Shown here: piece after piece, positions 1 to 64,000 of the stretch | Layout: each line of letters begins with the position of its first letter | Position numbering within the stretch: the first letter of the stretch is position 1 | NCBI GenBank assembly: GCA_000018565.1 | Contig: CP000875.1 | Span: 5,843,199-5,907,198, forward strand | Direction of reading: 5' to 3' | Length of the DNA stretch: 64,000 nt | DNA from: Herpetosiphon aurantiacus DSM 785 | GTDB taxonomy: Bacteria > Chloroflexota > Chloroflexia > Chloroflexales > Herpetosiphonaceae | Translations under genes and position numbers: made by a program | Notes under the pieces: generated by a model | What the model was told of the DNA's origin: nothing | The model's input: only the letters and a program-made list of their open reading frames with translations | Databases searched by the model: none

Positions 1-681
1 ACACTTGCGCCACTTTTTGCGATGTTGGCTAAAATTAGCACCAGCCTTGAAGTGTTGCGGATCATTTATTTCACGATGGCAGGCTTGTTAATAGCAGGCT
101 TAGCTTTAATGACGATCTCACGGATTCGTTCCGATGATTTTCGGGCTGGCTCAGCTGCCTTCTTGGTTGGTGGTTTAGCGGTGGCTGCGCTGTTCTTATG
201 GGGCGGCACGCAGATTGAAATTCCTAAAAATGCCCGACCATTTGAGCTTGGCCGTTCGCTGTATGGCGTAGGCTTGGCTATGATTTCCGGCGCGTTGCCA
301 TTCGCGATCTGGAATCTCAAAGGCTATCTGGATACGATTCCCAAGGAGTTGGAAGAAGCCGCGATTATTGACGGCGCTTCACCCAACCAAATCTTCTTCC
401 GAATTATTCTGCCGTTGGCAACCCCAGCCTTAGCCGTAACTGCCTTCTTGGGCTTTATGGCTGGCTGGACAGAGTTTGCTTTGACCGCACGCTTTATCAA
501 CAAGGCCGACAATTATACCTTGGCAATTGCTCTGCAAACCATGACCGGCCAATATGCCACGGTTTCTTGGTCGAATTTTGCGGCGATGTCGATTATGATT
601 TCGCTGCCGGTCTCGATTGTCTATCTAGCGTTGCAAAAATATATCGTTGGCGGCTTAACCTTGGGCGGGGTAAAAGGTTAA
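1..681 (+). CDS. Sugar ABC transporter permease, MalG type (5' partial)
   Basis: Inner-membrane permease of a carbohydrate ABC importer. The frame is open to the left edge, so the gene begins before the window. The last ~110 residues carry the canonical EAA loop (EEAAIIDGASPNQIFFRIILP), which docks the ATPase, followed by two hydrophobic helices and the 'GGLTLGGVKG' tail that is usual for MalG/LacG-type permeases. Earlier hydrophobic stretches are probable membrane helices. The partner permease and binding protein are presumably upstream, outside the window. The family is clear, the substrate is not. A strong hairpin follows the stop codon. Confidence 0.9.
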   Translation, partial: TLAPLFAMLAKISTSLEVLRIIYFTMAGLLIAGLALMTISRIRSDDFRAGSAAFLVGGLAVAALFLWGGTQIEIPKNARPFELGRSLYGVGLAMISGALPFAIWNLKGYLDTIPKELEEAAIIDGASPNQIFFRIILPLATPALAVTAFLGFMAGWTEFALTARFINKADNYTLAIALQTMTGQYATVSWSNFAAMSIMISLPVSIVYLALQKYIVGGLTLGGVKG

Positions 682-712
682 TCAGCTTCAGCGGGCTTTT
701 GGTATCGCAAAC

Positions 713-746
713 AAAAAAACCACTCCAGCAATTGGAGTGGTTTTTT
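713..746. terminator. Bidirectional intrinsic terminator
   Basis: An 8-bp stem (CCACTCCA/TGGAGTGG) with a 5-nt loop is flanked by an A-run on the left and a T-run on the right. It can therefore end transcripts from both the permease (+) and sucD (-), which converge here. Confidence 0.9.
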
Positions 747-763
747 CGTGCCAATCAATTGGC

Positions 764-1645
764 TTATTTGCCAAGGCTTTCGGCGACCAATTTCGCGATA
801 TCGGTGGGCAATTTGGCAACTTTCGCGCCAACTGCTTCCAAGGCTTCGATTTTTTCTTGGGCAGTGCCTTCGCCACCAGCGCCGATAATTGCGCCAGCAT
901 GGCCCATGCGCTTGCCTGGAGGGGCCGATTGACCAGCAATAAACGAGACCACTGGCTTGGTGACATTTTCCTTGATAAAGGCGGCGGCATCTTGTTCAGC
1001 GTTACCGCCAATTTCACCGATCAACACAATCGCTTCGGTGGCTGGGTCGGCTTGGAACATCGCCAAAACATCGATGAAGTTGGTGCCGATAATTGGGTCG
1101 CCACCAATCCCGACGATTGAGGTTTGGCCAAGGCCAATGCGGGTCAAGGCATCGACCGCTTCATAGGTCAATGTACCTGATTTTGAGACCACGCCAACTG
1201 GGCCTGGTTTGGCGATTGAGCCGGGGATAATTCCCAATTTGGCTTCGCCGGGGGTCAGCAAGCCCGGGCAGTTTGGCCCGATCAAGCGTGAACCTTTGAG
1301 CTTAACAAACTCATAGGTTGCCACCATATCCAGCGCTGGCACGCCTTCAGTAATACAAACGATCAACGGAATGCCTGCATCAGCGGCCTCGCGGACGGCA
1401 TCAGGAGCAAACGCAGCGGGCACATAAATTACCGTAGCGTTTGCGCCAGTTTCTTTGACGGCTTGCTTGACCGTGTTGAACACAGGCACACGGCCATCAA
1501 CGGCTTTTTGGCCGCCGCGACCAGGTGTAACCCCACCGACCAAATTTGTGCCATATTCCAGCATTTGGCGCGAATGAAACTCACCTTCGCGGCCTGTAAT
1601 CCCCTGCACAATCAGGCGGGTATTTTTATCAGCCAAAATACTCAA
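764..1645 (-). CDS. sucD: Succinyl-CoA synthetase (ADP-forming) subunit alpha
   Basis: TCA-cycle enzyme subunit that binds CoA and carries the phosphohistidine; it pairs with SucC to interconvert succinyl-CoA and succinate with substrate-level phosphorylation. The 293 residues match the family length. Visible landmarks are the N-terminal CoA-binding Rossmann region (QGITGREG at 14-21), 'GPNCPGLL' near 123 and the active histidine in 'GKRMGHAGA' (H249). An in-frame extension reaches 1681, but the start is placed at the TTG at 1643-1645 because AAGGAGGA lies 7 nt upstream and the conserved N-terminus begins there. The partner sucC lies 1.7 kb away, separated by gmd and a regulator, instead of directly adjacent. 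Confidence 0.97.
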
Positions 1646-1664
1646 TGGAAATGTCCTCCTTGAC

Positions 1665-1850
1665 AGAAAATCAAAAGGCAAAAGTCAAAAGGCAAAATGA
1701 CACTGAAAATCAAAGGGCAAAAGTCAAAAGGCAAAATGGCTATGATTAGTAGATCTATTTTTGGCTTCTTACTTCTGCCGCAATGAAAATCAAAGAGCCA
1801 TCTTCATTCAGTAATCGTACTTTTTGACTTTTTACTTCTGCCTTTTGCCT

Positions 1851-1853
<3 letters not shown>
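1665..1853. repeat. GTCAAAAGGCAAAA-type inverted intergenic repeat
   Basis: Several imperfect copies of a motif like 'GGCAAAAGTCAAAAGGCAAA' occupy the left half. The complementary form (TTTTTGACTTTTTACTT then CTGCCTTTTGCCTTT) occupies the right end, next to gmd. Related copies occur at about 4625-4672 and 27751-27786. No coding potential was seen. It looks like a dispersed low-complexity repeat with inverted arms. Confidence 0.7.
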
Positions 1854-2849
<996 letters not shown>

Positions 2850-2856
2850 CTAGATT

Positions 2857-2883
2857 CATATCGTTCTAGCATAGCTCGATATG
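2857..2883. promoter_or_regulatory. Inverted repeat between gmd and the XRE gene
   Basis: CATATCG and CGATATG form a perfect 7-bp inverted repeat with a 13-nt spacer, in the divergent region between gmd (-) and the XRE regulator (+). An operator for one or both genes is plausible; no experimental or family evidence ties it to a particular protein. Confidence 0.4.
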
Positions 2884-2968
2884 GTTGGGGTGGCTGCTAA
2901 GTGGCTTAGCAATCACCTTGGCGAATGTGCAGTATCATCAACAGCACCATGTTTGGGAGTATTGTTCT

Positions 2969-3400
2969 ATGCCAGAATCATTTGGCCAGCGTTTGGGCCG
3001 TTTGCGGGCTTTGCATGGCTGGACACAACAAGCCCTTGCTGATCGCTTGGCGCTTTCGCGGGTGGCGATCTCCCACTTTGAAATGGGTTTGGCCACGCCT
3101 TCGGAACGCACGGTTATTCTGCTGGCAGGCTTGTTTCGGCTCGAACCCCATGAGTTGGTTGCCGATACGTTTTACCCTGAAGGCAAAAGTTTGCGTTTGC
3201 CCAGCGTTGCGCCGCGCTATAGCGAAGTTGAGCTACAACTGGCCTTGTGTGCCCGTGATTTGGCGTGGTGCGAACGTTTGCCAGCAGCTAGAGCCGAAAT
3301 GCTACTGCATTGGCAAACCAACTTAGAACAACTCCACCGCAATTGTGTTGATCTGCATGAACGCCAATTGATTCAGGCGATGTTAGCCCAACTTAGCTAA
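2969..3400 (+). CDS. XRE-family helix-turn-helix regulator
   Basis: DNA-binding protein of 143 residues. Residues ~5-60 form a Cro/C1-type HTH: 'GQRLGRLRALHGWTQQALAD', then 'LALSRVAISHFEMG' and 'PSERTVILLAGLFRLEPHELV'. The remainder is helical and lacks a recognised sensor domain. The start is placed at the ATG at 2969, after GGGAG 9 nt upstream; a longer in-frame form from 2885 would add 28 residues that look unrelated to the HTH domain. It converges with sucC with 1 bp between the two stop codons, and diverges from gmd. Regulatory target is unknown. Confidence 0.85.
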   Translation: MPESFGQRLGRLRALHGWTQQALADRLALSRVAISHFEMGLATPSERTVILLAGLFRLEPHELVADTFYPEGKSLRLPSVAPRYSEVELQLALCARDLAWCERLPAARAEMLLHWQTNLEQLHRNCVDLHERQLIQAMLAQLS

Positions 3401-3401
3401 A

Positions 3402-4538
3402 TTATTGTTTGGCAATATCAACAGCTTTTTGGGCTGCGTCGGCCAAGGTTGAAGCTGGAGTTAAGCTGGCATCAGCCAAAATGCGTTGGCCTTCGGCTTC
3501 GTTGGTGCCAACCAAGCGCACGACCATTGGCACTTGACGCTTGATGATTTTTTGGGCTTCGACAATCCCCTTGGCAACTTCATCGCAGCGGGTGATGCCA
3601 CCAAAGATATTGACCATGACAACTTTAACATTGGGATCATCAAGAATAATATCAAGGGCTGCGGCGACTTTTTGGGCGTTAGCCCCACCACCGATGTCAA
3701 GGAAGTTGGCTGGTTCGCCGCCGAACAGATTTACCACGTCCATGGTGGCCATTGCCAAGCCTGCGCCATTGACCATACAGCCAATATTGCCATCGAGCTT
3801 GATAAAGGTCAGACCATTTTCGCGAGCTTTGATTTCTGATTCTGGCTCGCCTGCGATATCGCGCATGCCCGCAACTTCGCTGTGGCGGAACAAACCGCTA
3901 TCATCAAGCACAATTTTCGAGTCGAGGGCTTGCAATTGGCCGTTTGGCAACACCACCAAGGGGTTGATTTCGGCTAATTCAGCATCGTTTTCGACAAATG
4001 CCCGATACAAACCGGTTGCGATGCTTGAAAATTGGCGAGCTTGCTTAGCATCGGTTATGCCAATGCTATAGGCCAATTCTTGAGCTTGGTAGGGTTGCAA
4101 GCCAAGTAAGGGGTCAGCTGCCAATTTGATGATTGCATCAGGATTGATTTTGGCGACTTCTTCGATTTCAACGCCACCCTCTGATGAAGCAATCAGCACA
4201 ACTCGCTTGGTCGCACGATCCAAAATCACCCCAAGGTAAATTTCTTTTTCAAAGGTGATCGCTTCGGCTACCAGCACTTTTTCAACCGTCAGGCCTTTGA
4301 TATCCATGCCTAAAATGGCTTTGCCAGCATCGAAGGCTTCGGCTGGCGTGTTGGCCAACTTGATCCCGCCAGCTTTGCCCCGACCGCCAACATGCACTTG
4401 CGCCTTGACTGCCACTGGGCCGCCAATTTGCTCGGCAACTTTTTGAACTTCTTCCGCCGTCGCAGCAACACCGCCGCCTGTTACTGGAATGCCATAACGA
4501 GCCACGATATCACGGGCTTGGTATTCGTGGAGCTTCAT
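3402..4538 (-). CDS. sucC: Succinyl-CoA synthetase (ADP-forming) subunit beta
   Basis: Beta subunit of succinyl-CoA ligase. It supplies the ATP-grasp nucleotide site and the succinate site. The N-terminus [11 protein letters not shown] is the classic SucC start, followed by the ATP-grasp region ('[16 protein letters not shown]'). Near the C-terminus are '[15 protein letters not shown]', '[10 protein letters not shown]' and '[14 protein letters not shown]'. The 378-residue length is slightly below the usual ~385-400 but ordinary. GGAGGT lies just upstream of the ATG. It is separated from sucD by gmd and an XRE gene, which is unusual because sucC and sucD normally overlap or abut. Confidence 0.97.
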
Positions 4539-4624
4539 TGCACCTCCGCACGAGTAAATGCATCAATCAAGATGGCTAAACAGAGGTGTTTAGCCCTTGG
4601 GCATGGTATCAGGCTCATCTAGAG

Positions 4625-4800
4625 AAGTCAAAGTAAATCAAAAGTCAGAAATCAAAAGGCAAAAGGACAAAGGAAGCAGGATTCAGGGATTAGCGGCTAG
4701 GTTTAATGCCGAGGCGCAGAGATTGAATGATGAAATTGAACCACGAAGGGCGCAAAGAACCGCTAAGATTCATTATTTCGTGTTCTGCGTGGCTCAACAT
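4625..4800. repeat. Composite intergenic repeat (GTCAAAAGGC type plus CCACGAAG type)
   Basis: The 265-bp gap between the hydrolase gene and sucC has no gene. Its left part (about 4625-4672) is a copy of the GTCAAAAGGCAAAA-type repeat. Its right part contains 'CCACGAAGGGCGCAAAGAACC' split over 4741-4761 and the complementary 'TTCGTGTTCTGCGTGG' near 4778-4793, a copy of the CACGAAG-type repeat found elsewhere in the window. Confidence 0.65.
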
Positions 4801-4803
4801 GCT

Positions 4804-5439
4804 TTATTGATTGAATAGCTGAGATTCAATTAACGCCCACAACTCAGCGACATGCCCAACCATACCATGATCCCAAGCGGGAGTGTGCAGAGTGACATAA
4901 TTGCGCGGTTGAGCAAACCGCTGGCTTTGGGTGTGGCTGACACTCTCATCTTCAGTGCCATGCACAATCAAAATCGGCATATTGCGTGAGAAATTATCGC
5001 TATTGTAGGCCTCAGCATCTTCAATTAAACCATAATGTACTGCTCGTGGAGCGTGATCACGATAATTGTAATATTCAAGCCAACCGCTAGCTTGCCATTG
5101 CTTGAGGGTTGCTTCACCGAGCATCAACCGCCGATTTTGGGCAAAATAGAGCGCAGGAGCCAATAAGATTAAACGCTCGATTTGCGGAATCATTGCGGCT
5201 GCCTGCAATGCTACCAAGCCCCCTAAACTCGAACCAAGCAAACACCATGGCTCGCTTGAAACCGTAATTAATTGCTGAAGATAATCAATTTGGTCACTGA
5301 TGGTTAAGTGCTCAAACGACGGTCGGTTCAAATCGGGAATCAATAATTCATGACCATGGGCCGCAAATTGCTGGGCCAACCATGTTGCTTTTTGCGAATT
5401 TGGCCCCGAAGCGAAGCCATGACTATACAAATAACGCAT
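4804..5439 (-). CDS. Alpha/beta hydrolase, YqiA/UPF0227-like esterase
   Basis: Small (211 aa) serine hydrolase of the alpha/beta fold, resembling the YqiA group of short esterases. Residues 1-20 'MRYLYSHGFASGPNSQKATW' hold the oxyanion-hole HGF motif. The nucleophile elbow is GSSLGG near residue 88. An acidic residue follows in 'ILIVHGTEDESV' and the catalytic histidine is in 'AWDHGMV'. No signal peptide is present, so it is cytoplasmic. The substrate cannot be predicted. It diverges from purF and is not in an operon. Confidence 0.8.
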   Translation of the reverse strand: MRYLYSHGFASGPNSQKATWLAQQFAAHGHELLIPDLNRPSFEHLTISDQIDYLQQLITVSSEPWCLLGSSLGGLVALQAAAMIPQIERLILLAPALYFAQNRRLMLGEATLKQWQASGWLEYYNYRDHAPRAVHYGLIEDAEAYNSDNFSRNMPILIVHGTEDESVSHTQSQRFAQPRNYVTLHTPAWDHGMVGHVAELWALIESQLFNQ

Positions 5440-5507
5440 TGATATTCCTCGGCAGGCTCATTCTGCGCAGTATTCTAAAGCATGCGGGGGATATTTCTGA
5501 ACAGTTG

Positions 5508-5513
5508 TATAAT
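5508..5513 (+). promoter_or_regulatory. Candidate -10 box for purF
   Basis: A consensus TATAAT lies 64 nt upstream of the purF ATG. There is no good -35 hexamer at 16-18 nt. The leader that follows contains a short GTCGC/GCGAC hairpin near 5526-5543. I saw no purine-riboswitch core. Confidence 0.4.
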
Positions 5514-5576
5514 GATTACACGATCCGTCGCACGACGCGGCGACAACCGTAGCTTGGAATCAAGGAAGGGCTAACC

Positions 5577-6983
5577 ATGTTCAGTGATTCGCCCCACGAG
5601 GAATGCGGCGTTTTTGGGATTTACGCTCCCAGCGAAGATGTAGCACGTATCACATTTTTCAGTTTATACGCTTTGCAGCACCGTGGTCAGGAAAGCGCAG
5701 GGATTGCGGTTTCCGATGGCAAGACCATCAATACCCACAAAGAAATGGGCTTGGTATCGCAGATTTTCGATGAGCGTTCGCTGCGCCACCTCAAAGGTCA
5801 CATTGCGATTGGCCATACCCGCTACTCAACCACTGGTTCATCACAAGTAATCAATGCCCAACCGTTTACAATGCACACGTTGCTTGGCCCACTGGCAGTT
5901 GGCCACAACGGCAACCTGACCAATGCTGCCTCGCTGCGCCGTCAATTGATGGAACGTGGTGTCGGGTTAATGACATCTTCTGATAGTGAAGTGGCAACGA
6001 TGCTGCTCGCTGGCCTTGAGGGTAATACTTGGTCACAACGCATCGATGCCTTTACCAACTGTGTCGAAGGTGCCTATTGTCTGACAGTCTTGACCCGCGA
6101 TGCGCTCTACGCCGTGCGCGACCCATGGGGTTTGCGGCCATTATGCCTTGGGCGTTTTGGCGATGCTGGCTGGGTCGTGGCCTCGGAATCATGCGCCTTC
6201 GATACAATTGGCGCTGAATTTATCCGAGAGATCGATCCTGGCGAGGTGTTGCAGATCGATCGTGATGGCCCACGCACGATTGCCAAACACCCTGCTCAGC
6301 AGCAAGCCTTTTGTTTATTTGAATATATTTACTTCTCGCGCCCCGATAGCTATCTACAAGGTCAATTAATTCATGAAGTACGCATGCGCTTAGGCCATGA
6401 GTTGGCACGGGAAGCTCCGGCGGAGGCTGATATCGTGATCGGTGTGCCTGATTCGGCCTTGCCAGCTGCCCTTGGCTTTTCGCAGGCCAGCGGGATTCCC
6501 TATGGCGATGGCTTGATCAAAAATCGTTATATTGGCCGCACCTTCATTCAGCCCGATCAACGGTTGCGCCAACAAGGCGTTGCGCTCAAGCTCAATCCAT
6601 TGCCAAATGTGCTCAATGGCAAGCGGGTAATTTTGATTGACGATACGATTGTGCGCGGCACAACCAGCGGGCCAATTATCAAACTTTTGCGCAAAGCTGG
6701 AGCCACCGAAGTCCATATGCGCGTATCTGCGCCGCCAATTCGCCATCCATGTTTTATGGGTGTGGATATGGCTACTCAGCCCGAACTGATTGCCTTCAAC
6801 AAAACGGAGGCTGAAATTTGCGAAACGATTGGAGCCGATTCGTTAGCCTACCTTTCGATGGATGGCTTGATTCGCGCTACGCGGCGAGATGCGAATGGCT
6901 TTTGTGGAGCCTGTTTCAGCGGCAAGTATCCCTTCCCAATTCACGAAGCAGGCAAAGAAATTTTCGAGCTAACCAGCATCTAA
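5577..6983 (+). CDS. purF: Amidophosphoribosyltransferase (glutamine PRPP amidotransferase)
   Basis: Commits PRPP to purine synthesis by forming phosphoribosylamine from glutamine. The N-terminal Ntn-hydrolase domain starts at Cys10 after a nine-residue propeptide (MFSDSPHEE, then CGVFGIY), as in the Bacillus-type enzyme. 'GHTRYSTTGSS' and 'GHNGNLTNA' follow. The C-terminal half holds the PRPP loop 'VILIDDTIVRGTTS' and a cysteine pair in 'CGACFSGKYPF', consistent with the Fe-S form. Length (468 aa) is usual. An AAGGAAGGG ribosome site precedes the ATG. It is a single-gene unit here, bounded by a terminator; purA is 25 kb downstream. Confidence 0.98.
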   Translation: MFSDSPHEECGVFGIYAPSEDVARITFFSLYALQHRGQESAGIAVSDGKTINTHKEMGLVSQIFDERSLRHLKGHIAIGHTRYSTTGSSQVINAQPFTMHTLLGPLAVGHNGNLTNAASLRRQLMERGVGLMTSSDSEVATMLLAGLEGNTWSQRIDAFTNCVEGAYCLTVLTRDALYAVRDPWGLRPLCLGRFGDAGWVVASESCAFDTIGAEFIREIDPGEVLQIDRDGPRTIAKHPAQQQAFCLFEYIYFSRPDSYLQGQLIHEVRMRLGHELAREAPAEADIVIGVPDSALPAALGFSQASGIPYGDGLIKNRYIGRTFIQPDQRLRQQGVALKLNPLPNVLNGKRVILIDDTIVRGTTSGPIIKLLRKAGATEVHMRVSAPPIRHPCFMGVDMATQPELIAFNKTEAEICETIGADSLAYLSMDGLIRATRRDANGFCGACFSGKYPFPIHEAGKEIFELTSI

Positions 6984-6990
6984 AGCATTA

Positions 6991-7033
6991 AATAGCAACC
7001 GCCAGTCATTAAACTTGCCTGGCGGTTGTTATT
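6991..7033. terminator. Bidirectional terminator between purF and the anti-sigma gene
   Basis: A 15-bp stem (AATAGCAACCGCCAG paired with CTGGCGGTTGTTATT, one wobble) has a 13-nt loop and A/T-rich flanks. It sits exactly between two convergent genes. Confidence 0.85.
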
Positions 7034-7810
7034 TTAGGCATCGATTGTGCCGACTGCGACTGGATTTGAGGTTGGCTGTTGGCTGCCTCCAGCTGGCTCG
7101 ACCGTAATTCCGAGCAAGTTTTCGGCTCCTGTCGAGGGTAGCCGATCAATCCAAATTAAGGCATCGCCACTGGTATCGACCCCAAACACTTCCATGCTTT
7201 GTGGCGTGCCATCGGCGATCAGCCAAAGTTGGTAGCTTTGGTTGGCAGTCAAAGGCGGTAGATGGCTCGCTCGCAAATAGCTTTGGCCAGTTTGCGGATT
7301 AACGATGATGTTGATTGTGCCGCCAGCCATACCGTTGCCTGTATCGGCCAATGGCACAAGCTGCGTGCCCGATTCGCCGAGCAAAGCGGTTAATTGCTTA
7401 TTTTGCTCAACTAAGGGTTGTAATGCCCCAACCTCGTTTTGCAATTGCCAAATCCGACCACCAGCGCCGCCCAACAGTACTAAGAACAGCGTGAGTGCAG
7501 TTGCCATTAAACGGTAGCGGCGGCCAAACAGGTTAGCCAACCACGATGAGCGTTGGGTTGGTTGCTGACTTGGCTTTGCAGGCACATTTGAGGGCGTAGC
7601 CATACGCTCACGAAAACGCTCGTAAGCTCCGGCAGGCGGATCGCGCTGCTCGACGCTCCATAACAATGCTTGGGAAATATGGCGATATTGAGAATAGCGT
7701 TGTTGCGCTTGGCTATTTGAGGCCAAATAATCCTCAACCTCAGCTGCTTCATCAGCAGGCAGAGCACCAAGTGCATACAGTTCGATAAGTTCGTCACGTT
7801 GGTCAGTCAT
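7034..7810 (-). CDS. RskA-family anti-sigma factor
   Basis: Membrane anti-sigma factor expected to hold the ECF sigma factor encoded upstream. The N-terminal ~75 residues are a zinc-free anti-sigma domain ('ELIELYALGALPADEAAEVEDYL'). One membrane helix follows at about 103-122 (LMATALTLFLVLLGGAGG), then an extracytoplasmic RskA domain with 'SYQLWLIADGTPQSMEVFGV' and 'LGITVEPAGGS'. The first 8 bp overlap the end of the sigma gene, the usual coupled arrangement. Release probably involves regulated proteolysis, as known for RskA; this is an inference. Confidence 0.92.
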   Translation of the reverse strand: MTDQRDELIELYALGALPADEAAEVEDYLASNSQAQQRYSQYRHISQALLWSVEQRDPPAGAYERFRERMATPSNVPAKPSQQPTQRSSWLANLFGRRYRLMATALTLFLVLLGGAGGRIWQLQNEVGALQPLVEQNKQLTALLGESGTQLVPLADTGNGMAGGTINIIVNPQTGQSYLRASHLPPLTANQSYQLWLIADGTPQSMEVFGVDTSGDALIWIDRLPSTGAENLLGITVEPAGGSQQPTSNPVAVGTIDA

Positions 7811-8423
7811 TGAATACCCCTGTTTTGGAGAGAACGGTGCGAAGCCGTTCCATGCCCCGACGAATGCGGGTTTTGACCGTCCCTAAAGGTTCACCTGTTG
7901 TTGCGGCAATCTCCAGATGACTCAGGCCACGAAAAAATGCCAATTCGATCGCTTGTTGTTGGGCTTCGGGCAAACTGCGCAAAGCATCACGAACCTGTCC
8001 AGCTTGCTCATGCTGGATGGCTTGGTCGGTCATATCAGGTTGGTTTGGGTCGGAAATGAGGCCAAGCATGAGTTCGCTGGCCTCAGCATCGACCGCTTGT
8101 GGGCGGCGGCTACGCTTGCGAACTGCATCGATTGCGACGTGATGGGTCATACCTAAGACCCACGAGCCAAAGCGGCCACGTTGTGCGTCGAAACTCCCTG
8201 AATAACGCCAAACCCGCTCTAAAACATCTTGCATCACTTCTTCAGCATCGGCCTCATTGCCCAAAATCCGCAGTGCCAACGAGAAAATTGGTCGGGCATA
8301 GCGCTCGTACAATATTTCTAGGGCTTGTATATTGCCTGCGGCTAGCTCGGCTGCCAACGCTAAATCTGCCTGATCACCCGAAGCTGCGGCCCGCGCCGCA
8401 TTCGAAGCTGGTTGATTTGCCAC
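7803..8423 (-). CDS. ECF RNA polymerase sigma factor (SigK-like)
   Basis: Group IV sigma factor with region 2 ('ALEILYERYARPIFSLALRILGNEADAEEVMQDVLERVW') and region 4 ('LPEAQQQAIELAFFRGLSHLEIA', 'GTVKTRIRRGMERLR'). It overlaps the downstream RskA-type anti-sigma gene by 8 bp, which supports a SigK-RskA pair. I place the start at the GTG at 8421-8423 because AGAAAGGA lies 5 nt upstream; the ATG at 8453 would add ten residues but has no visible ribosome site. Paired copies of 'GGATGC' lie upstream and may belong to its own promoter, but no clear ECF consensus was recognised. Confidence 0.9.
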   Translation of the reverse strand: MANQPASNAARAAASGDQADLALAAELAAGNIQALEILYERYARPIFSLALRILGNEADAEEVMQDVLERVWRYSGSFDAQRGRFGSWVLGMTHHVAIDAVRKRSRRPQAVDAEASELMLGLISDPNQPDMTDQAIQHEQAGQVRDALRSLPEAQQQAIELAFFRGLSHLEIAATTGEPLGTVKTRIRRGMERLRTVLSKTGVFND

Positions 8424-8453
8424 TGAAATCCTTTCTGATCTTATGTTCGTCAT

Positions 8454-9064
8454 CCAACGAAAAATGGATGCGATGGGCCATAAGATAATCAGTATGCATC
8501 CAGACTAATTGATTCTAACGTATAGCGTGCATCCATCCTAAATCTGCGTCTCCAACCTATTTTTTGCCTCAACGAGTACCTAATCGGTGATTTTTGTGTG
8601 TTCACTGCAATTAAGTGCTGCAATATGATTTAATGCGATTAATATGGCTATAATTAATCAAGAACTGTATTTAAGTTTATAAAAAACAGATTTTGATAAA
8701 AATATACATAATTAATTACAATCAATAATGCTGCTTGAATGCTCAATTGATGCTTGTTTGATGAGCTTGTTGGCTGCTTGAGCAAAAGCTACGCCACCAA
8801 ACAGCAAGGTGTAAGCATATACGTGCATTTGGCTCAAATAGGATGTCGCTGCTTGAAGAATGCATGTGGTGGGCGGGTAATGGAGTGATCAGGCGCGGTT
8901 GCCCACTAAGGCTGATTGAACCTACAATCTAGCTCTCACAAGTTTAGCCATTCCGCGCAAAATCTGCAAGTGGCGATTGTGCCTTTTTGCCTAGCTAACA
9001 GCCGCAATTTTGCCATTCTTATACTTCTCTCGTCCCCACAGCTAAATCTAGCTTCTTTTGGTCA
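8454..9064. other. Gene-free AT-rich intergenic region
   Basis: About 610 bp with no credible gene on either strand. 8454-8540 has four scattered TGCATCC/GGATGCA words next to the sigma gene. 8640-8725 is very AT-rich. 8735-8815 contains repeated 'GCTTGTTTGATG', 'GCTTGTTGGCTGCTTGAG'-like words. Nothing recognisable as a structured RNA was found. Confidence 0.5.
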
Positions 9065-9094
9065 TTGAAATAAGTTGTTGCCCCAGCCTATGAT
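9065..9094 (+). promoter_or_regulatory. Candidate promoter for the lectin-repeat protein
   Basis: TTGAAA at 9065-9070 and TATGAT at 9089-9094 with an 18-nt spacer, 32 bp before the chosen ATG. A strong ribosome site, AAAAGGAG, is at 9113-9120. Confidence 0.5.
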
Positions 9095-9125
9095 TAATTA
9101 AATAATGTTAATAAAAGGAGTTGTG

Positions 9126-11144
9126 ATGATCGGCTTCAATCATCGTCATTGGCGTTGGGGGCTGGTGCTAAGTTGCCTAAGTAGTCTGTTGGTTGGGGCG
9201 ATGTTGACCCAGCCAACCCGTGCTGCCGAGCCAGTTGCGGTTAATGCTGAGGGCTATACCACCCGCAGCTATGGTAGCGTCACGTTTGAAGGCATTAATT
9301 ACGCAGTGCAAAGTAATGTTGCTAACGAATATGTTCCGAGTACCACCCATTCGTATAGCGATCTGGGCAGCTATTATTTGGTCAATAGTGATTATAGTTT
9401 GCCAAATGTGCCCAATATTACCAGCGGCGTATTGTGGTCAACTGGCAACAAAAATCGCGGTTGGGCGATCAACAGCGAGTACGATATTCGGGCTTTGGTG
9501 CAGGCCAATGGCGGTTTGTATGCACCGTATCAGACCATGCCTGGCTATCAATTGGGGCCATGGAATGCTAGCACACCCTGTTGTGGCTGGACGTTGCAGC
9601 GCAATACTACTGGTTTTTATATTCAGGCCGATGGCAAGGTGCGTGTGCCCAAAACGCCTGCTGCTGCCCAACAAACTTGGGATGCCAACCAAAGCCTGAC
9701 TGCCATCAACACCACCAACGATATTGTGGCTGTTACCGATGTGATGTTTCCTGGCGACGAGGATTATTACGCTGGCAACACCTATTTGCCGCGTTCAGCG
9801 GGCGTACTCACTGCCAAATATAAACATTACGACAATCGCAATACTCACATTTATTGGGGCTTGAAGGGCCAGCATGTGCGTGATGTGGAAGATTGGGAAG
9901 CCGATGCGCCAGGCGGCAGCAAACGTAAAATCTATACTGGCGGTTTCAAAATCGACGAAAGTGATAATGGTCAAGTCTGGGCTGGCATTTCGCATGGCAA
10001 CGAATTTGTTGATCTTAATTTGCAGCCGAGCGTAACCGCCCAACAACTGTACAAAGTTGAGTTGTGGATTCAACGTCCAACAGGTATGGAATATTGGGGT
10101 GGTTTGAGCTACCAGCAGGGCGCTGATGGCAAGTGGCGAGCCTTTGGCGATGGTAGCCATGTGACTAATTGGGGCAACGGCACGTTTGGCTTGGTAGCAA
10201 CCGCCTATCGCAATCGCAACGAACGCTTGTTGCTGGTTTATCGCGCCTTGCCAGGTGGTGATAATCCGCCAACTCCCACCCCGCCACCACCGCCACCAAC
10301 CAATGCTGCATCCTTTAATCTGATCAATCGCAGTAGTGGGCTATGTTTGGATGTTGCTGGGGCGAATGCCGCCGATGGTACCAAAGTGCAGCAATGGACC
10401 TGTAATAACGCGACGGCGCAACAGTGGGAACTACGCTTGGCCGAAAGTGGCTATTATCAATTAGTTTCAAAAGCAACTGGCAAATGTTTAGATCTGGCGG
10501 CGTGGAGCACTACCGATGGTGGGATTGCCCATCAGTGGTCGTGCGGCAACAATCAATCGAATCAGCAGTGGAATTTCCAAACCGTCAGCGATGGTTGGCT
10601 GCGAATTGCCAACCGCAACAGTAGCAAATATCTCTCGATCGTCTATGGTTCGGTGGATGCTGGGGCTGCGACTCACCAATGGCCTTGGCTGGGCAATCCC
10701 GACCAACAATGGCGGATTCAGCCTGTGGGTACACTGCAAATCGCCAACAAAAATAGCAATAAATGTATTGATGTTGCCAATAATAATAGTGCTGATGGCA
10801 CGAATATTTTGCAATGGCCTTGCTACGCTGGCCTGGCCCAGCAATGGCAATTTCAACATAGCGATAATGGCTATTACAAGTTGCGCCACCCCAGCAGTGG
10901 CAAAATGCTCTCGGTTTCGGGCGATTCAAATGCCGATGGGGCCAACATTCACCTCTGGACAGCGGTGAGTAACCCGAGCCAACAATGGCGGCTTGAACTG
11001 CTCGACGATGGCTTTATGCGCTTTGTCAATCGGGCAACCGGCAAAGTGGTTGATGTGGCTGGTGGCAGTAGCGCCGATAACGCCAACATTCAGCAATGGA
11101 CGTGGAATAGTAGCAACGCCCAACGCTTTAAACTGACGAATTAG
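9126..11144 (+). CDS. Secreted protein with C-terminal ricin-type (CBM13-like) lectin repeats
   Basis: A 672-residue exported protein. The signal peptide covers ~1-34 (WGLVLSCLSSLLVGAML, then TRAAEP). Residues ~35-375 form a domain rich in Trp, Tyr and Asn that I do not recognise. A proline linker (PPTPTPPPPPPT) follows, then two tandem beta-trefoil lectin domains. Their repeats are of the type 'SGLCLDVAGANAADGTKVQQW' and carry repeated QQW motifs, at least six in all. A carbohydrate-binding or carbohydrate-active role outside the cell is inferred. The start is the ATG at 9126, 5 nt after AAAAGGAG, rather than an ATG 21 nt earlier. It is a single gene, not in an operon. Confidence 0.85.
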   Translation: MIGFNHRHWRWGLVLSCLSSLLVGAMLTQPTRAAEPVAVNAEGYTTRSYGSVTFEGINYAVQSNVANEYVPSTTHSYSDLGSYYLVNSDYSLPNVPNITSGVLWSTGNKNRGWAINSEYDIRALVQANGGLYAPYQTMPGYQLGPWNASTPCCGWTLQRNTTGFYIQADGKVRVPKTPAAAQQTWDANQSLTAINTTNDIVAVTDVMFPGDEDYYAGNTYLPRSAGVLTAKYKHYDNRNTHIYWGLKGQHVRDVEDWEADAPGGSKRKIYTGGFKIDESDNGQVWAGISHGNEFVDLNLQPSVTAQQLYKVELWIQRPTGMEYWGGLSYQQGADGKWRAFGDGSHVTNWGNGTFGLVATAYRNRNERLLLVYRALPGGDNPPTPTPPPPPPTNAASFNLINRSSGLCLDVAGANAADGTKVQQWTCNNATAQQWELRLAESGYYQLVSKATGKCLDLAAWSTTDGGIAHQWSCGNNQSNQQWNFQTVSDGWLRIANRNSSKYLSIVYGSVDAGAATHQWPWLGNPDQQWRIQPVGTLQIANKNSNKCIDVANNNSADGTNILQWPCYAGLAQQWQFQHSDNGYYKLRHPSSGKMLSVSGDSNADGANIHLWTAVSNPSQQWRLELLDDGFMRFVNRATGKVVDVAGGSSADNANIQQWTWNSSNAQRFKLTN

Positions 11145-11149
11145 TTTTT

Positions 11150-11300
11150 TTAACCACGAAGGGCAGATGGTTGAGCGCGGTTCCCCCTCGCCTCGCGTGC
11201 GGGAGAGGGGGCTAGGGGGTGAGGGCATGAACATCGACTGGGCATCCCACCCAACCCTTGTTAAAACCTACTTTTGAAAGGTTAGGGAGTGAGGGTAATA
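11150..11300. repeat. Dispersed CCCTCACCCC-type intergenic element
   Basis: Begins with 'CCACGAAGGGC', then carries 'GGTTCCCCCTCGCCTCGCG' and 'GGGAGAGGGGGCTAGGGGG' followed by TGAGGGCAT (to about 11228). A second half has 'TAAAACCTACTTTTGAAAGG' and ends 'GTGAGGGTA'. Closely similar blocks occur at 21974-22274, 35196-35308 and 44070-44294. No open reading frame is associated. Confidence 0.75.
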
Positions 11301-11327
11301 CTTAAATTTCGATTCTCGATTAAAAAT

Positions 11328-11361
11328 AACTCCCTTGCCCAAAGAACTGAGCAAGGGAGTT
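11328..11361 (-). terminator. Intrinsic terminator of typA
   Basis: An 11-bp perfect stem (AACTCCCTTGC/GCAAGGGAGTT) with a 12-nt loop lies 16 bp after the typA stop on the minus strand, followed by ATTTTTA. Confidence 0.85.
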
Positions 11362-11376
11362 GATTGCTAATCAAAT

Positions 11377-13200
11377 TTAGCGATTTTTGGCCCATTTGCG
11401 ATCGCGGCGGCGTTCGTCGGTGTTGAGGATACGCTTGCGGAGCCGGAAATGCAGCGGAGTTACTTCGAGCAATTCATCGTCGGCAAGGTATTCGATACAA
11501 TCGTCGAGCGACATGTTGCGTGGTACGTCGAGGCGCAAGGCATCGTCAGCACCTGATGAACGCATATTGGTCAGTTGCTTTTTCTTACAGGCATTGACTT
11601 CAAGGTCTTCGTCACGAATGTGTTGGCCAATGATCATGCCTTCGTACACATCAACGCCTGAGCCAACAAATAATTGGCCGCGTTCTTGGGCGCTCGACAA
11701 GCCATAGCTGCTGGTTACGCCTTGTTCCCAAGCAATCAACGAGCCAAATTGGCGTGTTTGCACATCGCCAGCGTAAGGTTGATAGCCAGCAAACAAGCTG
11801 TTCATAATGCCTGTGCCCCGAGTTGCGGTGAGCAATTGTTGACGGAAGCCCAACAAACCACGGGTTGGCACGTGATAGACGAATTGCACCGAACCTGAAT
11901 CGCTAACACTCATGTCGCGCATGGTGCCACGGCGCAAGCCCATCAATTCGACGACCGAGCCTTGATAATCGGAATCAACTTCGATTTCGACCAATTCATA
12001 TGGCTCGTGGCGTGTGCCATCAATATCTTTATAAATCACTTCGGCTTTAGAGACTTGGAACTCATAGCCTTCGCGCCGCATATTTTCGATCAAAATTGCC
12101 AAGTGCAACTCACCGCGACCGCTGACGCGGAAGGTATCGGCGTTGTCGGTATCTTCGACCTTCAAGGCCACGTCGCGCTCGGTTTCGCCATATAAGCGTT
12201 CGCGAATTTTGCGTGAGGTTACCAATTTGCCTTCGCGACCGCTGAAGGGGCTGGTATTCACGCCGAAGGTCATCTGAACGGTTGGTTCTTCGACCTTGAT
12301 TGGTGGCAAGGCGACTGGATTATCTTTATCGGCAATCGTATCGCCAATCCCAGCGTCGTTGATCCCAGTCATGGCGACGATATCGCCAGCAGTGATTTCA
12401 TCGACTTCGACCCGTTCCATGCCATAGTGGGTGAACACTTGCACCACTTTGGCAGGCTTGGGATCTTTGCCTGCGGCGATGTGAGCAACCGCTTGACCTT
12501 TACGAATGGTTCCGCTGTTCAAACGGCCAATGATGATTTTGCCTTTGTAATCGTCGTACATGGTTGAAGTGACCAGCAATTGCGGCGGGCCATGGGCATC
12601 AACATCGGGGGCGGGCACATATTGCAAAATCGTTTCAAACAGTGGGGTCAGCGAATCTTGCATCGCGTGAGGGTCGTGGCCAGCTGTGCCAGCAATCCCG
12701 CTGGCATAAACAATTGGGAATTCAGCTTGTTCTTCGGTTGCGCCCAAGTCGATGAATAAATCGAAGGTTTCGTTGACCACATAATTGGGGCGAGCGCTCG
12801 GGCGATCGACTTTGTTGACGACGACAATCGCGCGGTGGCCTTGTTCGAGAGCTTTGCGCAGCACGAACTTGGTTTGGGGCATTGGGCCTTCAACCGCATC
12901 GACCAACAGCAACACGCCATCGACCATGTTCAAAACCCGCTCAACCTCGCCACCGAAATCGGCGTGGCCTGGCGTATCGACAATATTAATCCGCACGCCG
13001 TTATATTCAACAGCGGTATTTTTGGCCATAATCGTGATCCCACGTTCGCGTTCGATGGCGTTGGAGTCCATCACCCGTTCAGCGACTTGTTGGTTATCAC
13101 GGAAAATCCGACTTTGCTTCAACATGGCATCAACCAAGGTCGTCTTGCCGTGGTCAACGTGGGCAATAATTGCGATATTGCGTAAATCAGTTCGTTGCAT
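11377..13200 (-). CDS. typA: Ribosome-associated GTPase TypA/BipA
   Basis: Translational GTPase of the EF-G-like superfamily that acts on the ribosome under stress and cold and in 50S assembly. G1 is '[10 protein letters not shown]' at about residues 10-19, switch II is '[12 protein letters not shown]' and G4 is 'NKVDRP'. The C-terminal part carries the BipA-specific end ('[21 protein letters not shown]'). Length with the chosen start (607 aa) is typical. The start is the ATG at 13198-13200 ([18 protein letters not shown]); a 14-residue upstream in-frame extension would be encoded within a leader hairpin and looks artificial. The ribosome site is weak. The leader hairpin and an extended -10 upstream suggest regulated expression. 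Confidence 0.97.
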
Positions 13201-13208
13201 AACACACC

Positions 13209-13235
13209 AAAAACCTCGACCACAGGGGCCGAGGT
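13209..13235 (-). terminator. Terminator-like hairpin in the typA leader
   Basis: On the minus strand, ACCTCGGCC pairs with GGTCGAGGT around a 5-nt loop. One pair is G-U, so the fold favours the typA-sense strand. Five T residues follow, and the hairpin ends about 8 nt before the typA ATG. It sits downstream of the putative promoter at 13261-13266, so it could act as an attenuator or a translation-masking element. Confidence 0.6.
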
Positions 13236-13260
13236 AGCTCATTCAAACGTCAGCATGGCT

Positions 13261-13266
13261 ATTGTA
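13261..13266 (-). promoter_or_regulatory. Extended -10 promoter for typA
   Basis: On the minus strand the sequence reads TGGTACAAT, a TGn-extended -10 with TACAAT. No good -35 is present, as is common for extended -10 promoters. A start site near 13253 would give a ~53-nt leader containing the hairpin. Confidence 0.5.
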
Positions 13267-13356
13267 CCACACGTTGTTTCGTTAATTCGTTCGCAAGGTT
13301 GGTTGGCGATACTGCATGTACAACCAACACAACCCGTGCCAATCGGTTAAACAACT

Positions 13357-13379
13357 CGGCGGGCCAATCCAGCCCGCCG
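13357..13379 (-). terminator. GC-rich hairpin downstream of the Mrr-like gene
   Basis: A perfect 8-bp stem (CGGCGGGC/GCCCGCCG) with a 7-nt loop lies ~120 bp after the Mrr-like stop on the minus strand. Only a weak T-rich tail follows (AGTTGTTTAA). Two further hairpins precede it on the same strand (GCGG/CCGC near 13381-13393 and CCTACTTT/AAGGTAGG near 13405-13438), so the 13355-13440 stretch is structured. Otherwise the gap 13243-13495 holds nothing I recognise. Confidence 0.45.
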
Positions 13380-13495
13380 CCCGAGCGGCTCTCCGCAACC
13401 ACTCAGACCTACCTTCATGTCTCCAGCACCAAAGTAGGCAGCATCTGTTTTCCAGCAATAAGCATACCGCTAGTTGCCCGGGATCGTTATCGGCT

Positions 13496-14005
13496 CTAAG
13501 ACTGATTTATTGGTTGATTCTTGAGCATCAGCATGACCTTGAGCAGCCGTTCGCGATCCCATAGCACAACATCATTGGCTTTGGCTAAAACTTGAGCCTG
13601 TTTTGTATAATGGCTGTTAGTTATAACAATCGCTCCTTGGCAATGATACACTTTTTTGGCAGCAACAGCCTCTTGAATTGCTTTTACCCCAACATTTTTT
13701 GTATAACGTTTAGCTTGAATAACCGTGCGGCTTTGAGCCTTTTTGATGATCAAATCGGCTCCATAATCACCAGATTTGCCAGTATGCTCAATTTGATAGC
13801 CATATTGGCGAAACACTACACCAAGAAAATGCTCAAATTCAGTTCCACTCATGCGATCAACATCAACTATGCCTGAACGTATTAGTCGCCTACGACGAAT
13901 AAATACTTCTAGAAAACTTATAATGATTGTCAGGATAATAATTCCTGCTGAAATAATAATTAACCATCGGCCAATAGTATTCCATGATTCTGGAAAAATA
14001 TTCAT
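13496..14005 (-). CDS. Membrane-anchored Mrr-type restriction endonuclease-like protein
   Basis: A 169-residue protein. The N-terminal helix at ~14-35 (WLIIISAGIIILTIIISFLEVFI) is followed by a basic patch (RRRRLIR) and then a PD-(D/E)XK nuclease domain of the Mrr_cat type. Visible nuclease elements are 'MSGTEFEHFLGVVFRQYGY', the acidic 'GDYGADLII' and the catalytic 'VIQAKRY' (QxK form), then 'AIVITNSHYTKQAQ'. The family cleaves DNA, often modified DNA. The membrane anchor suggests a defence or DNA-surveillance role at the membrane, which is an inference. No methyltransferase or specificity partner is nearby. Confidence 0.85.
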   Translation of the reverse strand: MNIFPESWNTIGRWLIIISAGIIILTIIISFLEVFIRRRRLIRSGIVDVDRMSGTEFEHFLGVVFRQYGYQIEHTGKSGDYGADLIIKKAQSRTVIQAKRYTKNVGVKAIQEAVAAKKVYHCQGAIVITNSHYTKQAQVLAKANDVVLWDRERLLKVMLMLKNQPINQS

Positions 14006-14142
14006 CGTACCTCCTTTATTTACATCGTTGATTTGGATCGATCAACACCCTGCACCCCTAAATAGCATTTTATGACGATCAGGAGTTGATCGATGAACCT
14101 GAAAATCTAGGTGAGGGTTGTGATGTGGTGCAATGTTTTCCC

Positions 14143-14170
14143 CCTTCGTGCTCTTCGTGTGCTTCGTGGT
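14143..14170. repeat. CACGAAG-type repeat fragment
   Basis: 'CTTCGTGCTCTTCGTG' and 'TGCTTCGTGG' in tandem, a short copy of the CACGAAG-type repeat (complementary orientation) seen also at about 4741-4800, 24499-24644 and 47474-47503. Confidence 0.6.
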
Positions 14171-14191
14171 TTCGTTCTGCAACACCCTCAT

Positions 14192-14692
14192 TCAGCGATT
14201 GCCATAACCAAACAAGCGTAATGATTTTTCGCCTTCGTGAATAATGCCCTCGAATTGCATGCCAATCCGTTCGAGCACTTTAATCGATTGTTGATTTTCA
14301 AGCTGGGTTGTGGCGATAATCCGTGGTAGTTTGAGCATGTGAATTGCATAATTGAGCAAGGCTTGAGCCACTTCGGTGGCATAGCCTTGGCCCCAATATT
14401 CGGGCAAAAAGGCGTAGCCAAGGTCAATTTCGGCTTCGGGCGAACGTTTGATCAAGCCCGCCATGCCAATTAATTTGCCAGCTAATTCTACGCCGCACAA
14501 GCCCACTCCATAGCGCTCGTACATGCTCAGCGGGCCACTGCTGAGGTAGGTTTCAGCATCATCAAGGGTATGCACATTGCGGTTGCCAATCCATCGTAGC
14601 CATGAGGGTTGATTGACTAGTTGCACAATGAAGGCGGCATCGGCTAAGCCAAACCGCCGAATAATTAAACGGGCGGTGCGAATTGTTTGCAT
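14192..14692 (-). CDS. GNAT family N-acetyltransferase, RimJ/RimL type
   Basis: A 166-residue acetyltransferase. It starts with the RimJ-like 'TARLIIRRFGLADA', and the acetyl-CoA loop is 'LPEYWGQGYATEVAQALLNY' (Q/RxxGxG/A form). The final strand-helix 'TTQLENQQSIKVLERIGMQFEG' is the characteristic NxxSxxxxxKxGF-like motif. The substrate could be a ribosomal protein N-terminus, an amino group on a small molecule or an antibiotic; the sequence does not decide. No operon partners. Confidence 0.88.
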   Translation of the reverse strand: MQTIRTARLIIRRFGLADAAFIVQLVNQPSWLRWIGNRNVHTLDDAETYLSSGPLSMYERYGVGLCGVELAGKLIGMAGLIKRSPEAEIDLGYAFLPEYWGQGYATEVAQALLNYAIHMLKLPRIIATTQLENQQSIKVLERIGMQFEGIIHEGEKSLRLFGYGNR

Positions 14693-14841
14693 GGTGCTCT
14701 CTCTTGTCTTGTTACCAGTTCATTCTCGCGCTTTAAACTGTGGGAGCAGGGTGGGCATCGGAAAATGCCAAACGCCTGCTCATCCACCCTAGCTTTATTA
14801 AACTCCTATCCTGACAAAAATGCAACTACGCTTGAGCGAAA

Positions 14842-15654
14842 CTACACCGCCACATCACGGCGTTCAAATAGCTTGACCGCAGCAAACCCACACAGTACGA
14901 TCACTCCACCCAAGACCAAAATTGGCAAATAATGGAAGCCATGTTTCAATGGTTGGTTGTAATCGGCGTAATAGAATGGCGAGAGTTTTTGAAATGGCTC
15001 AAGCCAATCGATCACGCTGGCTAGCGAATTGGCAAAGTAGCCAATTACTGCCAAAATTGTTGCAACGGCCATGCTCATGGCGCGTTTGCCTGTGGCAGCC
15101 CCGATTAATAAGGCGATTGACCCAAAACACAGCGCCATCAAACTCATATTAAACGATGCAGCACCTAGCTCAGCAACGCCAATCTCCATATCCAGCAAGA
15201 CTGCGCCAATCCACAGGCTGAGCCATGTAATCAAGCCCATGGCAATCGCAAGCACACTCAGCGCGGCAAAACTTTGCCACACAATCGTTGAACGGCGAAT
15301 TGGGTGGGCCAGAATTAAATCAAGCGTGCGAGCTTCTTCCTCGCCAGCAATCGCCCGTGAGCCAAGCCCAATCGTAAAAATCATAACGATCAGCGGCAGC
15401 ATAAAGCCAAACAAACGCCCTTGAATATAGCCGGCTGGCGTGATCAAATTGGCGACATCGGTTACGCCGAAGGCTGCCAACATCTCTTTAGGCATAGCTT
15501 CCATGGCTTTGGTAAGCTGTTCGCTGGTGGCGGGGTTACGCATCGCTGGATAAAACCCCATCAGCATGGCGATCAGCAGAATAATTCCTAGCCCCCACCA
15601 CACAAGCGAGCGGCGGCGTTCGTACATGATTTTGGTAAAAATATTACGCAACAT
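14842..15654 (-). CDS. ABC-2 type exporter permease
   Basis: A 270-residue integral membrane protein with about six hydrophobic segments, starting after a short cytoplasmic N-terminus (LRNIFTKIMYERRRSLVWWGLGIILL). 'GSRAIAGEEEARTLDLILAHPIRRSTIV' is the hallmark loop of ABC-2 permeases. It overlaps the ATPase gene by 11 bp and is the last gene of the GbsR-ATPase-permease operon. The exported substrate is unknown. The group often exports antibiotics or lipids. Confidence 0.9.
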   Translation of the reverse strand: MLRNIFTKIMYERRRSLVWWGLGIILLIAMLMGFYPAMRNPATSEQLTKAMEAMPKEMLAAFGVTDVANLITPAGYIQGRLFGFMLPLIVMIFTIGLGSRAIAGEEEARTLDLILAHPIRRSTIVWQSFAALSVLAIAMGLITWLSLWIGAVLLDMEIGVAELGAASFNMSLMALCFGSIALLIGAATGKRAMSMAVATILAVIGYFANSLASVIDWLEPFQKLSPFYYADYNQPLKHGFHYLPILVLGGVIVLCGFAAVKLFERRDVAV

Positions 15655-16546
15655 CGCTCATTTCTCCTTTGTAGTAGGCCAAGAAAATATCTTCCAAATC
15701 GGTGGCTTGGCTGACCACATCGTGTAATTCAAATTGGGCCGCAGTTTTGATCAACTGGTCAATCGAGCCAGTTACGGCGCAATGCACATGGTTGCCAAGC
15801 ACTTGCAAGCCATCAATATTGGGAATATGGGCAAAGGCACTCAGCTCAACTGGCTGAGTGAAATAGAGATCGATGGTGCGCCGCGCCCGCTCTTTGAGTG
15901 CCTTAACTGTATCAATTGCCAACAACTTGCCCGCCCGAATAATGCCTACCCGATCGCAAATATGGTCAACTTCCGACATCACGTGCGACGATAGAAAGAC
16001 CGTGCGGCCAGTGGCTTTGGCTTCGAGCACTAGTTGATAAAAGGTTTGCTGCACCAACGGATCAAGCCCGCTGGTTGGTTCATCGAGAATTAAAAGCTCA
16101 GGTTTGCCCATAAATGCTTGCACAAGCCCAACTTTTTGCTTATTGCCCTTGGAGAGTGTGCGAATTGGTCGCTTTAAATCAAGCTCCAAACGTTCAGCCA
16201 ATTGCTTAATTTCTTGCTGGCTCACATTGCCGCGTAGCTGGCCAAAATAATGCAACATCTCCATACCAGTCATTTTTTCATACATCACCAATTCGCCAGG
16301 CAAATAACTTATTTTCTGGTGAATTACCACCGAATCGCGCTGCGAATCGAGGCCAAAAATCTGGGCTGTGCCGCTGGTTGGCCGAATAAAATCTAAAATA
16401 GTGCGAATTGTCGTGGTTTTGCCAGCGCCGTTTGGGCCTAAATACCCGAAAACTTCACCTTGTTGCACGTGCAAATTTAAACTATCAATTCCACGATTTT
16501 TGCCATAGGTTTTCGTTAAATTTGTGGTTTGAACAACCGTGGTCAT
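15644..16546 (-). CDS. ABC exporter ATP-binding protein
   Basis: Cytoplasmic ATPase of 300 residues. Walker A is 'GPNGAGKTTTIRTILDFIRP', the signature is 'LSKGNKQKVGLVQAF' and Walker B is 'LLILDEPTSGLDPL', followed by 'SSHVMSEVDHICDRVGII'. It also has the C-terminal ~80-residue extension common in drug-export ATPases. The start is the ATG at 16544-16546, 7 nt after GAAAGG and 2 bp after the regulator's stop. An ATG at 16552, which overlaps that stop as ATGA, is an alternative but abuts the ribosome site. It works with the permease encoded next. Confidence 0.92.
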   Translation of the reverse strand: MTTVVQTTNLTKTYGKNRGIDSLNLHVQQGEVFGYLGPNGAGKTTTIRTILDFIRPTSGTAQIFGLDSQRDSVVIHQKISYLPGELVMYEKMTGMEMLHYFGQLRGNVSQQEIKQLAERLELDLKRPIRTLSKGNKQKVGLVQAFMGKPELLILDEPTSGLDPLVQQTFYQLVLEAKATGRTVFLSSHVMSEVDHICDRVGIIRAGKLLAIDTVKALKERARRTIDLYFTQPVELSAFAHIPNIDGLQVLGNHVHCAVTGSIDQLIKTAAQFELHDVVSQATDLEDIFLAYYKGEMSDVA

Positions 16547-16548
16547 GG

Positions 16549-17022
16549 TCATTCCTTTCGTTCGTTGCGCCATTTTTCAATGAGCAACGGTAATTCACGC
16601 TCAAAAAATGTATATAAATCACGCATTTCACGCAGTCGTGCGCCTTCTTCGCCCTCAGGATCGGTCAAAAGATCCAGGCCTTGCGTGGCTAATTCGCGAA
16701 AAGCGCCAACCGTTTGAAATTGTTGGGCCAGCAAATCAGCCCAAGTCCCTTTGCGAATCTCAAAATAATCGCGACGGTCGCCTGGCACGGCAGTTTTGTT
16801 GATCAAGCCAATTTGCAGCAACCAGCGCGTCATCGTGCTGATCGAACCTTTGCTAGCGCTCAACACCTGCCCAAGCTCCGCCGCGTTTTGCTGCGGTGGA
16901 TCGCAAATCAACAACCAGCCCATAATTCGACCAGCCATACGCGGTATTCCCCCAGCTTTTTCGTAAAAAACGGCAATGCGCTCGGCATACGCTAAACGTG
17001 CTTGTAGATTATCCATGGCCAT
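16549..17022 (-). CDS. GbsR/MarR-family transcriptional regulator of the ABC exporter
   Basis: A 157-residue winged-helix protein of the GbsR type: 'KAGGIPRMAGRIMGWLLICDP', the HTH 'NAAELGQVLSASKGSISTMTRWLLQIGLI', and a wing near 'GDRRDYFEI'. It is the first gene of the exporter operon. Its promoter region holds two GTTCA...TGAAC palindromes, one over the -35 and one after the -10, so it is very probably an autorepressor released by an effector. The ligand is unknown. Confidence 0.88.
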   Translation of the reverse strand: MAMDNLQARLAYAERIAVFYEKAGGIPRMAGRIMGWLLICDPPQQNAAELGQVLSASKGSISTMTRWLLQIGLINKTAVPGDRRDYFEIRKGTWADLLAQQFQTVGAFRELATQGLDLLTDPEGEEGARLREMRDLYTFFERELPLLIEKWRNERKE

Positions 17023-17032
17023 AGTTCATCCT

Positions 17033-17050
17033 GTTCAGTACTGCTTGAAC
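17033..17050. promoter_or_regulatory. Operator 1 of the GbsR-type regulator
   Basis: GTTCAGTACTGCTTGAAC, an imperfect 18-bp palindrome with GTTCA outer arms. It lies between the -10 and the start codon of the regulator gene, 38 bp centre-to-centre from operator 2. Confidence 0.7.
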
Positions 17051-17051
17051 A

Positions 17052-17088
17052 AGCTTAGCACGTTTAACATGTTCAGTCAAGACTGAAC
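17052..17088 (-). promoter_or_regulatory. Promoter of the GbsR-ABC operon with embedded operator 2
   Basis: On the minus strand, TTGACT (17075-17080), a 17-nt spacer and TAAGCT (17052-17057). The -35 lies inside a perfect 18-bp palindrome, GTTCAGTCAAGACTGAAC, at 17071-17088. Binding there would block RNA polymerase. Confidence 0.7.
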
Positions 17089-17133
17089 TTTATGAATTTG
17101 ATACGTGGTCTAAAAGAAAAGGTTGCGAAATAC

Positions 17134-17162
17134 TTGACGGGTTGTGTTCGATTTGATAATTT
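17134..17162 (+). promoter_or_regulatory. Promoter for the zinc sensor-CDF exporter operon
   Basis: TTGACG at 17134-17139, a 17-nt spacer and TAATTT at 17157-17162. A start site near 17169 makes the ATG at 17198 the natural start codon. I could not define a clear 12-2-12 ArsR/SmtB operator here. Confidence 0.6.
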
Positions 17163-17197
17163 AGCAATTGTGCAATCGTTCATTTGAGGTTTGGCGT

Positions 17198-17596
17198 ATG
17201 GTTGAACATGAAGATGGAATTAACCCAGCGATGGTTGAACGTGGGCGACAAATGCTCCACGACGACGAAAGCTATTTTTTAATGGCCGAAACCTTTCGAG
17301 CCTTAGCCGATTCGACGCGGGTCAAAATTGTCGGTTGTTTGCTCGAGCAAGAGCTTTGTACCGCTGATTTGGCGGCAATTTTGAATTATTCCGAGTCGGC
17401 GGTTTCGCAGCATTTGCGGGTGCTACGTCAGTTGCGCTTGGTCAAACAACGCCGCGAAGGCAAATTGGTATTTTATAGCCTTGATGATGACCATGTGCGA
17501 GTGCTCGTGCTGGTTTGTCTGAATCATATTCGCCATGGCTCTACGCCTGATCCATCGGTTGCGCCCATTTTAGCTGTGTTGGAGGAAGAACGATGA
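17198..17596 (+). CDS. ArsR/SmtB-family zinc-sensing repressor (CzrA-like)
   Basis: Winged-helix metal sensor of 132 residues. The recognition helix is 'NYSESAVSQHLRVLRQLRLV' and the wing is 'RREGKLVFYSL'. The last helix carries Asp97, His99, His110 and His113. The D-x-H-x10-H-x2-H spacing is exactly that of the alpha5 zinc site of CzrA/SmtB-type sensors. 'ELCTADL' (51-57) corresponds to the ELCVGDL region, with Cys53. The start at 17198 follows GAGG by 8 nt; the ATG at 17168 would coincide with the predicted transcription start. The stop overlaps the CDF gene as ATGA, so it very probably derepresses zinc export when zinc binds. Confidence 0.92.
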   Translation: MVEHEDGINPAMVERGRQMLHDDESYFLMAETFRALADSTRVKIVGCLLEQELCTADLAAILNYSESAVSQHLRVLRQLRLVKQRREGKLVFYSLDDDHVRVLVLVCLNHIRHGSTPDPSVAPILAVLEEER

Positions 17597-18528
17597 GCGG
17601 ACATCACGACCACGGACATCATCACCATCATAGCGTGCCTGCCGATGCTGGTGGCCGCTTAATTTGGGCTTTGGCAATCACGTTTGGCTTTGTGGGGGTT
17701 GAAATTGTTGCTGGGTTGTGGGCTAATAGTTTGGCCTTGCTCACCGATGCTGCCCATAACGCCAGCGATGTGTTGGCGTTGTTGATTAGCTGGATTGCCC
17801 TCTGGCTAACCCGCCGCCCAGCCCATGCCCGCAAAACCTTTGGCTACCATCGCGCTGGCATTTTGGCGGCCTTTGTTAATTCGCTGACCTTGGTCGGTAT
17901 CGCCTTAGGCATCGGCTGGGAAGCAATTGAGCGCTTGCGCAGCCCCTTAGAAGTTGATGCTCCGGTGATGATCGGGGTTTCGTTGTTGGCGGTTTTGGTT
18001 AATGCTGGCACGGCATGGTTGGTGCATCGCGGCAGCGAAAACGACCTCAATCTGCGCAGTGCCTTTGTACATTTGATGGGCGATGTACTTTCGACAATTG
18101 GCGCAACAATTGCTGGGGTTTTGATCTTCTTCACCAATTGGCGCTGGCTTGATCCGCTGGTTTCAGTATTAATTGCTGGCTTTATCATCTGGCATGCCTG
18201 GCAAATTCTGCGCGATTCGATCGATGTTTTGTTGGAAGCTACGCCTCGTGATATTGATGTCGAAAAAGTGGTCAGCGATTTGCAAACCATTCCTGGAGTG
18301 CAAGCGATTCACGATTTGCATATTTGGAGCATCACTGCCAGTATGCGAGCGCTCTCAGCCCATGTTGTGACCGATCAACAAGGCCCACAGCGTAGCCCAC
18401 AATTGATCAGTACCATTAACGAAGTGCTGTGCCATCGCTACAACATTGGCCATGCTACCTTGCAACTTGAATGCTCATGCAATACGCCACAACTCTATTG
18501 CACCCTAACTGAGCAACACCAACATTGA
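17593..18528 (+). CDS. czcD: Cation diffusion facilitator, zinc exporter of the CzcD/ZitB type
   Basis: Inner-membrane Zn2+/H+ antiporter of 311 residues. The N-terminus is His-rich (HHDHGHHHHH), a usual metal-collecting tail. TM2 carries 'LLTDAAHNASDVLALLIS' (the HxxxD transport-site pattern) and TM5 'FVHLMGDVLSTIG' carries the second HxxxD. The cytoplasmic C-terminal domain includes 'VQAIHDLHIWSIT' and a His/Cys-containing end. It is co-transcribed with the CzrA-like sensor through a 4-bp overlap. Zinc is the best-supported substrate from the sensor and the motifs; Co or Cd cannot be excluded. Confidence 0.95.
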   Translation: MSGHHDHGHHHHHSVPADAGGRLIWALAITFGFVGVEIVAGLWANSLALLTDAAHNASDVLALLISWIALWLTRRPAHARKTFGYHRAGILAAFVNSLTLVGIALGIGWEAIERLRSPLEVDAPVMIGVSLLAVLVNAGTAWLVHRGSENDLNLRSAFVHLMGDVLSTIGATIAGVLIFFTNWRWLDPLVSVLIAGFIIWHAWQILRDSIDVLLEATPRDIDVEKVVSDLQTIPGVQAIHDLHIWSITASMRALSAHVVTDQQGPQRSPQLISTINEVLCHRYNIGHATLQLECSCNTPQLYCTLTEQHQH

Positions 18529-18534
18529 GAAAGG

Positions 18535-18641
18535 CTGAGGGATGAAGGCTGAGGGATGAAGGCCACTTGATTAGAGCAATCATTCCTCTGTGATTCTGCA
18601 TTAAAAATTTCTTCCTTCATAATTCATCCTTCATCCCTCAG
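18535..18641. repeat. CTGAGGGATGAAGG inverted repeat
   Basis: CTGAGGGATGAAGG at 18535-18548 (with a tandem second copy of the same word) and its exact complement CCTTCATCCCTCAG at 18628-18641 frame a ~107-bp intergenic stretch after the CDF gene. It could serve as a weak terminator but looks like another dispersed repeat. Confidence 0.6.
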
Positions 18642-18689
18642 TTAACAAAGTTCATTCAAAAGTCGCGGATCATGGCGGGCAAACTCTGT

Positions 18690-18709
18690 TATAATGAACA
18701 CGTCTGTTC
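18690..18709 (+). promoter_or_regulatory. uvrA promoter -10 with adjoining dyad operator
   Basis: TGTTATAAT forms an extended -10 (TATAAT 18690-18695). Directly after it is GAACACGTCTGTTC (18696-18709), a perfect 5+5 dyad with a 4-nt centre. The position and GAAC/GTTC ends resemble a LexA box, but Gram-positive SOS boxes have four bases between GAAC and GTTC whereas here there are six. Confidence 0.5.
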
Positions 18710-18721
18710 GATTTATCAATT

Positions 18722-18760
18722 CCCCAAGCGCTGCCATTGGAGCAACGTTCGGGGCTTTTT
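18722..18760 (+). terminator. Terminator-like hairpin in the uvrA leader
   Basis: CCCC(18722-18725) pairs with GGGG(18751-18754) through an interrupted stem that includes GCG/CGT and TGC/GCA pairs, followed by CTTTTT. It lies between the promoter and the uvrA ATG at 18820, so it may attenuate uvrA transcription. Confidence 0.5.
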
Positions 18761-18819
18761 CCTGTTCAAGCAGCAAAATTGCGCTTGAATACTATAGATT
18801 TTACGATAAAGGCGGGTGT

Positions 18820-21800
18820 ATGGCGCAGGATAAAATTGTCATCAAGGGCGCACGTGAGCACAATCTTAAAAATATCGACATCGAACTACCACGCGATCAA
18901 TTAGTTGTGTTGACGGGAGTTTCTGGCTCAGGCAAGTCATCGTTAGCCTTTGATACCTTATATGCCGAAGGCCAGCGCCGCTATGTTGAATCGCTTTCCT
19001 CGTATGCCCGCCAGTTTTTAGGCCAACTCGAAAAGCCCAAGGTCGATTTTATTGGTGGGCTTTCGCCAGCAATCGCGATCGAACAAAAATCGGCCTCGAA
19101 AAATCCGCGCTCAACTGTGGGCACGGTCACCGAAATTTATGATTATTTGCGGGTCTTGTTTGCGCGGGTTGGGGTGCCACACTGCCATAAATGCGGTAAA
19201 GCGATCGGCTCACAAACTGCTGAGCAGATGGTCAATCGGGTGCTGGAGTTACCCAAAGGCACGCGCTTTATGCTTTTAGCGCCGATGGTAGCCGCTCGCA
19301 AAGGCGAATATAAAGATATTTTCGATGATGCCCGCTCGCAGGGGTTTTCGCGGGCACGGGTCGATGGCGAAATTCGTGATCTGCAAGACGAAATCAAACT
19401 CAATAAAAAAGTTAAACATACAATTGATATTGTGGTTGATCGCTTGGTCGTGCCAACCGAGGATGACGAAACCTTTCGTTCACGACTTAACGATAGTGTT
19501 GAAACCGCGCTACGCACCGCCAATGGCACAATTATTATCGCTATTCCTGAGTTTGCCCAACAAACCGAAAAATCAAAATCCAAAAAAGCCAAGGCCAAAG
19601 CGGTTGCTACCGAAGTTAATGAAGAAGAATTGTTGCCCGAAGAAGAATCGCGTATTAGCGGCATGAACGCTGCTGGCGATATTGTGATGAGCGAGGATTA
19701 TGCCTGTGTTGATTGTGGCATCTCGTTCCTTGAACTCAACCCACAAATGTTTTCGTTCAATGCTCCCCAAGGGGCTTGCCCAGAATGTGCTGGCTTGGGT
19801 ACGCGTTTAGAAGTTGATGCAGAACTGCTCGTGCCAAACCCGAATTTATCGTTGCACGATGGTGCGGTAACCTATTGGGGCGAGTTGCGCAAAAAAGTTG
19901 GTAGCTGGGGCTATCGCGCTCTGCAAGCCATCTCCGCCCACTATCAATTTGATCTTGATACACCGTGGAAAGACCTCAGCCCGCGTGTGCGTGAGATTTT
20001 GATGCAAGGCTCAGGCAGTGAAAAAGTCAAGCATGTTTGGAGCGAAGGTCAGTCCAAGGGCGAGTATTATCGTCGTTGGGAGGGCTTGGGCGCAGAAATT
20101 ATGCGCCGCTTCCAGCAAACTGGTGTTGAAAATATGCGCGAGCACTACCAACAATGGATGAGCGATCAGCCTTGTCATGCCTGCCATGGCGCAAAATTGC
20201 GGCCTGAGAGTTTGGCAGTGACGGTTGGTGGTGAAAATGTGCAACAAATTTGTGCCAAAACTGTGGCTCAAGGCTATGCCTGGGCCTGTGGTTTAACTGG
20301 CAGCGATGCCCACTGGGTGAGCCGTGATGGTTTGGATACCACGGTATTGCCGTTGTTGGCTGCCGCGCCAACCCCGACCAAACTCGATGGTCGGCAATTG
20401 GAAATTGCTGGCGAAGTGCTCAAAGAAATTCGTGAGCGCTTGGGCTTTTTGTTGAATGTTGGTTTGCACTATCTCACGCTCGATCGCTCAGCTCCCTCGC
20501 TGTCTGGTGGCGAGGCTCAGCGCATCCGCTTGGCTTCACAAATTGGGGCGGGCTTGATGGGCGTGATGTATATTCTCGACGAGCCATCAATTGGCTTGCA
20601 TCAACGTGATAATCGCAAATTGATCGATACTTTGACCAAACTGCGCGATCTTGGCAACACCGTAATTGTGGTTGAACACGACGAAGATACCATGAAAGCC
20701 GCTGATTGGCTGGTAGACTTCGGGCCTGGCGCGGGAGTCAACGGCGGCAAGGTGGTCGCTGAAGGTCGGCCAGAATATATCAGCAGCAATGGTTCGTTGA
20801 CCGGTAGTTATTTGTCGGGGCGCTTGAAAATTGAAGTGCCAGCAACCCGCCGCCCAGCCCATGGTCATATTACTTTGCGCGGTGCAACCCACAACAACCT
20901 CAACAACCTTGATATTACGATTCCTTTGGGCACGCTGGTCGCGGTAACTGGGGTTTCTGGCTCAGGCAAATCCTCATTGATCACCGAAACGCTCTATCCA
21001 GCCTTGGCAAATTTGCTCAATCGCGCCCAGCTGCGGGTTGGCAAATACGATACGCTCGAAGGTTTAGAGCAACTTGATAAAGTGATCGATATTGATCAAC
21101 AGCCGATTGGCCGCACGCCGCGCTCGAATCCTGCAACCTACGTCAAGTTATTTGATCAGATTCGTGAGGTGTTTGCCAATACGCCTGATGCTAAACTGCG
21201 CGGCTATGAGCCAGGCCGCTTTTCGTTCAACGTTAAGGGTGGGCGCTGTGAAGCCTGCCAAGGCAATGGCGAGCAAAAGATCGAAATGCACTTCTTGGCT
21301 GATGTGTGGGTGCGCTGCGATGAGTGCAAAGGCAAGCGTTACAATCGCGAAACCTTGCAAGTGCGCTACAAAGGCAAAACGATCTCCGATGTGCTGGATA
21401 TGGATGTGCACACTGCGCTCGAATTCTTCGAGAACCACCCCAAACTCAAGCGCGTGCTGCAAACCTTGCACGATGTTGGTTTGGATTACATCAAACTTGG
21501 CCAATCGGCGACGACGCTCTCTGGTGGCGAGGCTCAGCGGGTCAAATTGGCCAAAGAATTAGCGCGGGTGGCCACTGGTCGCACGATCTACATTCTCGAT
21601 GAGCCAACTACAGGCTTGCACTTCGCCGACGTACAAAATCTGTTGCGGGTCATTCAGCGCTTGGTCAAGGCTGGCAACACGGTTTTGGTGATTGAACACA
21701 GCCTCGATGTGATCAAAACCGCCGACTGGATTATTGATCTTGGGCCTGAGGGTGGTACTGGCGGCGGCTATATTATTGCCCAAGGCACGCCTGAAGAAGT

Positions 21801-21861
21801 GGCCTTGCATCCAACTTCGCACACAGCAGTCTTTTTGCGCGATTTGCTGAACCTTGACTGA
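18820..21861 (+). CDS. uvrA: Excinuclease ABC subunit A
   Basis: Damage-recognition ATPase of nucleotide excision repair; it loads UvrB at lesions. There are two ABC modules. The first Walker A is GVSGSGKSS at ~33-41, with '[16 protein letters not shown]' just after it. Two 'LSGGEAQR' signatures and two zinc modules are visible (CVDCG...CPEC and CEAC...CDEC). The product is 1,013 residues against the usual ~940-960. Much of the excess is a charged insertion near residues ~250-280 ([10 protein letters not shown], then [10 protein letters not shown]). The start chosen is the ATG at 18820, at the conserved '[15 protein letters not shown]'; the upstream in-frame extension runs through the leader hairpin and was rejected. 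Confidence 0.98.
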
Positions 21862-21871
21862 AATTAATTAG

Positions 21872-21914
21872 AAATCCCCGCTAGCTACGCATTAGTGATG
21901 GCTAGCGGGGATTT
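21872..21914 (+). terminator. Intrinsic terminator of uvrA
   Basis: A 14-bp perfect stem (AAATCCCCGCTAGC/GCTAGCGGGGATTT) with a 15-nt loop lies 10 bp after the uvrA stop. Confidence 0.85.
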
Positions 21915-21973
21915 AATGTTAAAAATCTTAGAGTTTTGTTGTAATGATTCAATGGGTTGATAACCAGTTCTAC

Positions 21974-22274
21974 TATGCCCTCACCCCCTAGCCCCCTCCT
22001 TACAAGGGTAGGTTTTTAACAAGCAAATCACCACCCTTCCGTCCCGCCTCAAGGCGGGAGACGCAGGGGGCTTTAATCCCCCTGCACCCCCTCAAGGGCA
22101 ATCAAGGCTATCATCCATGCATCGATGAACCAATCTATCGGTGGTTCGTAGCAGAAACCTACCCTTGTACGCTAGCCCTTCTCCCGCCCGCGAGGCGAGG
22201 GGGAATCCCGTGATCATGAAGCTTGGCACGCCCCTCGTCCGCCGCAGTGGGAGAGGGGTTAGGGTGAGGGCATA
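21974..22274. repeat. 301-bp MITE-like element with terminal inverted repeats
   Basis: The ends read TATGCCCTCACCCC and GGGTGAGGGCATA, i.e. terminal inverted repeats. Inside are 'GGGTAGGTTTTTAAC' with its inverted partner 'AAACCTACCC'. A GC-rich block 'CACCACCCTTCCGTCCCGCC' through 'CCCCCTGCACCCCCT' (about 22031-22095) recurs alone at 37651-37737. No ORF and no clear target duplication. This fills the gap between uvrA and the phosphatase gene. Confidence 0.75.
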
Positions 22275-22284
22275 CTATTAACTA

Positions 22285-22749
22285 TTACAGTTTTGTTGCG
22301 ACAATTTCATCAAGCAAAGCATTACAGGCAGTGTGCAACATCGCATAGACTTCTTCAAAATTGCCAGTATACCAAGGGTCTGGCACATCGCGGCCTTTGA
22401 CTCCGTTGGGAATATAATCAAGCATCAAGCGTACCTCAGCCCCGTTTGAGCCTAAAACCGCCTGCATATCATGCCGATTTTGGGTATCCATCGCGATCAA
22501 ATAATCAAAATTCTGTTGATCAATTTTGCCAAATTGGCGGCCCCGATGGCTCAAGCTAATGCCATTATGGCGCAAAATGCGCATAGTTCCGTGGTGCGGA
22601 TCATCGCCAATATGATAATGGCTCGTGCCCGCCGAATCGACTTCGATCGCATGACTAAGCTTTCGTTGCTCGACCAAGTGGCGCATAATGCCCTCAGCCA
22701 TTGGCGAACGACAAATATTGCCTAAACAAACAAATAAGACCCGAACCAT
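22285..22749 (-). CDS. Low-molecular-weight protein-tyrosine phosphatase
   Basis: Cytoplasmic phosphatase of 154 residues. The P-loop 'VCLGNICRSP' gives nucleophile Cys8 and Arg14, and 'GRDVPDPWYTGNFEEVY' supplies the general-acid Asp. Family members dephosphorylate tyrosine kinases of capsule synthesis, or arsenate-like substrates. No partner kinase is adjacent. The start is the ATG at 22747-22749, 5 nt after AAGGAG; the GTG at 22755 overlaps the ribosome site and is less likely. Confidence 0.93.
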   Translation of the reverse strand: MVRVLFVCLGNICRSPMAEGIMRHLVEQRKLSHAIEVDSAGTSHYHIGDDPHHGTMRILRHNGISLSHRGRQFGKIDQQNFDYLIAMDTQNRHDMQAVLGSNGAEVRLMLDYIPNGVKGRDVPDPWYTGNFEEVYAMLHTACNALLDEIVATKL

Positions 22750-22909
22750 GGGCACTCCTTCTAGATACCTCTAATCAAGCCAAAAACTCCCTTTAGTATA
22801 CCAGTTTGACGTGAATTTGAAGATCGAGTATAGTCTCGCGATATAAAAACAATTTAGTCGGAAATAACAGTCTAAACTCATCGTGGCACACGTTCTTGGA
22901 GGGTCTGGT

Positions 22910-24421
22910 TTGAAATTGCGTCAATTACTTGGGTTATGCGGCTGTGGCATTGCCCTTGGATTAAGTGGCTGGGCTTTTGCTGAATCCCCGCAATTCAGCG
23001 AAAGTCTCGCCGAAACAACAATTGTGGCGTTTACGGGCGGTGCTGGCGAACACGCTGGTTATGCCGTGGCCGACGCTGGCGATATTAATCAAGATGGCTT
23101 GGCCGATAGCTTGGTCGGTGCTTGGGTCGCTGATCCGTTGGGTCGCAACAACGCTGGCACCAGCTATCTAATTTGGGGTCAAGCGCTTACCGCAACCTTG
23201 CAAGCCCCCGATCTGGCCGAACGGGGCGTGGCAATTTATGGGGCCAGTGAGGGTGCTTCATCTGGCTGGAGCGTCACTGGCCTTGGCGATGTCAACGGCG
23301 ACGAAATTGATGACTTTGCGATCGGGGCATGGGGCGAATCGCCCAATAACCGCGCCACTGCTGGCAGTGTGTTTGTGGTTTGGGGCGGCTCGCTCACCAC
23401 AACCCTCGATTTGGCGGCGCTTGGCAATCATGGCTATCGGATTGATGGTGCGGTTGCAGGCGATCGCTTGGGCTATGCCTTGGCTGGGGTTGAAGATCTC
23501 AATAATGACGGTTTGAACGAAATCGTGATCGGGGCAATTGGGGTCGATGCCAGCGCCGATAATGCTGGCGCTGCCTATGTGGTTTGGGGCAAAACCACCA
23601 CCACAACCCTCGATTTGGCAACTGCTAGCAATTATGGCTATCGGATCGATGGCGCTGCTGCAAGTGATCGGGCTGGTAGCGCGGTTGGTAGCACCAGCGA
23701 CATGAACGGTGATGGCAAGCCTGAGATTTTGGTAGGCTCGTATGTGGCCGATCCATTTGGGCGTAGCGCTGCTGGTAGCGTGGCCGTCGTATGGGGTGCT
23801 AACACCACCGCCTCATATCCTATCGGAGCGCTGGCCCAGAATGGCTTTGTGATTGCCGGGGCTGGAGCGAGTGATCGCGCTGGCATCAGCTTGGTTGGCA
23901 CCGGCGATCTGAATGGCGATCAACGAGGCGATTTGGCGGTTGGCAGCGATCAATTTCCTGCTGGCGGCGCTGGTCGAGTTGATTTGATTTATGGATCAGC
24001 TTTCAGTGGCACGCTTGATTTGGCGCAGCCGTTGAGCAATACCGTGCGCTTCGTGGGAGAGCAAGCTGGTGATGAGGCTGGTTTTTCGGTGGGCTATAGC
24101 GATCAACGCCTAATTATCGGAGCCTATGGAGTTGATAGTAGCCTTGGCACTGATACAGGTCGGGTGTATGTGGTCAATACCCCATCGATCAGTAATACAA
24201 TTAATTTGGCCAATTTGACGATAGAACAGGGCTTTAGCCTTGATGGGGTTGTTGGCGGTGGCCGACTTGGGCGGGCAGTAGCCGGTTTGGGCGACGCTAC
24301 TGGCGATGGACATGGCGATTTGCTTCTGGGAGCCGACCTTGCTGGCAGCCAGATCGAAGGCTATGCCTATATCGTTGGCCGCCTGCCAACAACAGTTTAT
24401 CTGCCGATGATCATGCGGTAA
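22910..24421 (+). CDS. Secreted FG-GAP (integrin-alpha-like) beta-propeller protein
   Basis: A 503-residue exported protein. The signal peptide is 'LLGLCGCGIALGLSGWAFA'. It contains about seven FG-GAP repeats with calcium-binding DxDxDG-type loops ('DINQDGLADSLVGAW', 'DVNGDEIDDFAIGAW', 'DLNNDGLNEIVIGAI', 'DMNGDGKPEILVGSY', 'DLNGDQRGDLAVGS', 'DATGDGHGDLLLGAD'), predicting a seven-bladed propeller. The protein ends in TTVYLPMIMR, a tail shared in form with the glycosidase at 47.9 kb (PIYLPLTRK). The start is a TTG at 22910, 6 nt after TTGGAGGG; a GTG at 22883 precedes the ribosome site and is unlikely. The role is probably adhesion or surface binding. Confidence 0.85.
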   Translation: MKLRQLLGLCGCGIALGLSGWAFAESPQFSESLAETTIVAFTGGAGEHAGYAVADAGDINQDGLADSLVGAWVADPLGRNNAGTSYLIWGQALTATLQAPDLAERGVAIYGASEGASSGWSVTGLGDVNGDEIDDFAIGAWGESPNNRATAGSVFVVWGGSLTTTLDLAALGNHGYRIDGAVAGDRLGYALAGVEDLNNDGLNEIVIGAIGVDASADNAGAAYVVWGKTTTTTLDLATASNYGYRIDGAAASDRAGSAVGSTSDMNGDGKPEILVGSYVADPFGRSAAGSVAVVWGANTTASYPIGALAQNGFVIAGAGASDRAGISLVGTGDLNGDQRGDLAVGSDQFPAGGAGRVDLIYGSAFSGTLDLAQPLSNTVRFVGEQAGDEAGFSVGYSDQRLIIGAYGVDSSLGTDTGRVYVVNTPSISNTINLANLTIEQGFSLDGVVGGGRLGRAVAGLGDATGDGHGDLLLGADLAGSQIEGYAYIVGRLPTTVYLPMIMR

Positions 24422-24437
24422 TCGGCGGTTGTTTCGT

Positions 24438-24484
24438 CAACAGCAGCGACATCACTGGTTCTCCGGTGTCGCTGCTGTTGGTGT
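24438..24484 (+). terminator. Intrinsic terminator after the FG-GAP gene
   Basis: A perfect 14-bp stem (CAACAGCAGCGACA/TGTCGCTGCTGTTG), 15-nt loop, followed by GTGTTTT. Confidence 0.85.
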
Positions 24485-24498
24485 TTTAGGGATTAGCC

Positions 24499-24644
24499 TT
24501 TTGATCCACGAAGGACACGAAGCGCACGAAGAGAGTAGGCTCTAGGCTATGGACTATTGGCTATCAACGATCAGTGATTTCTAAAATTATTTCGTTAGCC
24601 TAGAGCCATGTTTCGTGTCCTTCGTGCTCTTCGTGGATCAAAAA
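24499..24644. repeat. CACGAAG-type inverted repeat element, nested arms
   Basis: Outer arms: TTTTGATCCACGAAGGACAC and CGTGCTCTTCGTGGATCAAAA-type complement. Inner arms: GGCTCTAGGCTA and TAGCCTAGAGCC, a perfect 12-bp pair. The whole 146-bp stretch can fold back on itself. It separates the FG-GAP gene from the convergent aldo/keto reductase gene. Confidence 0.7.
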
Positions 24645-24651
24645 CGTATCG

Positions 24652-25644
24652 CTAGCCCTGCAAAATGCTAGCGATTTGCTGCATTTGGCTGGGGTTCAAT
24701 GGGCCGAATTGTAAGGCTTTGGCGTTTTCGCTGGCTTGAGCGACGGTACGGAAGCCTGGGATTGGCAGGGTTTGGCTGCTGCGACCCCACAACCAAGCTA
24801 AAGCACCTTGAGTCAGCGTGCGGCCTTCGCTGGTCAACACTTCGCGCAAGGCTTCGAGCTTTTTGAGCCATTCAGGATTGGGCTTGCCGGCCTGAAACCC
24901 CTCAAACCATGCAACTTTGCTGCGTACATCATCGCTGCTAAAGCTGGTAGTGGGGGTGAATTTTCCTGTCAACAAACCCATCGCTAAGGGTGCACGATTG
25001 ATGCTGGCTAAATTGTGGGCTTCGCAAAAGGCGATAATTGCATCGCTCTCGCCCGTGCTATGACCATGCAATAAATTCAATTGTTGTTGCACAGCAATAC
25101 AATGTGGGCCTTCAGCAAAGAGCTTAATCGCATCAAGCCGATCGGTGCTCCAACCATAGCCGCGAATTTTGCCCTCGCTCACCAAACTTTCAAGCGTATC
25201 GCGCACTGGGGCGGCATCTTCGACCGGATAGCCCCACAAGTGAAATTGTAACAAATCGACATAATCGGTATTGAGCCGTTTGAGGCTGGCTTCCAATTGT
25301 TGGCGAATTTCGGCAGGGCTAATTGGAATTTGCTCAAACGAATCTTTGCTGCCTTCAGCCCAGCTATTGCCAAATTTAGTGGCGAGAATCACCTGATCAC
25401 GGCGGCCAGCGATCGCTTGGGCAATAATTTGCTCGCTGTGGCCACACCCATAGACATTGGCAGTATCGAGAAAATTGACTCCAAGCTCAAGCGCTGCATG
25501 AATTGCCTGAATTGATTCAGCATCGTCAACTTGGCCCCAACCTGAGGGATTGCCATTGTGATTGAATGGGCCGCCGATGGCCCAACAGCCTAAACCCAAA
25601 GCACTGACTTCAATACCACTTTTGCCAATTGTTCGCTTGAGCAT
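24652..25644 (-). CDS. Aldo/keto reductase
   Basis: NADPH-dependent oxidoreductase with a TIM barrel, 330 residues. Family elements are 'SALGLGCWAIGG' at the N-terminus, the catalytic Asp/Tyr in 'FLDTANVYGCGHSEQIIAQA', Lys in 'VILATKFGNS' and His in 'VDLLQFHLWG'. A C-terminal cofactor region is in 'PGFRTVAQASENAKAL'. It resembles the YajO/Tas-type group that acts on small carbonyl compounds. The physiological substrate is not evident and no operon partners are present. GGGAGA precedes the ATG. Confidence 0.93.
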   Translation of the reverse strand: MLKRTIGKSGIEVSALGLGCWAIGGPFNHNGNPSGWGQVDDAESIQAIHAALELGVNFLDTANVYGCGHSEQIIAQAIAGRRDQVILATKFGNSWAEGSKDSFEQIPISPAEIRQQLEASLKRLNTDYVDLLQFHLWGYPVEDAAPVRDTLESLVSEGKIRGYGWSTDRLDAIKLFAEGPHCIAVQQQLNLLHGHSTGESDAIIAFCEAHNLASINRAPLAMGLLTGKFTPTTSFSSDDVRSKVAWFEGFQAGKPNPEWLKKLEALREVLTSEGRTLTQGALAWLWGRSSQTLPIPGFRTVAQASENAKALQFGPLNPSQMQQIASILQG

Positions 25645-25735
25645 GCGTGTGTCTCCCAGTTAGTTATTCGTCGTTACAGGCATTCTAAACATTTGCGTGC
25701 GCTCTAAGTCAATACCCCAATGTTGGGCAATATAA

Positions 25736-25762
25736 AAAGCCCCTGTGCAACACAAGGGCTTT
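25736..25762 (-). terminator. Intrinsic terminator of the corC-cdd operon
   Basis: On the minus strand AAAGCCCTTGTG pairs with CACAGGGGCTTT (one wobble) around a 3-nt loop and is followed by TTTATAT, 25 bp after the cdd stop. Confidence 0.85.
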
Positions 25763-25787
25763 GGTCGAATACACATTTGATCTTTGA

Positions 25788-26195
25788 TTAACGATTGTGA
25801 GCTAGGCTTTCAGGTGAAAATCCACCAGGTAGCAGCTCGCGTGGCGTGGTATGTTGGGTTTGCTCAGCCAAATTTGCCAACAGCACAGGCAGATCGGGAG
25901 CAAGCTCAAACATAAATTGGCGACACATCCCACAGGGCGCAACTGGGCCAGGCGTATCGGCAACAACTGCTAACGCGATAAATTCTGTTTCGCCAGCGCT
26001 CCAAGCCGCAGCGAGGGCTGAACGCTCAGCACATAAACAGACCGGATAGGCGGCGTTTTCAATATTACAACCATGGAATATTTGTCCGCTGGCCGTCAGC
26101 ACTGCTGCGCCAACTTTGAAACGTGAGTAGGGCGTGTAAGCTCGTTCGCGGGCGGTTTTGGCGTTGGCTAACAGGGCTTGGTAGTCAACCATCAT
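25788..26195 (-). CDS. cdd: Cytidine deaminase
   Basis: Converts cytidine and deoxycytidine to the uridine forms in pyrimidine salvage. The 135 residues match the homotetrameric, three-cysteine form. Zinc ligands are Cys55 in 'CAERSA' (with Glu57 as proton shuttle) and Cys88/Cys91 in 'PCGMCRQ'. 'YTPYSRFKVGAAV' and 'GCNIENAAYP' are the conserved substrate-site motifs. The start at 26195 (MMVDYQALL) lies inside the 3' end of the upstream CBS-domain gene, overlapping by 11 bp, with GGGAG 8 nt upstream, so the two are translationally coupled. Confidence 0.96.
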   Translation of the reverse strand: MMVDYQALLANAKTARERAYTPYSRFKVGAAVLTASGQIFHGCNIENAAYPVCLCAERSALAAAWSAGETEFIALAVVADTPGPVAPCGMCRQFMFELAPDLPVLLANLAEQTQHTTPRELLPGGFSPESLAHNR

Positions 26196-27486
26196 CGGTA
26201 TTACTCCCAACCTCGGCGAACTCGTGTTCGGCATGGGCTAAGCTTAGGCGTAGGCGTTGTGGTCGCAAGCCTTGAATCGTAACAACCTCAATTGTTGTAT
26301 CTCCAGCTTGGATAACATCGCCGACTTTGGGCATTGAGCCTAACATCGACAAAACGAAGCCACCGAGACTATCTACATCGTCATTGATTAATGTTAACTC
26401 TGTGGCATCATTGACTGCATCAATTGAGACCCGACCATCGAACAGCCATTCGTGAGGGCCAACCTGTTGAATCGGCGCTTCTTCGCTATCGAACTCATCC
26501 TGAATTTCGCCAACGATCTCTTCCAGCAAATCCTCAATTGTGACTAAGCCCGCCGTGCTGCCATATTCATCGACGATAATCGCCATGTGCACTTTGCGGC
26601 TTTGCAAAGCCCGCATCAAATCATCAACTTTGATCGAATCGGGCACAAAATAGGACTGGCGTACCAAGGAGCGTAATGGCGCATCACGCAACCCATCACG
26701 CAACAGCGGAAACAGATCCTTAGCGTACAACACTCCGAGCACATGGTCAATTGACTCGTCGTAGATCGGCAACCGCGAGTGGCCAGCACTAATAAACAAA
26801 TTCAGTGCTTCTTCCATCGAGGCAGTCGCAGCCAAACCGACGATATCAATCCGTGGGACCATCACTTCGCGTACAGCCGTATCGCTAAATTCAAAAATAC
26901 CCTCGATCATATCGCGTTCTTCGGCCTCGATCACGCCCTCTTCTTCGCCGACGTTGACCATTAATTTCAGTTCTTCCTCGGTAACGATGAGAGGATGCTG
27001 GCCAGTTACCAAGCCAATTGGGCGGGCAATTTGGCGCAACAGCCATTGCATTGGCGCAACCAGCCACAGCAAAATCCGCAATGGACGCACCGTCCAAAGC
27101 ACCATACTATCGGGATAGGCGGTGGCGAGGGTTTTGGGTAAGGTTGTGCCGATGGTGAGCCAAACCAGCAGAAAGATCAACAGAAACGAGGCTTGCTGCC
27201 AACCAGTGCGATTGGCGACAAACGTCAAGAGCAGCGCCGTTGCGCCAATCGTCCCGACGGTACTGAGCAACAACGTCCCAATTCGCAGATGATAGGGGTC
27301 TTCCAACAGGCGCATAGCCACGTTGGCGCGGCGTTCGCCGTTCTCCAACAGCGTATTCATTCGGTGGCGTGAGATAGTAGAGAGCGCTGCTTCGGCTGCT
27401 GAGGCGACACTCACAATAATGAGACACATCGCTAGCCCAAGCAGCTCTAAACTAGATGCAGGGTCCATGGGTTCAATCGGCTTCAA
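26185..27486 (-). CDS. CNNM/CorC-HlyC family membrane protein with CBS pair
   Basis: Hemolysin-C/CorC-type protein of 433 residues, implicated in Mg/Co transport or efflux. The N-terminal CNNM domain (~1-190) has about four hydrophobic segments and 'ASAAEAALSTISRHRM'. The acidic 'GEEEGVIEAEERDMIEGIFEFSD' and 'REVMVPRIDI' motifs introduce two CBS domains. 'AIIVDEYGSTAGLVTIEDLLEEIVGEI...DEFD' is the family hallmark. A C-terminal CorC_HlyC transporter-associated domain follows. It is first in an operon with cdd, an order seen in other bacteria with era and ybeY nearby; those are not present here. Confidence 0.93.
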   Translation of the reverse strand: MKPIEPMDPASSLELLGLAMCLIIVSVASAAEAALSTISRHRMNTLLENGERRANVAMRLLEDPYHLRIGTLLLSTVGTIGATALLLTFVANRTGWQQASFLLIFLLVWLTIGTTLPKTLATAYPDSMVLWTVRPLRILLWLVAPMQWLLRQIARPIGLVTGQHPLIVTEEELKLMVNVGEEEGVIEAEERDMIEGIFEFSDTAVREVMVPRIDIVGLAATASMEEALNLFISAGHSRLPIYDESIDHVLGVLYAKDLFPLLRDGLRDAPLRSLVRQSYFVPDSIKVDDLMRALQSRKVHMAIIVDEYGSTAGLVTIEDLLEEIVGEIQDEFDSEEAPIQQVGPHEWLFDGRVSIDAVNDATELTLINDDVDSLGGFVLSMLGSMPKVGDVIQAGDTTIEVVTIQGLRPQRLRLSLAHAEHEFAEVGSNTDDG

Positions 27487-27663
27487 TCGGGCCTTACGGC
27501 GCTATTATGGCTGGCTGGTTTTGGGACGCAGCAGCAACAATCCAGATTGTCGCCTTCGTCCTCCTCGAACTAGAGTTATAGATTTCGGTACTATGCAGTA
27601 TGCGGCATATTGAGGGTGAATGCAAGAGGCCAACCGTTAACGTTTTCAGGATTTAACATGAAG

Positions 27664-27786
27664 AAGCCTATGGGTGATTGATCCACGAAGTGTGCATGGC
27701 GATAGGCTTTTGGCTGAAGATTATTTGAGATACCAAGTATTTTTCGGTTATTATGCCTTTTGCCTTTTGACTTCTGACTTCCCTCA
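27664..27786. repeat. Intergenic inverted repeat and GTCAAAAGGC-type repeat copy
   Basis: AAGCCTAT (27664-27671) and ATAGGCTT (27702-27709) bracket a 'GATCCACGAAG' fragment. At 27751-27786 lies the complementary copy of the GTCAAAAGGC-type repeat (GCCTTTTGCCTTTTGACTTC). The rest of the 27487-27962 gap holds no gene; a GTTGAC/GTCAAC pair occurs near 27790-27822. Confidence 0.55.
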
Positions 27787-27962
27787 AGGGGTTGACAGGG
27801 CGTGTATGATGCGTTCGTCAACAACGCACAATCATCGTCATTGATGTGCCTTAACAACCAAAAATACCTTGCCAAGCAATTGGACTAACTTTTAAGGAAC
27901 GGTTTGCAAAATTGCTACGTCATGATTGCGTAACAATTAACAACCAGTAGGAGGATAGTCAC

Positions 27963-28382
27963 ATGCAACGGTTTTTTGGGTATGTATTGCTCGTCGTATT
28001 GATGGTTGGCTTGGTTGGCTGTGGTGGTGGTGTAACTGATACAACCATTCCGGCCCCGCCCAGCAGCAGCGAATATCAAAATGGCCAAGATCCAATTCTT
28101 GATGCAGCGGTTAGCAGCTTTAACCAAAGCGCCGCCAACGTTGGCAGTGGCACAACGACTAAATTCTATATTTCAACCGCAACTATGGATGAAATTAAGA
28201 ATTTTTATACAACTGAAATGCCCAAGCGTGGTTGGAAAACCATCGAATCACCAGCAGTTCCCAACAGTGTATCAGTCAATTTCCAAGCTGATACCAATGT
28301 GGCCGCAATCAACGCGATTGATTTGACAATGACTGGCAGCACTGGAATTCTGGTGATCACGACTGGCACTAACGTCAAATAA
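27963..28382 (+). CDS. Lipoprotein of an 'IPAPP' family (single domain)
   Basis: A 139-residue lipoprotein. The signal sequence ends in the lipobox LVGC (Cys20), followed by a short linker. The one domain has 'IPAPPSSSEYQNGQDPILDAAV' split before and after Gln, 'KFYISTATMDEIKNFYTTEMPKRGW' and a C-terminal 'GSTGILVITTG'. The same pattern appears twice in the lipoprotein encoded 270 bp downstream, so the two are paralogues. I do not recognise the domain. Its Y-[IL]-[ST]...I-x-x-FY-x-x-[EM]...GW layout suggests a compact alpha-beta fold. GGAGG lies 8 nt before the ATG. Confidence 0.75.
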   Translation: MQRFFGYVLLVVLMVGLVGCGGGVTDTTIPAPPSSSEYQNGQDPILDAAVSSFNQSAANVGSGTTTKFYISTATMDEIKNFYTTEMPKRGWKTIESPAVPNSVSVNFQADTNVAAINAIDLTMTGSTGILVITTGTNVK

Positions 28383-28388
28383 ACTTCA

Positions 28389-28460
28389 CAATCTGCTGAG
28401 TTTTCAAGCGCCCTCAGTGTTGAGCAATTGCTTAGGCTGAGGGCTTCGTGTGGCAGATTG
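28389..28460 (+). terminator. Nested hairpin after the first lipoprotein gene
   Basis: Outer arms CAATCTGC/GCAGATTG and inner arms GCCCTCAG/CTGAGGGC are both perfect 8-bp pairs. There is no strong T-run, so it may slow rather than end transcription. Confidence 0.5.
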
Positions 28461-28654
28461 CAAGAGTTTGGCTGAGTTGTAACCTTTTAAATGTATCGGC
28501 GTACCAAACCTTGTGATTATTACCACACTGTTTTTGGTATAGCACGTTTTTGATTTGAGAGTTAGGATGAATGGGTGGCGCGAACATTGCTGAGCGTAAA
28601 GCCCTTGGCAATGCGAATGCCGACAACAGATTTTATTTAGGAGGAATGACCCTC

Positions 28655-29662
28655 ATGTCAAAACGGACGATTAGCGCAATTTTAATTGCCCTTGCATTAA
28701 GTGCATGTGGTGGTAGTGCCGCTCCAACCGCGACGACCGCTCCAACCGCGACGACCGCTCCAACTGAAGCACCAGCGCCAACCGCAACCGAAGAAGCGGC
28801 TGCGCCAACCGAGGAGCCATCAACTGATCCAAGCGGAGCTGCTGCTGAAATTCCAGCACCACCGCAAAGCGATCCCTACGTCAAGGGCGAAAACGAAATC
28901 ATTGATGCAGCAATTGGTGGCATGGAAGGTGAATTCGAAAACCAAGAACAACAAACTGGCTTGGATCTCGAACCATTGACCTATTACTTGACCGAAGAAG
29001 ACCCACAAACGATTGTGGACTTCTACGAAGGTGAAATGGCAACCTATGGCTGGGGCACAGGCCAAGTCGAAGATCAAACCTTCGGCAAAGTTTTGGTCTA
29101 CCCAAGCGCTAGCGAATTGACCACCATCGCCATGATCGGCGTGCTGGATCTTTCAACCGTTGATCCAAGCATGAAGCAATCGATCATCTTCACCACGGTT
29201 GGTCGCTTGGGTAGCGGTAGTATGCCTTCAACTGATCCAACTCCTGACACTGGCGGTAGCACCACCGACCCAATGCCTGCTGGTGATTTGAGCGATATTC
29301 CAGCCCCACCAAGCAGCGAAGAATATCAATCAGGTGACGATGCCTTGACCGATACCTTCATGGATAGCTTTGAAAAAGGCTTTGCTGGTAGCGCTGGCAG
29401 CACGGCTGTCTTGGGCAAGCAAGCTTATATCTCAACTGCAACCCCAGAAGAAATCAAAACCTTCTATGATGACGAATTGACTGCTGCTGGCTGGACTTCA
29501 ATGCCAACTGGTGCTGATACCACTGGCGGCATGGCCGGTACGCAAACCCTGACTTATGCCAACATGAGCGCTGGCGAAGCCTTGGTCATTATGACTGTTG
29601 ATCGCAGCAGCATGGGCATGGGCGATGGCATTTTGGTCATCATCATCAAAGCTGGCCAATAA
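28655..29662 (+). CDS. Lipoprotein with two tandem 'IPAPP' domains
   Basis: A 335-residue lipoprotein. The signal sequence ends at the lipobox LSAC. A Thr/Pro/Ala-rich tether (PTATTAPTATTAPTEAPAP) follows. Two copies of the same domain come next: 'IPAPPQSDPYVKGENEII' to 'TIVDFYEGEMATYGW', then 'IPAPPSSEEYQSGDDALT' to 'EIKTFYDDELTAAGW'. The second copy is closest to the single domain of the upstream protein. The start is the ATG at 28655, 9 nt after GGAGGA; the ATG at 28646 abuts the ribosome site. Function is unknown. The long flexible tether suggests a cell-surface position. Confidence 0.78.
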   Translation: MSKRTISAILIALALSACGGSAAPTATTAPTATTAPTEAPAPTATEEAAAPTEEPSTDPSGAAAEIPAPPQSDPYVKGENEIIDAAIGGMEGEFENQEQQTGLDLEPLTYYLTEEDPQTIVDFYEGEMATYGWGTGQVEDQTFGKVLVYPSASELTTIAMIGVLDLSTVDPSMKQSIIFTTVGRLGSGSMPSTDPTPDTGGSTTDPMPAGDLSDIPAPPSSEEYQSGDDALTDTFMDSFEKGFAGSAGSTAVLGKQAYISTATPEEIKTFYDDELTAAGWTSMPTGADTTGGMAGTQTLTYANMSAGEALVIMTVDRSSMGMGDGILVIIIKAGQ

Positions 29663-29688
29663 GCTTCAGGCTTAATTAACTATCGGTT

Positions 29689-29728
29689 CCCCCTGAGTTG
29701 CTGCGGCAATTCAGGGGGATGTTTTTTT
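29689..29728 (+). terminator. Intrinsic terminator after the second lipoprotein gene
   Basis: CCCCCTGAGTTGC pairs with GCAATTCAGGGGG (one mismatch) around a 4-nt loop, followed by ATG and T7. Confidence 0.9.
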
Positions 29729-29787
29729 GCAAAATGACTGTGGTATCATACACCCGCGATCCAAATCAAGCAGCCAAGGAGGCAGCC

Positions 29788-30948
29788 ATGACGCGCGAAC
29801 GACTTTCTGCAAGGGTGCAGAGCGTTCCACCTTCAGGGATACGGCGGTTTTTCGATATTGCTGCCACAATGGATAATGTGATTTCGCTCGGGATCGGCGA
29901 ACCAGATTTCGTCACGCCTTACACGATTACCCAAGCTGGGATTCGTTCATTGCAACAGGGCAAAACTGCCTATACTTCGAATTCTGGGACAATCGAATTA
30001 CGCCAAGAATTGCAAAAACACCTCAATCATTTATATGGACTCAATTATGATCCTGAGAATGAGTTGTTGATTACTGTTGGGGTCAGCGAAGCCTTGCAAA
30101 ATGCGATGCTGGCAACGATCGATCCCGGCGATGAGGTGATTATTCCTGAGCCATGTTTTGTGGCGTATGGCCCAAGTGTAGTGTTTGCTGGCGGGGTTCC
30201 AGTGTATGTCAGCACCTCGGTCGAGCAAGAGTTTCAAGTAACCCGCGAGGCAATCGAGGCCGCGATCACGCCGAAAACCAAAGCAATCTTGATTGGCTAT
30301 CCCAATAATCCAACTGGTGCGGTGATGAGCCGCGAACGCTTGTTGGATATCGCTGCCCTAGCTGAGCAATACGATCTCTTAGTATTTTCCGATGAGATTT
30401 ACGATCGTTTGGTGTATGGCGTTGAACATACCAGCTTTGCCCAATTGCCTGGCATGCGCGATCGTACAATTTTGCTTGGCGGGTTCTCCAAGGCCTATGC
30501 CATGACTGGCTGGCGTTTGGGTTGGTTGGCGGCTAGTGCCGAAATTGCTAATGCTGTGCGCAAAATCCATCAATACGCTATTATGTCTGCGCCAACCGTA
30601 GCCCAATATGCTGGTTTAGCGGCGCTGCAAACTGGCGAAGAAGATGTGCAGCGCATGGTCAGCGAATATGATCGCCGTCGCCAAGTGATTGTGGCTGGAT
30701 TGCGCCAAATTGGCTTGCCAACTTTCGAGCCACAGGGTGCATTCTATGTCTTTCCACAAGTTAGTAGCCTTGGCCTAACCAGCGAAGCCTTTGTCGAAGG
30801 CTTGCTCTATCGTGAAAAAGTGGCAGTTGTGCCAGGCGATGCCTTTGGCCCAAGCGGCGCTGGCTTCGTGCGCATGTGCTACGCTACCAGCATGGATAAT
30901 ATCGAAACTGCCTTAGAACGAATTGAGCGCTACGTTCGTTCATTGTAA
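29788..30948 (+). CDS. Class I/II pyridoxal-phosphate aminotransferase (AspC/PatA-like)
   Basis: PLP-dependent transaminase of 386 residues. 'ISLGIGEPDFVTP' is the N-terminal substrate motif, 'YPNNPTGAV' the conserved Asn-Pro region, 'FSDEIYDRLVY' the Asp/Tyr pair that contacts PLP, and 'GGFSKAYAMTGWRLGW' carries the Schiff-base lysine. Arg in 'FVRMCYA' is the carboxylate-binding residue. It belongs to the fold-I Asp/aromatic aminotransferase group; the exact amino acid is uncertain. The start at 29788 follows AAGGAGG by 5 nt; an in-frame upstream extension overlaps the preceding terminator. Two small genes follow closely, possibly co-transcribed. Confidence 0.93.
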   Translation: MTRERLSARVQSVPPSGIRRFFDIAATMDNVISLGIGEPDFVTPYTITQAGIRSLQQGKTAYTSNSGTIELRQELQKHLNHLYGLNYDPENELLITVGVSEALQNAMLATIDPGDEVIIPEPCFVAYGPSVVFAGGVPVYVSTSVEQEFQVTREAIEAAITPKTKAILIGYPNNPTGAVMSRERLLDIAALAEQYDLLVFSDEIYDRLVYGVEHTSFAQLPGMRDRTILLGGFSKAYAMTGWRLGWLAASAEIANAVRKIHQYAIMSAPTVAQYAGLAALQTGEEDVQRMVSEYDRRRQVIVAGLRQIGLPTFEPQGAFYVFPQVSSLGLTSEAFVEGLLYREKVAVVPGDAFGPSGAGFVRMCYATSMDNIETALERIERYVRSL

Positions 30949-30966
30949 ATTTAATGAGGATGCGCC

Positions 30967-31242
30967 ATGAGTTCCGAATCATCTGTTGAATGTACTCGCT
31001 GTAAACGACAGCTTAAAGCCGATGAGGTGCGCATGGCGCAACCGTTGATCACCTTCAAAGAGTTGGTGCGGGCTGCAATCAAAACTCCCTCACTGCTGAA
31101 CGCAAAATTGGAGGATGTTCCCTATTGTCCAGAATGTCGGGGCATTATTGCCAAACAACGCCAAACTGAGCAACTCAAATTTTTAGCAGTGGTCGTCGCG
31201 GTGTTATTAATCCTGATTGTATTGGTTGTCGTTGTGCTCTAG
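30967..31242 (+). CDS. Small zinc-ribbon protein with C-terminal membrane anchor
   Basis: A 91-residue protein with two CxxC knuckles (CTRC at 9-12 and CPEC near 54-57) that would bind one zinc. A central 'LITFKELVRAAIKTP' helix lies between them. The C-terminal membrane helix is made almost only of V, L and I (~72-91), giving a tail-anchored topology with the zinc ribbon in the cytoplasm. It starts 18 bp after the aminotransferase stop and is probably in the same transcript. I recognise no named family. Confidence 0.7.
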   Translation: MSSESSVECTRCKRQLKADEVRMAQPLITFKELVRAAIKTPSLLNAKLEDVPYCPECRGIIAKQRQTEQLKFLAVVVAVLLILIVLVVVVL

Positions 31243-31279
31243 CTGCATTCATGCCTGGGGGTTAAATGTTTAGGACAAA

Positions 31280-31972
31280 ATGATGCTTTTATCTGTGTTA
31301 ATTCCTTGCTACAATGAAGCAGCAACAATTGCAAACATGCTAGAGCGCTTGGCGCAAATTACCATCCCAATGCAATGGATCGCCGTCGATGATTGCTCAC
31401 GTGATGATACCTATCAGGTTTTACAACAACTAACTGCAACCTACCCACACATGCAGGTTGTGCAACATCGCCAAAATCGTGGCAAGGGCGCGGCTATCCG
31501 CACTGCCTTAGCTCATGCCACGGGTAACATTGTGATTATTCAGGATGCCGACCTCGAATATGACCCTCACGATTTTTATGAGTTGATCAAACCAATTGAA
31601 GCTGGTTTGATTAATGTCGTGTTTGGTTCGCGCTTTATGGGTCGGCATACGGGCATGTATTTCTGGAATGCTATTGGCAATAAAGGTCTCACCTTTTTAA
31701 CCAATTTGCTGTTTAACTGTTGGATCTCCGATATGGAAACTTGTTACAAGGTGATGCGCACCGATATTATGCGCTCGATGAACTTGGTTTCCAATGATTT
31801 TCGGATTGAGGCAGAAATAACGGCGAAGGTTCTGATGCAGGGTGAGCGAATTTTTGAAGTGCCAATTACATACTTGGGGCGTACTTACGAGGAAGGTAAG
31901 AAGATGCACCCCAAATATGGCTTTTTGACGGTTTGGGCGTTATTCCGGCTGCGTTTGCTCGGTCGCCCATAA
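31280..31972 (+). CDS. Glycosyltransferase family 2, dolichol-phosphate-mannose-synthase-like
   Basis: GT-A fold transferase of 230 residues. 'SVLIPCYNEAATIANML' opens the nucleotide-sugar domain, 'VDDCSRDDT' follows, and 'GKGAAIRTALAHATGNIVIIQDADLEYDP' holds the metal-binding DxD-like DAD. 'FGSRFMG' and 'METCYKVMRTDIM' are typical of DPM1-type and undecaprenyl-phosphate glycosyltransferases. There are no C-terminal membrane helices, so it is a soluble or peripheral form. The acceptor is probably a polyprenyl phosphate; this is an inference. It ends 38 bp before purA. Confidence 0.9.
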   Translation: MMLLSVLIPCYNEAATIANMLERLAQITIPMQWIAVDDCSRDDTYQVLQQLTATYPHMQVVQHRQNRGKGAAIRTALAHATGNIVIIQDADLEYDPHDFYELIKPIEAGLINVVFGSRFMGRHTGMYFWNAIGNKGLTFLTNLLFNCWISDMETCYKVMRTDIMRSMNLVSNDFRIEAEITAKVLMQGERIFEVPITYLGRTYEEGKKMHPKYGFLTVWALFRLRLLGRP

Positions 31973-32010
31973 CCACGGTATTTGCTCCTCTTACAGAAAA
32001 GGTGATACAT

Positions 32011-33297
32011 ATGCCAGTCGTTGCAGTTCTTGGCGCTCAATGGGGCGACGAGGGCAAAGGTCGTGTTGTCGATTTATTGGCAACCAAAGCTAAAATGGTT
32101 ATTCGCGCTGCTGGTGGCTCTAATGCCGGCCATACGGTGATTAACCATCTTGGCACGTTTAAATTGCACCTCACGCCTGCCGGAATTTTCGATGCGAATG
32201 TCGTCAATATTATCGGCGCAGGCACCGTGATCGATCCTGCGGTGTTGATGAAGGAGTTGCAGGCCTTACGTGAGGCCAATGTTTCGCTTGATCAATTATA
32301 TATCAGCGATCGGGCACATGTGGTTATGCCCTATCACGTTTCGCTCGATGCGCTCGAAGAAAAAGATCGCGGCGCGAACGAAATTGGCACAACTAAGCGT
32401 GGTATTGGCCCAGCCTACGTCGATAAAGCGTCGCGCATGGGCATTCGTATGGGCGATTTGCTGCACGAAGAAACCTTGCTTAGTCGCCTAACCAGCGTGC
32501 TCGAATACAAGGGCCGCGTGTTGAATAAGATGTATGGCGCTCAGCCAAGCGCTTCATTGCATGATATGTATCTGCAATATTTGGAGTTTGGTCGCCAACT
32601 CGAAGCCCACATCGTGCCCATCCACACCATGGTTCAAGATGCCTTGCGCCGCGATATTCCAATTTTGATCGAGGGCAATCAAGGAGCATTATTGGATGTG
32701 GATTATGGCACATTCCCGTATGTGACTTCAACTGCAACTGGCTCTGCGGGCGCGTGCCAAGGCGCGGGAATTCCGCCGATGCGCTTAAATGGTGTAGTCG
32801 GAATTTACAAAGCCTACACAACCCGCGTTGGCGGTGGGCCATTCCCAACCGAATTAACCGATGAACTTGGTGAGTATATTCGCCAAGCCGGCCATGAGTT
32901 TGGCACAACCACTGGTCGCCCACGACGGGTTGGCTGGTTCGATGCGGTGGCAGCTCGCTATGCTGCCGAAATTAATGGCATTAGCTCGATCGCCCTTACC
33001 AAACTCGATGTGCTCGACGATGTTGAGACGCTCAAAATTTGTACGGGCTATCGCTGGAACGACACCGAGCTTGATTCATTCCCATCGTCAATTTCGGTGC
33101 TCAGCCAAGTTGAGCCAATTTACGAAGAATATCCTGGTTGGAAAACCAACACCAGCCATGCCCGCACCTTGGATGAGTTGCCCGAAGCGGCGCAACGCTA
33201 TGTTCGCCGTCTCAGTCAATTGGTTGGCGTGCGCTTGGGCATGATTTCGGTCGGCCCTTCGCGTGAGCAAATGGTGAGTTTGCAAGAAATCTTCTAA
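32011..33297 (+). CDS. purA: Adenylosuccinate synthetase
   Basis: GTP-dependent first step from IMP to AMP. The 428 residues match the family. The N-terminus 'VVAVLGAQWGDEGKGRVVDLLA' is the classic PurA P-loop with the catalytic Asp. 'GGSNAGHTV' carries the catalytic His. 'GTTKRGIGPAYVDKASR', 'FEGNQG'-type 'IEGNQGALLDVDYGTFPYVTSS'-like region and 'TTTGRPRRVGWFD' follow. The start at 32011 is preceded by AAGGTGAT. An in-frame upstream extension overlaps the glycosyltransferase gene and was rejected. It ends at a strong bidirectional terminator. Confidence 0.98.
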   Translation: MPVVAVLGAQWGDEGKGRVVDLLATKAKMVIRAAGGSNAGHTVINHLGTFKLHLTPAGIFDANVVNIIGAGTVIDPAVLMKELQALREANVSLDQLYISDRAHVVMPYHVSLDALEEKDRGANEIGTTKRGIGPAYVDKASRMGIRMGDLLHEETLLSRLTSVLEYKGRVLNKMYGAQPSASLHDMYLQYLEFGRQLEAHIVPIHTMVQDALRRDIPILIEGNQGALLDVDYGTFPYVTSTATGSAGACQGAGIPPMRLNGVVGIYKAYTTRVGGGPFPTELTDELGEYIRQAGHEFGTTTGRPRRVGWFDAVAARYAAEINGISSIALTKLDVLDDVETLKICTGYRWNDTELDSFPSSISVLSQVEPIYEEYPGWKTNTSHARTLDELPEAAQRYVRRLSQLVGVRLGMISVGPSREQMVSLQEIF

Positions 33298-33326
33298 ATT
33301 TTCATCCTTGCATATGGAATAAAAGC

Positions 33327-33388
33327 AAAGCCTCGGCTTGCTGATCTGGTTTGGCGTTTGTCTAACTAAATCACCAAGCCGAGGCTTT
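33327..33388. terminator. Bidirectional terminator between purA and cydC
   Basis: A perfect 14-bp stem (AAAGCCTCGGCTTG/CAAGCCGAGGCTTT) with a 34-nt loop separates two convergent genes. Confidence 0.8.
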
Positions 33389-33402
33389 CGCGCCAATCGA
33401 AC

Positions 33403-35046
33403 TCATTGCGAACGAGTATCTGACACCTCTAAGTAAATGCTGCGATCAGCCAGCGCTTGGACGGCCCTACGATGACTAATCAAGAGCACCGTTTTATCAG
33501 CCAGCAAAGGTTTGAGCGCTGCTAACCAAGCTGCTTCATTCGCATAATCGAGCTGGGCGGTTGGTTCATCGAGGATTAAGATTGGGGCTGGTTTAAGTAG
33601 TACCCGCGCCAAAGCCAAACGCTGGCGTTCACCACCACTTAATTTGGCTCCTTGCTCACCAATCCATGTCTCCAAACCAGCTGGGAGTTTGGCCAGTAAA
33701 TTACTGAGTTGAGCGACTTCCAAGGCTTGTACTAGATCATCTTCGCTGGCGGCGGGATTAGCAAGGCGTAAATTATCGCGCAAACTGCCATTAAATAGCT
33801 CGGTATGCTGCGAAACATAGCCAATTTGCTGATGTAAATCGGCTAAACGCAACTGGCGAATATCACAATCGCCCAGATAAATCGCGCCCGCTTGCACATC
33901 CCAAAAGCGTAGTAACAATTGGGCAACGGTGGTTTTACCCGCGCCACTTGGCGCTTGCAAGGCCACAATTTCACCAGGGGCTAGCTCAAAGCTCAAATCA
34001 CGCAGCACAAGCTGGTTTTCTACATAACCAAAATCCACATGCTCAAACCGAATTTGGCTTGACGTTGAGAGCTTGCTTGGCTCAGCTGGATCGCTGACCG
34101 CAGGTCGGGCATCGACCAACTCGAACATGGCCTTGGCCGCTTGTTGGCTGCTCTGCCAAATATGTGCTGCCTGAATCAGATTACCCAAAGCTTCAAAACT
34201 GGCCAAGGTGCTCAGCCCAATCACGGCTAGGTACAATGGATTAAGCTGGCCCTGTTCGACAAACCAACTACCCAATCCCACCATCAACAAGGTGCTCAGC
34301 ATCACCAATGCATTCAGCAAACTGGTGCTGGTGATGCGGGCATTGGTCAAGCGGCGTTGGCTGGTAGCCAGTTGTTGGCTTAATTGAGTCAGCTGCTGTT
34401 GAACCAATAGCTCAGCATTGGCCGCCATAATATCCGCACTGCCCGTAACTGCTTCGACAACTGCCTGATTCAAAGCCTGTTTTTGTTGATTAACCTTGGC
34501 TCCAGGTTGACGGCTTTGACGCAGGCTCAGGGCTGGTACGACTACACCAATTAACAAATGGCAGAGCAACAATACCAAGCCCAATTGCCACACAAACGAG
34601 CCGATCAAGAGGCTGGTTGCCAAGGCGACCAATAAGGCGACCCACGGCGGAGCAATCGCCCGCACATACAAATGTTGCAAACTATCGATATGACTGATAG
34701 TGCGCGTCAGTAAATCGCCACGGCTATAGTGCAGCAAACGAGCGGGGGCTAGCGGCTCCAAGGCTGCGTATAGCCACGAACGTAATTGAGCCAAAATCTG
34801 AAAGGTCAAACGATGCGAGAGATAGCGCTCAGCATAGCGTAACACGCCACGGGCAATCCCAAAGAAGCGCACGCCCAAAACCGCCACCTGCAACTCAGCA
34901 ATCGAGGGCATTAATGCGGCTTTGGCAATCAAATAGGCCGAGGTCGCAATCAGGCCAACGCTACTGCCAACCGTGGCAAAACCAAGCCCAATCACCAATA
35001 GCACTTGCCAGCGCTCAGCGTAGAATAATTGTAATAAGCGCTTCAA
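33403..35046 (-). CDS. cydC: Thiol reductant ABC exporter subunit CydC
   Basis: Half-transporter of 547 residues that, with CydD, exports cysteine or glutathione needed for cytochrome bd assembly. The membrane domain (~1-310) has six helices and 'VRFFGIARGVLRYAERYLSHRLTF' split across a CydC-typical loop. The ATPase domain has Walker A 'APSGAGKTTVAQLLLR', the signature 'LSGGERQRLALARVLL' and Walker B 'ILILDEPTAQLD'. Neither cydD nor cydAB is in the window. The gene stands alone between a repeat region and a terminator, so a partner must lie elsewhere or it acts as a homodimer. Confidence 0.85.
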   Translation of the reverse strand: MKRLLQLFYAERWQVLLVIGLGFATVGSSVGLIATSAYLIAKAALMPSIAELQVAVLGVRFFGIARGVLRYAERYLSHRLTFQILAQLRSWLYAALEPLAPARLLHYSRGDLLTRTISHIDSLQHLYVRAIAPPWVALLVALATSLLIGSFVWQLGLVLLLCHLLIGVVVPALSLRQSRQPGAKVNQQKQALNQAVVEAVTGSADIMAANAELLVQQQLTQLSQQLATSQRRLTNARITSTSLLNALVMLSTLLMVGLGSWFVEQGQLNPLYLAVIGLSTLASFEALGNLIQAAHIWQSSQQAAKAMFELVDARPAVSDPAEPSKLSTSSQIRFEHVDFGYVENQLVLRDLSFELAPGEIVALQAPSGAGKTTVAQLLLRFWDVQAGAIYLGDCDIRQLRLADLHQQIGYVSQHTELFNGSLRDNLRLANPAASEDDLVQALEVAQLSNLLAKLPAGLETWIGEQGAKLSGGERQRLALARVLLKPAPILILDEPTAQLDYANEAAWLAALKPLLADKTVLLISHRRAVQALADRSIYLEVSDTRSQ

Positions 35047-35195
35047 TCGTTTAATCCTTACGAGCCATAAAGGGCGGAAACCGCGAAGCTGAGGCTATCG
35101 GCTTTTGGCTATACTGATCTTAAGTTTCTCATCGATGCCCAATAGCCCTCTGCTCTATGTGTAATGGTTTATGAGGTTAAAAACTGTTCTCTCCT

Positions 35196-35308
35196 TCCCT
35201 CACCCCAGCCCCTCGCCCACTGCGGCAGGCGAGGGGAGTCCCAATCATCATGATGGAGCGGTTCCCCCTCGCCTGCTGGGCGGGAGAGGGGGCAGGGGGT
35301 GAGGGCAT
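35196..35308. repeat. CCCTCACCCC-type palindromic element, short copy
   Basis: Starts TCCCTCACCCC and ends GGGGTGAGGGCAT, with an internal 'CAATCATCATGATGGAGCGG'. It is the compact form of the elements at 21974-22274 and 44070-44294. The remainder of the 35047-35411 gap is non-coding, with a degenerate CGAAG-type word near 35070 and no other feature seen. Confidence 0.75.
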
Positions 35309-35411
35309 GCGGGCCGTTGTTAATCCAGTGAACCTTACATCTATGTTCTTTGCTCTGATTACAATACCGTAGTTTGCTAGCTCGTGTGGTTGCAGATGCT
35401 TAACCGCCTGT

Positions 35412-36332
35412 TTATGGGCGACAATAATCCTCGTTTTGGGTCACACTCTCGACCTTAACCGTAGTTTTGGCCCAAACCACAAATTCGCTCAAACCAACCT
35501 CACTAGCCTGATTGCCCCAATCATACGTATAACCAAGCCGCGTCCAAGGGTAGCCATTTTTGGGATCATATGAGAAGCTGCGTTGGAGATTGAACCAATC
35601 GCGGCTAAATTCATAATCTTGTTGCGAAGGGAAGGCGCTTGGTTCGGGCATTTCGAGTTGGGCAATATTATCCGTAATTTCAGGGTCGGGGCTGGGTCGA
35701 AACAGATCTTCGGCTGGAACCCACAAATGCACAATCCGATTTTTGCCGTTGTTGGCAGGTAATCCCAGCAATTGCTCCAACCGCAAGGTTAATGGTACAT
35801 CGCTCGTTGGTAGATAGGCTTTGCAAAAGGTTTGCATTTCGGGCACGGCGGTCACCCAAGTTTCGCGGGTGGTCGTGGTTTCTTGACCCACTAAATTGTC
35901 GTAGCCATTCCACGATGTCCAAGTCGCCACCAACACGCGGCCTGTTGCTTCATCCCACACGAGGTTGCTATTGCTGGGATCAACGATCGTCAGCTTATCT
36001 GAGATTTCACTGGGTTCGGCAATTTCGGCATCGCTGACTGCCGCTCGAAAACGCCGTTCGAGTTCGGCTTGCTCTGGGGTAAAGGTGGCGGTTGGAGAGG
36101 CCTCAGTGGTCGCAGTCGCAGCAGGCGGATTGGTTGCGGCAACGGTTGGCTCACTGGTAGCTGCTGGAACCTCGGTTGGTGCGGTTGTGGCGGTGGCGGT
36201 TGGTGGTGGCACAGTTGCCAAGGCAATCGTGCGATCCTCGGTTGTGCTTGCGCCGCAGGCCGCCAAGATTGGCAGGATCAAGCCAACTGCTTGAAATTTC
36301 GCCCAGCGGCGTGCCCATAAACGTTGAGCCAT
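35412..36332 (-). CDS. Lipoprotein with Thr/Pro-rich tether, unknown function
   Basis: A 306-residue lipoprotein. The signal peptide ends at the lipobox LAAC ('LILPILAACGAST'). It is followed by a ~45-residue Ala/Thr/Pro tether and a globular domain with no motif I recognise. The domain contains 'SNLVWDEATGRVLVATWTSWNG', 'MQTFCKAY', 'LTLRLEQLLGLP' and a final Cys (EDYCRP) that could form a disulfide with the Cys in 'TFCKAY'. The start is the ATG at 36330-36332, after GGAAGGA with an 8-nt gap. It stands alone, with no operon. Confidence 0.7.
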   Translation of the reverse strand: MAQRLWARRWAKFQAVGLILPILAACGASTTEDRTIALATVPPPTATATTAPTEVPAATSEPTVAATNPPAATATTEASPTATFTPEQAELERRFRAAVSDAEIAEPSEISDKLTIVDPSNSNLVWDEATGRVLVATWTSWNGYDNLVGQETTTTRETWVTAVPEMQTFCKAYLPTSDVPLTLRLEQLLGLPANNGKNRIVHLWVPAEDLFRPSPDPEITDNIAQLEMPEPSAFPSQQDYEFSRDWFNLQRSFSYDPKNGYPWTRLGYTYDWGNQASEVGLSEFVVWAKTTVKVESVTQNEDYCRP

Positions 36333-36489
36333 GTGCATACTCCTTCCTAAAACAAGAATCCCAAATCAATTGACCCAAGTGCGAAAAACGCAGTGGGTCA
36401 AGGCAACAAGAGCATATCGAGCTGCTGGGTAGCTGCAAGGAAGGGTCTAACAATCCACAGCATCTTACATTGGCTAGTATACAGGGCTG

Positions 36490-37128
36490 TCAAGACGATT
36501 GGCGTTGTTTGATCAGATCAATCATGGCGGCGGCATTTGGCTCTGAGCTAGCCGCTAAACCTGCGATTACGCCTTGTTGGTTGGCCTGCGGCTGATTTTG
36601 GCTAACTTTCCATTTGCCAAGCAAACGAGTAACTGGAATAGCGATGCCAACAATTGCTTTGAGCAGAGCCTCGGTATAGTCGTGTGGCGCATCAGCAACC
36701 TGCCACTGATGCTCAAAACTAGCTTCGTTGTGGTTGGTCAGCTGCTCAAGCTGTTGGCGCAACCATTGTGGGTCGTCGATCACCTGCAAAGGGCCATAGG
36801 CATGGGCCACAGCATAATTCCAAGTTGGTACAACTTTGCCAGTTTGGGCTTTGCTAGCATACCAACTTGGCGTAATATAGCTATCAGTTCCATGGAAAAT
36901 CGCCAAAACTTCGTGTTGCGAATCATGCTCCTGCCACATATGATTGGCTCGTGCCACATGGCCATACAGTGTGCCAAACTCGCCCGCTTGAGGGTCGAGG
37001 TACAGCGGAATATGATTGGCATTAATGCCTTCAGCGCCAAGCGTAATAATCGTCGCCAAGGGTTGGCGTTGGATTAATTCGTGCAAGACCTCGGGATTTG
37101 GCTCGGCAAAATGGTTGGGAATATACAT
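36490..37128 (-). CDS. FMN-binding PaiB-like protein (negative transcriptional regulator family)
   Basis: A 212-residue split-barrel protein of the PaiB family. The N-terminus 'MYIPNHFAEPNPEVLHELI' and 'HIPLYLD' with 'GHVARANHMWQ' are family hallmarks, followed by 'AIFHGTDSYITPSWYASK' and 'VPTWNYAVAHAYG' around the flavin or heme site. Members bind FMN or heme; in Bacillus PaiB affects sporulation and degradative enzyme genes. The start at 37128 follows AGAGG by 7 nt. It lies 2 bp after the stop of the NTF2-like gene, so the two form an operon. Its real role here is unproved. Confidence 0.88.
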   Translation of the reverse strand: MYIPNHFAEPNPEVLHELIQRQPLATIITLGAEGINANHIPLYLDPQAGEFGTLYGHVARANHMWQEHDSQHEVLAIFHGTDSYITPSWYASKAQTGKVVPTWNYAVAHAYGPLQVIDDPQWLRQQLEQLTNHNEASFEHQWQVADAPHDYTEALLKAIVGIAIPVTRLLGKWKVSQNQPQANQQGVIAGLAASSEPNAAAMIDLIKQRQSS

Positions 37129-37130
37129 AA

Positions 37131-37523
37131 TTATGCCTCTTTCAATGTTTGGAGCATATTGGCATCGCGCAGCAATAGCCAGCCATGGGCATGTTTTTGC
37201 CATAACGAAAAGCTATCGCCAGCTCGTACAATCGGCGGTTTGCCATGCGGCGGCTGAATCTGCACTCGTAACTGATTCCAGCAGGTCGCCCATTTACCAT
37301 TAAGTTTAATTTCTTGGATTTCAAAATTGATTTTGATTTCGAATTGACTCAAGCCCGCCGAGGCTGCGACAAAAGCTGCCTTACCACGCAGCGGCGCTTG
37401 ACCAGCCACCAAAAAAATCACATCATCATCCAACAGCGCCAAAATTTTGCTCACCTCGCCAGCTTCGGTCGCCTGAATCCAGGTTGTGACCAATTCACGT
37501 AGCACCATCTGATCGTCTTGCAT
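37131..37523 (-). CDS. SnoaL/NTF2-like protein (SgcJ/EcaC type)
   Basis: A 130-residue cone-shaped NTF2-fold protein. 'LRELVTTWIQATEAGEVSKILALLDDDVIFLVAGQAPLRGKAAF' is the typical N-terminal half (written here in description of residues ~8-50), ending in 'GWLLLRDANML'. The family includes isomerases and ligand-binding proteins; no catalytic residue is decisive here. The start is the ATG at 37521-37523, 5 nt after AAGGAGG. It is co-transcribed with the PaiB-like gene. Confidence 0.8.
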   Translation of the reverse strand: MQDDQMVLRELVTTWIQATEAGEVSKILALLDDDVIFLVAGQAPLRGKAAFVAASAGLSQFEIKINFEIQEIKLNGKWATCWNQLRVQIQPPHGKPPIVRAGDSFSLWQKHAHGWLLLRDANMLQTLKEA

Positions 37524-37650
37524 CGCATCCTCCTTAATCAAACGCATTATGCCAATCAATCGGGCTTGATTGTACCGCCCAACGACTGAACATTGCAGCG
37601 TTAAACAATTTGCCCTATGATCGAGTTTTGTACATCCAACCCAGATTTCT

Positions 37651-37737
37651 ATGATCACCACCCATCCGCCCCACCTCAAGGCGGGGAACGCAGGGTGTTT
37701 TCATCCCCCTGCACCCCCTAAATGACAATAAATGGAG
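37651..37737. repeat. 'CACCACCC...CCTGCACCCCCT' repeat
   Basis: Shares order and most bases with 22031-22095 inside the 301-bp element: CACCACCC, a CCGCC-CTCAAGGCGG hairpin, then 'TCCCCCTGCACCCCCT'. Here it is alone, so it is a repeat family of its own that has also landed inside or beside the other element. The rest of the 37524-37832 gap has no gene. Confidence 0.65.
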
Positions 37738-37832
37738 AAATATAGGATCAAAATCAAGCAGAAATTAATTATTTCGAGCCAGCAACGATGGAATCGAGAT
37801 TGATTATGTCATCGAAATGCACTTAAACAAGT

Positions 37833-37860
37833 AAGCCAGTTGAGATTAATCAACTGGCTT
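37833..37860 (-). terminator. Intrinsic terminator of the O-methyltransferase gene
   Basis: A perfect 11-bp stem (AAGCCAGTTGA/TCAACTGGCTT) with a 6-nt loop lies 25 bp after the stop on the minus strand, with a T-rich tail. Confidence 0.8.
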
Positions 37861-37885
37861 GAATTATGGCTGGATTCATTGATGT

Positions 37886-38557
37886 TTAGAGCTGCTGGAC
37901 AATCGCAATTGCAAAGCCATCGTAGCCTTTGCTGCCAACAGTTTGCAGGGCTGTGGCGGTCAGCTTGGGGTTCGAAGCTAAATCATCAAACAACTGGCGG
38001 GTTCCTTGAATTGCTGGGTCAGGATTGCTCGGATCGGTGACTGCGCCGTTACGCACCACATTATCGCCAATAATCACCGTGCCAACATGGGCAAATTTGA
38101 GTGCCCACGCCAAATAGTGCGGGTTATTGGGCTTGTCGGCATCAATGAAAATCAGATCGAATGGCTCAATCTTTGCTTCAGCCAACTGAGCTAGACTATC
38201 GAGCGCTGCGCCAACCCGAACTTCAACCTTTTGGCTCAAGCCTGCCTTGGCGATATTGGCTGTGGCAACCTCGGCGTGATGCGGCTCATATTCCAAAGTA
38301 ATTAATTTGCCATCGGCAGGCAAGGCGCGAGCCAACCAAATTGAGCTATACCCTCCCAGCGTGCCAATCTCCAAAATGCGCTTAGCCCCACACATCAGCG
38401 CAAATAGATGCAGCAATTTGCCTTGATTGGGCGCAACATTAATTGGTGGTAAACCTGCTTCGGCACTGGCCTGCAACGCTGCATCCAACACCGGATCAGC
38501 CTGGACTAATCGATCGGAAATATACTGATCAACCGCATCCCACGTTGTTTGATTCAT
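37886..38557 (-). CDS. SAM-dependent O-methyltransferase (caffeoyl-CoA/catechol OMT type)
   Basis: Class I methyltransferase of 223 residues. 'GKLLHLFALMCGAKRILEIGTLGGYSSIWLARALP' (residues ~46-80) is motif I of the OMT_3 family, 'LITLEYEPHHAEVATANI' holds the acidic SAM ribose ligand, and 'FDLIFIDADKPNNPHYL' contains the divalent-metal Asp. 'VIIGDNVVRNG' is the second metal motif. It is a cation-dependent small-molecule O-methyltransferase; the acceptor is unknown. GGAGG precedes the ATG, and the helicase gene lies just upstream on the same strand (20 bp), so the two may share a transcript. Confidence 0.92.
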   Translation of the reverse strand: MNQTTWDAVDQYISDRLVQADPVLDAALQASAEAGLPPINVAPNQGKLLHLFALMCGAKRILEIGTLGGYSSIWLARALPADGKLITLEYEPHHAEVATANIAKAGLSQKVEVRVGAALDSLAQLAEAKIEPFDLIFIDADKPNNPHYLAWALKFAHVGTVIIGDNVVRNGAVTDPSNPDPAIQGTRQLFDDLASNPKLTATALQTVGSKGYDGFAIAIVQQL

Positions 38558-38577
38558 CGCATCCTCCTAAACCACAG

Positions 38578-40854
38578 CTAAACCCGTTCGAGCTTGGCGA
38601 AGGCGGCCAAGAGCTTTTTCACGCCTTTGCCTGGAAACGCCACGGTAACTTCTTCGTCGTCGCCGACCATTTTGCTACTGACCACCACGCCCTCGCCGAA
38701 ATTAGCATGGCGCACTTTGTCGCCAGCGCTATAACTGGCGGCGCTTGGCTCACGTTCGGGGCGTTTTGGCCGGACTGGTCCACTCGCGCCACTCCACATG
38801 CTGCTGGTGCTTGGTTGCGTGCCTCGCGTGCGTTGCGGCGTGCTGCTTTGCCATTGGCTTGCGGCATGAACTGGCATTTGTTTGACTTCACGGGTGGGCG
38901 TGCGCTGCAGCAAATCTTTGGGAATATCGCCCAAAAAGCGTGAAGGAATCGTGATATCGGTGCGGCCCCAAGTTGCTCGTTTGAAAGCATAGAGCATGTA
39001 CAGTCGTTGTTTGGCGCGGGTTGTACCAACATAGAGCAAACGACGCTCTTCCTCGATACTTTCGGGGTCGTCAACTGAGCGTCCGTGCGGCAACAAGCCT
39101 TCTTCTAAGCCAGCCAAAAATACTACCGGATACTCTAAACCCTTGGCTTGGTGCAAGGTAATCAAGGTCACACCAGGCTCGCGCTCTTTGTTGGAATCAA
39201 GGCTATCAACATCGCTAACCAAGGCCACTTCTTCTAAAAAGCGTGGCAATTGATCCTCGGTCGGCAGGGCCAGATATTCCATACTGACGTTTTGCAATTC
39301 GAGAATATTTTCCCAACGCTCAGCGCCTTCTTCCTCGCCATATTCTGCCACCAGCAACTCTTGCAATGGCACCCGCTCAAGCAAGCGCTGAATCAACTCG
39401 CCGAGCATCAAATCGTGGCGCAGATCGCGTAGGCTTGCTACCAGTTTTTGAAATTGCTCAACGGCGTTGCGTGCTCGCCCGCTGATCGGCGGACTTTGGG
39501 CTTCGTTAGTAGCTAGCAGTTCGAGGGCATCCCAAATTGAGACATCGAGATTGCGTGCCCATTGCAATAGCTCTTGCTGAGTGCGATCGCCGATGCTTCG
39601 GCCTGGCACGTTAATCACCCGTAGCAAACTAACTTCATCGTGGGGATTGTGGATAATTCGTAGGTAGGCCACAACATCTTTGATTTCTTTGCGTTCGTAG
39701 AAGCGCGTGCCACCGACCAATCGATAGCGCAGGTTGCGGCTGATCATGGCCTCTTCAAAGGCACGGGATTGGGCGTTGGTGCGATACATCACAGCAAAAT
39801 CGTCGAGCGAACGGCCTTCACGCCCGCGAATACGCATAATTTCATCGGCCACCCAACGCGCTTCTTCATTGTGATCATAGGCCTCGACCAACGAAACCAA
39901 CTCGCCATCCTGCTGATCAGTCCAGATTTTGGTGGTATGGCGACGATCATAGGCCGCATCGATGATCGATTGGGCGACATCAAGAATTGGTTGGGTGGAA
40001 CGGTAATTTTGCTCCAGTGGAATAATTTGCACATCAGGGTGGGCTTCTTCAAATTCGCGCACATTCGCCAACCTCGCCCCACGCCAAGCATAAATTGATT
40101 GCTGAATATCGCCGATCAAAAAGTAGTTGTTATGGCCTGCACCAACTTGATTGATCAACGAAAATTGCACCCGATTGGTATCTTGCACTTCATCGACCAT
40201 GACATGCACATAACGTTCGGCATACCGCGCTAGCACATCGGGATGATATTCGAATAAATTAACGGTTTTGAGCAGCAAATCATCAAAATCGAGGGCATTA
40301 TTGGCTAACAATTGTTTTTCGTAGCGCTCATAACAGCGCAAGACAATTTCATCAAAATAGCTGCTAACGCTGCGGGCAAACTCAGCAACCCCAATCATTT
40401 CGTTTTTAGCAGCGGAGATGCGGGCATGAATTGAACGCGGATTATATTGCTTCTCGCTTAAATCCAATTCGCGCAAAATCTGCTTCATTACCCGTTGCTG
40501 ATCATCGGCATCGTAAACCACAAAATCGTTGGCGCGTTGCAGATGCTGAATATCGCGGCGCAACCAACGGGCGCAAATTGAGTGGAATGTACCCATCATT
40601 ACATCGTGAGCACGACTTTCGCCAATCAAGTTTCCAATCCGTTCGCGCATTTCGCGGGCAGCCTTGTTGGTAAAGGTGACGGCTAAAATGTTATAGGGGC
40701 GAACCCCAACTTCATTAATTAAATAGGCAATCCGATGAGTCAGCACGCGGGTCTTGCCCGAGCCTGGGCCAGCCAGCACCAACACTGGCCCATGAATCGC
40801 TTGGACTGCGCGTTGTTGTTGGGCATTCAACCCAATCAGCAGCGGGTGAGTCAT
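38578..40854 (-). CDS. pcrA: ATP-dependent DNA helicase PcrA/UvrD
   Basis: Superfamily 1A 3'-5' helicase of 758 residues for repair, replication restart and plasmid-type unwinding. Motif Q/I is 'LNAQQQRAVQAIHGPVLVLAGPGSGKTRVL' from residues ~9-38, motif II is 'VHVMVDEVQDTN', motif III 'LIGDIQQSIYAWRGA', motif IV 'LEQNYRSTQPI', motif V 'VTLITLHQAKGLEYPVVFLAG' and motif VI 'RRLLYVGTTRAK'. The C-terminal ~70 residues form the Tudor-like domain ('YSAGDKVRHANFGEGVVVSS') that contacts RNA polymerase in PcrA. The start at 40854 follows AAGGA by 8 nt; an upstream in-frame extension was rejected. Confidence 0.96.
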   Translation of the reverse strand: MTHPLLIGLNAQQQRAVQAIHGPVLVLAGPGSGKTRVLTHRIAYLINEVGVRPYNILAVTFTNKAAREMRERIGNLIGESRAHDVMMGTFHSICARWLRRDIQHLQRANDFVVYDADDQQRVMKQILRELDLSEKQYNPRSIHARISAAKNEMIGVAEFARSVSSYFDEIVLRCYERYEKQLLANNALDFDDLLLKTVNLFEYHPDVLARYAERYVHVMVDEVQDTNRVQFSLINQVGAGHNNYFLIGDIQQSIYAWRGARLANVREFEEAHPDVQIIPLEQNYRSTQPILDVAQSIIDAAYDRRHTTKIWTDQQDGELVSLVEAYDHNEEARWVADEIMRIRGREGRSLDDFAVMYRTNAQSRAFEEAMISRNLRYRLVGGTRFYERKEIKDVVAYLRIIHNPHDEVSLLRVINVPGRSIGDRTQQELLQWARNLDVSIWDALELLATNEAQSPPISGRARNAVEQFQKLVASLRDLRHDLMLGELIQRLLERVPLQELLVAEYGEEEGAERWENILELQNVSMEYLALPTEDQLPRFLEEVALVSDVDSLDSNKEREPGVTLITLHQAKGLEYPVVFLAGLEEGLLPHGRSVDDPESIEEERRLLYVGTTRAKQRLYMLYAFKRATWGRTDITIPSRFLGDIPKDLLQRTPTREVKQMPVHAASQWQSSTPQRTRGTQPSTSSMWSGASGPVRPKRPEREPSAASYSAGDKVRHANFGEGVVVSSKMVGDDEEVTVAFPGKGVKKLLAAFAKLERV

Positions 40855-40981
40855 TGATCTAGTCCTTATGTGACGGTCGATAACCGTGATGTTTAGTATG
40901 TTGCTCTCTCTATTGTACCCGTTCCGGCGCTGAGGTGGAACAGGTGAGCGACACGAAAAAATGATTGGCGATAGCAAAGCT

Positions 40982-42019
40982 CTAGGCCGCTTGATTCAGC
41001 TTAGATTTACTGGTTTTGCTGGTTTTGCGTGGTAACAGGTTGCGCCAACTCCAGCGGCGAGGCCGTGTAATATCCAACGAGCGGCGCAAGCCTTCGCTGG
41101 TCAGGGTAAAACCAACCAACAGCAAGACCATCAAAAGCCCAGCAAAAATAGAAACCCACGGCGCACGGCTATATTGGCCAAAAAAGTCTGAGAGCATCTG
41201 CCCAAGCTCAGGCTGACCAGCTTTTTGCTTGACAATATCGGGTAAAGGGCTGTCGGTGGTTTTATCGGTGTAAATATAGCTGCCGCCGATGTAATAGCCC
41301 AAATAGCCAAGCTCAGCCACAATCAAGGTGACGGCGGTTAATTCGCTGGCAAGCAACATTGGTAGCAACGGCCAAACCTGAGGCAAAATATAGCGCCGCG
41401 TAATTTGCCAGCGATTCAAGCCAATTGCCTGAGCGCTTTCCAAATAGGGCGCATGCAAAATCTTTTGCACATAGCCTTGCACCACGCTGGCGCTATTAAC
41501 CCAGCCAGTCATACACAAAGCAACAATAAACGCCGTTAAACCTGCATTATTGGCAGTGATCGGCCTAACCCCTTGATAGACAATTACGGCACTGCCGCCA
41601 GTCCAAATCAAATAACCCAAGGCTACAATCAAAATTGGCAAGGAGCTGGTGATGGTGGTAATTGTATCCAACCAACTTGCCACGCGTGGCCCCAAAAAGC
41701 CAACCACCCCGCCAACCACCAAACCAAGCAGTAAGCGCACCGCCGCGATAATTGTACAGAGCACTAAAGTTGGCCGAACTGCCCATAACAAACGGCTGAG
41801 CAAGTCGCGGCTAATATCATCGAAGCCCAAAGGATATTCGGGGTGGCTGAAGGGTGGCAAGGCTGCCATCGGTGGGCCGCCATAAAGTTGGCCCTCATAG
41901 CGAAAAGCACGATGTTCCTCGACTGGATCATGGGGAGCAAGGCTTGGGCCGAAGATCGCAATTAGCAGCATCAAGCCAACAATGCTTAAACCAAAGGTCA
42001 ATGGCAGATTTTTAAACAT
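40982..42019 (-). CDS. Oligopeptide/dipeptide-type ABC permease (DppC/OppC family)
   Basis: Inner-membrane permease of 345 residues. The N-terminal 'FGPSLAPHDPVEEHRAF' and 'YPLGFDDISRDLLSRLLW' ('LGTD..GRD' motif variant) are hallmarks of the C subunit of peptide/nickel importers. The ATPase-docking loop is 'APYLESAQAIGLNRWQITRRYILPQVWPLL' (described; residues ~190-220). About six helices are present. It overlaps the upstream permease by one base (TAATG). No binding protein or ATPase is adjacent, so the rest of the system is encoded elsewhere. The substrate is unknown. Confidence 0.9.
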   Translation of the reverse strand: MFKNLPLTFGLSIVGLMLLIAIFGPSLAPHDPVEEHRAFRYEGQLYGGPPMAALPPFSHPEYPLGFDDISRDLLSRLLWAVRPTLVLCTIIAAVRLLLGLVVGGVVGFLGPRVASWLDTITTITSSLPILIVALGYLIWTGGSAVIVYQGVRPITANNAGLTAFIVALCMTGWVNSASVVQGYVQKILHAPYLESAQAIGLNRWQITRRYILPQVWPLLPMLLASELTAVTLIVAELGYLGYYIGGSYIYTDKTTDSPLPDIVKQKAGQPELGQMLSDFFGQYSRAPWVSIFAGLLMVLLLVGFTLTSEGLRRSLDITRPRRWSWRNLLPRKTSKTSKSKLNQAA

Positions 42020-42981
42020 TAGCCTCTCCCTACACTAGCTTGCCGCCCAAGCGGGTTGATCCATAAGCTCAGCATCGAGGCTAGTAAATCGACCAAAATC
42101 AAAATAGCGCCAGTCATGGCCAGCAGTAAAGCCAAAATCAAGGGGTTGAAAAAAGTAATTGAGCGCGAATTGGTCAGGGTATTGAATAACATCCAACCTG
42201 TACCGCGCCAATCGAACAACGCTTCGACCAAAATTAAGCTACCAACCACCATCTGTAGGCCACGGCCTAAGCTAGCAAATACCGCCGGCGCAACATTGGG
42301 GATGGCATGGCGACGGACGATTGTGCGCCAGCGCAAGCCTTTACTTTTGGCAACTCGCACATAATCTTGCTGAAATTCATGTTCGAGCAAGCTCGCACCA
42401 ATCGAGGCAATATAAAACGCCGGACGCAAAGCCAAGGTTAATGCTGGCAAAATCAGATGTTTGGAGGTGCTATAGCCTTGCACTGGCAAGAGCACTTGGT
42501 TGGTCCAGCCAACTCGTTTGACATAGAGCAACCCTAAAACTAACAGTGTGCCCAAGAAAAAGCCAGGGATGCCATTGCCCAAGGTAAAGATTGTGACCAT
42601 TGTCGGCGAGACCCGCCCAGTGCGCGGCGAAATGGACAACAAGCACATCCCCAGGCCAAGAACGATCGTTGCGAGAAATGCCACGCCCAACAATTGCGCC
42701 GAACGGACAATAAAATCATCGATATATTCAGCGACTTTCGTCCGTTCAATCCGCCCCAAATCGCCATCGATCATGGCGCTAATCACGCCACGATAATGGG
42801 TTATAAATGGACGATCATCAATCTCATACGATACATCAAATCCATTGCCTGTTTGAGTTGACACTTCTTTGGGTGGATAAAAAAAGCCCTGTTGACGATA
42901 GGCATACCACGCCCCTAAAAAGTGTAATGCCGGCACTAACACGATCAACAACGCAAGTTTGCGAAGTAAGAGTCGGCTCAT
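42019..42981 (-). CDS. Oligopeptide/dipeptide-type ABC permease (DppB/OppB family)
   Basis: Partner permease of 320 residues. The N-terminal helix 'LALLIVLVPALHFLGAWYA' is followed by a periplasmic loop and five more helices. The docking loop near the C-terminus is 'HEFQQDYVRVAKSKGLRWRTIVRRHAIPN', which matches the B-subunit 'YVRTARAKGL..R.....HALRN' pattern. 'VVGSLILVEALFDWRGTGWMLF' is the characteristic last-helix entry. The start is the ATG at 42979-42981, 9 nt after TTGGAG; the longer frame to 43092 is not supported. It is first in a two-gene operon with the DppC-like gene. Confidence 0.9.
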   Translation of the reverse strand: MSRLLLRKLALLIVLVPALHFLGAWYAYRQQGFFYPPKEVSTQTGNGFDVSYEIDDRPFITHYRGVISAMIDGDLGRIERTKVAEYIDDFIVRSAQLLGVAFLATIVLGLGMCLLSISPRTGRVSPTMVTIFTLGNGIPGFFLGTLLVLGLLYVKRVGWTNQVLLPVQGYSTSKHLILPALTLALRPAFYIASIGASLLEHEFQQDYVRVAKSKGLRWRTIVRRHAIPNVAPAVFASLGRGLQMVVGSLILVEALFDWRGTGWMLFNTLTNSRSITFFNPLILALLLAMTGAILILVDLLASMLSLWINPLGRQASVGRG

Positions 42982-43190
42982 AGTTCTAATCTCCAATTGG
43001 CCCTGAGGAATGAGCGTTGAGGTGTTATGTATATTACTCATTCGCTTAACGAAAGGTTCAGCCTTACGACTGAGCTTGGCGTAATTGGTCATGAGCCTAT
43101 ATATGTAGCCGACTTGGGAACATAGAACATAAGGATGTATGGTTCAGAGATCAACGATGTTTCCCCCTTGTCTATATAAAATTTTGGGTA

Positions 43191-43219
43191 TTGACACACA
43201 GTGTGTCATTTGCGATAAT
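43191..43219 (+). promoter_or_regulatory. Strong promoter with perfect palindromic operator before the CHRD lipoprotein
   Basis: TTGACA (43191-43196), a 17-nt spacer and GATAAT (43214-43219). Overlapping the -35 and spacer is TGACACACAGTGTGTCA at 43192-43208, a perfect 8-bp inverted repeat around one base. This is ideal for a dimeric repressor. The regulator is not identified. Confidence 0.75.
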
Positions 43220-43276
43220 AGCAGTCATGCGGCGCAGGATTGAATCAAAAAAATCAAACATATTAGGAGTGTGTTT

Positions 43277-44044
43277 ATGATCAAGCAAGCGATGGCTCGT
43301 GGAATTGCAGGATTGGCCTTGATTGGATTATTGGCAGCGTGTCAATCGGCAGAATCGACCCAACCAAGTGCAACGACGGCTCCAGCAGCGGCTCACACCC
43401 AAATGGCGCATGCCAGCAACACCACCGCCAGTCAGCCAGCCAATAATCCAGCGCTCGATACGGCGCTTGATCCCAGCCGTGGGCAAGAAATTGGCTATGT
43501 GTATGAAGCATTTTTAAGCCCACACCAAGAGCCGGGCGAAGAAGAAGATGCTCCAGCGTTTACGCCCGACGAGCTACTTTCAAGCGCTCCATCGCAGCCT
43601 CGCGCCAATCGGACTTCACGCGGCCACGGTTTTTTGCGAATTACCAAAGATCTCAGCAAGGCCTATGTTGATGTTAAACTCGAAAACGTCAAACCCGAAG
43701 ATGTGGTGATGTTTCATATTCACTGTGGCAAGCCCGATATTCTTGGCCCAATCTTGATCGACTTCGCTTTCTCGGGCAATATTCAAGAAAATTTGGCTGA
43801 TGGGACGTTTTCGGTCGAGCTAACCAACACCGATATCGAAAAGGAAAGCGAAGCAGGCTCGGGCGTGTTAGGTTTATTCACAGCTGGTTGCCCAATTGTG
43901 CCAGGCTTGCCCGATGAAGTTCAAACAATTTCAGGCATGCAGCACATTGCCGAACAAAGTGAGCTTTACTTCAATTTGCACACCAAAGGCCAAACCTTCT
44001 ATGGCGATATTCGCGGCAAATTGCAACCAGTCAAAAATCCCTAA
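43277..44044 (+). CDS. CHRD-domain lipoprotein
   Basis: A 255-residue lipoprotein. The signal ends at lipobox LAAC, followed by an Ala/Thr/His/Gln-rich linker. A CHRD (chordin-type) domain spans ~75-253: 'YEAFLSPHQEPG', 'HGFLRITKDLSKAYVDVKLENV', 'VVMFHIHCGKPDILGPILIDF' and 'ELYFNLHTKGQTFYGDIRGKL' (as separate strands). The two Cys residues (HCG, GCP) may pair. CHRD domains in bacteria are extracellular and sometimes bind metals through their histidines; the function is unknown. The start is the ATG at 43277 after GGAG. Its promoter carries a perfect palindrome, so it is probably tightly regulated. Confidence 0.85.
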   Translation: MIKQAMARGIAGLALIGLLAACQSAESTQPSATTAPAAAHTQMAHASNTTASQPANNPALDTALDPSRGQEIGYVYEAFLSPHQEPGEEEDAPAFTPDELLSSAPSQPRANRTSRGHGFLRITKDLSKAYVDVKLENVKPEDVVMFHIHCGKPDILGPILIDFAFSGNIQENLADGTFSVELTNTDIEKESEAGSGVLGLFTAGCPIVPGLPDEVQTISGMQHIAEQSELYFNLHTKGQTFYGDIRGKLQPVKNP

Positions 44045-44069
44045 AACTCCTGTTTGCGATCGTTACGAC

Positions 44070-44294
44070 CCCTCACCCCGTCGCCTTTCAAAGTAGGTTT
44101 TAAGTTCCCTCACCCCCGACCCCTCTCCCACTGCGGTGGGAGAGGGGAGATCCAATGATCATGATCGCAGGCTTCCCTCTCGCCTCGCGGGCGGGACAGG
44201 GGGCTAGGGGGTGAGGGAATGAACATCGACGGCGAATTCCACCCAATCTTAAAAACCTACCCTTGAAAAGAGAGGGGTTGGGGATGAGGCATAC
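44070..44294. repeat. CCCTCACCCC-type element, long copy with nested inverted arms
   Basis: Outer words CCCTCACCCC and GGGGATGAGG, next CTTTCAAAGTAGGTTTTAA against AAAAACCTACCCTTGAAAAG, and inner TTCCCTCACCCCC against GGGGGTGAGGGAA, all in inverted order. It also has the 'ATGATCATGATCG' centre. It fills the 44045-44373 gap, and no gene was seen there. Confidence 0.75.
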
Positions 44295-44373
44295 GGTAAA
44301 TGCATTTAACAAATCAACCCCAAATGCGATATGCTACAATGCCTAAGCTAGTTTTGGCGAGAAATAGGGCTGT

Positions 44374-45489
44374 ATGCAGATTGCAATTGATGCTAGTCGT
44401 TTGGCGGTTGGGCAGCGCACTGGCACCGAATCATATACAACTGAATTAGTAAGAGCGCTGGCTCAAACTGACCGTACCAACCACTATTGTTTATATGTGA
44501 ATCAACTCCCCGCAGCGTTGCCCCCACTAGGCCGCAATTGGCGGATCAAGCCGATTCCTGCGCCGCGTTTATGGACGCACTTGCGGCTTGGCCCAACATG
44601 GCAGATCGATCGGCCAGATGTGGCATTTGTGCCAGCCCATGTTTTGCCAAGTTTGCCGCCGCGTCGGAGCGTTGTGACGATTCACGATTTGGGCTACGAA
44701 CACCACCCTGAATCGCACCCCGCCCGCCAACGGCTGTATTTGCGCTACTCAACCTTGTGGAGCGCTCGTATGGCTAGCCAAATTATTGCGATCTCCGAAG
44801 CCACCAAGCGCGATCTGTTGCACTACACAGGCATTGCCGCCGAAAAAATTAGCGTAATCTACCACGGCGTGCACGAGCGTTTTTATCCCCATTCGAGCGA
44901 GCAAACCAAGGCGACTGCCGCCAAATATGGCTTACACGGCGAGTATTTATTATTTATCAGCACAATTCAGCCACGCAAAAATTTGGTGCGCTTGATCGAA
45001 GCCTATGCCCAAGCCCGCCAACGCTGCCCTGATTTGCCGATTTTGGCCTTGGGCGGCAAAACTGGCTGGCTAACCGAACAAATTACCCAACAAGCTCAAC
45101 AGTTAGGAATCAGCGAGCATGTGGCCTTTTTAGGCTATGTGGCCGACGACGATTTACCAGCGCTGCTCAGTGGTGCGACAATCTATCTATTGCCATCGCT
45201 CTACGAAGGCTTTGGCATGACCGTCTTGGAAGCCATGTCCAGTGGCGTTCCAGTGATTACCAGCAATGTAAGCAGCCTACCTGAGGTTGCTGGCGATGCA
45301 GCCTTGTTGGTTGAGCCAAGCCAAACCGCTACAATTGCCGCAGCGATTGTTGAGCTTTGGCAAAACCCACAGCAACGCCACGATTTTGCTCAACGCGGCT
45401 TAGCATGGGCCAAACAATGGACATGGCAGCGCTGTGCTGAACAAACTTTAGCAGTTCTTACAACGGTTGGGCATCATGGCTCATTCTAA
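44374..45489 (+). CDS. Glycosyltransferase family 4
   Basis: GT-B fold transferase of 371 residues. The N-terminus 'MQIAIDASRL' and 'GTESYTTELVRALAQ' begin the acceptor domain. 'SVVTIHDLGYEHHPE', 'SEATKRDLLHYTG' and 'ISVIYHGVHERF' are typical. The donor domain has 'LFISTIQPRKNLVRLIEAY', then 'VAFLGYVADDDLPALLSGA', 'YLLPSLYEGFGMTVLEAM' (the EX7E motif region) and 'GVPVITSNVSSLPEVAGDAA'. It resembles mannosyl- and glucosyltransferases of exopolysaccharide or lipid glycosylation. The kinase gene starts ~20 bp after it. Confidence 0.93.
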   Translation: MQIAIDASRLAVGQRTGTESYTTELVRALAQTDRTNHYCLYVNQLPAALPPLGRNWRIKPIPAPRLWTHLRLGPTWQIDRPDVAFVPAHVLPSLPPRRSVVTIHDLGYEHHPESHPARQRLYLRYSTLWSARMASQIIAISEATKRDLLHYTGIAAEKISVIYHGVHERFYPHSSEQTKATAAKYGLHGEYLLFISTIQPRKNLVRLIEAYAQARQRCPDLPILALGGKTGWLTEQITQQAQQLGISEHVAFLGYVADDDLPALLSGATIYLLPSLYEGFGMTVLEAMSSGVPVITSNVSSLPEVAGDAALLVEPSQTATIAAAIVELWQNPQQRHDFAQRGLAWAKQWTWQRCAEQTLAVLTTVGHHGSF

Positions 45490-45510
45490 ACAACGGTGGG
45501 TGGAGGAAGC

Positions 45511-47367
45511 ATGCGCATCGAAGATTTAATCGGCAAGCAACTTGGGCGCTATAAGATTAACCACATTCTTGGGCGTGGCGGCATGGCCGCAGTATTCGAG
45601 GCCGAGGATACAATGTTGCGTCGATTGGTGGCGCTCAAGGTGTTGTATGCTCAATATGTTGCCGATGCCAACCTGGTTGAGCGGTTTCGGCGTGAAGCAA
45701 TTTTGGCGGCTCGCTTGGAACATGCGCATATCGTGCCAATTTATGATGTTGGCGAAGCTGATGGCGTGGTCTATATCGCCATGAAGCTGCTAACTGGGCA
45801 ATCATTGCAAGATAGTTTATTAATTGATAGCACGTTGTCGCCAGAACGAGTTGGCGAAATTGTGCGGCAAGTTGCTAGTGCCTTGGATTATGCCCATGGT
45901 CGCGGGGTGGTGCATCGCGATATCAAGCCAGGTAATGTGATGCTCGATGCAGATAATCAGGTTGTTTTGACTGATTTTGGAATTGCCAAATCGCTTGATG
46001 CCCCTGGCCTTACGACCACCGGCGTGATGGTTGGCACGCCCGATTATATGGCTCCTGAGCAGATCGATAGCAAAATTGGCCCAGTTGATGCGCGGGCTGA
46101 TATCTACGCGCTGGCGGTGATGGCCTATCGCATGTTGACTGGGGCACGACCCTTCGATGGCTCAACGACTGATATTCTGCTGGCGCACCTTTCGCGTGTG
46201 CCCGAAGCAGCCTCGTTGCGCAACCCACATGTGCCACCATCGATTGATGCAGTGCTCAGCGCGGCACTGGCTAAAAATCCTGCTGATCGGACTAAATCGG
46301 CGGGCCTATTTGCCCGCGCTTTGAATGAAGCAATTGGTTCGCCAACTGGAATTGCCGCAACTCCGCCACCTGGAGCCAAGCAAGCAGTCGTCATTCCAAG
46401 TGTGGCCGCCGAGCAAATTGTAGCCAAAGCCCAAGGGGCGACTCAAACATCGGCTATCACTCGCCGTAAACGCCCTTCAACATGGCCAATTCTCTTGTTA
46501 ATTGGCTTGATTATTACCGGCGTGCTGATGTTTGTCACTGATACTGTTTTGGATAATCGTCAAGAGGCCAAACAGACCCTTGCAACTGAAGCCGCCGAAC
46601 GTGGCCAATATCAAACCCAAGTTGCCCAAATTGGCATAACCCAAACCGCTTTAGCTGCCCAAATCAACCCAACACCAACCGCAACCATGCCTGTCAGCAG
46701 CACCGCCACGGTTGAAGCGAGCGCTCCTAGCCCTACAGCTGAGGCTGCACAACCAAGCCAAGCTGCTCAAACAACTGCTCGGCCCGTTGCAACCCAAGTA
46801 GTTCCAATAGCGTCAAGCCCTACGTCAGCCCCAACCAATAATCCGCCAACCCCAATCGTGGCAACGCCAACGGTTTTGGCGGCATGTGTTGGGCCATTGC
46901 AAGGTGGTTTTGGCACGCTTTGGCGCACGAATCTCAACATTGCCGAAGCCTTGGGCTGCCCGAGTAGTGGCGAGGCCGCTAGCACCGCCTCAATTCAATA
47001 TTTTGATGGCGGGATGATGTATTGGGTGGGCAATAGCGACCAAATTTATGTTTATTATGGCGCGGCAGCTAGCGGTTCGTGGCAAAGTTTTGCCAACCCC
47101 AACGATCCCTCATATGATGAACCGCGCGAAACTGCGCCGGCTGGAAAATTGGAGCCAATTCGTGGTTTTGGCACGCTCTGGCATACGATCAGTGCCATTC
47201 GCTCAGCGTTAAGTTGGGCCAATAGCCCCGAATATCCAATTACTGGCGTGGTGCAATATTTTCCCAACGGCATGATGTTGTTCTCGCCAGCCCTCGAAGG
47301 TCGCCCAGACCGCATTTGGGTTATGACCAACGACGGTAGTTGGTCACGCTATACCGACCCGAATTAA
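45511..47367 (+). CDS. Transmembrane Ser/Thr protein kinase with wall-type ectodomain
   Basis: PknB-type kinase of 618 residues. The cytoplasmic kinase domain (~1-275) shows the glycine loop 'LGRGGMAAVFEAED', Lys in 'VALKVL', the catalytic loop 'VVHRDIKPGNVML', 'LTDFGIAKS' and 'GTPDYMAPEQ', so it should be active. A membrane helix lies at ~328-350 (TWPILLLIGLIITGVLMFV). After it come a Gln/Ala-rich helical stretch, a Thr/Pro/Ala tether and an ectodomain with two repeats, 'GFGTLWRTNLNIAEALGCP...QYFDGGMMYW' and 'GFGTLWHTISAIRSALSWA...QYFPNGMML'. These repeats resemble the modules of the L,D-transpeptidase at 61-62 kb. No PASTA repeats are present. GGAGG precedes the ATG by 5 nt. Confidence 0.92.
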   Translation: MRIEDLIGKQLGRYKINHILGRGGMAAVFEAEDTMLRRLVALKVLYAQYVADANLVERFRREAILAARLEHAHIVPIYDVGEADGVVYIAMKLLTGQSLQDSLLIDSTLSPERVGEIVRQVASALDYAHGRGVVHRDIKPGNVMLDADNQVVLTDFGIAKSLDAPGLTTTGVMVGTPDYMAPEQIDSKIGPVDARADIYALAVMAYRMLTGARPFDGSTTDILLAHLSRVPEAASLRNPHVPPSIDAVLSAALAKNPADRTKSAGLFARALNEAIGSPTGIAATPPPGAKQAVVIPSVAAEQIVAKAQGATQTSAITRRKRPSTWPILLLIGLIITGVLMFVTDTVLDNRQEAKQTLATEAAERGQYQTQVAQIGITQTALAAQINPTPTATMPVSSTATVEASAPSPTAEAAQPSQAAQTTARPVATQVVPIASSPTSAPTNNPPTPIVATPTVLAACVGPLQGGFGTLWRTNLNIAEALGCPSSGEAASTASIQYFDGGMMYWVGNSDQIYVYYGAAASGSWQSFANPNDPSYDEPRETAPAGKLEPIRGFGTLWHTISAIRSALSWANSPEYPITGVVQYFPNGMMLFSPALEGRPDRIWVMTNDGSWSRYTDPN

Positions 47368-47473
47368 ATTCAAAAGCAGAAGGCCCAAAGTTAAGGATGG
47401 CTTTGGGCTATTGGCGATCGGAACAATGGTTGGTATCGGCTATGATCTTCAGCCAAAAGCCAATAGCTCATGC

Positions 47474-47503
47474 CCCTTTGTGTTCTTCGTGTCATTCGTG
47501 GTT
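47474..47503. repeat. CACGAAG-type repeat fragment
   Basis: 'CCCTTTGTGTTCTTCGTG' and 'TCATTCGTGGTT' in tandem, a copy in the complementary orientation. The surrounding 47368-47579 stretch has two 'GGCTTTGGGCTATTGGC'-like words and paired 'CGATCCCC' words near 47547-47570, but no gene. Confidence 0.6.
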
Positions 47504-47579
47504 AAAAAACGCTCTTTGTCGTTAACAATAGCCTTCTGCCAGACCCCGATCCCCAACAACCGATCCCCGATCATCGAAT

Positions 47580-47608
47580 TTGACAAGGCAGGGCTTTCGT
47601 GGTAATCT
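47580..47608 (+). promoter_or_regulatory. Promoter of the tRNA operon
   Basis: TTGACA at 47580-47585, a 17-nt spacer and TAATCT at 47603-47608, 36 bp before tRNA-Pro. Confidence 0.75.
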
Positions 47609-47644
47609 AATGCGGCTGTCGTGACTGAGAGCCAATGAACTTGA

Positions 47645-47721
<77 letters not shown>

Positions 47722-47738
47722 GTTAACAACATCAATAA

Positions 47739-47824
47739 GCCGAAGTGGCGGAATGGCAGACGCGATGGTCTCAAAAACCATTGAGGGCAACCTCATGTGG
47801 GTTCGACTCCCACCTTCGGCACCA
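47739..47824 (+). tRNA. tRNA-Leu (anticodon CAA)
   Basis: An 86-nt class II tRNA. The acceptor GCCGAAG pairs with CTTCGGC. The anticodon stem ATGGT/ACCAT has loop CTCAAAA, giving CAA for the UUG codon. A long variable arm (TGAGGGCAACCTCA) is present. The T arm is GTGGG-TTCGACT-CCCAC. CCA is encoded. It is 17 bp after tRNA-Pro and ends at a strong terminator. Confidence 0.97.
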
Positions 47825-47830
47825 AATTGA

Positions 47831-47865
47831 TCAACTGTGTATAATGTACACAGTTGATTTTTTTT
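47831..47865 (+). terminator. Intrinsic terminator of the tRNA operon
   Basis: A perfect 11-bp stem (TCAACTGTGTA/TACACAGTTGA), 5-nt loop and T8. The left arm also contains TTGATCAA-CTGTG-TATAAT, which may be a promoter for the glycosidase gene. Confidence 0.92.
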
Positions 47866-47883
47866 GTTCACGAGGTTGTTATT

Positions 47884-49638
47884 TTGCGCAAATTTGGTTT
47901 ATTACTGGTGATGCTCTTTGGGCTTGTTACTCCTGCTCCGGCTGCTCCCGATGCGCCGTCTGCTCAGCCCAGCACAATCACGCCTTGGGGCATCAATGGC
48001 TACCTCACCAAAAATGAGCGGGTGGCTGGTGGCGATAATGTGGCGCAATTAGCCCAAACCATGGCCTCGGCCAACGCCGATTGGTCGCTCGAAGAGTTGC
48101 CATGGGCCGAAATCGAGCCAAACAATGGCACATTTCGCACCACCTACGATAGCCGAATCAAAACCGTCGCCGATGCCAACCTTGGGATTATTGGCATGCT
48201 GCTGACGACCCCAGCGTGGGCACGCGAATCTTCGTGTGCTGGCAATAACAACTACTGGTGTCCGCCGAGCGATCCGGCCCAATACGCCGAGTTTGCCGCT
48301 TGGATGGTCGAGCGCTACGATGGCGATGGAGTCAGTGATGCCCCAGGCTCGCCGCGCATTGCTGCTTGGCAAATTTGGAACGAGCCAAACTTTGTTGCTA
48401 CCTGGAGTTCAATCAACAACAACGAGGCTTTGCGCCGCCGCCGTTATGGCGAAATTTTGGTCGCCGCCTATACCGCGATCAAACAAGCTGATCCGACGGC
48501 GATTGTGGTAGCTGGCGGGGTGTATGTGTTCGATGGCTTTAGCGATGGCTTCGATTTTCTCAATGGCACAAATGGGGTGTTTCGCCAAATACCTGAGGCC
48601 AAAACCAGCTTTGATGTGCTGGGAATTCACCCCTACATGCCGACGATTGCCCCCGATGCGATCGGCACATTTTCAAGCGTCACGCTCGAAGGGCGTTTAC
48701 TCAACACCCGTAATTGGTTGACTAACGATATTGGCCGTCCTAGCGCCCCAATATGGATCACCGAGATTGGTTGGTGTACCAGCCCTGGCTCGACCAGTTG
48801 CCCCGTGGTTAGCGCCGAAAATCAAGCTCGCTACCTAATTCGTAGCTTTGTGATTGCCCAACAATTAGGTGTGCAGCATATTAATTGGTTGCAACTTGAA
48901 GATGCTTTCAATGGTTCGCACCCATTTAGTGGCTCGGAATTGCTTAATGATTTAAATACGCCTGAGCCAGAAAAACAAGCTTACACCGCTTTTCAAACCA
49001 TGGCTGGTTTATTGAATGAGGCCACCCCGCTTGGCATTCGAACTGGCGTGCATACCCACAATTATGTTGCCAATAGCAATAACACTGGCGGCGTGTATGC
49101 CTATCGGTATAGCCGTGGCAACACCGAAATTGATGTGCTTTGGACTCCCGGGGCTAATACCACCATTCAGTTCCCGCTGACTGCTGGCAAGCAATGGATT
49201 TTCCGCACCCGCAATAATCAATCGTTTAGCCCAACGATTAATGGCACAACCGCTAGTATTGTGCTGACCAACGACCCAATTTTTATTGTGCAGAAAATTC
49301 CGGTCAGCTTGAATGTGCAAAATTCGCTGAGTTTATTGGCCGAAGTTAGCAGTGGCGAGGCACGGGCCGATATTCCGTTGAGCAATGGCGGCAGCGAAAA
49401 TGCCCTCGTTTGGAATATTAGCAATGCTTCGGCGGGTTTAACCGTTACGCCGAGCAGTGGTAGCGTGGTTGGCACCGCCAATTTGACGATCAAGGCACAA
49501 GTTGGTAGCCTAAGTGCCGGAACCTATAGTTATCAGTTTACGGTTAATGGTGATGGTGTTGCTTCACGCACCGTTCAAGTAAGCCTGCGGGTGGTTGATC
49601 AGCTTCAGCCCATCTATTTGCCGCTGACTAGAAAATAG
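47884..49638 (+). CDS. Secreted glycoside hydrolase of clan GH-A (GH39/GH5-like)
   Basis: A 584-residue exported enzyme. The signal peptide is '[21 protein letters not shown]'. A TIM barrel spans ~35-390. The acid/base Glu is in '[15 protein letters not shown]', the nucleophile Glu in '[14 protein letters not shown]' and a substrate His in '[10 protein letters not shown]'. Two cysteine pairs are likely disulfides. A C-terminal BACON-like Ig domain is '[20 protein letters not shown]' to '[11 protein letters not shown]', then the tail PIYLPLTRK. The start is a TTG at 47884, 7 nt after GAGGT; an ATG at 47854 lies inside the tRNA terminator and is not credible. The polysaccharide substrate is unknown. 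Confidence 0.88.
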
Positions 49639-49642
49639 CATT

Positions 49643-50179
49643 ATGCCCGTAGAGTATTGTATTCAAACCAGCCCGTTTGGGCGTTTGCTGCTGGCGGCTG
49701 CGTCCGAGGGGTTGTTGTTGGCCAGTTTTGCCGATGATGATAGTGAGTTGTTGGCTGAATTAACCGAAGCCTACCCCGAACGCTTGTTGCTCTATCGCTC
49801 AAATACATTGCTTGACCAAGCATTTTATCAATATCAGGCCTATTTTTCGGGCCAACGCCAGCAATTTGCATTACCAATTGCCTGGCATGGCTCGGCGCAG
49901 CAGCAAGCAATTTGGCAACAAATAATCCAAATTCCCTTTGGTCAGCAATGGTCATATCAACAGCTTGCCCAAACGTTGCCAACGCCGTATCAAGCTGCTC
50001 ATGCGATCAATCAAGCCTTGCGCCATAATCCTTTAGCATTAATTATTCCCTGCCATCGTTTATCCAATTCGCCGCAAGGGCTTGGCTACTACCGCTGGGG
50101 GCGGGTTCGCCAACAACAACTTTGCGATCGTGAAGCAAGTCCGGTTATCGCCACATATTCAATGGAGATGATGTCATGA
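49643..50179 (+). CDS. ogt: Methylated-DNA--protein-cysteine methyltransferase (Ogt type)
   Basis: Suicide repair protein of 178 residues that removes alkyl groups from O6-guanine. The C-terminal domain has 'FGQQWSYQQLAQTLPTP' (HTH), the active-site motif 'ALIIPCHRL' with Cys137, and 'GLGYYRWG'. The N-terminal ~80 residues form the usual RNase-H-like cap. It starts 4 bp after the glycosidase stop and overlaps the next gene by 4 bp (ATGA), so it is inside a translationally coupled operon. Its presence next to a glycosidase and lipid genes is unusual. Confidence 0.94.
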   Translation: MPVEYCIQTSPFGRLLLAAASEGLLLASFADDDSELLAELTEAYPERLLLYRSNTLLDQAFYQYQAYFSGQRQQFALPIAWHGSAQQQAIWQQIIQIPFGQQWSYQQLAQTLPTPYQAAHAINQALRHNPLALIIPCHRLSNSPQGLGYYRWGRVRQQQLCDREASPVIATYSMEMMS

Positions 50180-50736
50180 TTGTTGGACGCTTGCCTGATG
50201 TGCCACTCGATGCCGATTTGCCAATAAGCGCGAGCCTGATCTCTCAAGGATTAGAACATTATCAAGCAGTAGCCCGCTGGATTGCCACGCTACCTTTTGG
50301 GCGCAATACCAACCCACTCGATTGGCGCTTGGTCTTGAGCGAAAAACGTGGTACCAGCAGCACCAAACATGCCTTCTTGGCCGAGTTGGCCCGCGAATTA
50401 GCCTTGCCAATTAATTTATATTTCGGGATTTATCTAATGGATGGCAAGAATACGCCAGGTGTGGGTGAAACTCTTGCTTCGAATAATTTACCCTCGATTC
50501 CTGAAGCCCATTGTTTTTTACGCTATGGCCGTTGGAACATTGATGTAACGCGCTCACCAAAGGCTGAGCCAATTTTGCAATTTTTTGAAGAGCAACAGAT
50601 TAATTCTGAGCAAATTGGCGATTTCAAACGAACTGTTCATCGTAATTTTCTCTTGAAATGGGCTACCAGCCAAGGGCTAAGCCTCACCAAAGCCTGGGCG
50701 ATTCGCGAGGCCTGTATGGCTGCATTAAGCCAATGA
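50176..50736 (+). CDS. Conserved hypothetical, transglutaminase-like
   Basis: A 186-residue cytoplasmic protein I cannot name with certainty. 'RGTSSTKHAFLAELAREL' (59-76), His112 in 'EAHCFLRYG' and Asp123 in 'WNIDVTRS' are arranged like the nucleophile helix, His and Asp of transglutaminase/papain-like folds. The usual Cys position appears to be Ser61 or Ser62, so it may be inactive or use serine. It overlaps ogt and the LuxC-like gene by 4 bp each (ATGA), so all three are coupled. It could also be a structural relative with no enzymatic role. Confidence 0.55.
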   Translation: MIVGRLPDVPLDADLPISASLISQGLEHYQAVARWIATLPFGRNTNPLDWRLVLSEKRGTSSTKHAFLAELARELALPINLYFGIYLMDGKNTPGVGETLASNNLPSIPEAHCFLRYGRWNIDVTRSPKAEPILQFFEEQQINSEQIGDFKRTVHRNFLLKWATSQGLSLTKAWAIREACMAALSQ

Positions 50737-52112
50737 GCGCCTGCTTGCCGTCAAATTTTGCTTGGCCTCAAACCAGCCAGCAATTTGGCGGGTTAAGGGT
50801 GCTTATGCCCCAACCAAGCCCCAGTCAGATGTTGCAATTAGTCGAGCATTTACGTTCCAGCGCCAGCACCTTGCAACGAATCCCGAGCACCACAATTGTG
50901 GCAGCGATCGATCGGGCGGCGCAACAATGGCTTGCGCCAGATTATCCGCCGCGTTGGCAATTACTCGATCAATTACCCCAGATTAATGGCTATAGCCTGG
51001 CCATGCTGAACGAAGTGCTCGATCGCATGCTGGCCGATTGGCGTGCTCCACAACTTTGGCAACGCTTGAACGAACAATTTAGCGACCCCTTGGTGCTTGA
51101 TGGCTGGCGACCAAGTGTGGTTGGCGAAAGTCGCGTAGTTGGCCCGCGCCTAACGTGGCATATTTGCGCTGGCAACGTGCCTGGGGTGGCGATTCAAAGC
51201 CTGATCGATGGCTTGCTGGTCAAGTCGCCAAGTTTGGTTAAAGTGGCTCGTGGTGAGCCATTGTGGGCGGCGGCCTTTGCCACAAGCTTAATTGAGCAAC
51301 TACCTGAATTGGCTGATAGCATTGCAGTGCTCTGGTGGAGCGGCGGCGATCAAGTGCTCGAAGCCCCAATTTTGGCCAGTGCCGAGGCGATTATTGCCAA
51401 TGCCAGCGATGCAGCGATTGCAGCGGTACGCCAACGTAGCCCTGCGCATATTCGCTGGCTGGATTATGGCTCACGTTACTCGTTGGCCTATCTTAGCCAA
51501 AGCATGTTGGCTTCGCCAAATTTGGCTGAAATTGCCAGCAAATTGGCCTATGACAGCGTGATACTGGAGCAACAAGGCTGCGTTTCGCCCCAAGCAATTG
51601 TTGTTGAAGCGCCAACGACTGAGCAATTAAGCCAATTGGGGCTTGCCCTAAACCAAGCCTTGGCTGATTTGAGCCAGCGCTATCCGGCGAGTAGCTCGAT
51701 TCTGGCTGCTACCCGCCGTAGTGCTGACGACTATGAATGGCAAGCCCTGAGCGGCCAGCCAATTCAACTGTTGAGCCAGCCCGATCAGCCATGGCTCGTG
51801 GTGGTTGATCAACGTGAAGCCTTGCCCTCAGCGGCTGGCCGCTTGATTAAACTTGTGCCAGTGACCGATTGGGCTGAGTTTGAACAGCGATTAAAGCCAT
51901 TGCATCAACATCTGCAAAGTGTTACGCTGGTATGTAGTGCTGCACAGCGTCATGAATTGGCTGAGGCGCTGGCGGCAATTGGCGTGATGCGTATCTGCCA
52001 AGCGGGGCAACAAGCCTTTCCCCAAGCGGCTTGGCATCACGATGGGCGTGATCCCTTGCGCAGTTTAGTGCGCTGGGTCGATTTAGAACGATCAGCCGAT
52101 CCTCGCGTATAA
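50733..52112 (+). CDS. LuxC-like acyl-CoA reductase
   Basis: NADPH-dependent reductase of 459 residues that turns acyl-CoA (or acyl-protein) into fatty aldehyde. The nucleotide-binding region is 'LTWHICAGNVPGVAIQSLID' (140-159) with 'GLLVKSPSLVKVARGEP'. The catalytic Cys283 lies in 'ILEQQGCVSPQAIVVE', the LuxC signature. The start is the ATG at 50733, overlapping the previous stop as ATGA; the in-frame extension to 50658 lies in the previous gene. No luxE, luxD or luciferase is near, so bioluminescence is not implied. An acyl-CoA dehydrogenase follows by 40 bp. Confidence 0.88.
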   Translation: MSACLPSNFAWPQTSQQFGGLRVLMPQPSPSQMLQLVEHLRSSASTLQRIPSTTIVAAIDRAAQQWLAPDYPPRWQLLDQLPQINGYSLAMLNEVLDRMLADWRAPQLWQRLNEQFSDPLVLDGWRPSVVGESRVVGPRLTWHICAGNVPGVAIQSLIDGLLVKSPSLVKVARGEPLWAAAFATSLIEQLPELADSIAVLWWSGGDQVLEAPILASAEAIIANASDAAIAAVRQRSPAHIRWLDYGSRYSLAYLSQSMLASPNLAEIASKLAYDSVILEQQGCVSPQAIVVEAPTTEQLSQLGLALNQALADLSQRYPASSSILAATRRSADDYEWQALSGQPIQLLSQPDQPWLVVVDQREALPSAAGRLIKLVPVTDWAEFEQRLKPLHQHLQSVTLVCSAAQRHELAEALAAIGVMRICQAGQQAFPQAAWHHDGRDPLRSLVRWVDLERSADPRV

Positions 52113-52152
52113 TCACGATTAAGCGCATTCGACAGATTTTGGAGGAATCAAC

Positions 52153-53292
52153 GTGGATTTCAAGCTCTCGGACGATCAGGAATTTATGCGTAAAGCGGCT
52201 CGCGAATTTGCCGAAGGTGAAATTCGGGCAACAGTTGCTGAGCGTGATGAGCATAAAATTTGGCCGACTGACATTGTGCAAAAGATGGGCCAATTGGGCT
52301 TTATGGGCGTGGCGATCGATGAAGCCTACGGTGGAGCAGGCCTCGATTACGTTTCATATGCAATTATGATCGAGGAGCTTTCACGGGTTGATGCCTCGGT
52401 TGGGGTCATTGCCTCGGTCAATAATTCATTGGTATGTGCTGGGATTGAAAAATTTGGCACTGAAGAACAAAAACGTGATATCCTAGCCCCCTTGGCTAGT
52501 GGCCAAAAACTCGGCGCTTTCTCGCTCTCAGAGCCTGGCGCAGGCTCGGATGCGGCGGCCCAGAAAACCCGCGCTGTTGAAGATGGCGATTACTACATCA
52601 TTACGGGCACCAAAAACTGGGTTACCAATGGCTCAAAAGCCGACACAATTTTGTTGATGACCATGACTGCCCCAGAAAAAGGAGTCAAAGGCATCACCGC
52701 ATTTTTAATTGATACCCATGAGCCAGGCGTTTCAATCCTTAAGGTTGAAGATAAATTGGGCATTCGTTCGGCGCAATCGGCTCAAATGTCGTATGATGGC
52801 TATCGAGTGCACAAAAGCCGCATGCTCGGCCAACCTGGCGAAGGCTTCAAAATCGCTATGACGATCTTGAATGGTGGACGGATTGGCATCGCCTCGCAGG
52901 CCTTGGGGATTGCCCAAGGAGCCTATGAAGCGGCCCTGGATTATGCCAAAGTCCGCGAACAATTTGGCCAATCGATCATCAATTTTCAAGCGGTGGGTTT
53001 TACCTTAGCCGATATGGCGACGCGAATTAAAGCTGCTCGGATGTTGACCTATCATGCGGCATGGCTTAAAGATCAGGGCGAGAATTATATTGCGGCGGCG
53101 GCGATGGCCAAAGTTTATGCCTCGGAAACCGCCATGTGGACAGCCACCAAAGCCGTGCAAATCTTCGGCTCGAACGGCTACTCCAAAGAATATCCGGTTG
53201 AACGCTACTTCCGCGATGCCAAGATCACCGAAATTTATGAAGGCACGAGTGAAATTCAACGCTTGGTAATTTCGCGCGAGATTGCCAAATAA
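52153..53292 (+). CDS. Acyl-CoA dehydrogenase (short/medium-chain type)
   Basis: FAD enzyme of 379 residues for the first step of beta-oxidation or a related alpha,beta-desaturation. '[20 protein letters not shown]' opens the N-terminal helical domain, and '[19 protein letters not shown]' and '[13 protein letters not shown]' are the FAD-binding motifs. '[21 protein letters not shown]' follows. '[20 protein letters not shown]' carries the catalytic Glu of the short/butyryl type. The start codon is GTG, 7 nt after GGAGG. A near-perfect terminator follows, ending the five-gene set that begins with the glycosidase. Confidence 0.95.
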
Positions 53293-53304
53293 AACGCTAC
53301 GTGC

Positions 53305-53337
53305 TCAGCCAGCATCAACGATGCTGGCTGATTATTT
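53305..53337 (+). terminator. Intrinsic terminator after the acyl-CoA dehydrogenase gene
   Basis: A perfect 12-bp stem (TCAGCCAGCATC/GATGCTGGCTGA) with a 3-nt loop and TTATTT. Confidence 0.9.
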
Positions 53338-53392
53338 AACCACTCTTTAATCATTAGGCTGCTTGATCTGCTTGCAAAGCTGTGATGGACAG

Positions 53393-53411
53393 TTGATCAA
53401 TCGTGTATAAT
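53393..53411 (+). promoter_or_regulatory. Candidate promoter of the tad operon
   Basis: TTGATCAA, five bases (TCGTG), then TATAAT, 76 bp before cpaB. The same layout with the same 5-nt gap is found at 47827-47845. No consensus -35 lies 17 nt upstream, so the TTGATCAA palindrome may be an activator or repressor site. Confidence 0.5.
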
Positions 53412-53487
53412 AGCCGCAAACCTCACTATAAAACGGGGGCACGCTTGCCTCACGAGCTCCCAATATTGTTTCGGAGGACGTATTTTT

Positions 53488-54579
53488 ATGCGCCAAAACC
53501 CAGCTCTGGGCATGATTCTTGCCGTCGTTGTTCTCATAGCCGCGCTTGCTGGCGGGTATGTTTATTTAACCAATCAGCAAAAAAGCCAAACAAGTGGAGA
53601 CCCCTCATTACTTGAGCCAACCAATATGCCGGTTCCGAATGTGCAAATTTTAGAAGCGGCGACCGATATCGAAGCCAACAAATTGATTACTGGTGCGGAT
53701 CTTGAGCAATACTTCAACCCGCTTGAAGTTCCTCCTAGCGATGTTACCCCCGACGATGTACTGTACACCGAATTTTATAGCGTGGTTCAAGGGAAGGTAA
53801 CGACCACCGACATTCGTGGCGGTGAGCGGATTAAAAAATCAACCTTCCGCAACGCTGGGATTGCCGAAAAGCTGCCAATTCCGGTGGCTGGCGAAGAATC
53901 GCTTAAAGCCTACAACATGTTTGTCAGCGATATTGGTGGGATTGTCGCCGAAGGTAATAACATTGATATTCTCGGCAGCTATAGCCTTGAACAACCCTAT
54001 TTACGCTTTACAGGGATTGACAAAGACGGGATAATTACCCTCGTTGATGAAAAATACCTTGATATTAGCACCCATGTATTAGCCCAAAATGTGCCCGTTT
54101 TGAAGGTTGTCGCGCCACCATTAATCTCACCTGATGGCCAACAAACTGGTGCTGCCCCGCCTGCGGCTGAACCAACCATAGAGGTGGTTGTCGATGGCAA
54201 TCCCGTTGAACCTCAAGCAACTCCTGAGCCAATCTTTACTGAAGGCTCGCAATGGCAAATTGTGGTGGCCTTGACTGCCCAACAAGCCGAGCTGTTAGAA
54301 TATACAAAAGCTAAAACTGGTAGTAAACTAAATGTAGTCGTGCGGCGTGCTGATGATCAAGATGATCGAATTGCCACAACTGGGGTAACAATGGATCTGT
54401 TGATGCGCTTATATGGCGTACCACAAGTCTATGCCCAACCCAACATGATTGTGAAACTGTTGGATGCTCCTGCACCACCACAGCCTCCACAACAGCCGGC
54501 AGTTGTTATTCCATTCCGATTACCAAACGCACCACAACAACAACCATTGCCAACAGCAGTGCCAACTCAAACGCCTTAA
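53488..54579 (+). CDS. cpaB: Flp pilus assembly protein CpaB/RcpC
   Basis: Periplasmic Tad-pilus component of 363 residues. The N-terminal membrane anchor is 'LGMILAVVVLIAALAGGYVYL' across ~7-27. A SAF-like domain follows with 'VQILEAATDIEANKLITGADLEQYF', 'GKVTTTDIRGGERIKKSTF' (secretin-associated type) and RcpC-like strands. The C-terminus is a Pro/Gln-rich tail (APAPPQPPQQPAVV...). In didermal bacteria CpaB supports the secretin; Chloroflexota are thought to lack a secretin, so its role here is open. GGAGG precedes the ATG. First gene of the tad operon. Confidence 0.88.
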   Translation: MRQNPALGMILAVVVLIAALAGGYVYLTNQQKSQTSGDPSLLEPTNMPVPNVQILEAATDIEANKLITGADLEQYFNPLEVPPSDVTPDDVLYTEFYSVVQGKVTTTDIRGGERIKKSTFRNAGIAEKLPIPVAGEESLKAYNMFVSDIGGIVAEGNNIDILGSYSLEQPYLRFTGIDKDGIITLVDEKYLDISTHVLAQNVPVLKVVAPPLISPDGQQTGAAPPAAEPTIEVVVDGNPVEPQATPEPIFTEGSQWQIVVALTAQQAELLEYTKAKTGSKLNVVVRRADDQDDRIATTGVTMDLLMRLYGVPQVYAQPNMIVKLLDAPAPPQPPQQPAVVIPFRLPNAPQQQPLPTAVPTQTP

Positions 54580-54598
54580 TACAACCAAGGAGAATTGC

Positions 54599-55852
54599 AT
54601 GGCTGAGTCCGATAAAATTCGCGTACTAATTGTTGACGATATTGCAGATACTCGTGATAACCTCGAAAAATTATTGTTTTTTGAGAAAGATATGCAAGTT
54701 GTCGGCAAAGCAGCAACGGGGCGCGAGGCCGTGACGCAGGCCAAGCAAATTCAACCCGATGTTGTCTTGATGGATATCAACATGCCCGATATGGATGGCA
54801 TTGCAGCAACTGAGGCAATCATGGCGCAGGTGCCAAATACGCAAGTCATTATGATGAGCGTGCAAGGCGAAACCGATTACCTGCGCCGTGCAATGTTGGC
54901 TGGTGCGCGTCAGTTTCTCACGAAACCAGTTGGTGGCGATGAACTCGCCAGTAGCATCCGCGAAGTTTATCGCTTGCAGCAAACCCAACGACGCTTTGTG
55001 GTAGCGGCCCAACAGGTTGAAGAACATGATCAATCAACTGGCCAAATTATTGCTGTCTATAGCCCCAAAGGTGGCACTGGCAAGAGTGCAATTGCCTCAA
55101 ATTTGGCGGTTGCATTAAAATTATTGCCTGGTAATCGTAAAATTTGTTTGGTCGATGCAAGCTTGCTGTTTGGCGATATTGCGGTGATGTTCAACATCAA
55201 CAGTTCCAAAACGATCAACGATCTCACCTCGCGGATTGACGATCTTGATAAGGATTTGCTGAATGATGTGATGACGACCCATGCCTCACAGATCAAGGTG
55301 TTGTTGGCTCCGGCTAACCCACAAATGGGCGAACTAGTCACGGCTGATCATGTCCGAACAGTGCTTGAAGCCCTGCGGCGAGAGTATGATTATGTGGTGG
55401 TCGATACCCAATCATCCTTCCAAGATCAAACCATGGCCGTATTAGATGCAGCCCATCGGATTGTTTTGTTGATGACGATGGAACTCTCGTCGATTAAGAA
55501 TATTCGCCAGTTTTTGGAAGTGGCCGAGTTGCTTGGCTACAACGATGAAAAACTGGTGTTGGTCTTGAACAAAGCCGATGCTAAATTTGGCATTCGGGTC
55601 GATCAAGTCGAGGCCAATATTCAACATAAGGTTGCGGCCCAAATTGGCAATGCGCCATTTGAAATGGTCAATGCGATCAACCGCGGCGTACCTTTAATTA
55701 TCGATCAGCCCCGGCATCAAATTTCAATCGATGTGGCCAACCTAGCGTATCTCATCTCGGGAACAACCCGTACCAGCCGCGAAGGCGCACGCCCGCAACA
55801 ACCGAAAAAAGAAGAACCGAAGGGTCTCTTCGCCCGATTGACCAAACGTTAG
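54599..55852 (+). CDS. tadZ: Receiver domain fused to TadZ/CpaE ATPase
   Basis: Tad-pilus localisation protein of 417 residues. Residues 1-125 form a full response-regulator receiver: Asp13/Asp14 in 'LIVDDIADTRD', phospho-acceptor Asp59 in 'VVLMDINMPDMDG', and Lys109 in 'FLTKPVGG'. All acceptor-pocket residues are present, unlike the degenerate receiver of many TadZ proteins. Residues ~148-400 form a MinD/ParA-type ATPase with the deviant Walker A 'YSPKGGTGKSAIASN' (Lys157, Lys162), 'VLLAPANP' and 'YVVVDTQSS'. It starts 19 bp after cpaB. It likely marks the site of pilus assembly and could respond to a histidine kinase. Confidence 0.92.
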   Translation: MAESDKIRVLIVDDIADTRDNLEKLLFFEKDMQVVGKAATGREAVTQAKQIQPDVVLMDINMPDMDGIAATEAIMAQVPNTQVIMMSVQGETDYLRRAMLAGARQFLTKPVGGDELASSIREVYRLQQTQRRFVVAAQQVEEHDQSTGQIIAVYSPKGGTGKSAIASNLAVALKLLPGNRKICLVDASLLFGDIAVMFNINSSKTINDLTSRIDDLDKDLLNDVMTTHASQIKVLLAPANPQMGELVTADHVRTVLEALRREYDYVVVDTQSSFQDQTMAVLDAAHRIVLLMTMELSSIKNIRQFLEVAELLGYNDEKLVLVLNKADAKFGIRVDQVEANIQHKVAAQIGNAPFEMVNAINRGVPLIIDQPRHQISIDVANLAYLISGTTRTSREGARPQQPKKEEPKGLFARLTKR

Positions 55853-55870
55853 ACGCATGGAGGGTGGCTT

Positions 55871-57274
55871 ATGTCGCTCCTAAAGCGTATTGCAGGAAAT
55901 ACGTCCCCATCCTCGGCTTCCGAACCTACAGCAGCAGCACAATCGAGTGCTGCTGCCACACGCCCTGATGGAGCTATTCCGCGCTCTGCTTCAGTTTCTG
56001 CCCAAGATCGCCTACTTGATGTTCGACATCGTGTCCAGCGACGTTTGACTGAAGAAGTTCGCGATGTTAATAGCACAAGTGAAACCAAAATCCGCCAAAC
56101 GGTCGAAGATCTCTTGAGTGTCGTCCTTGATAGCGAAAATATCGTGTTAAGTCGGGTCGAACGCCAACAATTGGTCGAATCGTTGATGTCGGATATCGTT
56201 GGGCTTGGGCCGCTCGATTCGCTGCTCAAAGATGAGAGCATCTCGGAAATTATGGTCAATGGGCCAAACAAAATCTATATCGAACAACGTGGGAAGCTGA
56301 CGCTTTCTGGCACAACATTTATCGATGATGAACACGCGATGCGGGTGTTGTATCGGATTGTGTCGCCTCTTGGCCGCCGGATCGATGAAAGCTCGCCCAT
56401 GGTCGATGCCCGGCTTCAAGATGGCTCGCGGGTTAACGCAGTTATTCGGCCTATTTCATTGATTGGTCCAGTCATCACGATTCGGAAATTCTCCAAAAAG
56501 CCGCTTGGCCCCGAAGATCTGATTCGGTTTGGGGCGATTAGTCGCGAAATGATGGAGTTTCTTTCGGCCAGCGTTCGTGCTCGGATCAATGTGGTGGTTT
56601 CTGGTGGTACCGGTTCGGGCAAAACGACCTTATTGAATGTGCTTTCCTCATTTATCCCTGAAGATGAACGTTTGATTACGGTTGAAAACGCTGCCGAACT
56701 TCAGCTCCAACAGGATCACGTGATTTCGCTCGAATCGCGGACGGCCAATATCGAAGGTAAGGGCGAAATTTCAATCAACGATTTGATTATCAACTGCCTG
56801 CGGATGCGACCTGAACGCATTATCGTCGGCGAATGTCGCGGTGGCGAGACCTTGGCTATGTTGCAAGCAATGAATACTGGCCACGAAGGCTCGATGACCA
56901 CCCTACACGCCAATACCCCGCGTGACGCGATTGCCCGGATTGAAACTATGTGTTTGATGTCGGGGATGGATTTGCCGCTCAAGGCTATCCGTGAACAAGT
57001 TGCCTCGGCGATTGAGCTGATTGTGCAACAAGCCCGACTTAAAGATGGTTCGCGGCGGGTTATGGCCATCTCCGAAGTAACCGGAATGGAAGGCGATTTG
57101 GTGGTGCTCCAAGATATTTTCATCTTTGAGCAAACTGGCCTCGATGAACGTGGTAAGATTGTAGGGTCGCTCCGGCCAACCGGGGTTCGGCCACGCTTCC
57201 TTGATCGGTTTGAAGCCTTGAATATTTACCTGCCACCGAACGTCTTTGGCAATAGTTCAGAGCGCTTTTACTAA
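55871..57274 (+). CDS. tadA: Flp pilus assembly/secretion ATPase TadA/CpaF
   Basis: Hexameric motor ATPase of the Tad system, 467 residues. The Ser/Ala-rich N-terminus (~1-45) is followed by the all-helical region and the two-domain ATPase. 'DIVGLGPLDSLLKDESISEIMVNG' and 'RIDESSPMVDARLQDGSRVN' precede Walker A 'VSGGTGSGKTTLLNVLSSF'. 'LITVENAAELQL' is the Asp-box region, 'RIIVGECRGGETLAMLQAMNTGH' is Walker B, and 'GSMTTLHANTPRDA' is the His box. It starts 18 bp after tadZ. It powers pilin polymerisation together with TadB and TadC. Confidence 0.95.
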   Translation: MSLLKRIAGNTSPSSASEPTAAAQSSAAATRPDGAIPRSASVSAQDRLLDVRHRVQRRLTEEVRDVNSTSETKIRQTVEDLLSVVLDSENIVLSRVERQQLVESLMSDIVGLGPLDSLLKDESISEIMVNGPNKIYIEQRGKLTLSGTTFIDDEHAMRVLYRIVSPLGRRIDESSPMVDARLQDGSRVNAVIRPISLIGPVITIRKFSKKPLGPEDLIRFGAISREMMEFLSASVRARINVVVSGGTGSGKTTLLNVLSSFIPEDERLITVENAAELQLQQDHVISLESRTANIEGKGEISINDLIINCLRMRPERIIVGECRGGETLAMLQAMNTGHEGSMTTLHANTPRDAIARIETMCLMSGMDLPLKAIREQVASAIELIVQQARLKDGSRRVMAISEVTGMEGDLVVLQDIFIFEQTGLDERGKIVGSLRPTGVRPRFLDRFEALNIYLPPNVFGNSSERFY

Positions 57275-57306
57275 ACGGCATTACTCGCTAGAAAGGAACT
57301 AGTGCC

Positions 57307-58296
57307 ATGGCAAATTTACCACCATGGACAATTCCCTTAATCATTGCGTTAGTTCTCTTTGCTGCTGGGGCGATTATCTTTCGTAAGCTGAAAGAAACCA
57401 AATCCAACTCGGTTGATGGTCGTTTAGCGACCTTTGCCGAACGCAATCGCAGCCAAACTGACAGCAATGAACGGGGTATGAGTGCCTTGGCCAGTCGGGT
57501 TGATTCCATGGTCAACCGTGGTCAAAAAGGCTCAGATTTAGCCCGCGATTTAGCTCAGGCCGACCTTAAACTGACCGTAACTGAATTTATTATGTTCAAA
57601 TTCGGCTCGGTGATCTTATTTGCCTTGTTTGGGGTCTTTTTGGGCCGTGCCAACTTTTTGGCAGTGGTTGCTGGTGGGGTCGTCGGCGCGATTATTGGCT
57701 TTATTGTGCCCGATAAAGTCGTGAGCTTTAAGCAAGGCTCACGCTTGAAGGCTTTCAATAATCAATTAGGCGATACGGTTGGTTTGTTGGCCAACTCGTT
57801 GCGCTCTGGCTATAGTTTGCTCCAATCGATGGATTTGGTTTCGCGTGAAGCGCCACCACCGATTTCAGTTGAGTTTCGTCGTGTCGTCCAAGAGGTTGGT
57901 TTAGGCCTCTCACTCGAAGATGGCATGAATAATCTCTTGCGCCGCGTTCCAAGCGATGACCTTGATCTGATGGTTTCGGCGATTAATATTCAGGCTGAGG
58001 TTGGGGGTAACCTGGCCGAGATTCTGGATACGATTGCCCATACCATTCGTGAGCGGGTTCGGATCAAAGGCCAAATTCGGGTGCTTACCTCACAAGCTCG
58101 CTATTCTGGCTATGTGGTGACCTTCCTGCCAATTTCGATTGCTGTGATTATCACCATGCTTAACCCAGATTATATGGCTCCACTGATGACGATTGGGATG
58201 CCACCAGATGCTTGGTGTTGTATGCCCGTATGTAGCGCAATGATGATGATTGGAGGGTTCTTCGCAATCAAAAGCATTGTTAATATTGAAATCTAA
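57307..58296 (+). CDS. tadB: Flp pilus inner-membrane platform protein TadB
   Basis: GspF/T2SSF-domain protein of 329 residues. It has an N-terminal helix (PWTIPLIIALVLFAAGAII), two middle helices at ~95-145 and two at the C-terminus ('YVVTFLPISIAVIITMLN' and beyond). The T2SSF core runs 'LGDTVGLLANSLRSGYSLLQSMDLVSREAP' through 'INIQAEVGGNLAEILDTIAHTIRERVRIKGQIRVLTSQ' (described; residues ~148-265). It contacts TadA and TadC in the assembly platform. It is in operon order after tadA. Confidence 0.93.
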   Translation: MANLPPWTIPLIIALVLFAAGAIIFRKLKETKSNSVDGRLATFAERNRSQTDSNERGMSALASRVDSMVNRGQKGSDLARDLAQADLKLTVTEFIMFKFGSVILFALFGVFLGRANFLAVVAGGVVGAIIGFIVPDKVVSFKQGSRLKAFNNQLGDTVGLLANSLRSGYSLLQSMDLVSREAPPPISVEFRRVVQEVGLGLSLEDGMNNLLRRVPSDDLDLMVSAINIQAEVGGNLAEILDTIAHTIRERVRIKGQIRVLTSQARYSGYVVTFLPISIAVIITMLNPDYMAPLMTIGMPPDAWCCMPVCSAMMMIGGFFAIKSIVNIEI

Positions 58297-58308
58297 AGGG
58301 AGTTTGTT

Positions 58309-59214
58309 ATGCCCTTACTTATTGGACTCGTTGTACTAGTGATTGTCTTTGGGGTTGGCTTTATGGTGCTCAACCAACGCCGCCAAACTGATACGGTCTC
58401 TAGTCGGTTGGCGCAATTTACTGAGCGCTCCATGAACCTTGAAGATCTGGAGTTGCAGTTGCCGTTTATGCAGCGGGTTGTAACCCCCATGCTGAACAAT
58501 GTGTTTGTCAAGCTTGGTCAATCGGGCAAAGGCAACGATAAACTGCGTAATAATCTCATGCTGGCTGGTAATCCTGGTAATTTAACGCCAACGATGTTTA
58601 CTGGGATGCGGATTTTTATGGCCCTAGCGCTGTTTGGGGTCATCTTTTTAATCTGTATGCTGGCCAAAGTGCAAACTCTCAGCGCAATTCAATGGTCGGG
58701 GGTTGGCGGAGCTTTGGGCTTTTTGCTTCCAGCTATGTGGCTTGGTCGTCAAATTAAAAAGCGCCAGAAGTTGATTCTTAAGGCGTTGCCCGATGCGCTC
58801 GATTTGCTTTCGATCAGTGTTACTGCTGGTTTAGGCTTCGATGCTGCACTCCAACGGGTGGCTGAAAAATGGGATAACGAGTTGTGCCGCGAGTTCCGCC
58901 GGGCGCTCTCCGATATTCGTTTGGGTACCCAACGCCATGAAGCATTTCGCTCAATGACTGTACGAACTGGGGTTGAAGACTTAACCTCGTTTGTTTCGGC
59001 GGTTATTCAAGCCGACCAACTTGGGGTGAGCATGGGCAAAATGCTCAAAATTCAATCTGACCAATTGCGGTTGCGCCGTCGTCAACGTGCCGAAGAAGAA
59101 GCTCAAAAAGCTCCAATTAAGATGCTCTTTCCATTGGTGTTCTTGATCTTCCCTTCGATGTTCGTGGTTATCTTGGGGCCAGCTATTCCACGTTTGCTTG
59201 GTGGTGGTCTCTAG
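58309..59214 (+). CDS. tadC: Flp pilus inner-membrane platform protein TadC
   Basis: Second T2SSF-type platform protein, 301 residues. An N-terminal helix is followed by 'VFVKLGQSGKGNDKLRNNLMLAGNPG', helices around 100-145, and the T2SSF core 'ALPDALDLLSISVTAGLGFDAALQRVAEKW' (described; ~158-190) with 'FVSAVIQADQLGVSMGKMLKIQSDQLR'. The last helix is 'MLFPLVFLIFPSMFVVILGPAIP', typical of TadC. The stop overlaps the DUF192 GTG start by one base (TAGTG), so translation of the two is coupled. Confidence 0.93.
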   Translation: MPLLIGLVVLVIVFGVGFMVLNQRRQTDTVSSRLAQFTERSMNLEDLELQLPFMQRVVTPMLNNVFVKLGQSGKGNDKLRNNLMLAGNPGNLTPTMFTGMRIFMALALFGVIFLICMLAKVQTLSAIQWSGVGGALGFLLPAMWLGRQIKKRQKLILKALPDALDLLSISVTAGLGFDAALQRVAEKWDNELCREFRRALSDIRLGTQRHEAFRSMTVRTGVEDLTSFVSAVIQADQLGVSMGKMLKIQSDQLRLRRRQRAEEEAQKAPIKMLFPLVFLIFPSMFVVILGPAIPRLLGGGL

Positions 59215-59576
59215 TGTCGCAACACGCTATTCGTAATCTAACGCGCAATAGCAGCTTGGTTGAATACGCTGAGTTTGCTAATAGCTTTTTGAGCCGTGGT
59301 ATGGGCCTGATGGGGCGCAAGCACTTGCCTGCCAATACAGGCTTAATTCTCTATCCCAATAATAATATTCATATGTTCTTTATGCGCTTTGCGATTGATG
59401 TGATCTTTGTTGATCGACAGCATCAGGTGGTGGGGCTGCGCGAGAACTTTAAGCCCTGGCGGCCATTTGCTGGCGCAGCCAAGGCCCGTTATACCCTCGA
59501 ATTGCCAGTTGGGGTTATTCAACAATCCCAAACCCAACTCGGCGATCAATTAGCAGTTGTTCCTGCTATTTTCTAA
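59214..59576 (+). CDS. DUF192 protein coupled to tadC
   Basis: A 120-residue beta-rich protein of the DUF192 family. 'SFLSRGMGLMGRKHLPANTGLIL' is the 'RxxGLMxR' signature, then 'NNIHMFFMRFAIDVIFVDRQHQVV' and 'ELPVGVIQQSQTQLGDQLAV'. Many members have a signal peptide; this one does not, so it is probably cytoplasmic. The start codon is GTG, overlapping the tadC stop. The function of the family is unknown. Its position as last gene of the tad operon suggests a link to pilus biogenesis. Confidence 0.88.
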   Translation: MSQHAIRNLTRNSSLVEYAEFANSFLSRGMGLMGRKHLPANTGLILYPNNNIHMFFMRFAIDVIFVDRQHQVVGLRENFKPWRPFAGAAKARYTLELPVGVIQQSQTQLGDQLAVVPAIF

Positions 59577-59580
59577 GGTA

Positions 59581-59614
59581 TAGCCCTAGCAAAACCCCAA
59601 GCTTGCTAGGGCTA
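59581..59614. terminator. Bidirectional terminator between the tad operon and the Ppx gene
   Basis: A perfect 12-bp stem (TAGCCCTAGCAA/TTGCTAGGGCTA) with a 10-nt loop. Its right edge overlaps the Ppx stop codon. Confidence 0.8.
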
Positions 59615-61120
59615 TTCAATCAACATTTCAACTCCATAGACTTTGCGAAATAGATTGGTTTTGCGATTCGCATCCCAAATTTCAATCGAAGCGTCGCCAA
59701 CCGCCTGCACCTTCACCCGCACCTGATTTTTCTCAATTTTGCACACGATACTTTGCACAACTTGGCTCTTGGAGCGCTCTAGATATTCAGCTATTCTGAG
59801 CAAGGCACTTAATTTGCCCACCCGCTCAAGATCACCCTCAGCCAAAACCCCACCCAAGCCTGCATCAGTCACGCCGCCCTTACGATGATGGCGAGTGAGC
59901 AAGGCTACCATGGCCATTTCGCGGTGGGTATAGCCATTCAGCATTGAGTTGAGAATTAAATATAAGCCATGTTTATGATGATCGTAGAAATTGACTGCTA
60001 CCCCAATGTCATGGACTACCGTCGCAGCTTCGAGTAATTCGCGTTCCCACGCTCCATAGCCATGCAAACTTTGCAGTTGATCAAACAAGGCGAGGCTTAA
60101 TTCGCGCACTTTGGCAACATGTACCACATTGTAGCCATAGATTCGTGCCAAATTCTCGACCGAAAACTGGCGGACATCGCCGAGCAAGGGCGGTTGTGAG
60201 CCACGCAGAAATTGCTCGTAGAAGATACCATCACGCAGACCATGACCACAAATCCACAAACTATCAGCACCACAACGTTGCATCAACGCTCGAATCAACA
60301 GTACACCAGCGGTAATAACATCGGCGCGATCATTGTTGAGGCCATCAAGCTGCTCGCGCTCATTACGATTGAGTTTGCTCAAACGGGTAGCCCATTCATC
60401 GACCCGTTGCAACGACATCGTATAGCCATGCACAATATCGAGTGGATAGCGCTGGGCACGTTGTTCGAGTTTGGCAAGGTTGCGCACCGTGCCGCCAACC
60501 CCAATTAACGGCAATTTGCTACCTTGTGGTCGAAACCAGTCTAGTTCGGCTAACGCCTCATCTAAATGGCGATCGAGGGCTTTGAGTTCGGCTTTGCTGG
60601 GGGTTTCGCTGCGCAAAATTTGCTCGGTGAGCCGCACTGTACCAAGTGGTAATGAAGTGGTATGCGCCAAGCCCCGGCCTCGAACTAAGGCCAATTCGAC
60701 GCTGCCACCGCCAATATCAAACATAAAACCATTGCTGACCCCAAGGGTATTAATCACCCCGAGGTAGCTGTAGTAGGCTTCTTCATCGCCGCTGAGTACG
60801 CGTAAATCGAGGCCAGTTTCTTCTTTAACTTGGGCCAAAAAGCTGGCTTGATTGGCGGCATCGCGCACGGCGCTGGTGGCCACAGCCACAACTTCATTAA
60901 CCCCCAAGGCACGGCAAAAATTGCTAAACATGCGCAAGGTTTCAATTGCCATGGCCATCGGCTCAGCTTGCAATTGATTATCAGCGCCAACATTATGTGC
61001 CAAGCGCACATTTTCTTTAACTTCTTCGACCAGTTTGAAGGAGTAATAGGGCTGGTATTGCACCACGATCATGCGGGCGGTGTTGGAGCCAAGGTCAATA
61101 ATTCCAACGTGTTGGGTCAT
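59612..61120 (-). CDS. Ppx/GppA-family exopolyphosphatase
   Basis: Actin-like-fold phosphatase of 502 residues that hydrolyses polyphosphate and/or pppGpp. The N-terminal phosphate motif is 'GIIDLGSNTARMIVVQY', and 'VATSAVRDAANQASFL' and 'VLSGDEEAYYSYLGV' follow. 'GFMFDIGGGSVELALVRG' is the second ATPase-fold phosphate motif and 'LIGVGGTVRNLAKLEQR' precedes the C-terminal half. Residues ~330-450 carry an HD-type region ('ATVVHDIGVAVNFYDHHKH'), as in Ppx proteins. The start is the ATG at 61120, 6 nt after GAGGAG. Choice between Ppx and GppA activity is not decided. Confidence 0.93.
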   Translation of the reverse strand: MTQHVGIIDLGSNTARMIVVQYQPYYSFKLVEEVKENVRLAHNVGADNQLQAEPMAMAIETLRMFSNFCRALGVNEVVAVATSAVRDAANQASFLAQVKEETGLDLRVLSGDEEAYYSYLGVINTLGVSNGFMFDIGGGSVELALVRGRGLAHTTSLPLGTVRLTEQILRSETPSKAELKALDRHLDEALAELDWFRPQGSKLPLIGVGGTVRNLAKLEQRAQRYPLDIVHGYTMSLQRVDEWATRLSKLNRNEREQLDGLNNDRADVITAGVLLIRALMQRCGADSLWICGHGLRDGIFYEQFLRGSQPPLLGDVRQFSVENLARIYGYNVVHVAKVRELSLALFDQLQSLHGYGAWERELLEAATVVHDIGVAVNFYDHHKHGLYLILNSMLNGYTHREMAMVALLTRHHRKGGVTDAGLGGVLAEGDLERVGKLSALLRIAEYLERSKSQVVQSIVCKIEKNQVRVKVQAVGDASIEIWDANRKTNLFRKVYGVEMLIE

Positions 61121-61167
61121 ATCATTCTCCTCAACAACGTGTAGCAGGCCGCCCGCCAGCATAAATT

Positions 61168-62280
61168 TTAGTAATATACTTGGACGGTTGTGCCGACACC
61201 AGCCCAATTGTAGAGCCAGGCCGCAGCATCTAGTGGTAAGTTAACACAGCCATGGCTAATCCGCGTGCCACTGCCAAATAAGTTGTGCCAGTAGGTTCCA
61301 TGGAGCGCCACACTGCCATTGAAGTACATGGCATGCGGTACATTTGGCACAACCCAGGTCTCGCCACCAAGTGAGCCACGCATGGTTTGCAGCGGCACTT
61401 TGGCATAAATTTCATAGCTGCCAGTTGGCGTGTTGAAGCCATCTTTGCCGGTTGCAACAGGCGCATCAAACACGACTGTGCCGTTTTCGTAGGCATACAA
61501 CCATTGCTTGCTAATATCAACTTCGATGCGTTTGCCAACGTTGGGATTGGCTGGCTTGGGCGTGGCAGTGGGCACAGGTTGGCTGGTTGGTTGGGCAGGT
61601 GCGGCGGTTGGCGGCACTTGGGTTGGCTCGGCAACTGGTTGGGGGGCCGCAGTTTGCACCGGAGCGGGGGCAACTGGATCAAATTCAAATAAATAGGGCT
61701 GCTCGTAGCTCATGCCTTCAACTAAGCCACTGGCGGCAGCAACCTCTTGGCCCAGCGGTGCTAGCTCAATCTCCTCAGGCGTGCCTGCCAACAAAGGGTG
61801 CTCGATCATCAAGGCTCGTTCGAAATATTGCACCTTGAAGCGCCCGGTTGGCCGCGCTTCAAATTGAGCTGGACTAATTGGCAAACCAAAAATTGCTACA
61901 CCACCGTTGGTTTCCCAAAATGTGCGGAAACTGCCAGTTAGATCGTAGTTAGCGCCTTCGGGGCGTAAGCTTGCGGCGGCTAAACGTGGTTGTGGGCCAA
62001 AATCGCGCCATTCGGTGCGTTCGCGGCCAACCAAGCCCAAGCCAACGCTATCAGTTTGCGGATCATACTCGAAGCGCGCATTTTCAAAATATTGCACAAC
62101 CAGCTCATCTTGTTCTAAGGGATCGGTAATTGGTTGACCAAAAATCAACTCGCCGCCATTAGTTTGCCAAAACGAAGCAAACCCATAGGTATCGGTGAGC
62201 GCAGGGGTCACTGCTTGGGAGGTGCGAAAAGCCCAAAAACATAAACCAAAAACCAGAGTCAACCAGATTATCCGCCGCAT
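61168..62280 (-). CDS. Secreted L,D-transpeptidase with two Chloroflexota-type wall modules
   Basis: A 370-residue exported enzyme. The signal peptide is 'RIIWLTLVFGLCFWAFRTSQA'. Two modules follow: 'YGFASFWQTNGGELIFGQPI' to 'VVQYFENARFEYDP', and 'TFWETNGGVAIFGLPI' to 'VQYFERALMIEHP'. A Pro/Ala/Thr linker precedes the YkuD domain (~245-370), which has 'KRIEVDISKQWLYAYENG' and the catalytic 'SVALHGTYWHNLFGSG' with 'RISHGCVNLPL', i.e. His and nucleophilic Cys. It would make 3-3 or protein-peptidoglycan cross-links in the wall. The start is the ATG at 62280, 9 nt after GGAG. It stands just upstream of the Ppx gene on the same strand. Confidence 0.93.
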   Translation of the reverse strand: MRRIIWLTLVFGLCFWAFRTSQAVTPALTDTYGFASFWQTNGGELIFGQPITDPLEQDELVVQYFENARFEYDPQTDSVGLGLVGRERTEWRDFGPQPRLAAASLRPEGANYDLTGSFRTFWETNGGVAIFGLPISPAQFEARPTGRFKVQYFERALMIEHPLLAGTPEEIELAPLGQEVAAASGLVEGMSYEQPYLFEFDPVAPAPVQTAAPQPVAEPTQVPPTAAPAQPTSQPVPTATPKPANPNVGKRIEVDISKQWLYAYENGTVVFDAPVATGKDGFNTPTGSYEIYAKVPLQTMRGSLGGETWVVPNVPHAMYFNGSVALHGTYWHNLFGSGTRISHGCVNLPLDAAAWLYNWAGVGTTVQVYY

Positions 62281-62385
62281 AGCTGTATTCTCCGACTGAT
62301 ACCTGAGGCTAGAAGCAAGGTGCGGCTTCATCGTAGCAGTGCAATGAGCCGCTGTCAATTCAGATTGGTGGGAAAGCTGAGGCGT

Positions 62386-62910
62386 TTACTCAGGCACAAT
62401 ATCGGCTAGCGAGGTTACGGTGATCGTGCCGCCAGCAATATCAATTGAGCGAACGACCGTGCGCACCATCGGCACTAAAATATCGGCTTGGCCTAATTTG
62501 CGAACGACTAATACATCATTTGCGCCAGTTTCAATAATTTCAACTGCTCGCCCAATGTCTTCGCCGGCCTCAGTTTGCACTTGCAAGCCAACCAAATCGT
62601 GCAAGAAATATTCATCATTGGCCAAGGGCGCTGCATCGCTGCGATGAATATAGGCTTCAAGGCCTTGCATCGCTTCGGCAGCGTCGCGGGTATCAACCTC
62701 ATTCAGCCGCAACAAATACAGGCTGCCTTTGTGTTGGTGCAGGCGGCCAATCGTATAAGGCTTGGAAAGATCGCCCACAAACAATTGTTTAAGTTTTTGA
62801 ATATGTTCGGGGTGCGATGAGATCATTGAAATCTTCAACTCGCCGCGCACGCCAAACGCCGCTGAAATGCGGCCAACTAACAAGAAATCATCTTGATTTG
62901 GAGCTGTCAC
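62386..62910 (-). CDS. rimM: 16S rRNA processing/ribosome maturation factor RimM
   Basis: Assembly factor of the 30S head that binds S19, 174 residues. The N-terminal RimM domain is '[20 protein letters not shown]' and the PRC-barrel linker is '[37 protein letters not shown]' (described; ~98-134), ending '[20 protein letters not shown]'. The start codon is GTG (62908-62910), which overlaps the khpA stop as GTGA. The ffh-rpsP-khpA-rimM order is the standard one, with trmD expected next but replaced here by the L,D-transpeptidase gene. Confidence 0.95.
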
Positions 62911-63134
62911 GAATTAACCTCTAGGTGGACCCGTTTGTTTTGGCGAGCGCCAACGATGCCCAATACGTCGCGAATGGCTTTGACCACACGCCCATTGCGC
63001 CCGATGACCTTCCCTGCTTCGCTTTGGGGAATGCGCAGATCGAGGGTAATGCTGTGGTGACCAGTGCGTTTGCTAATTTTAATTTCGTCGGTGTCGATCA
63101 GGCCTTCGACGATATACTTCAATAAATCTTCCAT
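62907..63134 (-). CDS. khpA: KH-domain RNA-binding protein KhpA (YlqC)
   Basis: Small RNA-binding protein of 75 residues with one KH domain. The GxxG loop lies in '[20 protein letters not shown]'. In Gram-positive bacteria KhpA pairs with KhpB in cell-size control and sRNA binding. The start is the ATG at 63134, 7 nt after AAGGA; an in-frame extension to 63170 was not chosen. It overlaps rimM by 4 bp and lies downstream of rpsP. Confidence 0.94.
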
Positions 63135-63195
63135 AGCTGCATCCTTGGGCAATCGGCGGGTGCGAGGCATGCGGCCTCACACCCGCTTCGCGAGC

Positions 63196-63771
63196 TTACT
63201 CGGCGCTTTTTTGACCAGGAGCGCGGAAGCCAGCGGCTTCGGCACTTTCCACGGTGTCGAACCACAATTCAGCCACGGTTGAATTGTAGTAGCGGCTACC
63301 AGGAACGTGGTACAACATTGAGTTTTGGTTACCTTTGATGGCATAGCCTTCTGGGGCGCTACCATCGGCCAATGGGCGCACGCTACCAGCAAATTCGCCA
63401 GCTTCGGCTTCGGCCTTGACTGGAGCTGCAACGGCTACTGGAGCAACTGCTGCTTTGCTGACAGCTTTCTTGGCCTTCTTGACTGGAGCTTCAACTTTAG
63501 CTGGAGCTTCGCCAATCAATTTGCCTTCAGCATCAACCACGCCCAAGTTTTTCAACAAGCGCACTACGGTATCTGATGGTTGTGCACCAACGCTCAGCCA
63601 ATAGCGAGCGCGATCTTCCTTGATAAACACAACTTTTGGTTGTGCTTGAGGATTGTAGTGGCCAATCGTTTCGATAAACTTGCCATCGCGTGGTGCATGT
63701 GAATCTGCAATAACAACACGATAAGCGGGCTTGTGCTTCATGCCCATCCGGCGCAGACGAATACGAACCAT
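63196..63771 (-). CDS. rpsP: 30S ribosomal protein S16 with long C-terminal extension
   Basis: The S16 core is residues 1-85 ('[20 protein letters not shown]', '[19 protein letters not shown]', '[21 protein letters not shown]'). S16 normally has ~80-95 residues, but this product has 191. Residues ~86-128 are an Ala/Lys/Val/Pro-rich linker. Residues ~131-187 form a compact second module, '[19 protein letters not shown]' then '[23 protein letters not shown]'. The module resembles the IKGN...YHxPG..YY..T...WF...EA..AG[FW]R pattern found as an accessory domain in other proteins. The start is the ATG at 63771, 9 nt after GGAGG. The frame is continuous, so this is a genuine fusion rather than two genes. 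Confidence 0.95.
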
Positions 63772-63831
63772 TCGAGTGTTTCCTCCAAAATTGAAAAGTA
63801 AAGCTAGAACACGATTTATAGGCCACAAACA

Positions 63832-63866
63832 TTCTATGTTCTATGTTCTATGCTCTATGTTCTATG
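63832..63866. repeat. TTCTATG heptamer tandem repeat
   Basis: Five exact-length heptamers in a row, four TTCTATG and one CTCTATG, between ffh and rpsP. Isolated related words occur at 35340-35350. It is a short tandem repeat with no protein-coding role. Confidence 0.85.
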
Positions 63867-63871
63867 AATAA

Positions 63872-64000
63872 TTATTTGAACATGCGCATCAGGTCGCGCG
63901 GGTTTTGGCCGCCCTTGCTGAAGCGTTTCATCATGCGTTGCATTTCGCGGAACTGCTTAACCAATGCATTGACATCTTCGATCCGTGTACCACTACCAAC
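63872..64000 (-). CDS. ffh: Signal recognition particle protein Ffh (C-terminal end only)
   Basis: The last 42 codons of the gene; the remainder is beyond the right edge. 'VGSGTRIEDVNALVKQFREM', then 'QRMMKRFSKGGQNPRDLMRM' and a terminal FK, is the end of the M domain, which binds SRP RNA and signal peptides. It is upstream of rpsP in the conserved ffh-rpsP operon, with the heptamer repeat between. Confidence 0.93.
   Translation of the reverse strand, partial: VGSGTRIEDVNALVKQFREMQRMMKRFSKGGQNPRDLMRMFK

What the first reader, a model, noticed from the sequence alone, without database searches (positions are those of the whole stretch)
21974..22274. MITE-like family with CCCTCACCCC termini, four copies in 64 kb
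Copies lie at 11150-11300, 21974-22274, 35196-35308 and 44070-44294, all intergenic. They share inverted terminal words, the nested AAACCTAC/GTAGGTTT arms and a central ATGATCATGA word, but no ORF. They are dense enough to expect hundreds per genome. They could be moved in trans by a transposase elsewhere, or act as transcript 3' structures.
Basis: seen in the sequence. Interest (0 to 1): 0.5.

Follow-up and report, generated by a model that had tools for sequence, protein, structure and literature searches.

The report
Triplex-motif pairs carried by bacterial MITEs
Hundreds of short hairpin repeats in this Herpetosiphon-like genome are pairs of a widespread DNA motif known for forming triple helices, and many of them sit inside small jumping elements with clear insertion scars, which suggests one way this puzzling motif spreads.

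Summary
The four repeats are real and belong to a family of hundreds. CCCTCACCCC occurs 617 times in the genome, the reversed control word 3 times. The shared core is two inverted copies of the known BoxC/'TM' intrastrand-triplex motif (Holder 2015; passages). In 61 of 82 sampled core pairs a longer terminal-repeat word lies outside the core on at least one side. P units (TGTAATGGTT...) have 6-bp target duplications: 64 units from five genomes, match 0.727, permuted maximum 0.542. The element at the finding's coordinates is a P unit (21940-22289) with a Q unit nested in it. Four relatives lack it; in G001 the join is seamless; G003 cannot be judged. An IS481-type insertion sequence with P ends exists in two related species; only distant homologues were found here. 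So the MITE reading holds for P and Q units, but its boundaries were wrong: CCCTCACCCC is cargo, not the end. Triplex formation here, the Q transposase and the near-absence of the motif in two relatives remain open. New variant of a known kind.

The parts
21940..22289 (.). P unit (350 bp): ends TGTAATGATTCA...TTAACTATTACA; holds a triplex-motif pair and a nested Q unit
   Evidence: absent in G001, G002, G004, G005; G003 undetermined (flanks on two contigs)
21933..21939 (.). left copy of target duplication GTTTTGT
   Evidence: 7 of 7
22290..22296 (.). right copy of target duplication GTTTTGT; one copy in the G001 empty site
21978..21998 (+). left part of the first triplex-motif arm, CCCTCACCCCCTAGCCCCCTC
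21999..22171 (.). Q unit (173 bp) with X cargo, inserted in the first triplex-motif arm; decayed 11-bp duplication (7 of 11)
   Evidence: as L112 2300-2472
22172..22270 (.). rest of the first arm, spacer with GATCATGA, second triplex-motif arm ending GGGTGAGGG
35160..35339 (.). P unit (180 bp), right end slightly decayed; triplex-motif pair 35197-35305
   Evidence: read by eye; TCTATG at 35154-35159 and 35340-35345; left end also
44085..44270 (.). Q unit (186 bp) with triplex-motif pair 44107-44217; no clean 11-bp duplication here
   Evidence: read by eye
44070..44084 (.). remnant of an outer triplex-motif arm left of the Q unit
   Evidence: read by eye
44271..44289 (.). remnant of an outer triplex-motif arm right of the Q unit
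   Evidence: read by eye
11183..11280 (.). truncated Q unit: one triplex-motif arm (11183-11225) and the Q tail with AAACCTAC
   Evidence: read by eye
37654..37732 (.). X module without a triplex-motif pair beside it (85% to 22027-22105)

Best explanation
These are miniature inverted-repeat transposable elements of two kinds, with unrelated ends, that carry the same cargo. Cargo: two inverted copies of the BoxC/TM intrastrand-triplex motif (C-arm, loop, G-arm, spacer, mirror-image G-rich third strand), or a second G-rich module X. P chassis: ends TGTAATGGTTYATNNNNTTRRCAAC, 6-bp duplication of mostly NNTANN targets, ends shared with an IS481-type insertion sequence found in two related species; inferred to have been moved in trans by that transposase. 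Q chassis: ends CTTWCAAGGGTAGGTTKTTAA, 11-bp duplication, often inserted inside triplex-motif arms, which makes the nested composites; its transposase was not found. Shown: ends, duplications, P-unit empty sites, nesting, the IS481-type partner in relatives. Inferred: trans-mobilisation, triplex formation in this organism, and that P copies in this genome are now immobile because no P-ended transposase was found.
For: Terminal repeats: 57 of 60 P-end model hits in the 1.664-Mb sample lie beside a core word. P, Q or both labels flank 61 of 82 core pairs (PP 18, P- 16, Q- 13, QQ 11, PQ 3, none 21); random flanks are labelled P in 1.1% and Q in 0.2%. Duplications: P, 6 bp, 64 units from five genomes (G000 30, G002 11, G003 10, G005 7, G004 6), 0.727 against permuted mean 0.471 and maximum 0.542 of 300, 19 perfect, 43 with at least 5 of 6; no other length from 2 to 12 leaves its permuted range. 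Q, 11 bp, 29 units, 0.677 against 0.326 and 0.461, 8 perfect. Empty sites: 21 of the 64 P units had both flanks in another genome's held DNA; three insertions have a clean empty site there. The unit at G000 C1:6157979-6158146, also filled in G003, is absent in G001 with flanks overlapping by exactly 6 nt, GCTACA; the window unit is absent in G001 (-7); the G003 unit in L281 is absent in G000 (-6, left flank only 78% identical) and G001 (-5). Partner: insertion sequences with P ends in G004 (L240) and G005 (L232); the two halves in L240 match IS481 model NF033577 at E 1.2e-15 and 2.6e-32. Cargo identity: 149 arm+spacer+third-strand strings in the sample, 142 with a hairpin, reversed control 0; same plan as the E. 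coli TM in PMC4666352.
Against: 21 of 82 core pairs show neither P nor Q. The core pattern occurs in 28 of 41 related genomes but exact P ends only in one genus (6 of 82 genomes of the order), so P does not explain the motif's spread in general. This genome has only distant IS481 homologues (29-32% identity). P targets often lie in CATAGA/TCTATG/CTATAG arrays, which inflate duplication matches (permutation only partly corrects); the window unit fits 7 and one other 8 bases better than 6. For Q, lengths 3, 5, 10, 12 and 15 also slightly pass their permuted maxima. In G001, the closest relative, the family is nearly absent (4 against 353 pattern matches) although a unit shared by G000 and G003 should predate the G000-G001 split (support 87). 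Of 38 word clusters in a 467-kb stretch, 5 had both flanks in the 400 kb of G001 held; only the window site was a clean empty site, one was nearly so, three held other sequence, one of these with a motif-arm remnant at the same right border. No empty site was shown for a Q unit. Five inverted motif pairs of E. coli K-12 show no convincing flanking repeats (best 10-12 of 14).
Confidence: 0.85

Rival explanations
1. REPIN/BIME-type family: paired REP hairpins moved by a RAYT tyrosine transposase.
For: Architecture (two hairpins in inverted orientation) and copy number fit; RAYT-like genes occur elsewhere in the order.
Against: No NF047646 match at the threshold in G000, G002 or G005, which are rich in the family; weak ones only in G001, G003, G004. 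The single Y1_Tnp gene found in G000 has an in-frame TGA, lies beside a TnpB-like ORF and has no core word near it. Of 30 RAYT-search loci of relatives, 10 hold a one-mismatch word within about 1.5 kb; the two of these that I looked at are not motif arms, the other eight were not looked at. Target duplications are not expected for this class (recalled).
Confidence: 0.04
2. The triplex-motif pair is itself the mobile or propagated unit (by an unknown transposase, or by replication slippage or template switching at the triplex); P and Q units picked it up secondarily.
For: The core occurs without P or Q in 21 of 82 pairs. The exact 23-mer arm is in at least 116 stretches across many phyla, beside other flanking repeats in Nostoc, Chloroflexus islandicus and Fimbriimonadales. 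P units in some species carry X instead.
Against: The clean empty sites found are at P ends, not at the core's own boundary; duplications at the core boundary itself were not tested systematically.
Confidence: 0.25
3. Static regulatory structures: transcription terminators or mRNA 3' stabilisers.
For: Strong folding of one core (DNA parameters, -40.7 kcal/mol, z -5.7). Of 73 placed core pairs, 20 lie between convergent genes (27% against 18% of intergenic bases) and 10 between divergent genes (14% against 24%).
Against: 43 of 73 (59%) lie between tandem genes, as in the background (58%). Presence differs between close relatives at the same intergenic sites.
Confidence: 0.06
4. Hot spots of rearrangement rather than insertions: presence differences reflect intergenic turnover.
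For: TM loci are reported as unstable in E. coli (PMC4666352, abstract and passages). Three of five G001 sites carry other sequence. Alignments of four relatives stop at window about 11165, beside a copy.
Against: 6 of 25 G000-G001 breakpoints (24%) are within 200-500 bp of a motif cluster against control means of 15-18%, inside the control range. Duplications of fixed length need insertion.
Confidence: 0.08

Closest known systems
BoxC / PIT / 'TM' intrastrand triplex motif (Holder et al. 2015, PMC4666352: abstract, found passages and section 15 seen)
   Same: Same sequence plan: CCCTCTCCC-loop-GGGAGAGGG-spacer-GGGGTGAGGG; intergenic, many genomes, inverted pairs at five E. coli sites.
   Different: Longer arms here (GGGAGAGGGG(G) with GGGG(G)TGAGGG). 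In four of five E. coli pairs the third strands face inward; here they face outward. That paper reports no association with mobile elements or transposase remnants; here many pairs lie in units with terminal repeats and duplications. Herpetosiphon and Chloroflexi are not named in its main text; its supplements were not seen.
IS481 family insertion sequences and their MITEs
   Same: P ends; partner insertion sequence with HTH and rve_3 halves matching NF033577; 6-bp duplication.
   Different: The partner's frame is split at an A8 run with a stop just after, in both copies seen; neither half reaches the curated cut-off alone; the MITE cargo is a triplex-motif pair.
REPINs / BIMEs
   Same: Paired inverted hairpins at high copy number between genes.
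   Different: No matching RAYT found; 6- or 11-bp duplications; long terminal repeats outside the hairpins.
Unassigned MITE chassis Q (11-bp duplication)
   Same: Terminal repeats, one duplication length, small size.
   Different: No transposase found, so not assigned to an IS family. Families with about 11-bp duplications, such as parts of IS4, are a recalled lead only.

Membership tests
MITE (P units) | terminal inverted repeats at fixed ends | tested here: met
   (exact P ends in 6 of 82 genomes, reversed control 0)
MITE (P units) | target-site duplication of fixed length | tested here: met
   6 bp; window unit and one other fit 7 and 8 better
MITE (P units) | empty sites in relatives | tested here: met
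   21 of 64 units testable; three insertions with clean empty sites, the others filled, replaced by other sequence or unclear
MITE (P units) | autonomous element with matching ends | tested here: met
   G004 L240 and G005 L232; no close homologue at the threshold in G000-G003
MITE (P units) | mobilisation in trans shown | not testable with these tools
   needs an assay
MITE (Q units) | terminal repeats and duplication of one length | tested here: met
   11 bp, 8 of 29 perfect
MITE (Q units) | empty sites in relatives | not tested
   only P units were put through the flank comparison
MITE (Q units) | autonomous element with matching ends | tested here: inconclusive
   52 exact Q ends, 30 loci fetched; pairing up to 2.5 kb was run on the 22 from other genomes and found a unit in 9, all short with core or X
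BoxC/TM motif | hairpin plus mirror-symmetric third strand | tested here: met
   142 of 149 arms with at least 80% hairpin match; inner G-run lengths correlate r 0.74, partly because two arm types exist
BoxC/TM motif | forms a triplex | not testable with these tools
   reported for E. coli sequences in PMC4666352
REPIN | RAYT partner in the genome | tested here: not met
IS481 family (partner) | NF033577 over curated cut-off | tested here: not met
   57.8 and 112.5 bits for two halves of a split frame; cut-off 224

The most novel reading that the evidence does not exclude
The BoxC/TM triplex-motif pair is a phylum-crossing passenger that repeatedly becomes the cargo of unrelated MITEs. Two chassis in Herpetosiphon are supported by duplications (6 and 11 bp); a Nostoc chassis with CATTGGTGTCAACTTAA ends and apparent 9-bp duplications, and others in Chloroflexus and Fimbriimonadales, are indicated. 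The folded triplex or hairpin may help non-autonomous units transpose or replicate, or may survive because it is tolerated between genes. This would answer how a motif found in hundreds of genomes without known mobility spreads.
Probability: 0.35. Interest if true: 0.78.

Novelty: new variant of a known kind. Interest (0 to 1): 0.6.

Why it matters
[quoted passage not shown] The study of it that I found reported no link to mobile elements and left its spread open. Units with the motif as cargo, measured duplications, empty sites and an insertion-sequence partner make that question testable. They also explain nested composite repeats in this genus. The pattern between related species (353 against 4 and 1 pattern matches) offers a natural comparison for what tolerates or purges such structures.

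Tried and rejected
RAYT/REPIN partner: not supported. Known RNA family: Rfam at gathering thresholds gives only two tRNAs in the window. Loss of palindrome-cleaving SbcCD as the reason for presence or absence: rejected at presence level, SbcD is over the cut-off in 6 of 6 genomes; SbcC was not searched. Rearrangement breakpoints enriched near the motif: not significant, 25 breakpoints. A first duplication test with 19 P units gave the 6-bp signal and read 7 of 7 (window) and 8 of 8 (L057) as exceptions. Common origin of the P units at the same place in G000 L052 and G002 L239/L284 is not secure: L239's closest unit is another G000 copy. The place in G004 L203 (X cargo) and G005 L227 (triplex-motif pair) could be cargo exchange or two insertions into one target array. 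Terminal repeats around E. coli K-12 motif pairs: none convincing at five sites. Flank repeats of at least 14/16 around the 23-mer: 13 of 112 places against 4 of 224 permuted pairs, Fisher p 0.0002; this includes a Herpetosiphon place and repeats that may be simple arrays, so it is only a hint. Rows not in the P and Q counts: locus L288 and the named Herpetosiphon loci were left out of the set, and copies seen twice in overlapping loci were counted once. Papers: beside PMC4666352 I saw found passages of PMC3368417, PMC3733652 and PMC6210107, and only listings of others. Literature searches; in the rows listed I saw no paper linking BoxC/TM to a MITE or IS481; the lists were capped and subscription journals are mostly not held.

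Full report
OBSERVATION. The word CCCTCACCCC, up to one mismatch, has 10 matches in the window against 2.04 expected, with 0 of 100 shuffles reaching 10. In the whole genome (G000, 6,785,430 bases, 3 contigs) the exact word occurs 309+308 times against 2+1 for the reversed word. G005 contig C22 and the named H. llansteffanensis CA052B contig NZ_PUBZ01000022.1 have the same length, 144,400, which supports the genus. A sample of 1.664 Mb (plus the window) gave 190 clusters of words at up to one mismatch, 107 of them with two or more words, and 82 inverted core pairs. By simple proportion that is about 310 pairs in the chromosome (inference).

ANATOMY OF THE CORE. The core is two arms in inverted orientation with the G-rich tails outermost. 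Each arm is a C-arm, a loop, a G-arm (GGGAGAGGGG or GGGAGAGGGGG mostly), a spacer and a mirror-image third strand (GGGG(G)TGAGGG). The sample holds 149 such arm strings; 142 have a hairpin of at least 80% match, and the reversed motif occurs 0 times. The inner G-run lengths of G-arm and third strand agree (4 with 4 in 57, 5 with 5 in 51 of 149, r 0.74), but two arm types exist, so this is not independent covariation. A search of papers for the word led to Holder et al. 2015 (PMC4666352; I saw the abstract, found passages and section 15). Its E. coli 'TM' or BoxC motif (for example CCCTCTCCC-loop-GGGAGAGGG-spacer-GGGGTGAGGG, 23 copies, five sites as inverted pairs) has the same plan. That paper reports triplex formation in vitro, more than 260 genomes with many copies, high instability of the sites, and no association with transposons or transposase remnants.

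THE MOBILE UNITS. Outside the core two kinds of ends recur. P ends: TGTAATGGTTYATNNNNTTRRCAAC, about 35 nt from the core; 57 of 60 model hits in the sample lie beside a core word. P units have 6-bp duplications: over 64 units from five genomes the match is 0.727 against a permuted mean of 0.471 and maximum of 0.542, with 19 perfect and 43 at five or more of six; every other length from 2 to 12 stays within its permuted range. Of those 43 targets all have T at the third and 41 A at the fourth base, so NNTANN. Q units have 11-bp duplications: 29 units from five genomes, 0.677 against 0.326 and maximum 0.461, 8 perfect; lengths 3, 5, 10, 12 and 15 pass their permuted maxima slightly. Q units often sit inside triplex-motif arms, with duplications such as CTAGCCCCCTC and CACCCCCTGAC, and this produces the nested composites.

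THE FOUR WINDOW COPIES. 21940-22289 is a P unit; a Q unit with X cargo (21999-22171) interrupts its first arm; GTTTTGT flanks it on both sides, that is 7 bp, an exception to the 6-bp rule. 35160-35339 is a P unit with TCTATG on both sides (read by eye). 44085-44270 is a Q unit with a motif pair between remnants of an outer arm, without a clean duplication (read by eye). 11183-11280 is a truncated Q unit with one arm (read by eye).

EMPTY SITES. The window unit is absent in G001, G002, G004 and G005; in G001 (about 96% identity) the flanks join with one GTTTTGT copy; in G003 the two flanks lie on different contigs, so its state is unknown. Of the 64 P units, 21 had both flanks in another genome's held DNA. 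The unit at G000 C1:6157979-6158146 is present at the same place in G003, and in G001 the flanks overlap by exactly six bases, GCTACA; G002, G004 and G005 lack it but have diverged there. The G003 unit in L281 is absent in G000 and G001 (gaps -6 and -5; the left flank in G000 is only 78% identical). The remaining testable units are filled in the other genome, replaced by other intergenic sequence, or unclear. Among 38 word clusters in a 467-kb stretch, 5 had both flanks in the 400 kb of G001 held: the window site clean, one nearly clean, three with other sequence, one of which keeps a motif-arm remnant at the same right border. Q units were not tested for empty sites.

THE PARTNER. Exact P ends were found in one genus only: 6 of 82 genomes of the order, control 0. 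In G004, G005 and G002 they also enclose X cargo, and in three loci (L214, L219, L217) something longer. L240 (G004, 638-1627, left end read by eye) and L232 (G005, 660-1626) hold an insertion sequence with P ends. In L240 its two reading frames match the first and last parts of the IS481 transposase model (E 1.2e-15 and 2.6e-32; neither reaches the curated cut-off alone) and carry HTH and rve_3 domains. In both copies an A8 run is followed by a stop where the frames meet; L232 is broken by at least one further TGA. G000 has only distant homologues (29-32% identity), and G001-G003 none at the threshold. So the P copies in this genome are probably no longer mobile (inference). Q's transposase was not found: one search listed 52 exact ends and fetched 30 loci; pairing was run on the 22 of these from other genomes and found a unit in 9, all short.

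UNEXPLAINED. By a pattern for one arm G000 has 353, G003 299, G005 251 and G002 216 matches, but G001 has 4 and G004 has 1. The tree from 8,500 aligned positions joins G000 with G001 (support 87) and G002 with G004 (90). A unit shared by G000 and G003 but cleanly absent in G001 therefore needs precise loss, gene exchange or a wrong tree. SbcD is present in all six genomes and does not separate them.

OTHER LINEAGES. In Nostoc, four loci hold the motif pair inside 184-185-bp units with GTGTCAACTTAA ends. Reading the flanks by eye with ends CATTGGTGTCAAC, two show identical 9-bp repeats (AACATTGTT, ACAGCTGTG), one seven of nine, and one none; the two repeats are themselves nearly palindromic. 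Three plasmid records, of Tolypothrix and Microchaete, hold 94% of this unit at 87% identity. Chloroflexus islandicus and Fimbriimonadales loci show other flanking inverted repeats. Over 112 places of the 23-mer, 13 have a flank repeat of at least 14/16 against 4 of 224 permuted pairs. Five E. coli K-12 pairs show none that is convincing, and four of the five have the opposite arm order. The general claim is therefore open.

VERDICT. Not a single MITE family with CCCTCACCCC ends, but two MITE chassis carrying a known triplex motif. The parts are known kinds; I did not see the combination, with duplications, empty sites and a partner insertion sequence, in the rows of the paper searches made.

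Noticed in passing
G001 and G004 (same genus), whole genomes: Near-absence of the triplex-motif arm (4 and 1 pattern matches against 216-353 in the other four species), not explained by SbcD presence.
   Followed up: partly
L240 386-1627 (G004) and L232 660-1626 (G005): IS481-type insertion sequence whose reading frame is split at an A8 run followed by a stop, which could be programmed frameshifting; in L240 it lies right next to a P unit with X cargo.
   Followed up: partly
L298, L312, L339, L356 (Nostoc): Motif pairs inside 184-185-bp units with CATTGGTGTCAACTTAA ends and apparent 9-bp duplications in two of four loci; similar units on Tolypothrix and Microchaete plasmids.
   Followed up: partly
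window 37654-37732 and 22027-22105: X module (GAGGGGGT-GCAGGGGG-ATTAAAG-CCCCCTGC plus a CCGCC hairpin), with matches in all six species including G001 and G004; it also reads as a possible intrastrand triplex.
   Followed up: partly
window about 11165: Alignments of G001, G002, G003 and G004 all stop here, next to the truncated copy at 11183; possibly a rearrangement junction in this lineage.
   Followed up: partly
G004 L203 and G005 L227: P units at the same place with different cargo (X and motif pair): cargo exchange or repeated insertion in a target array.
   Followed up: partly
window 1663-1740, 4630-4682, 24499-24643: Other repeat families: CAAAAGGCAAAAGTC arrays and GATCCACGAAGGACACGAAG inverted repeats.
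   Followed up: no
NC_000913.3 five inverted TM pairs (L437-L441): In four of five E. coli pairs the third strands face inward, the opposite of this genome; two share the spacer end GGCCTGTTCC and a third is similar in reverse complement (by eye).
   Followed up: no
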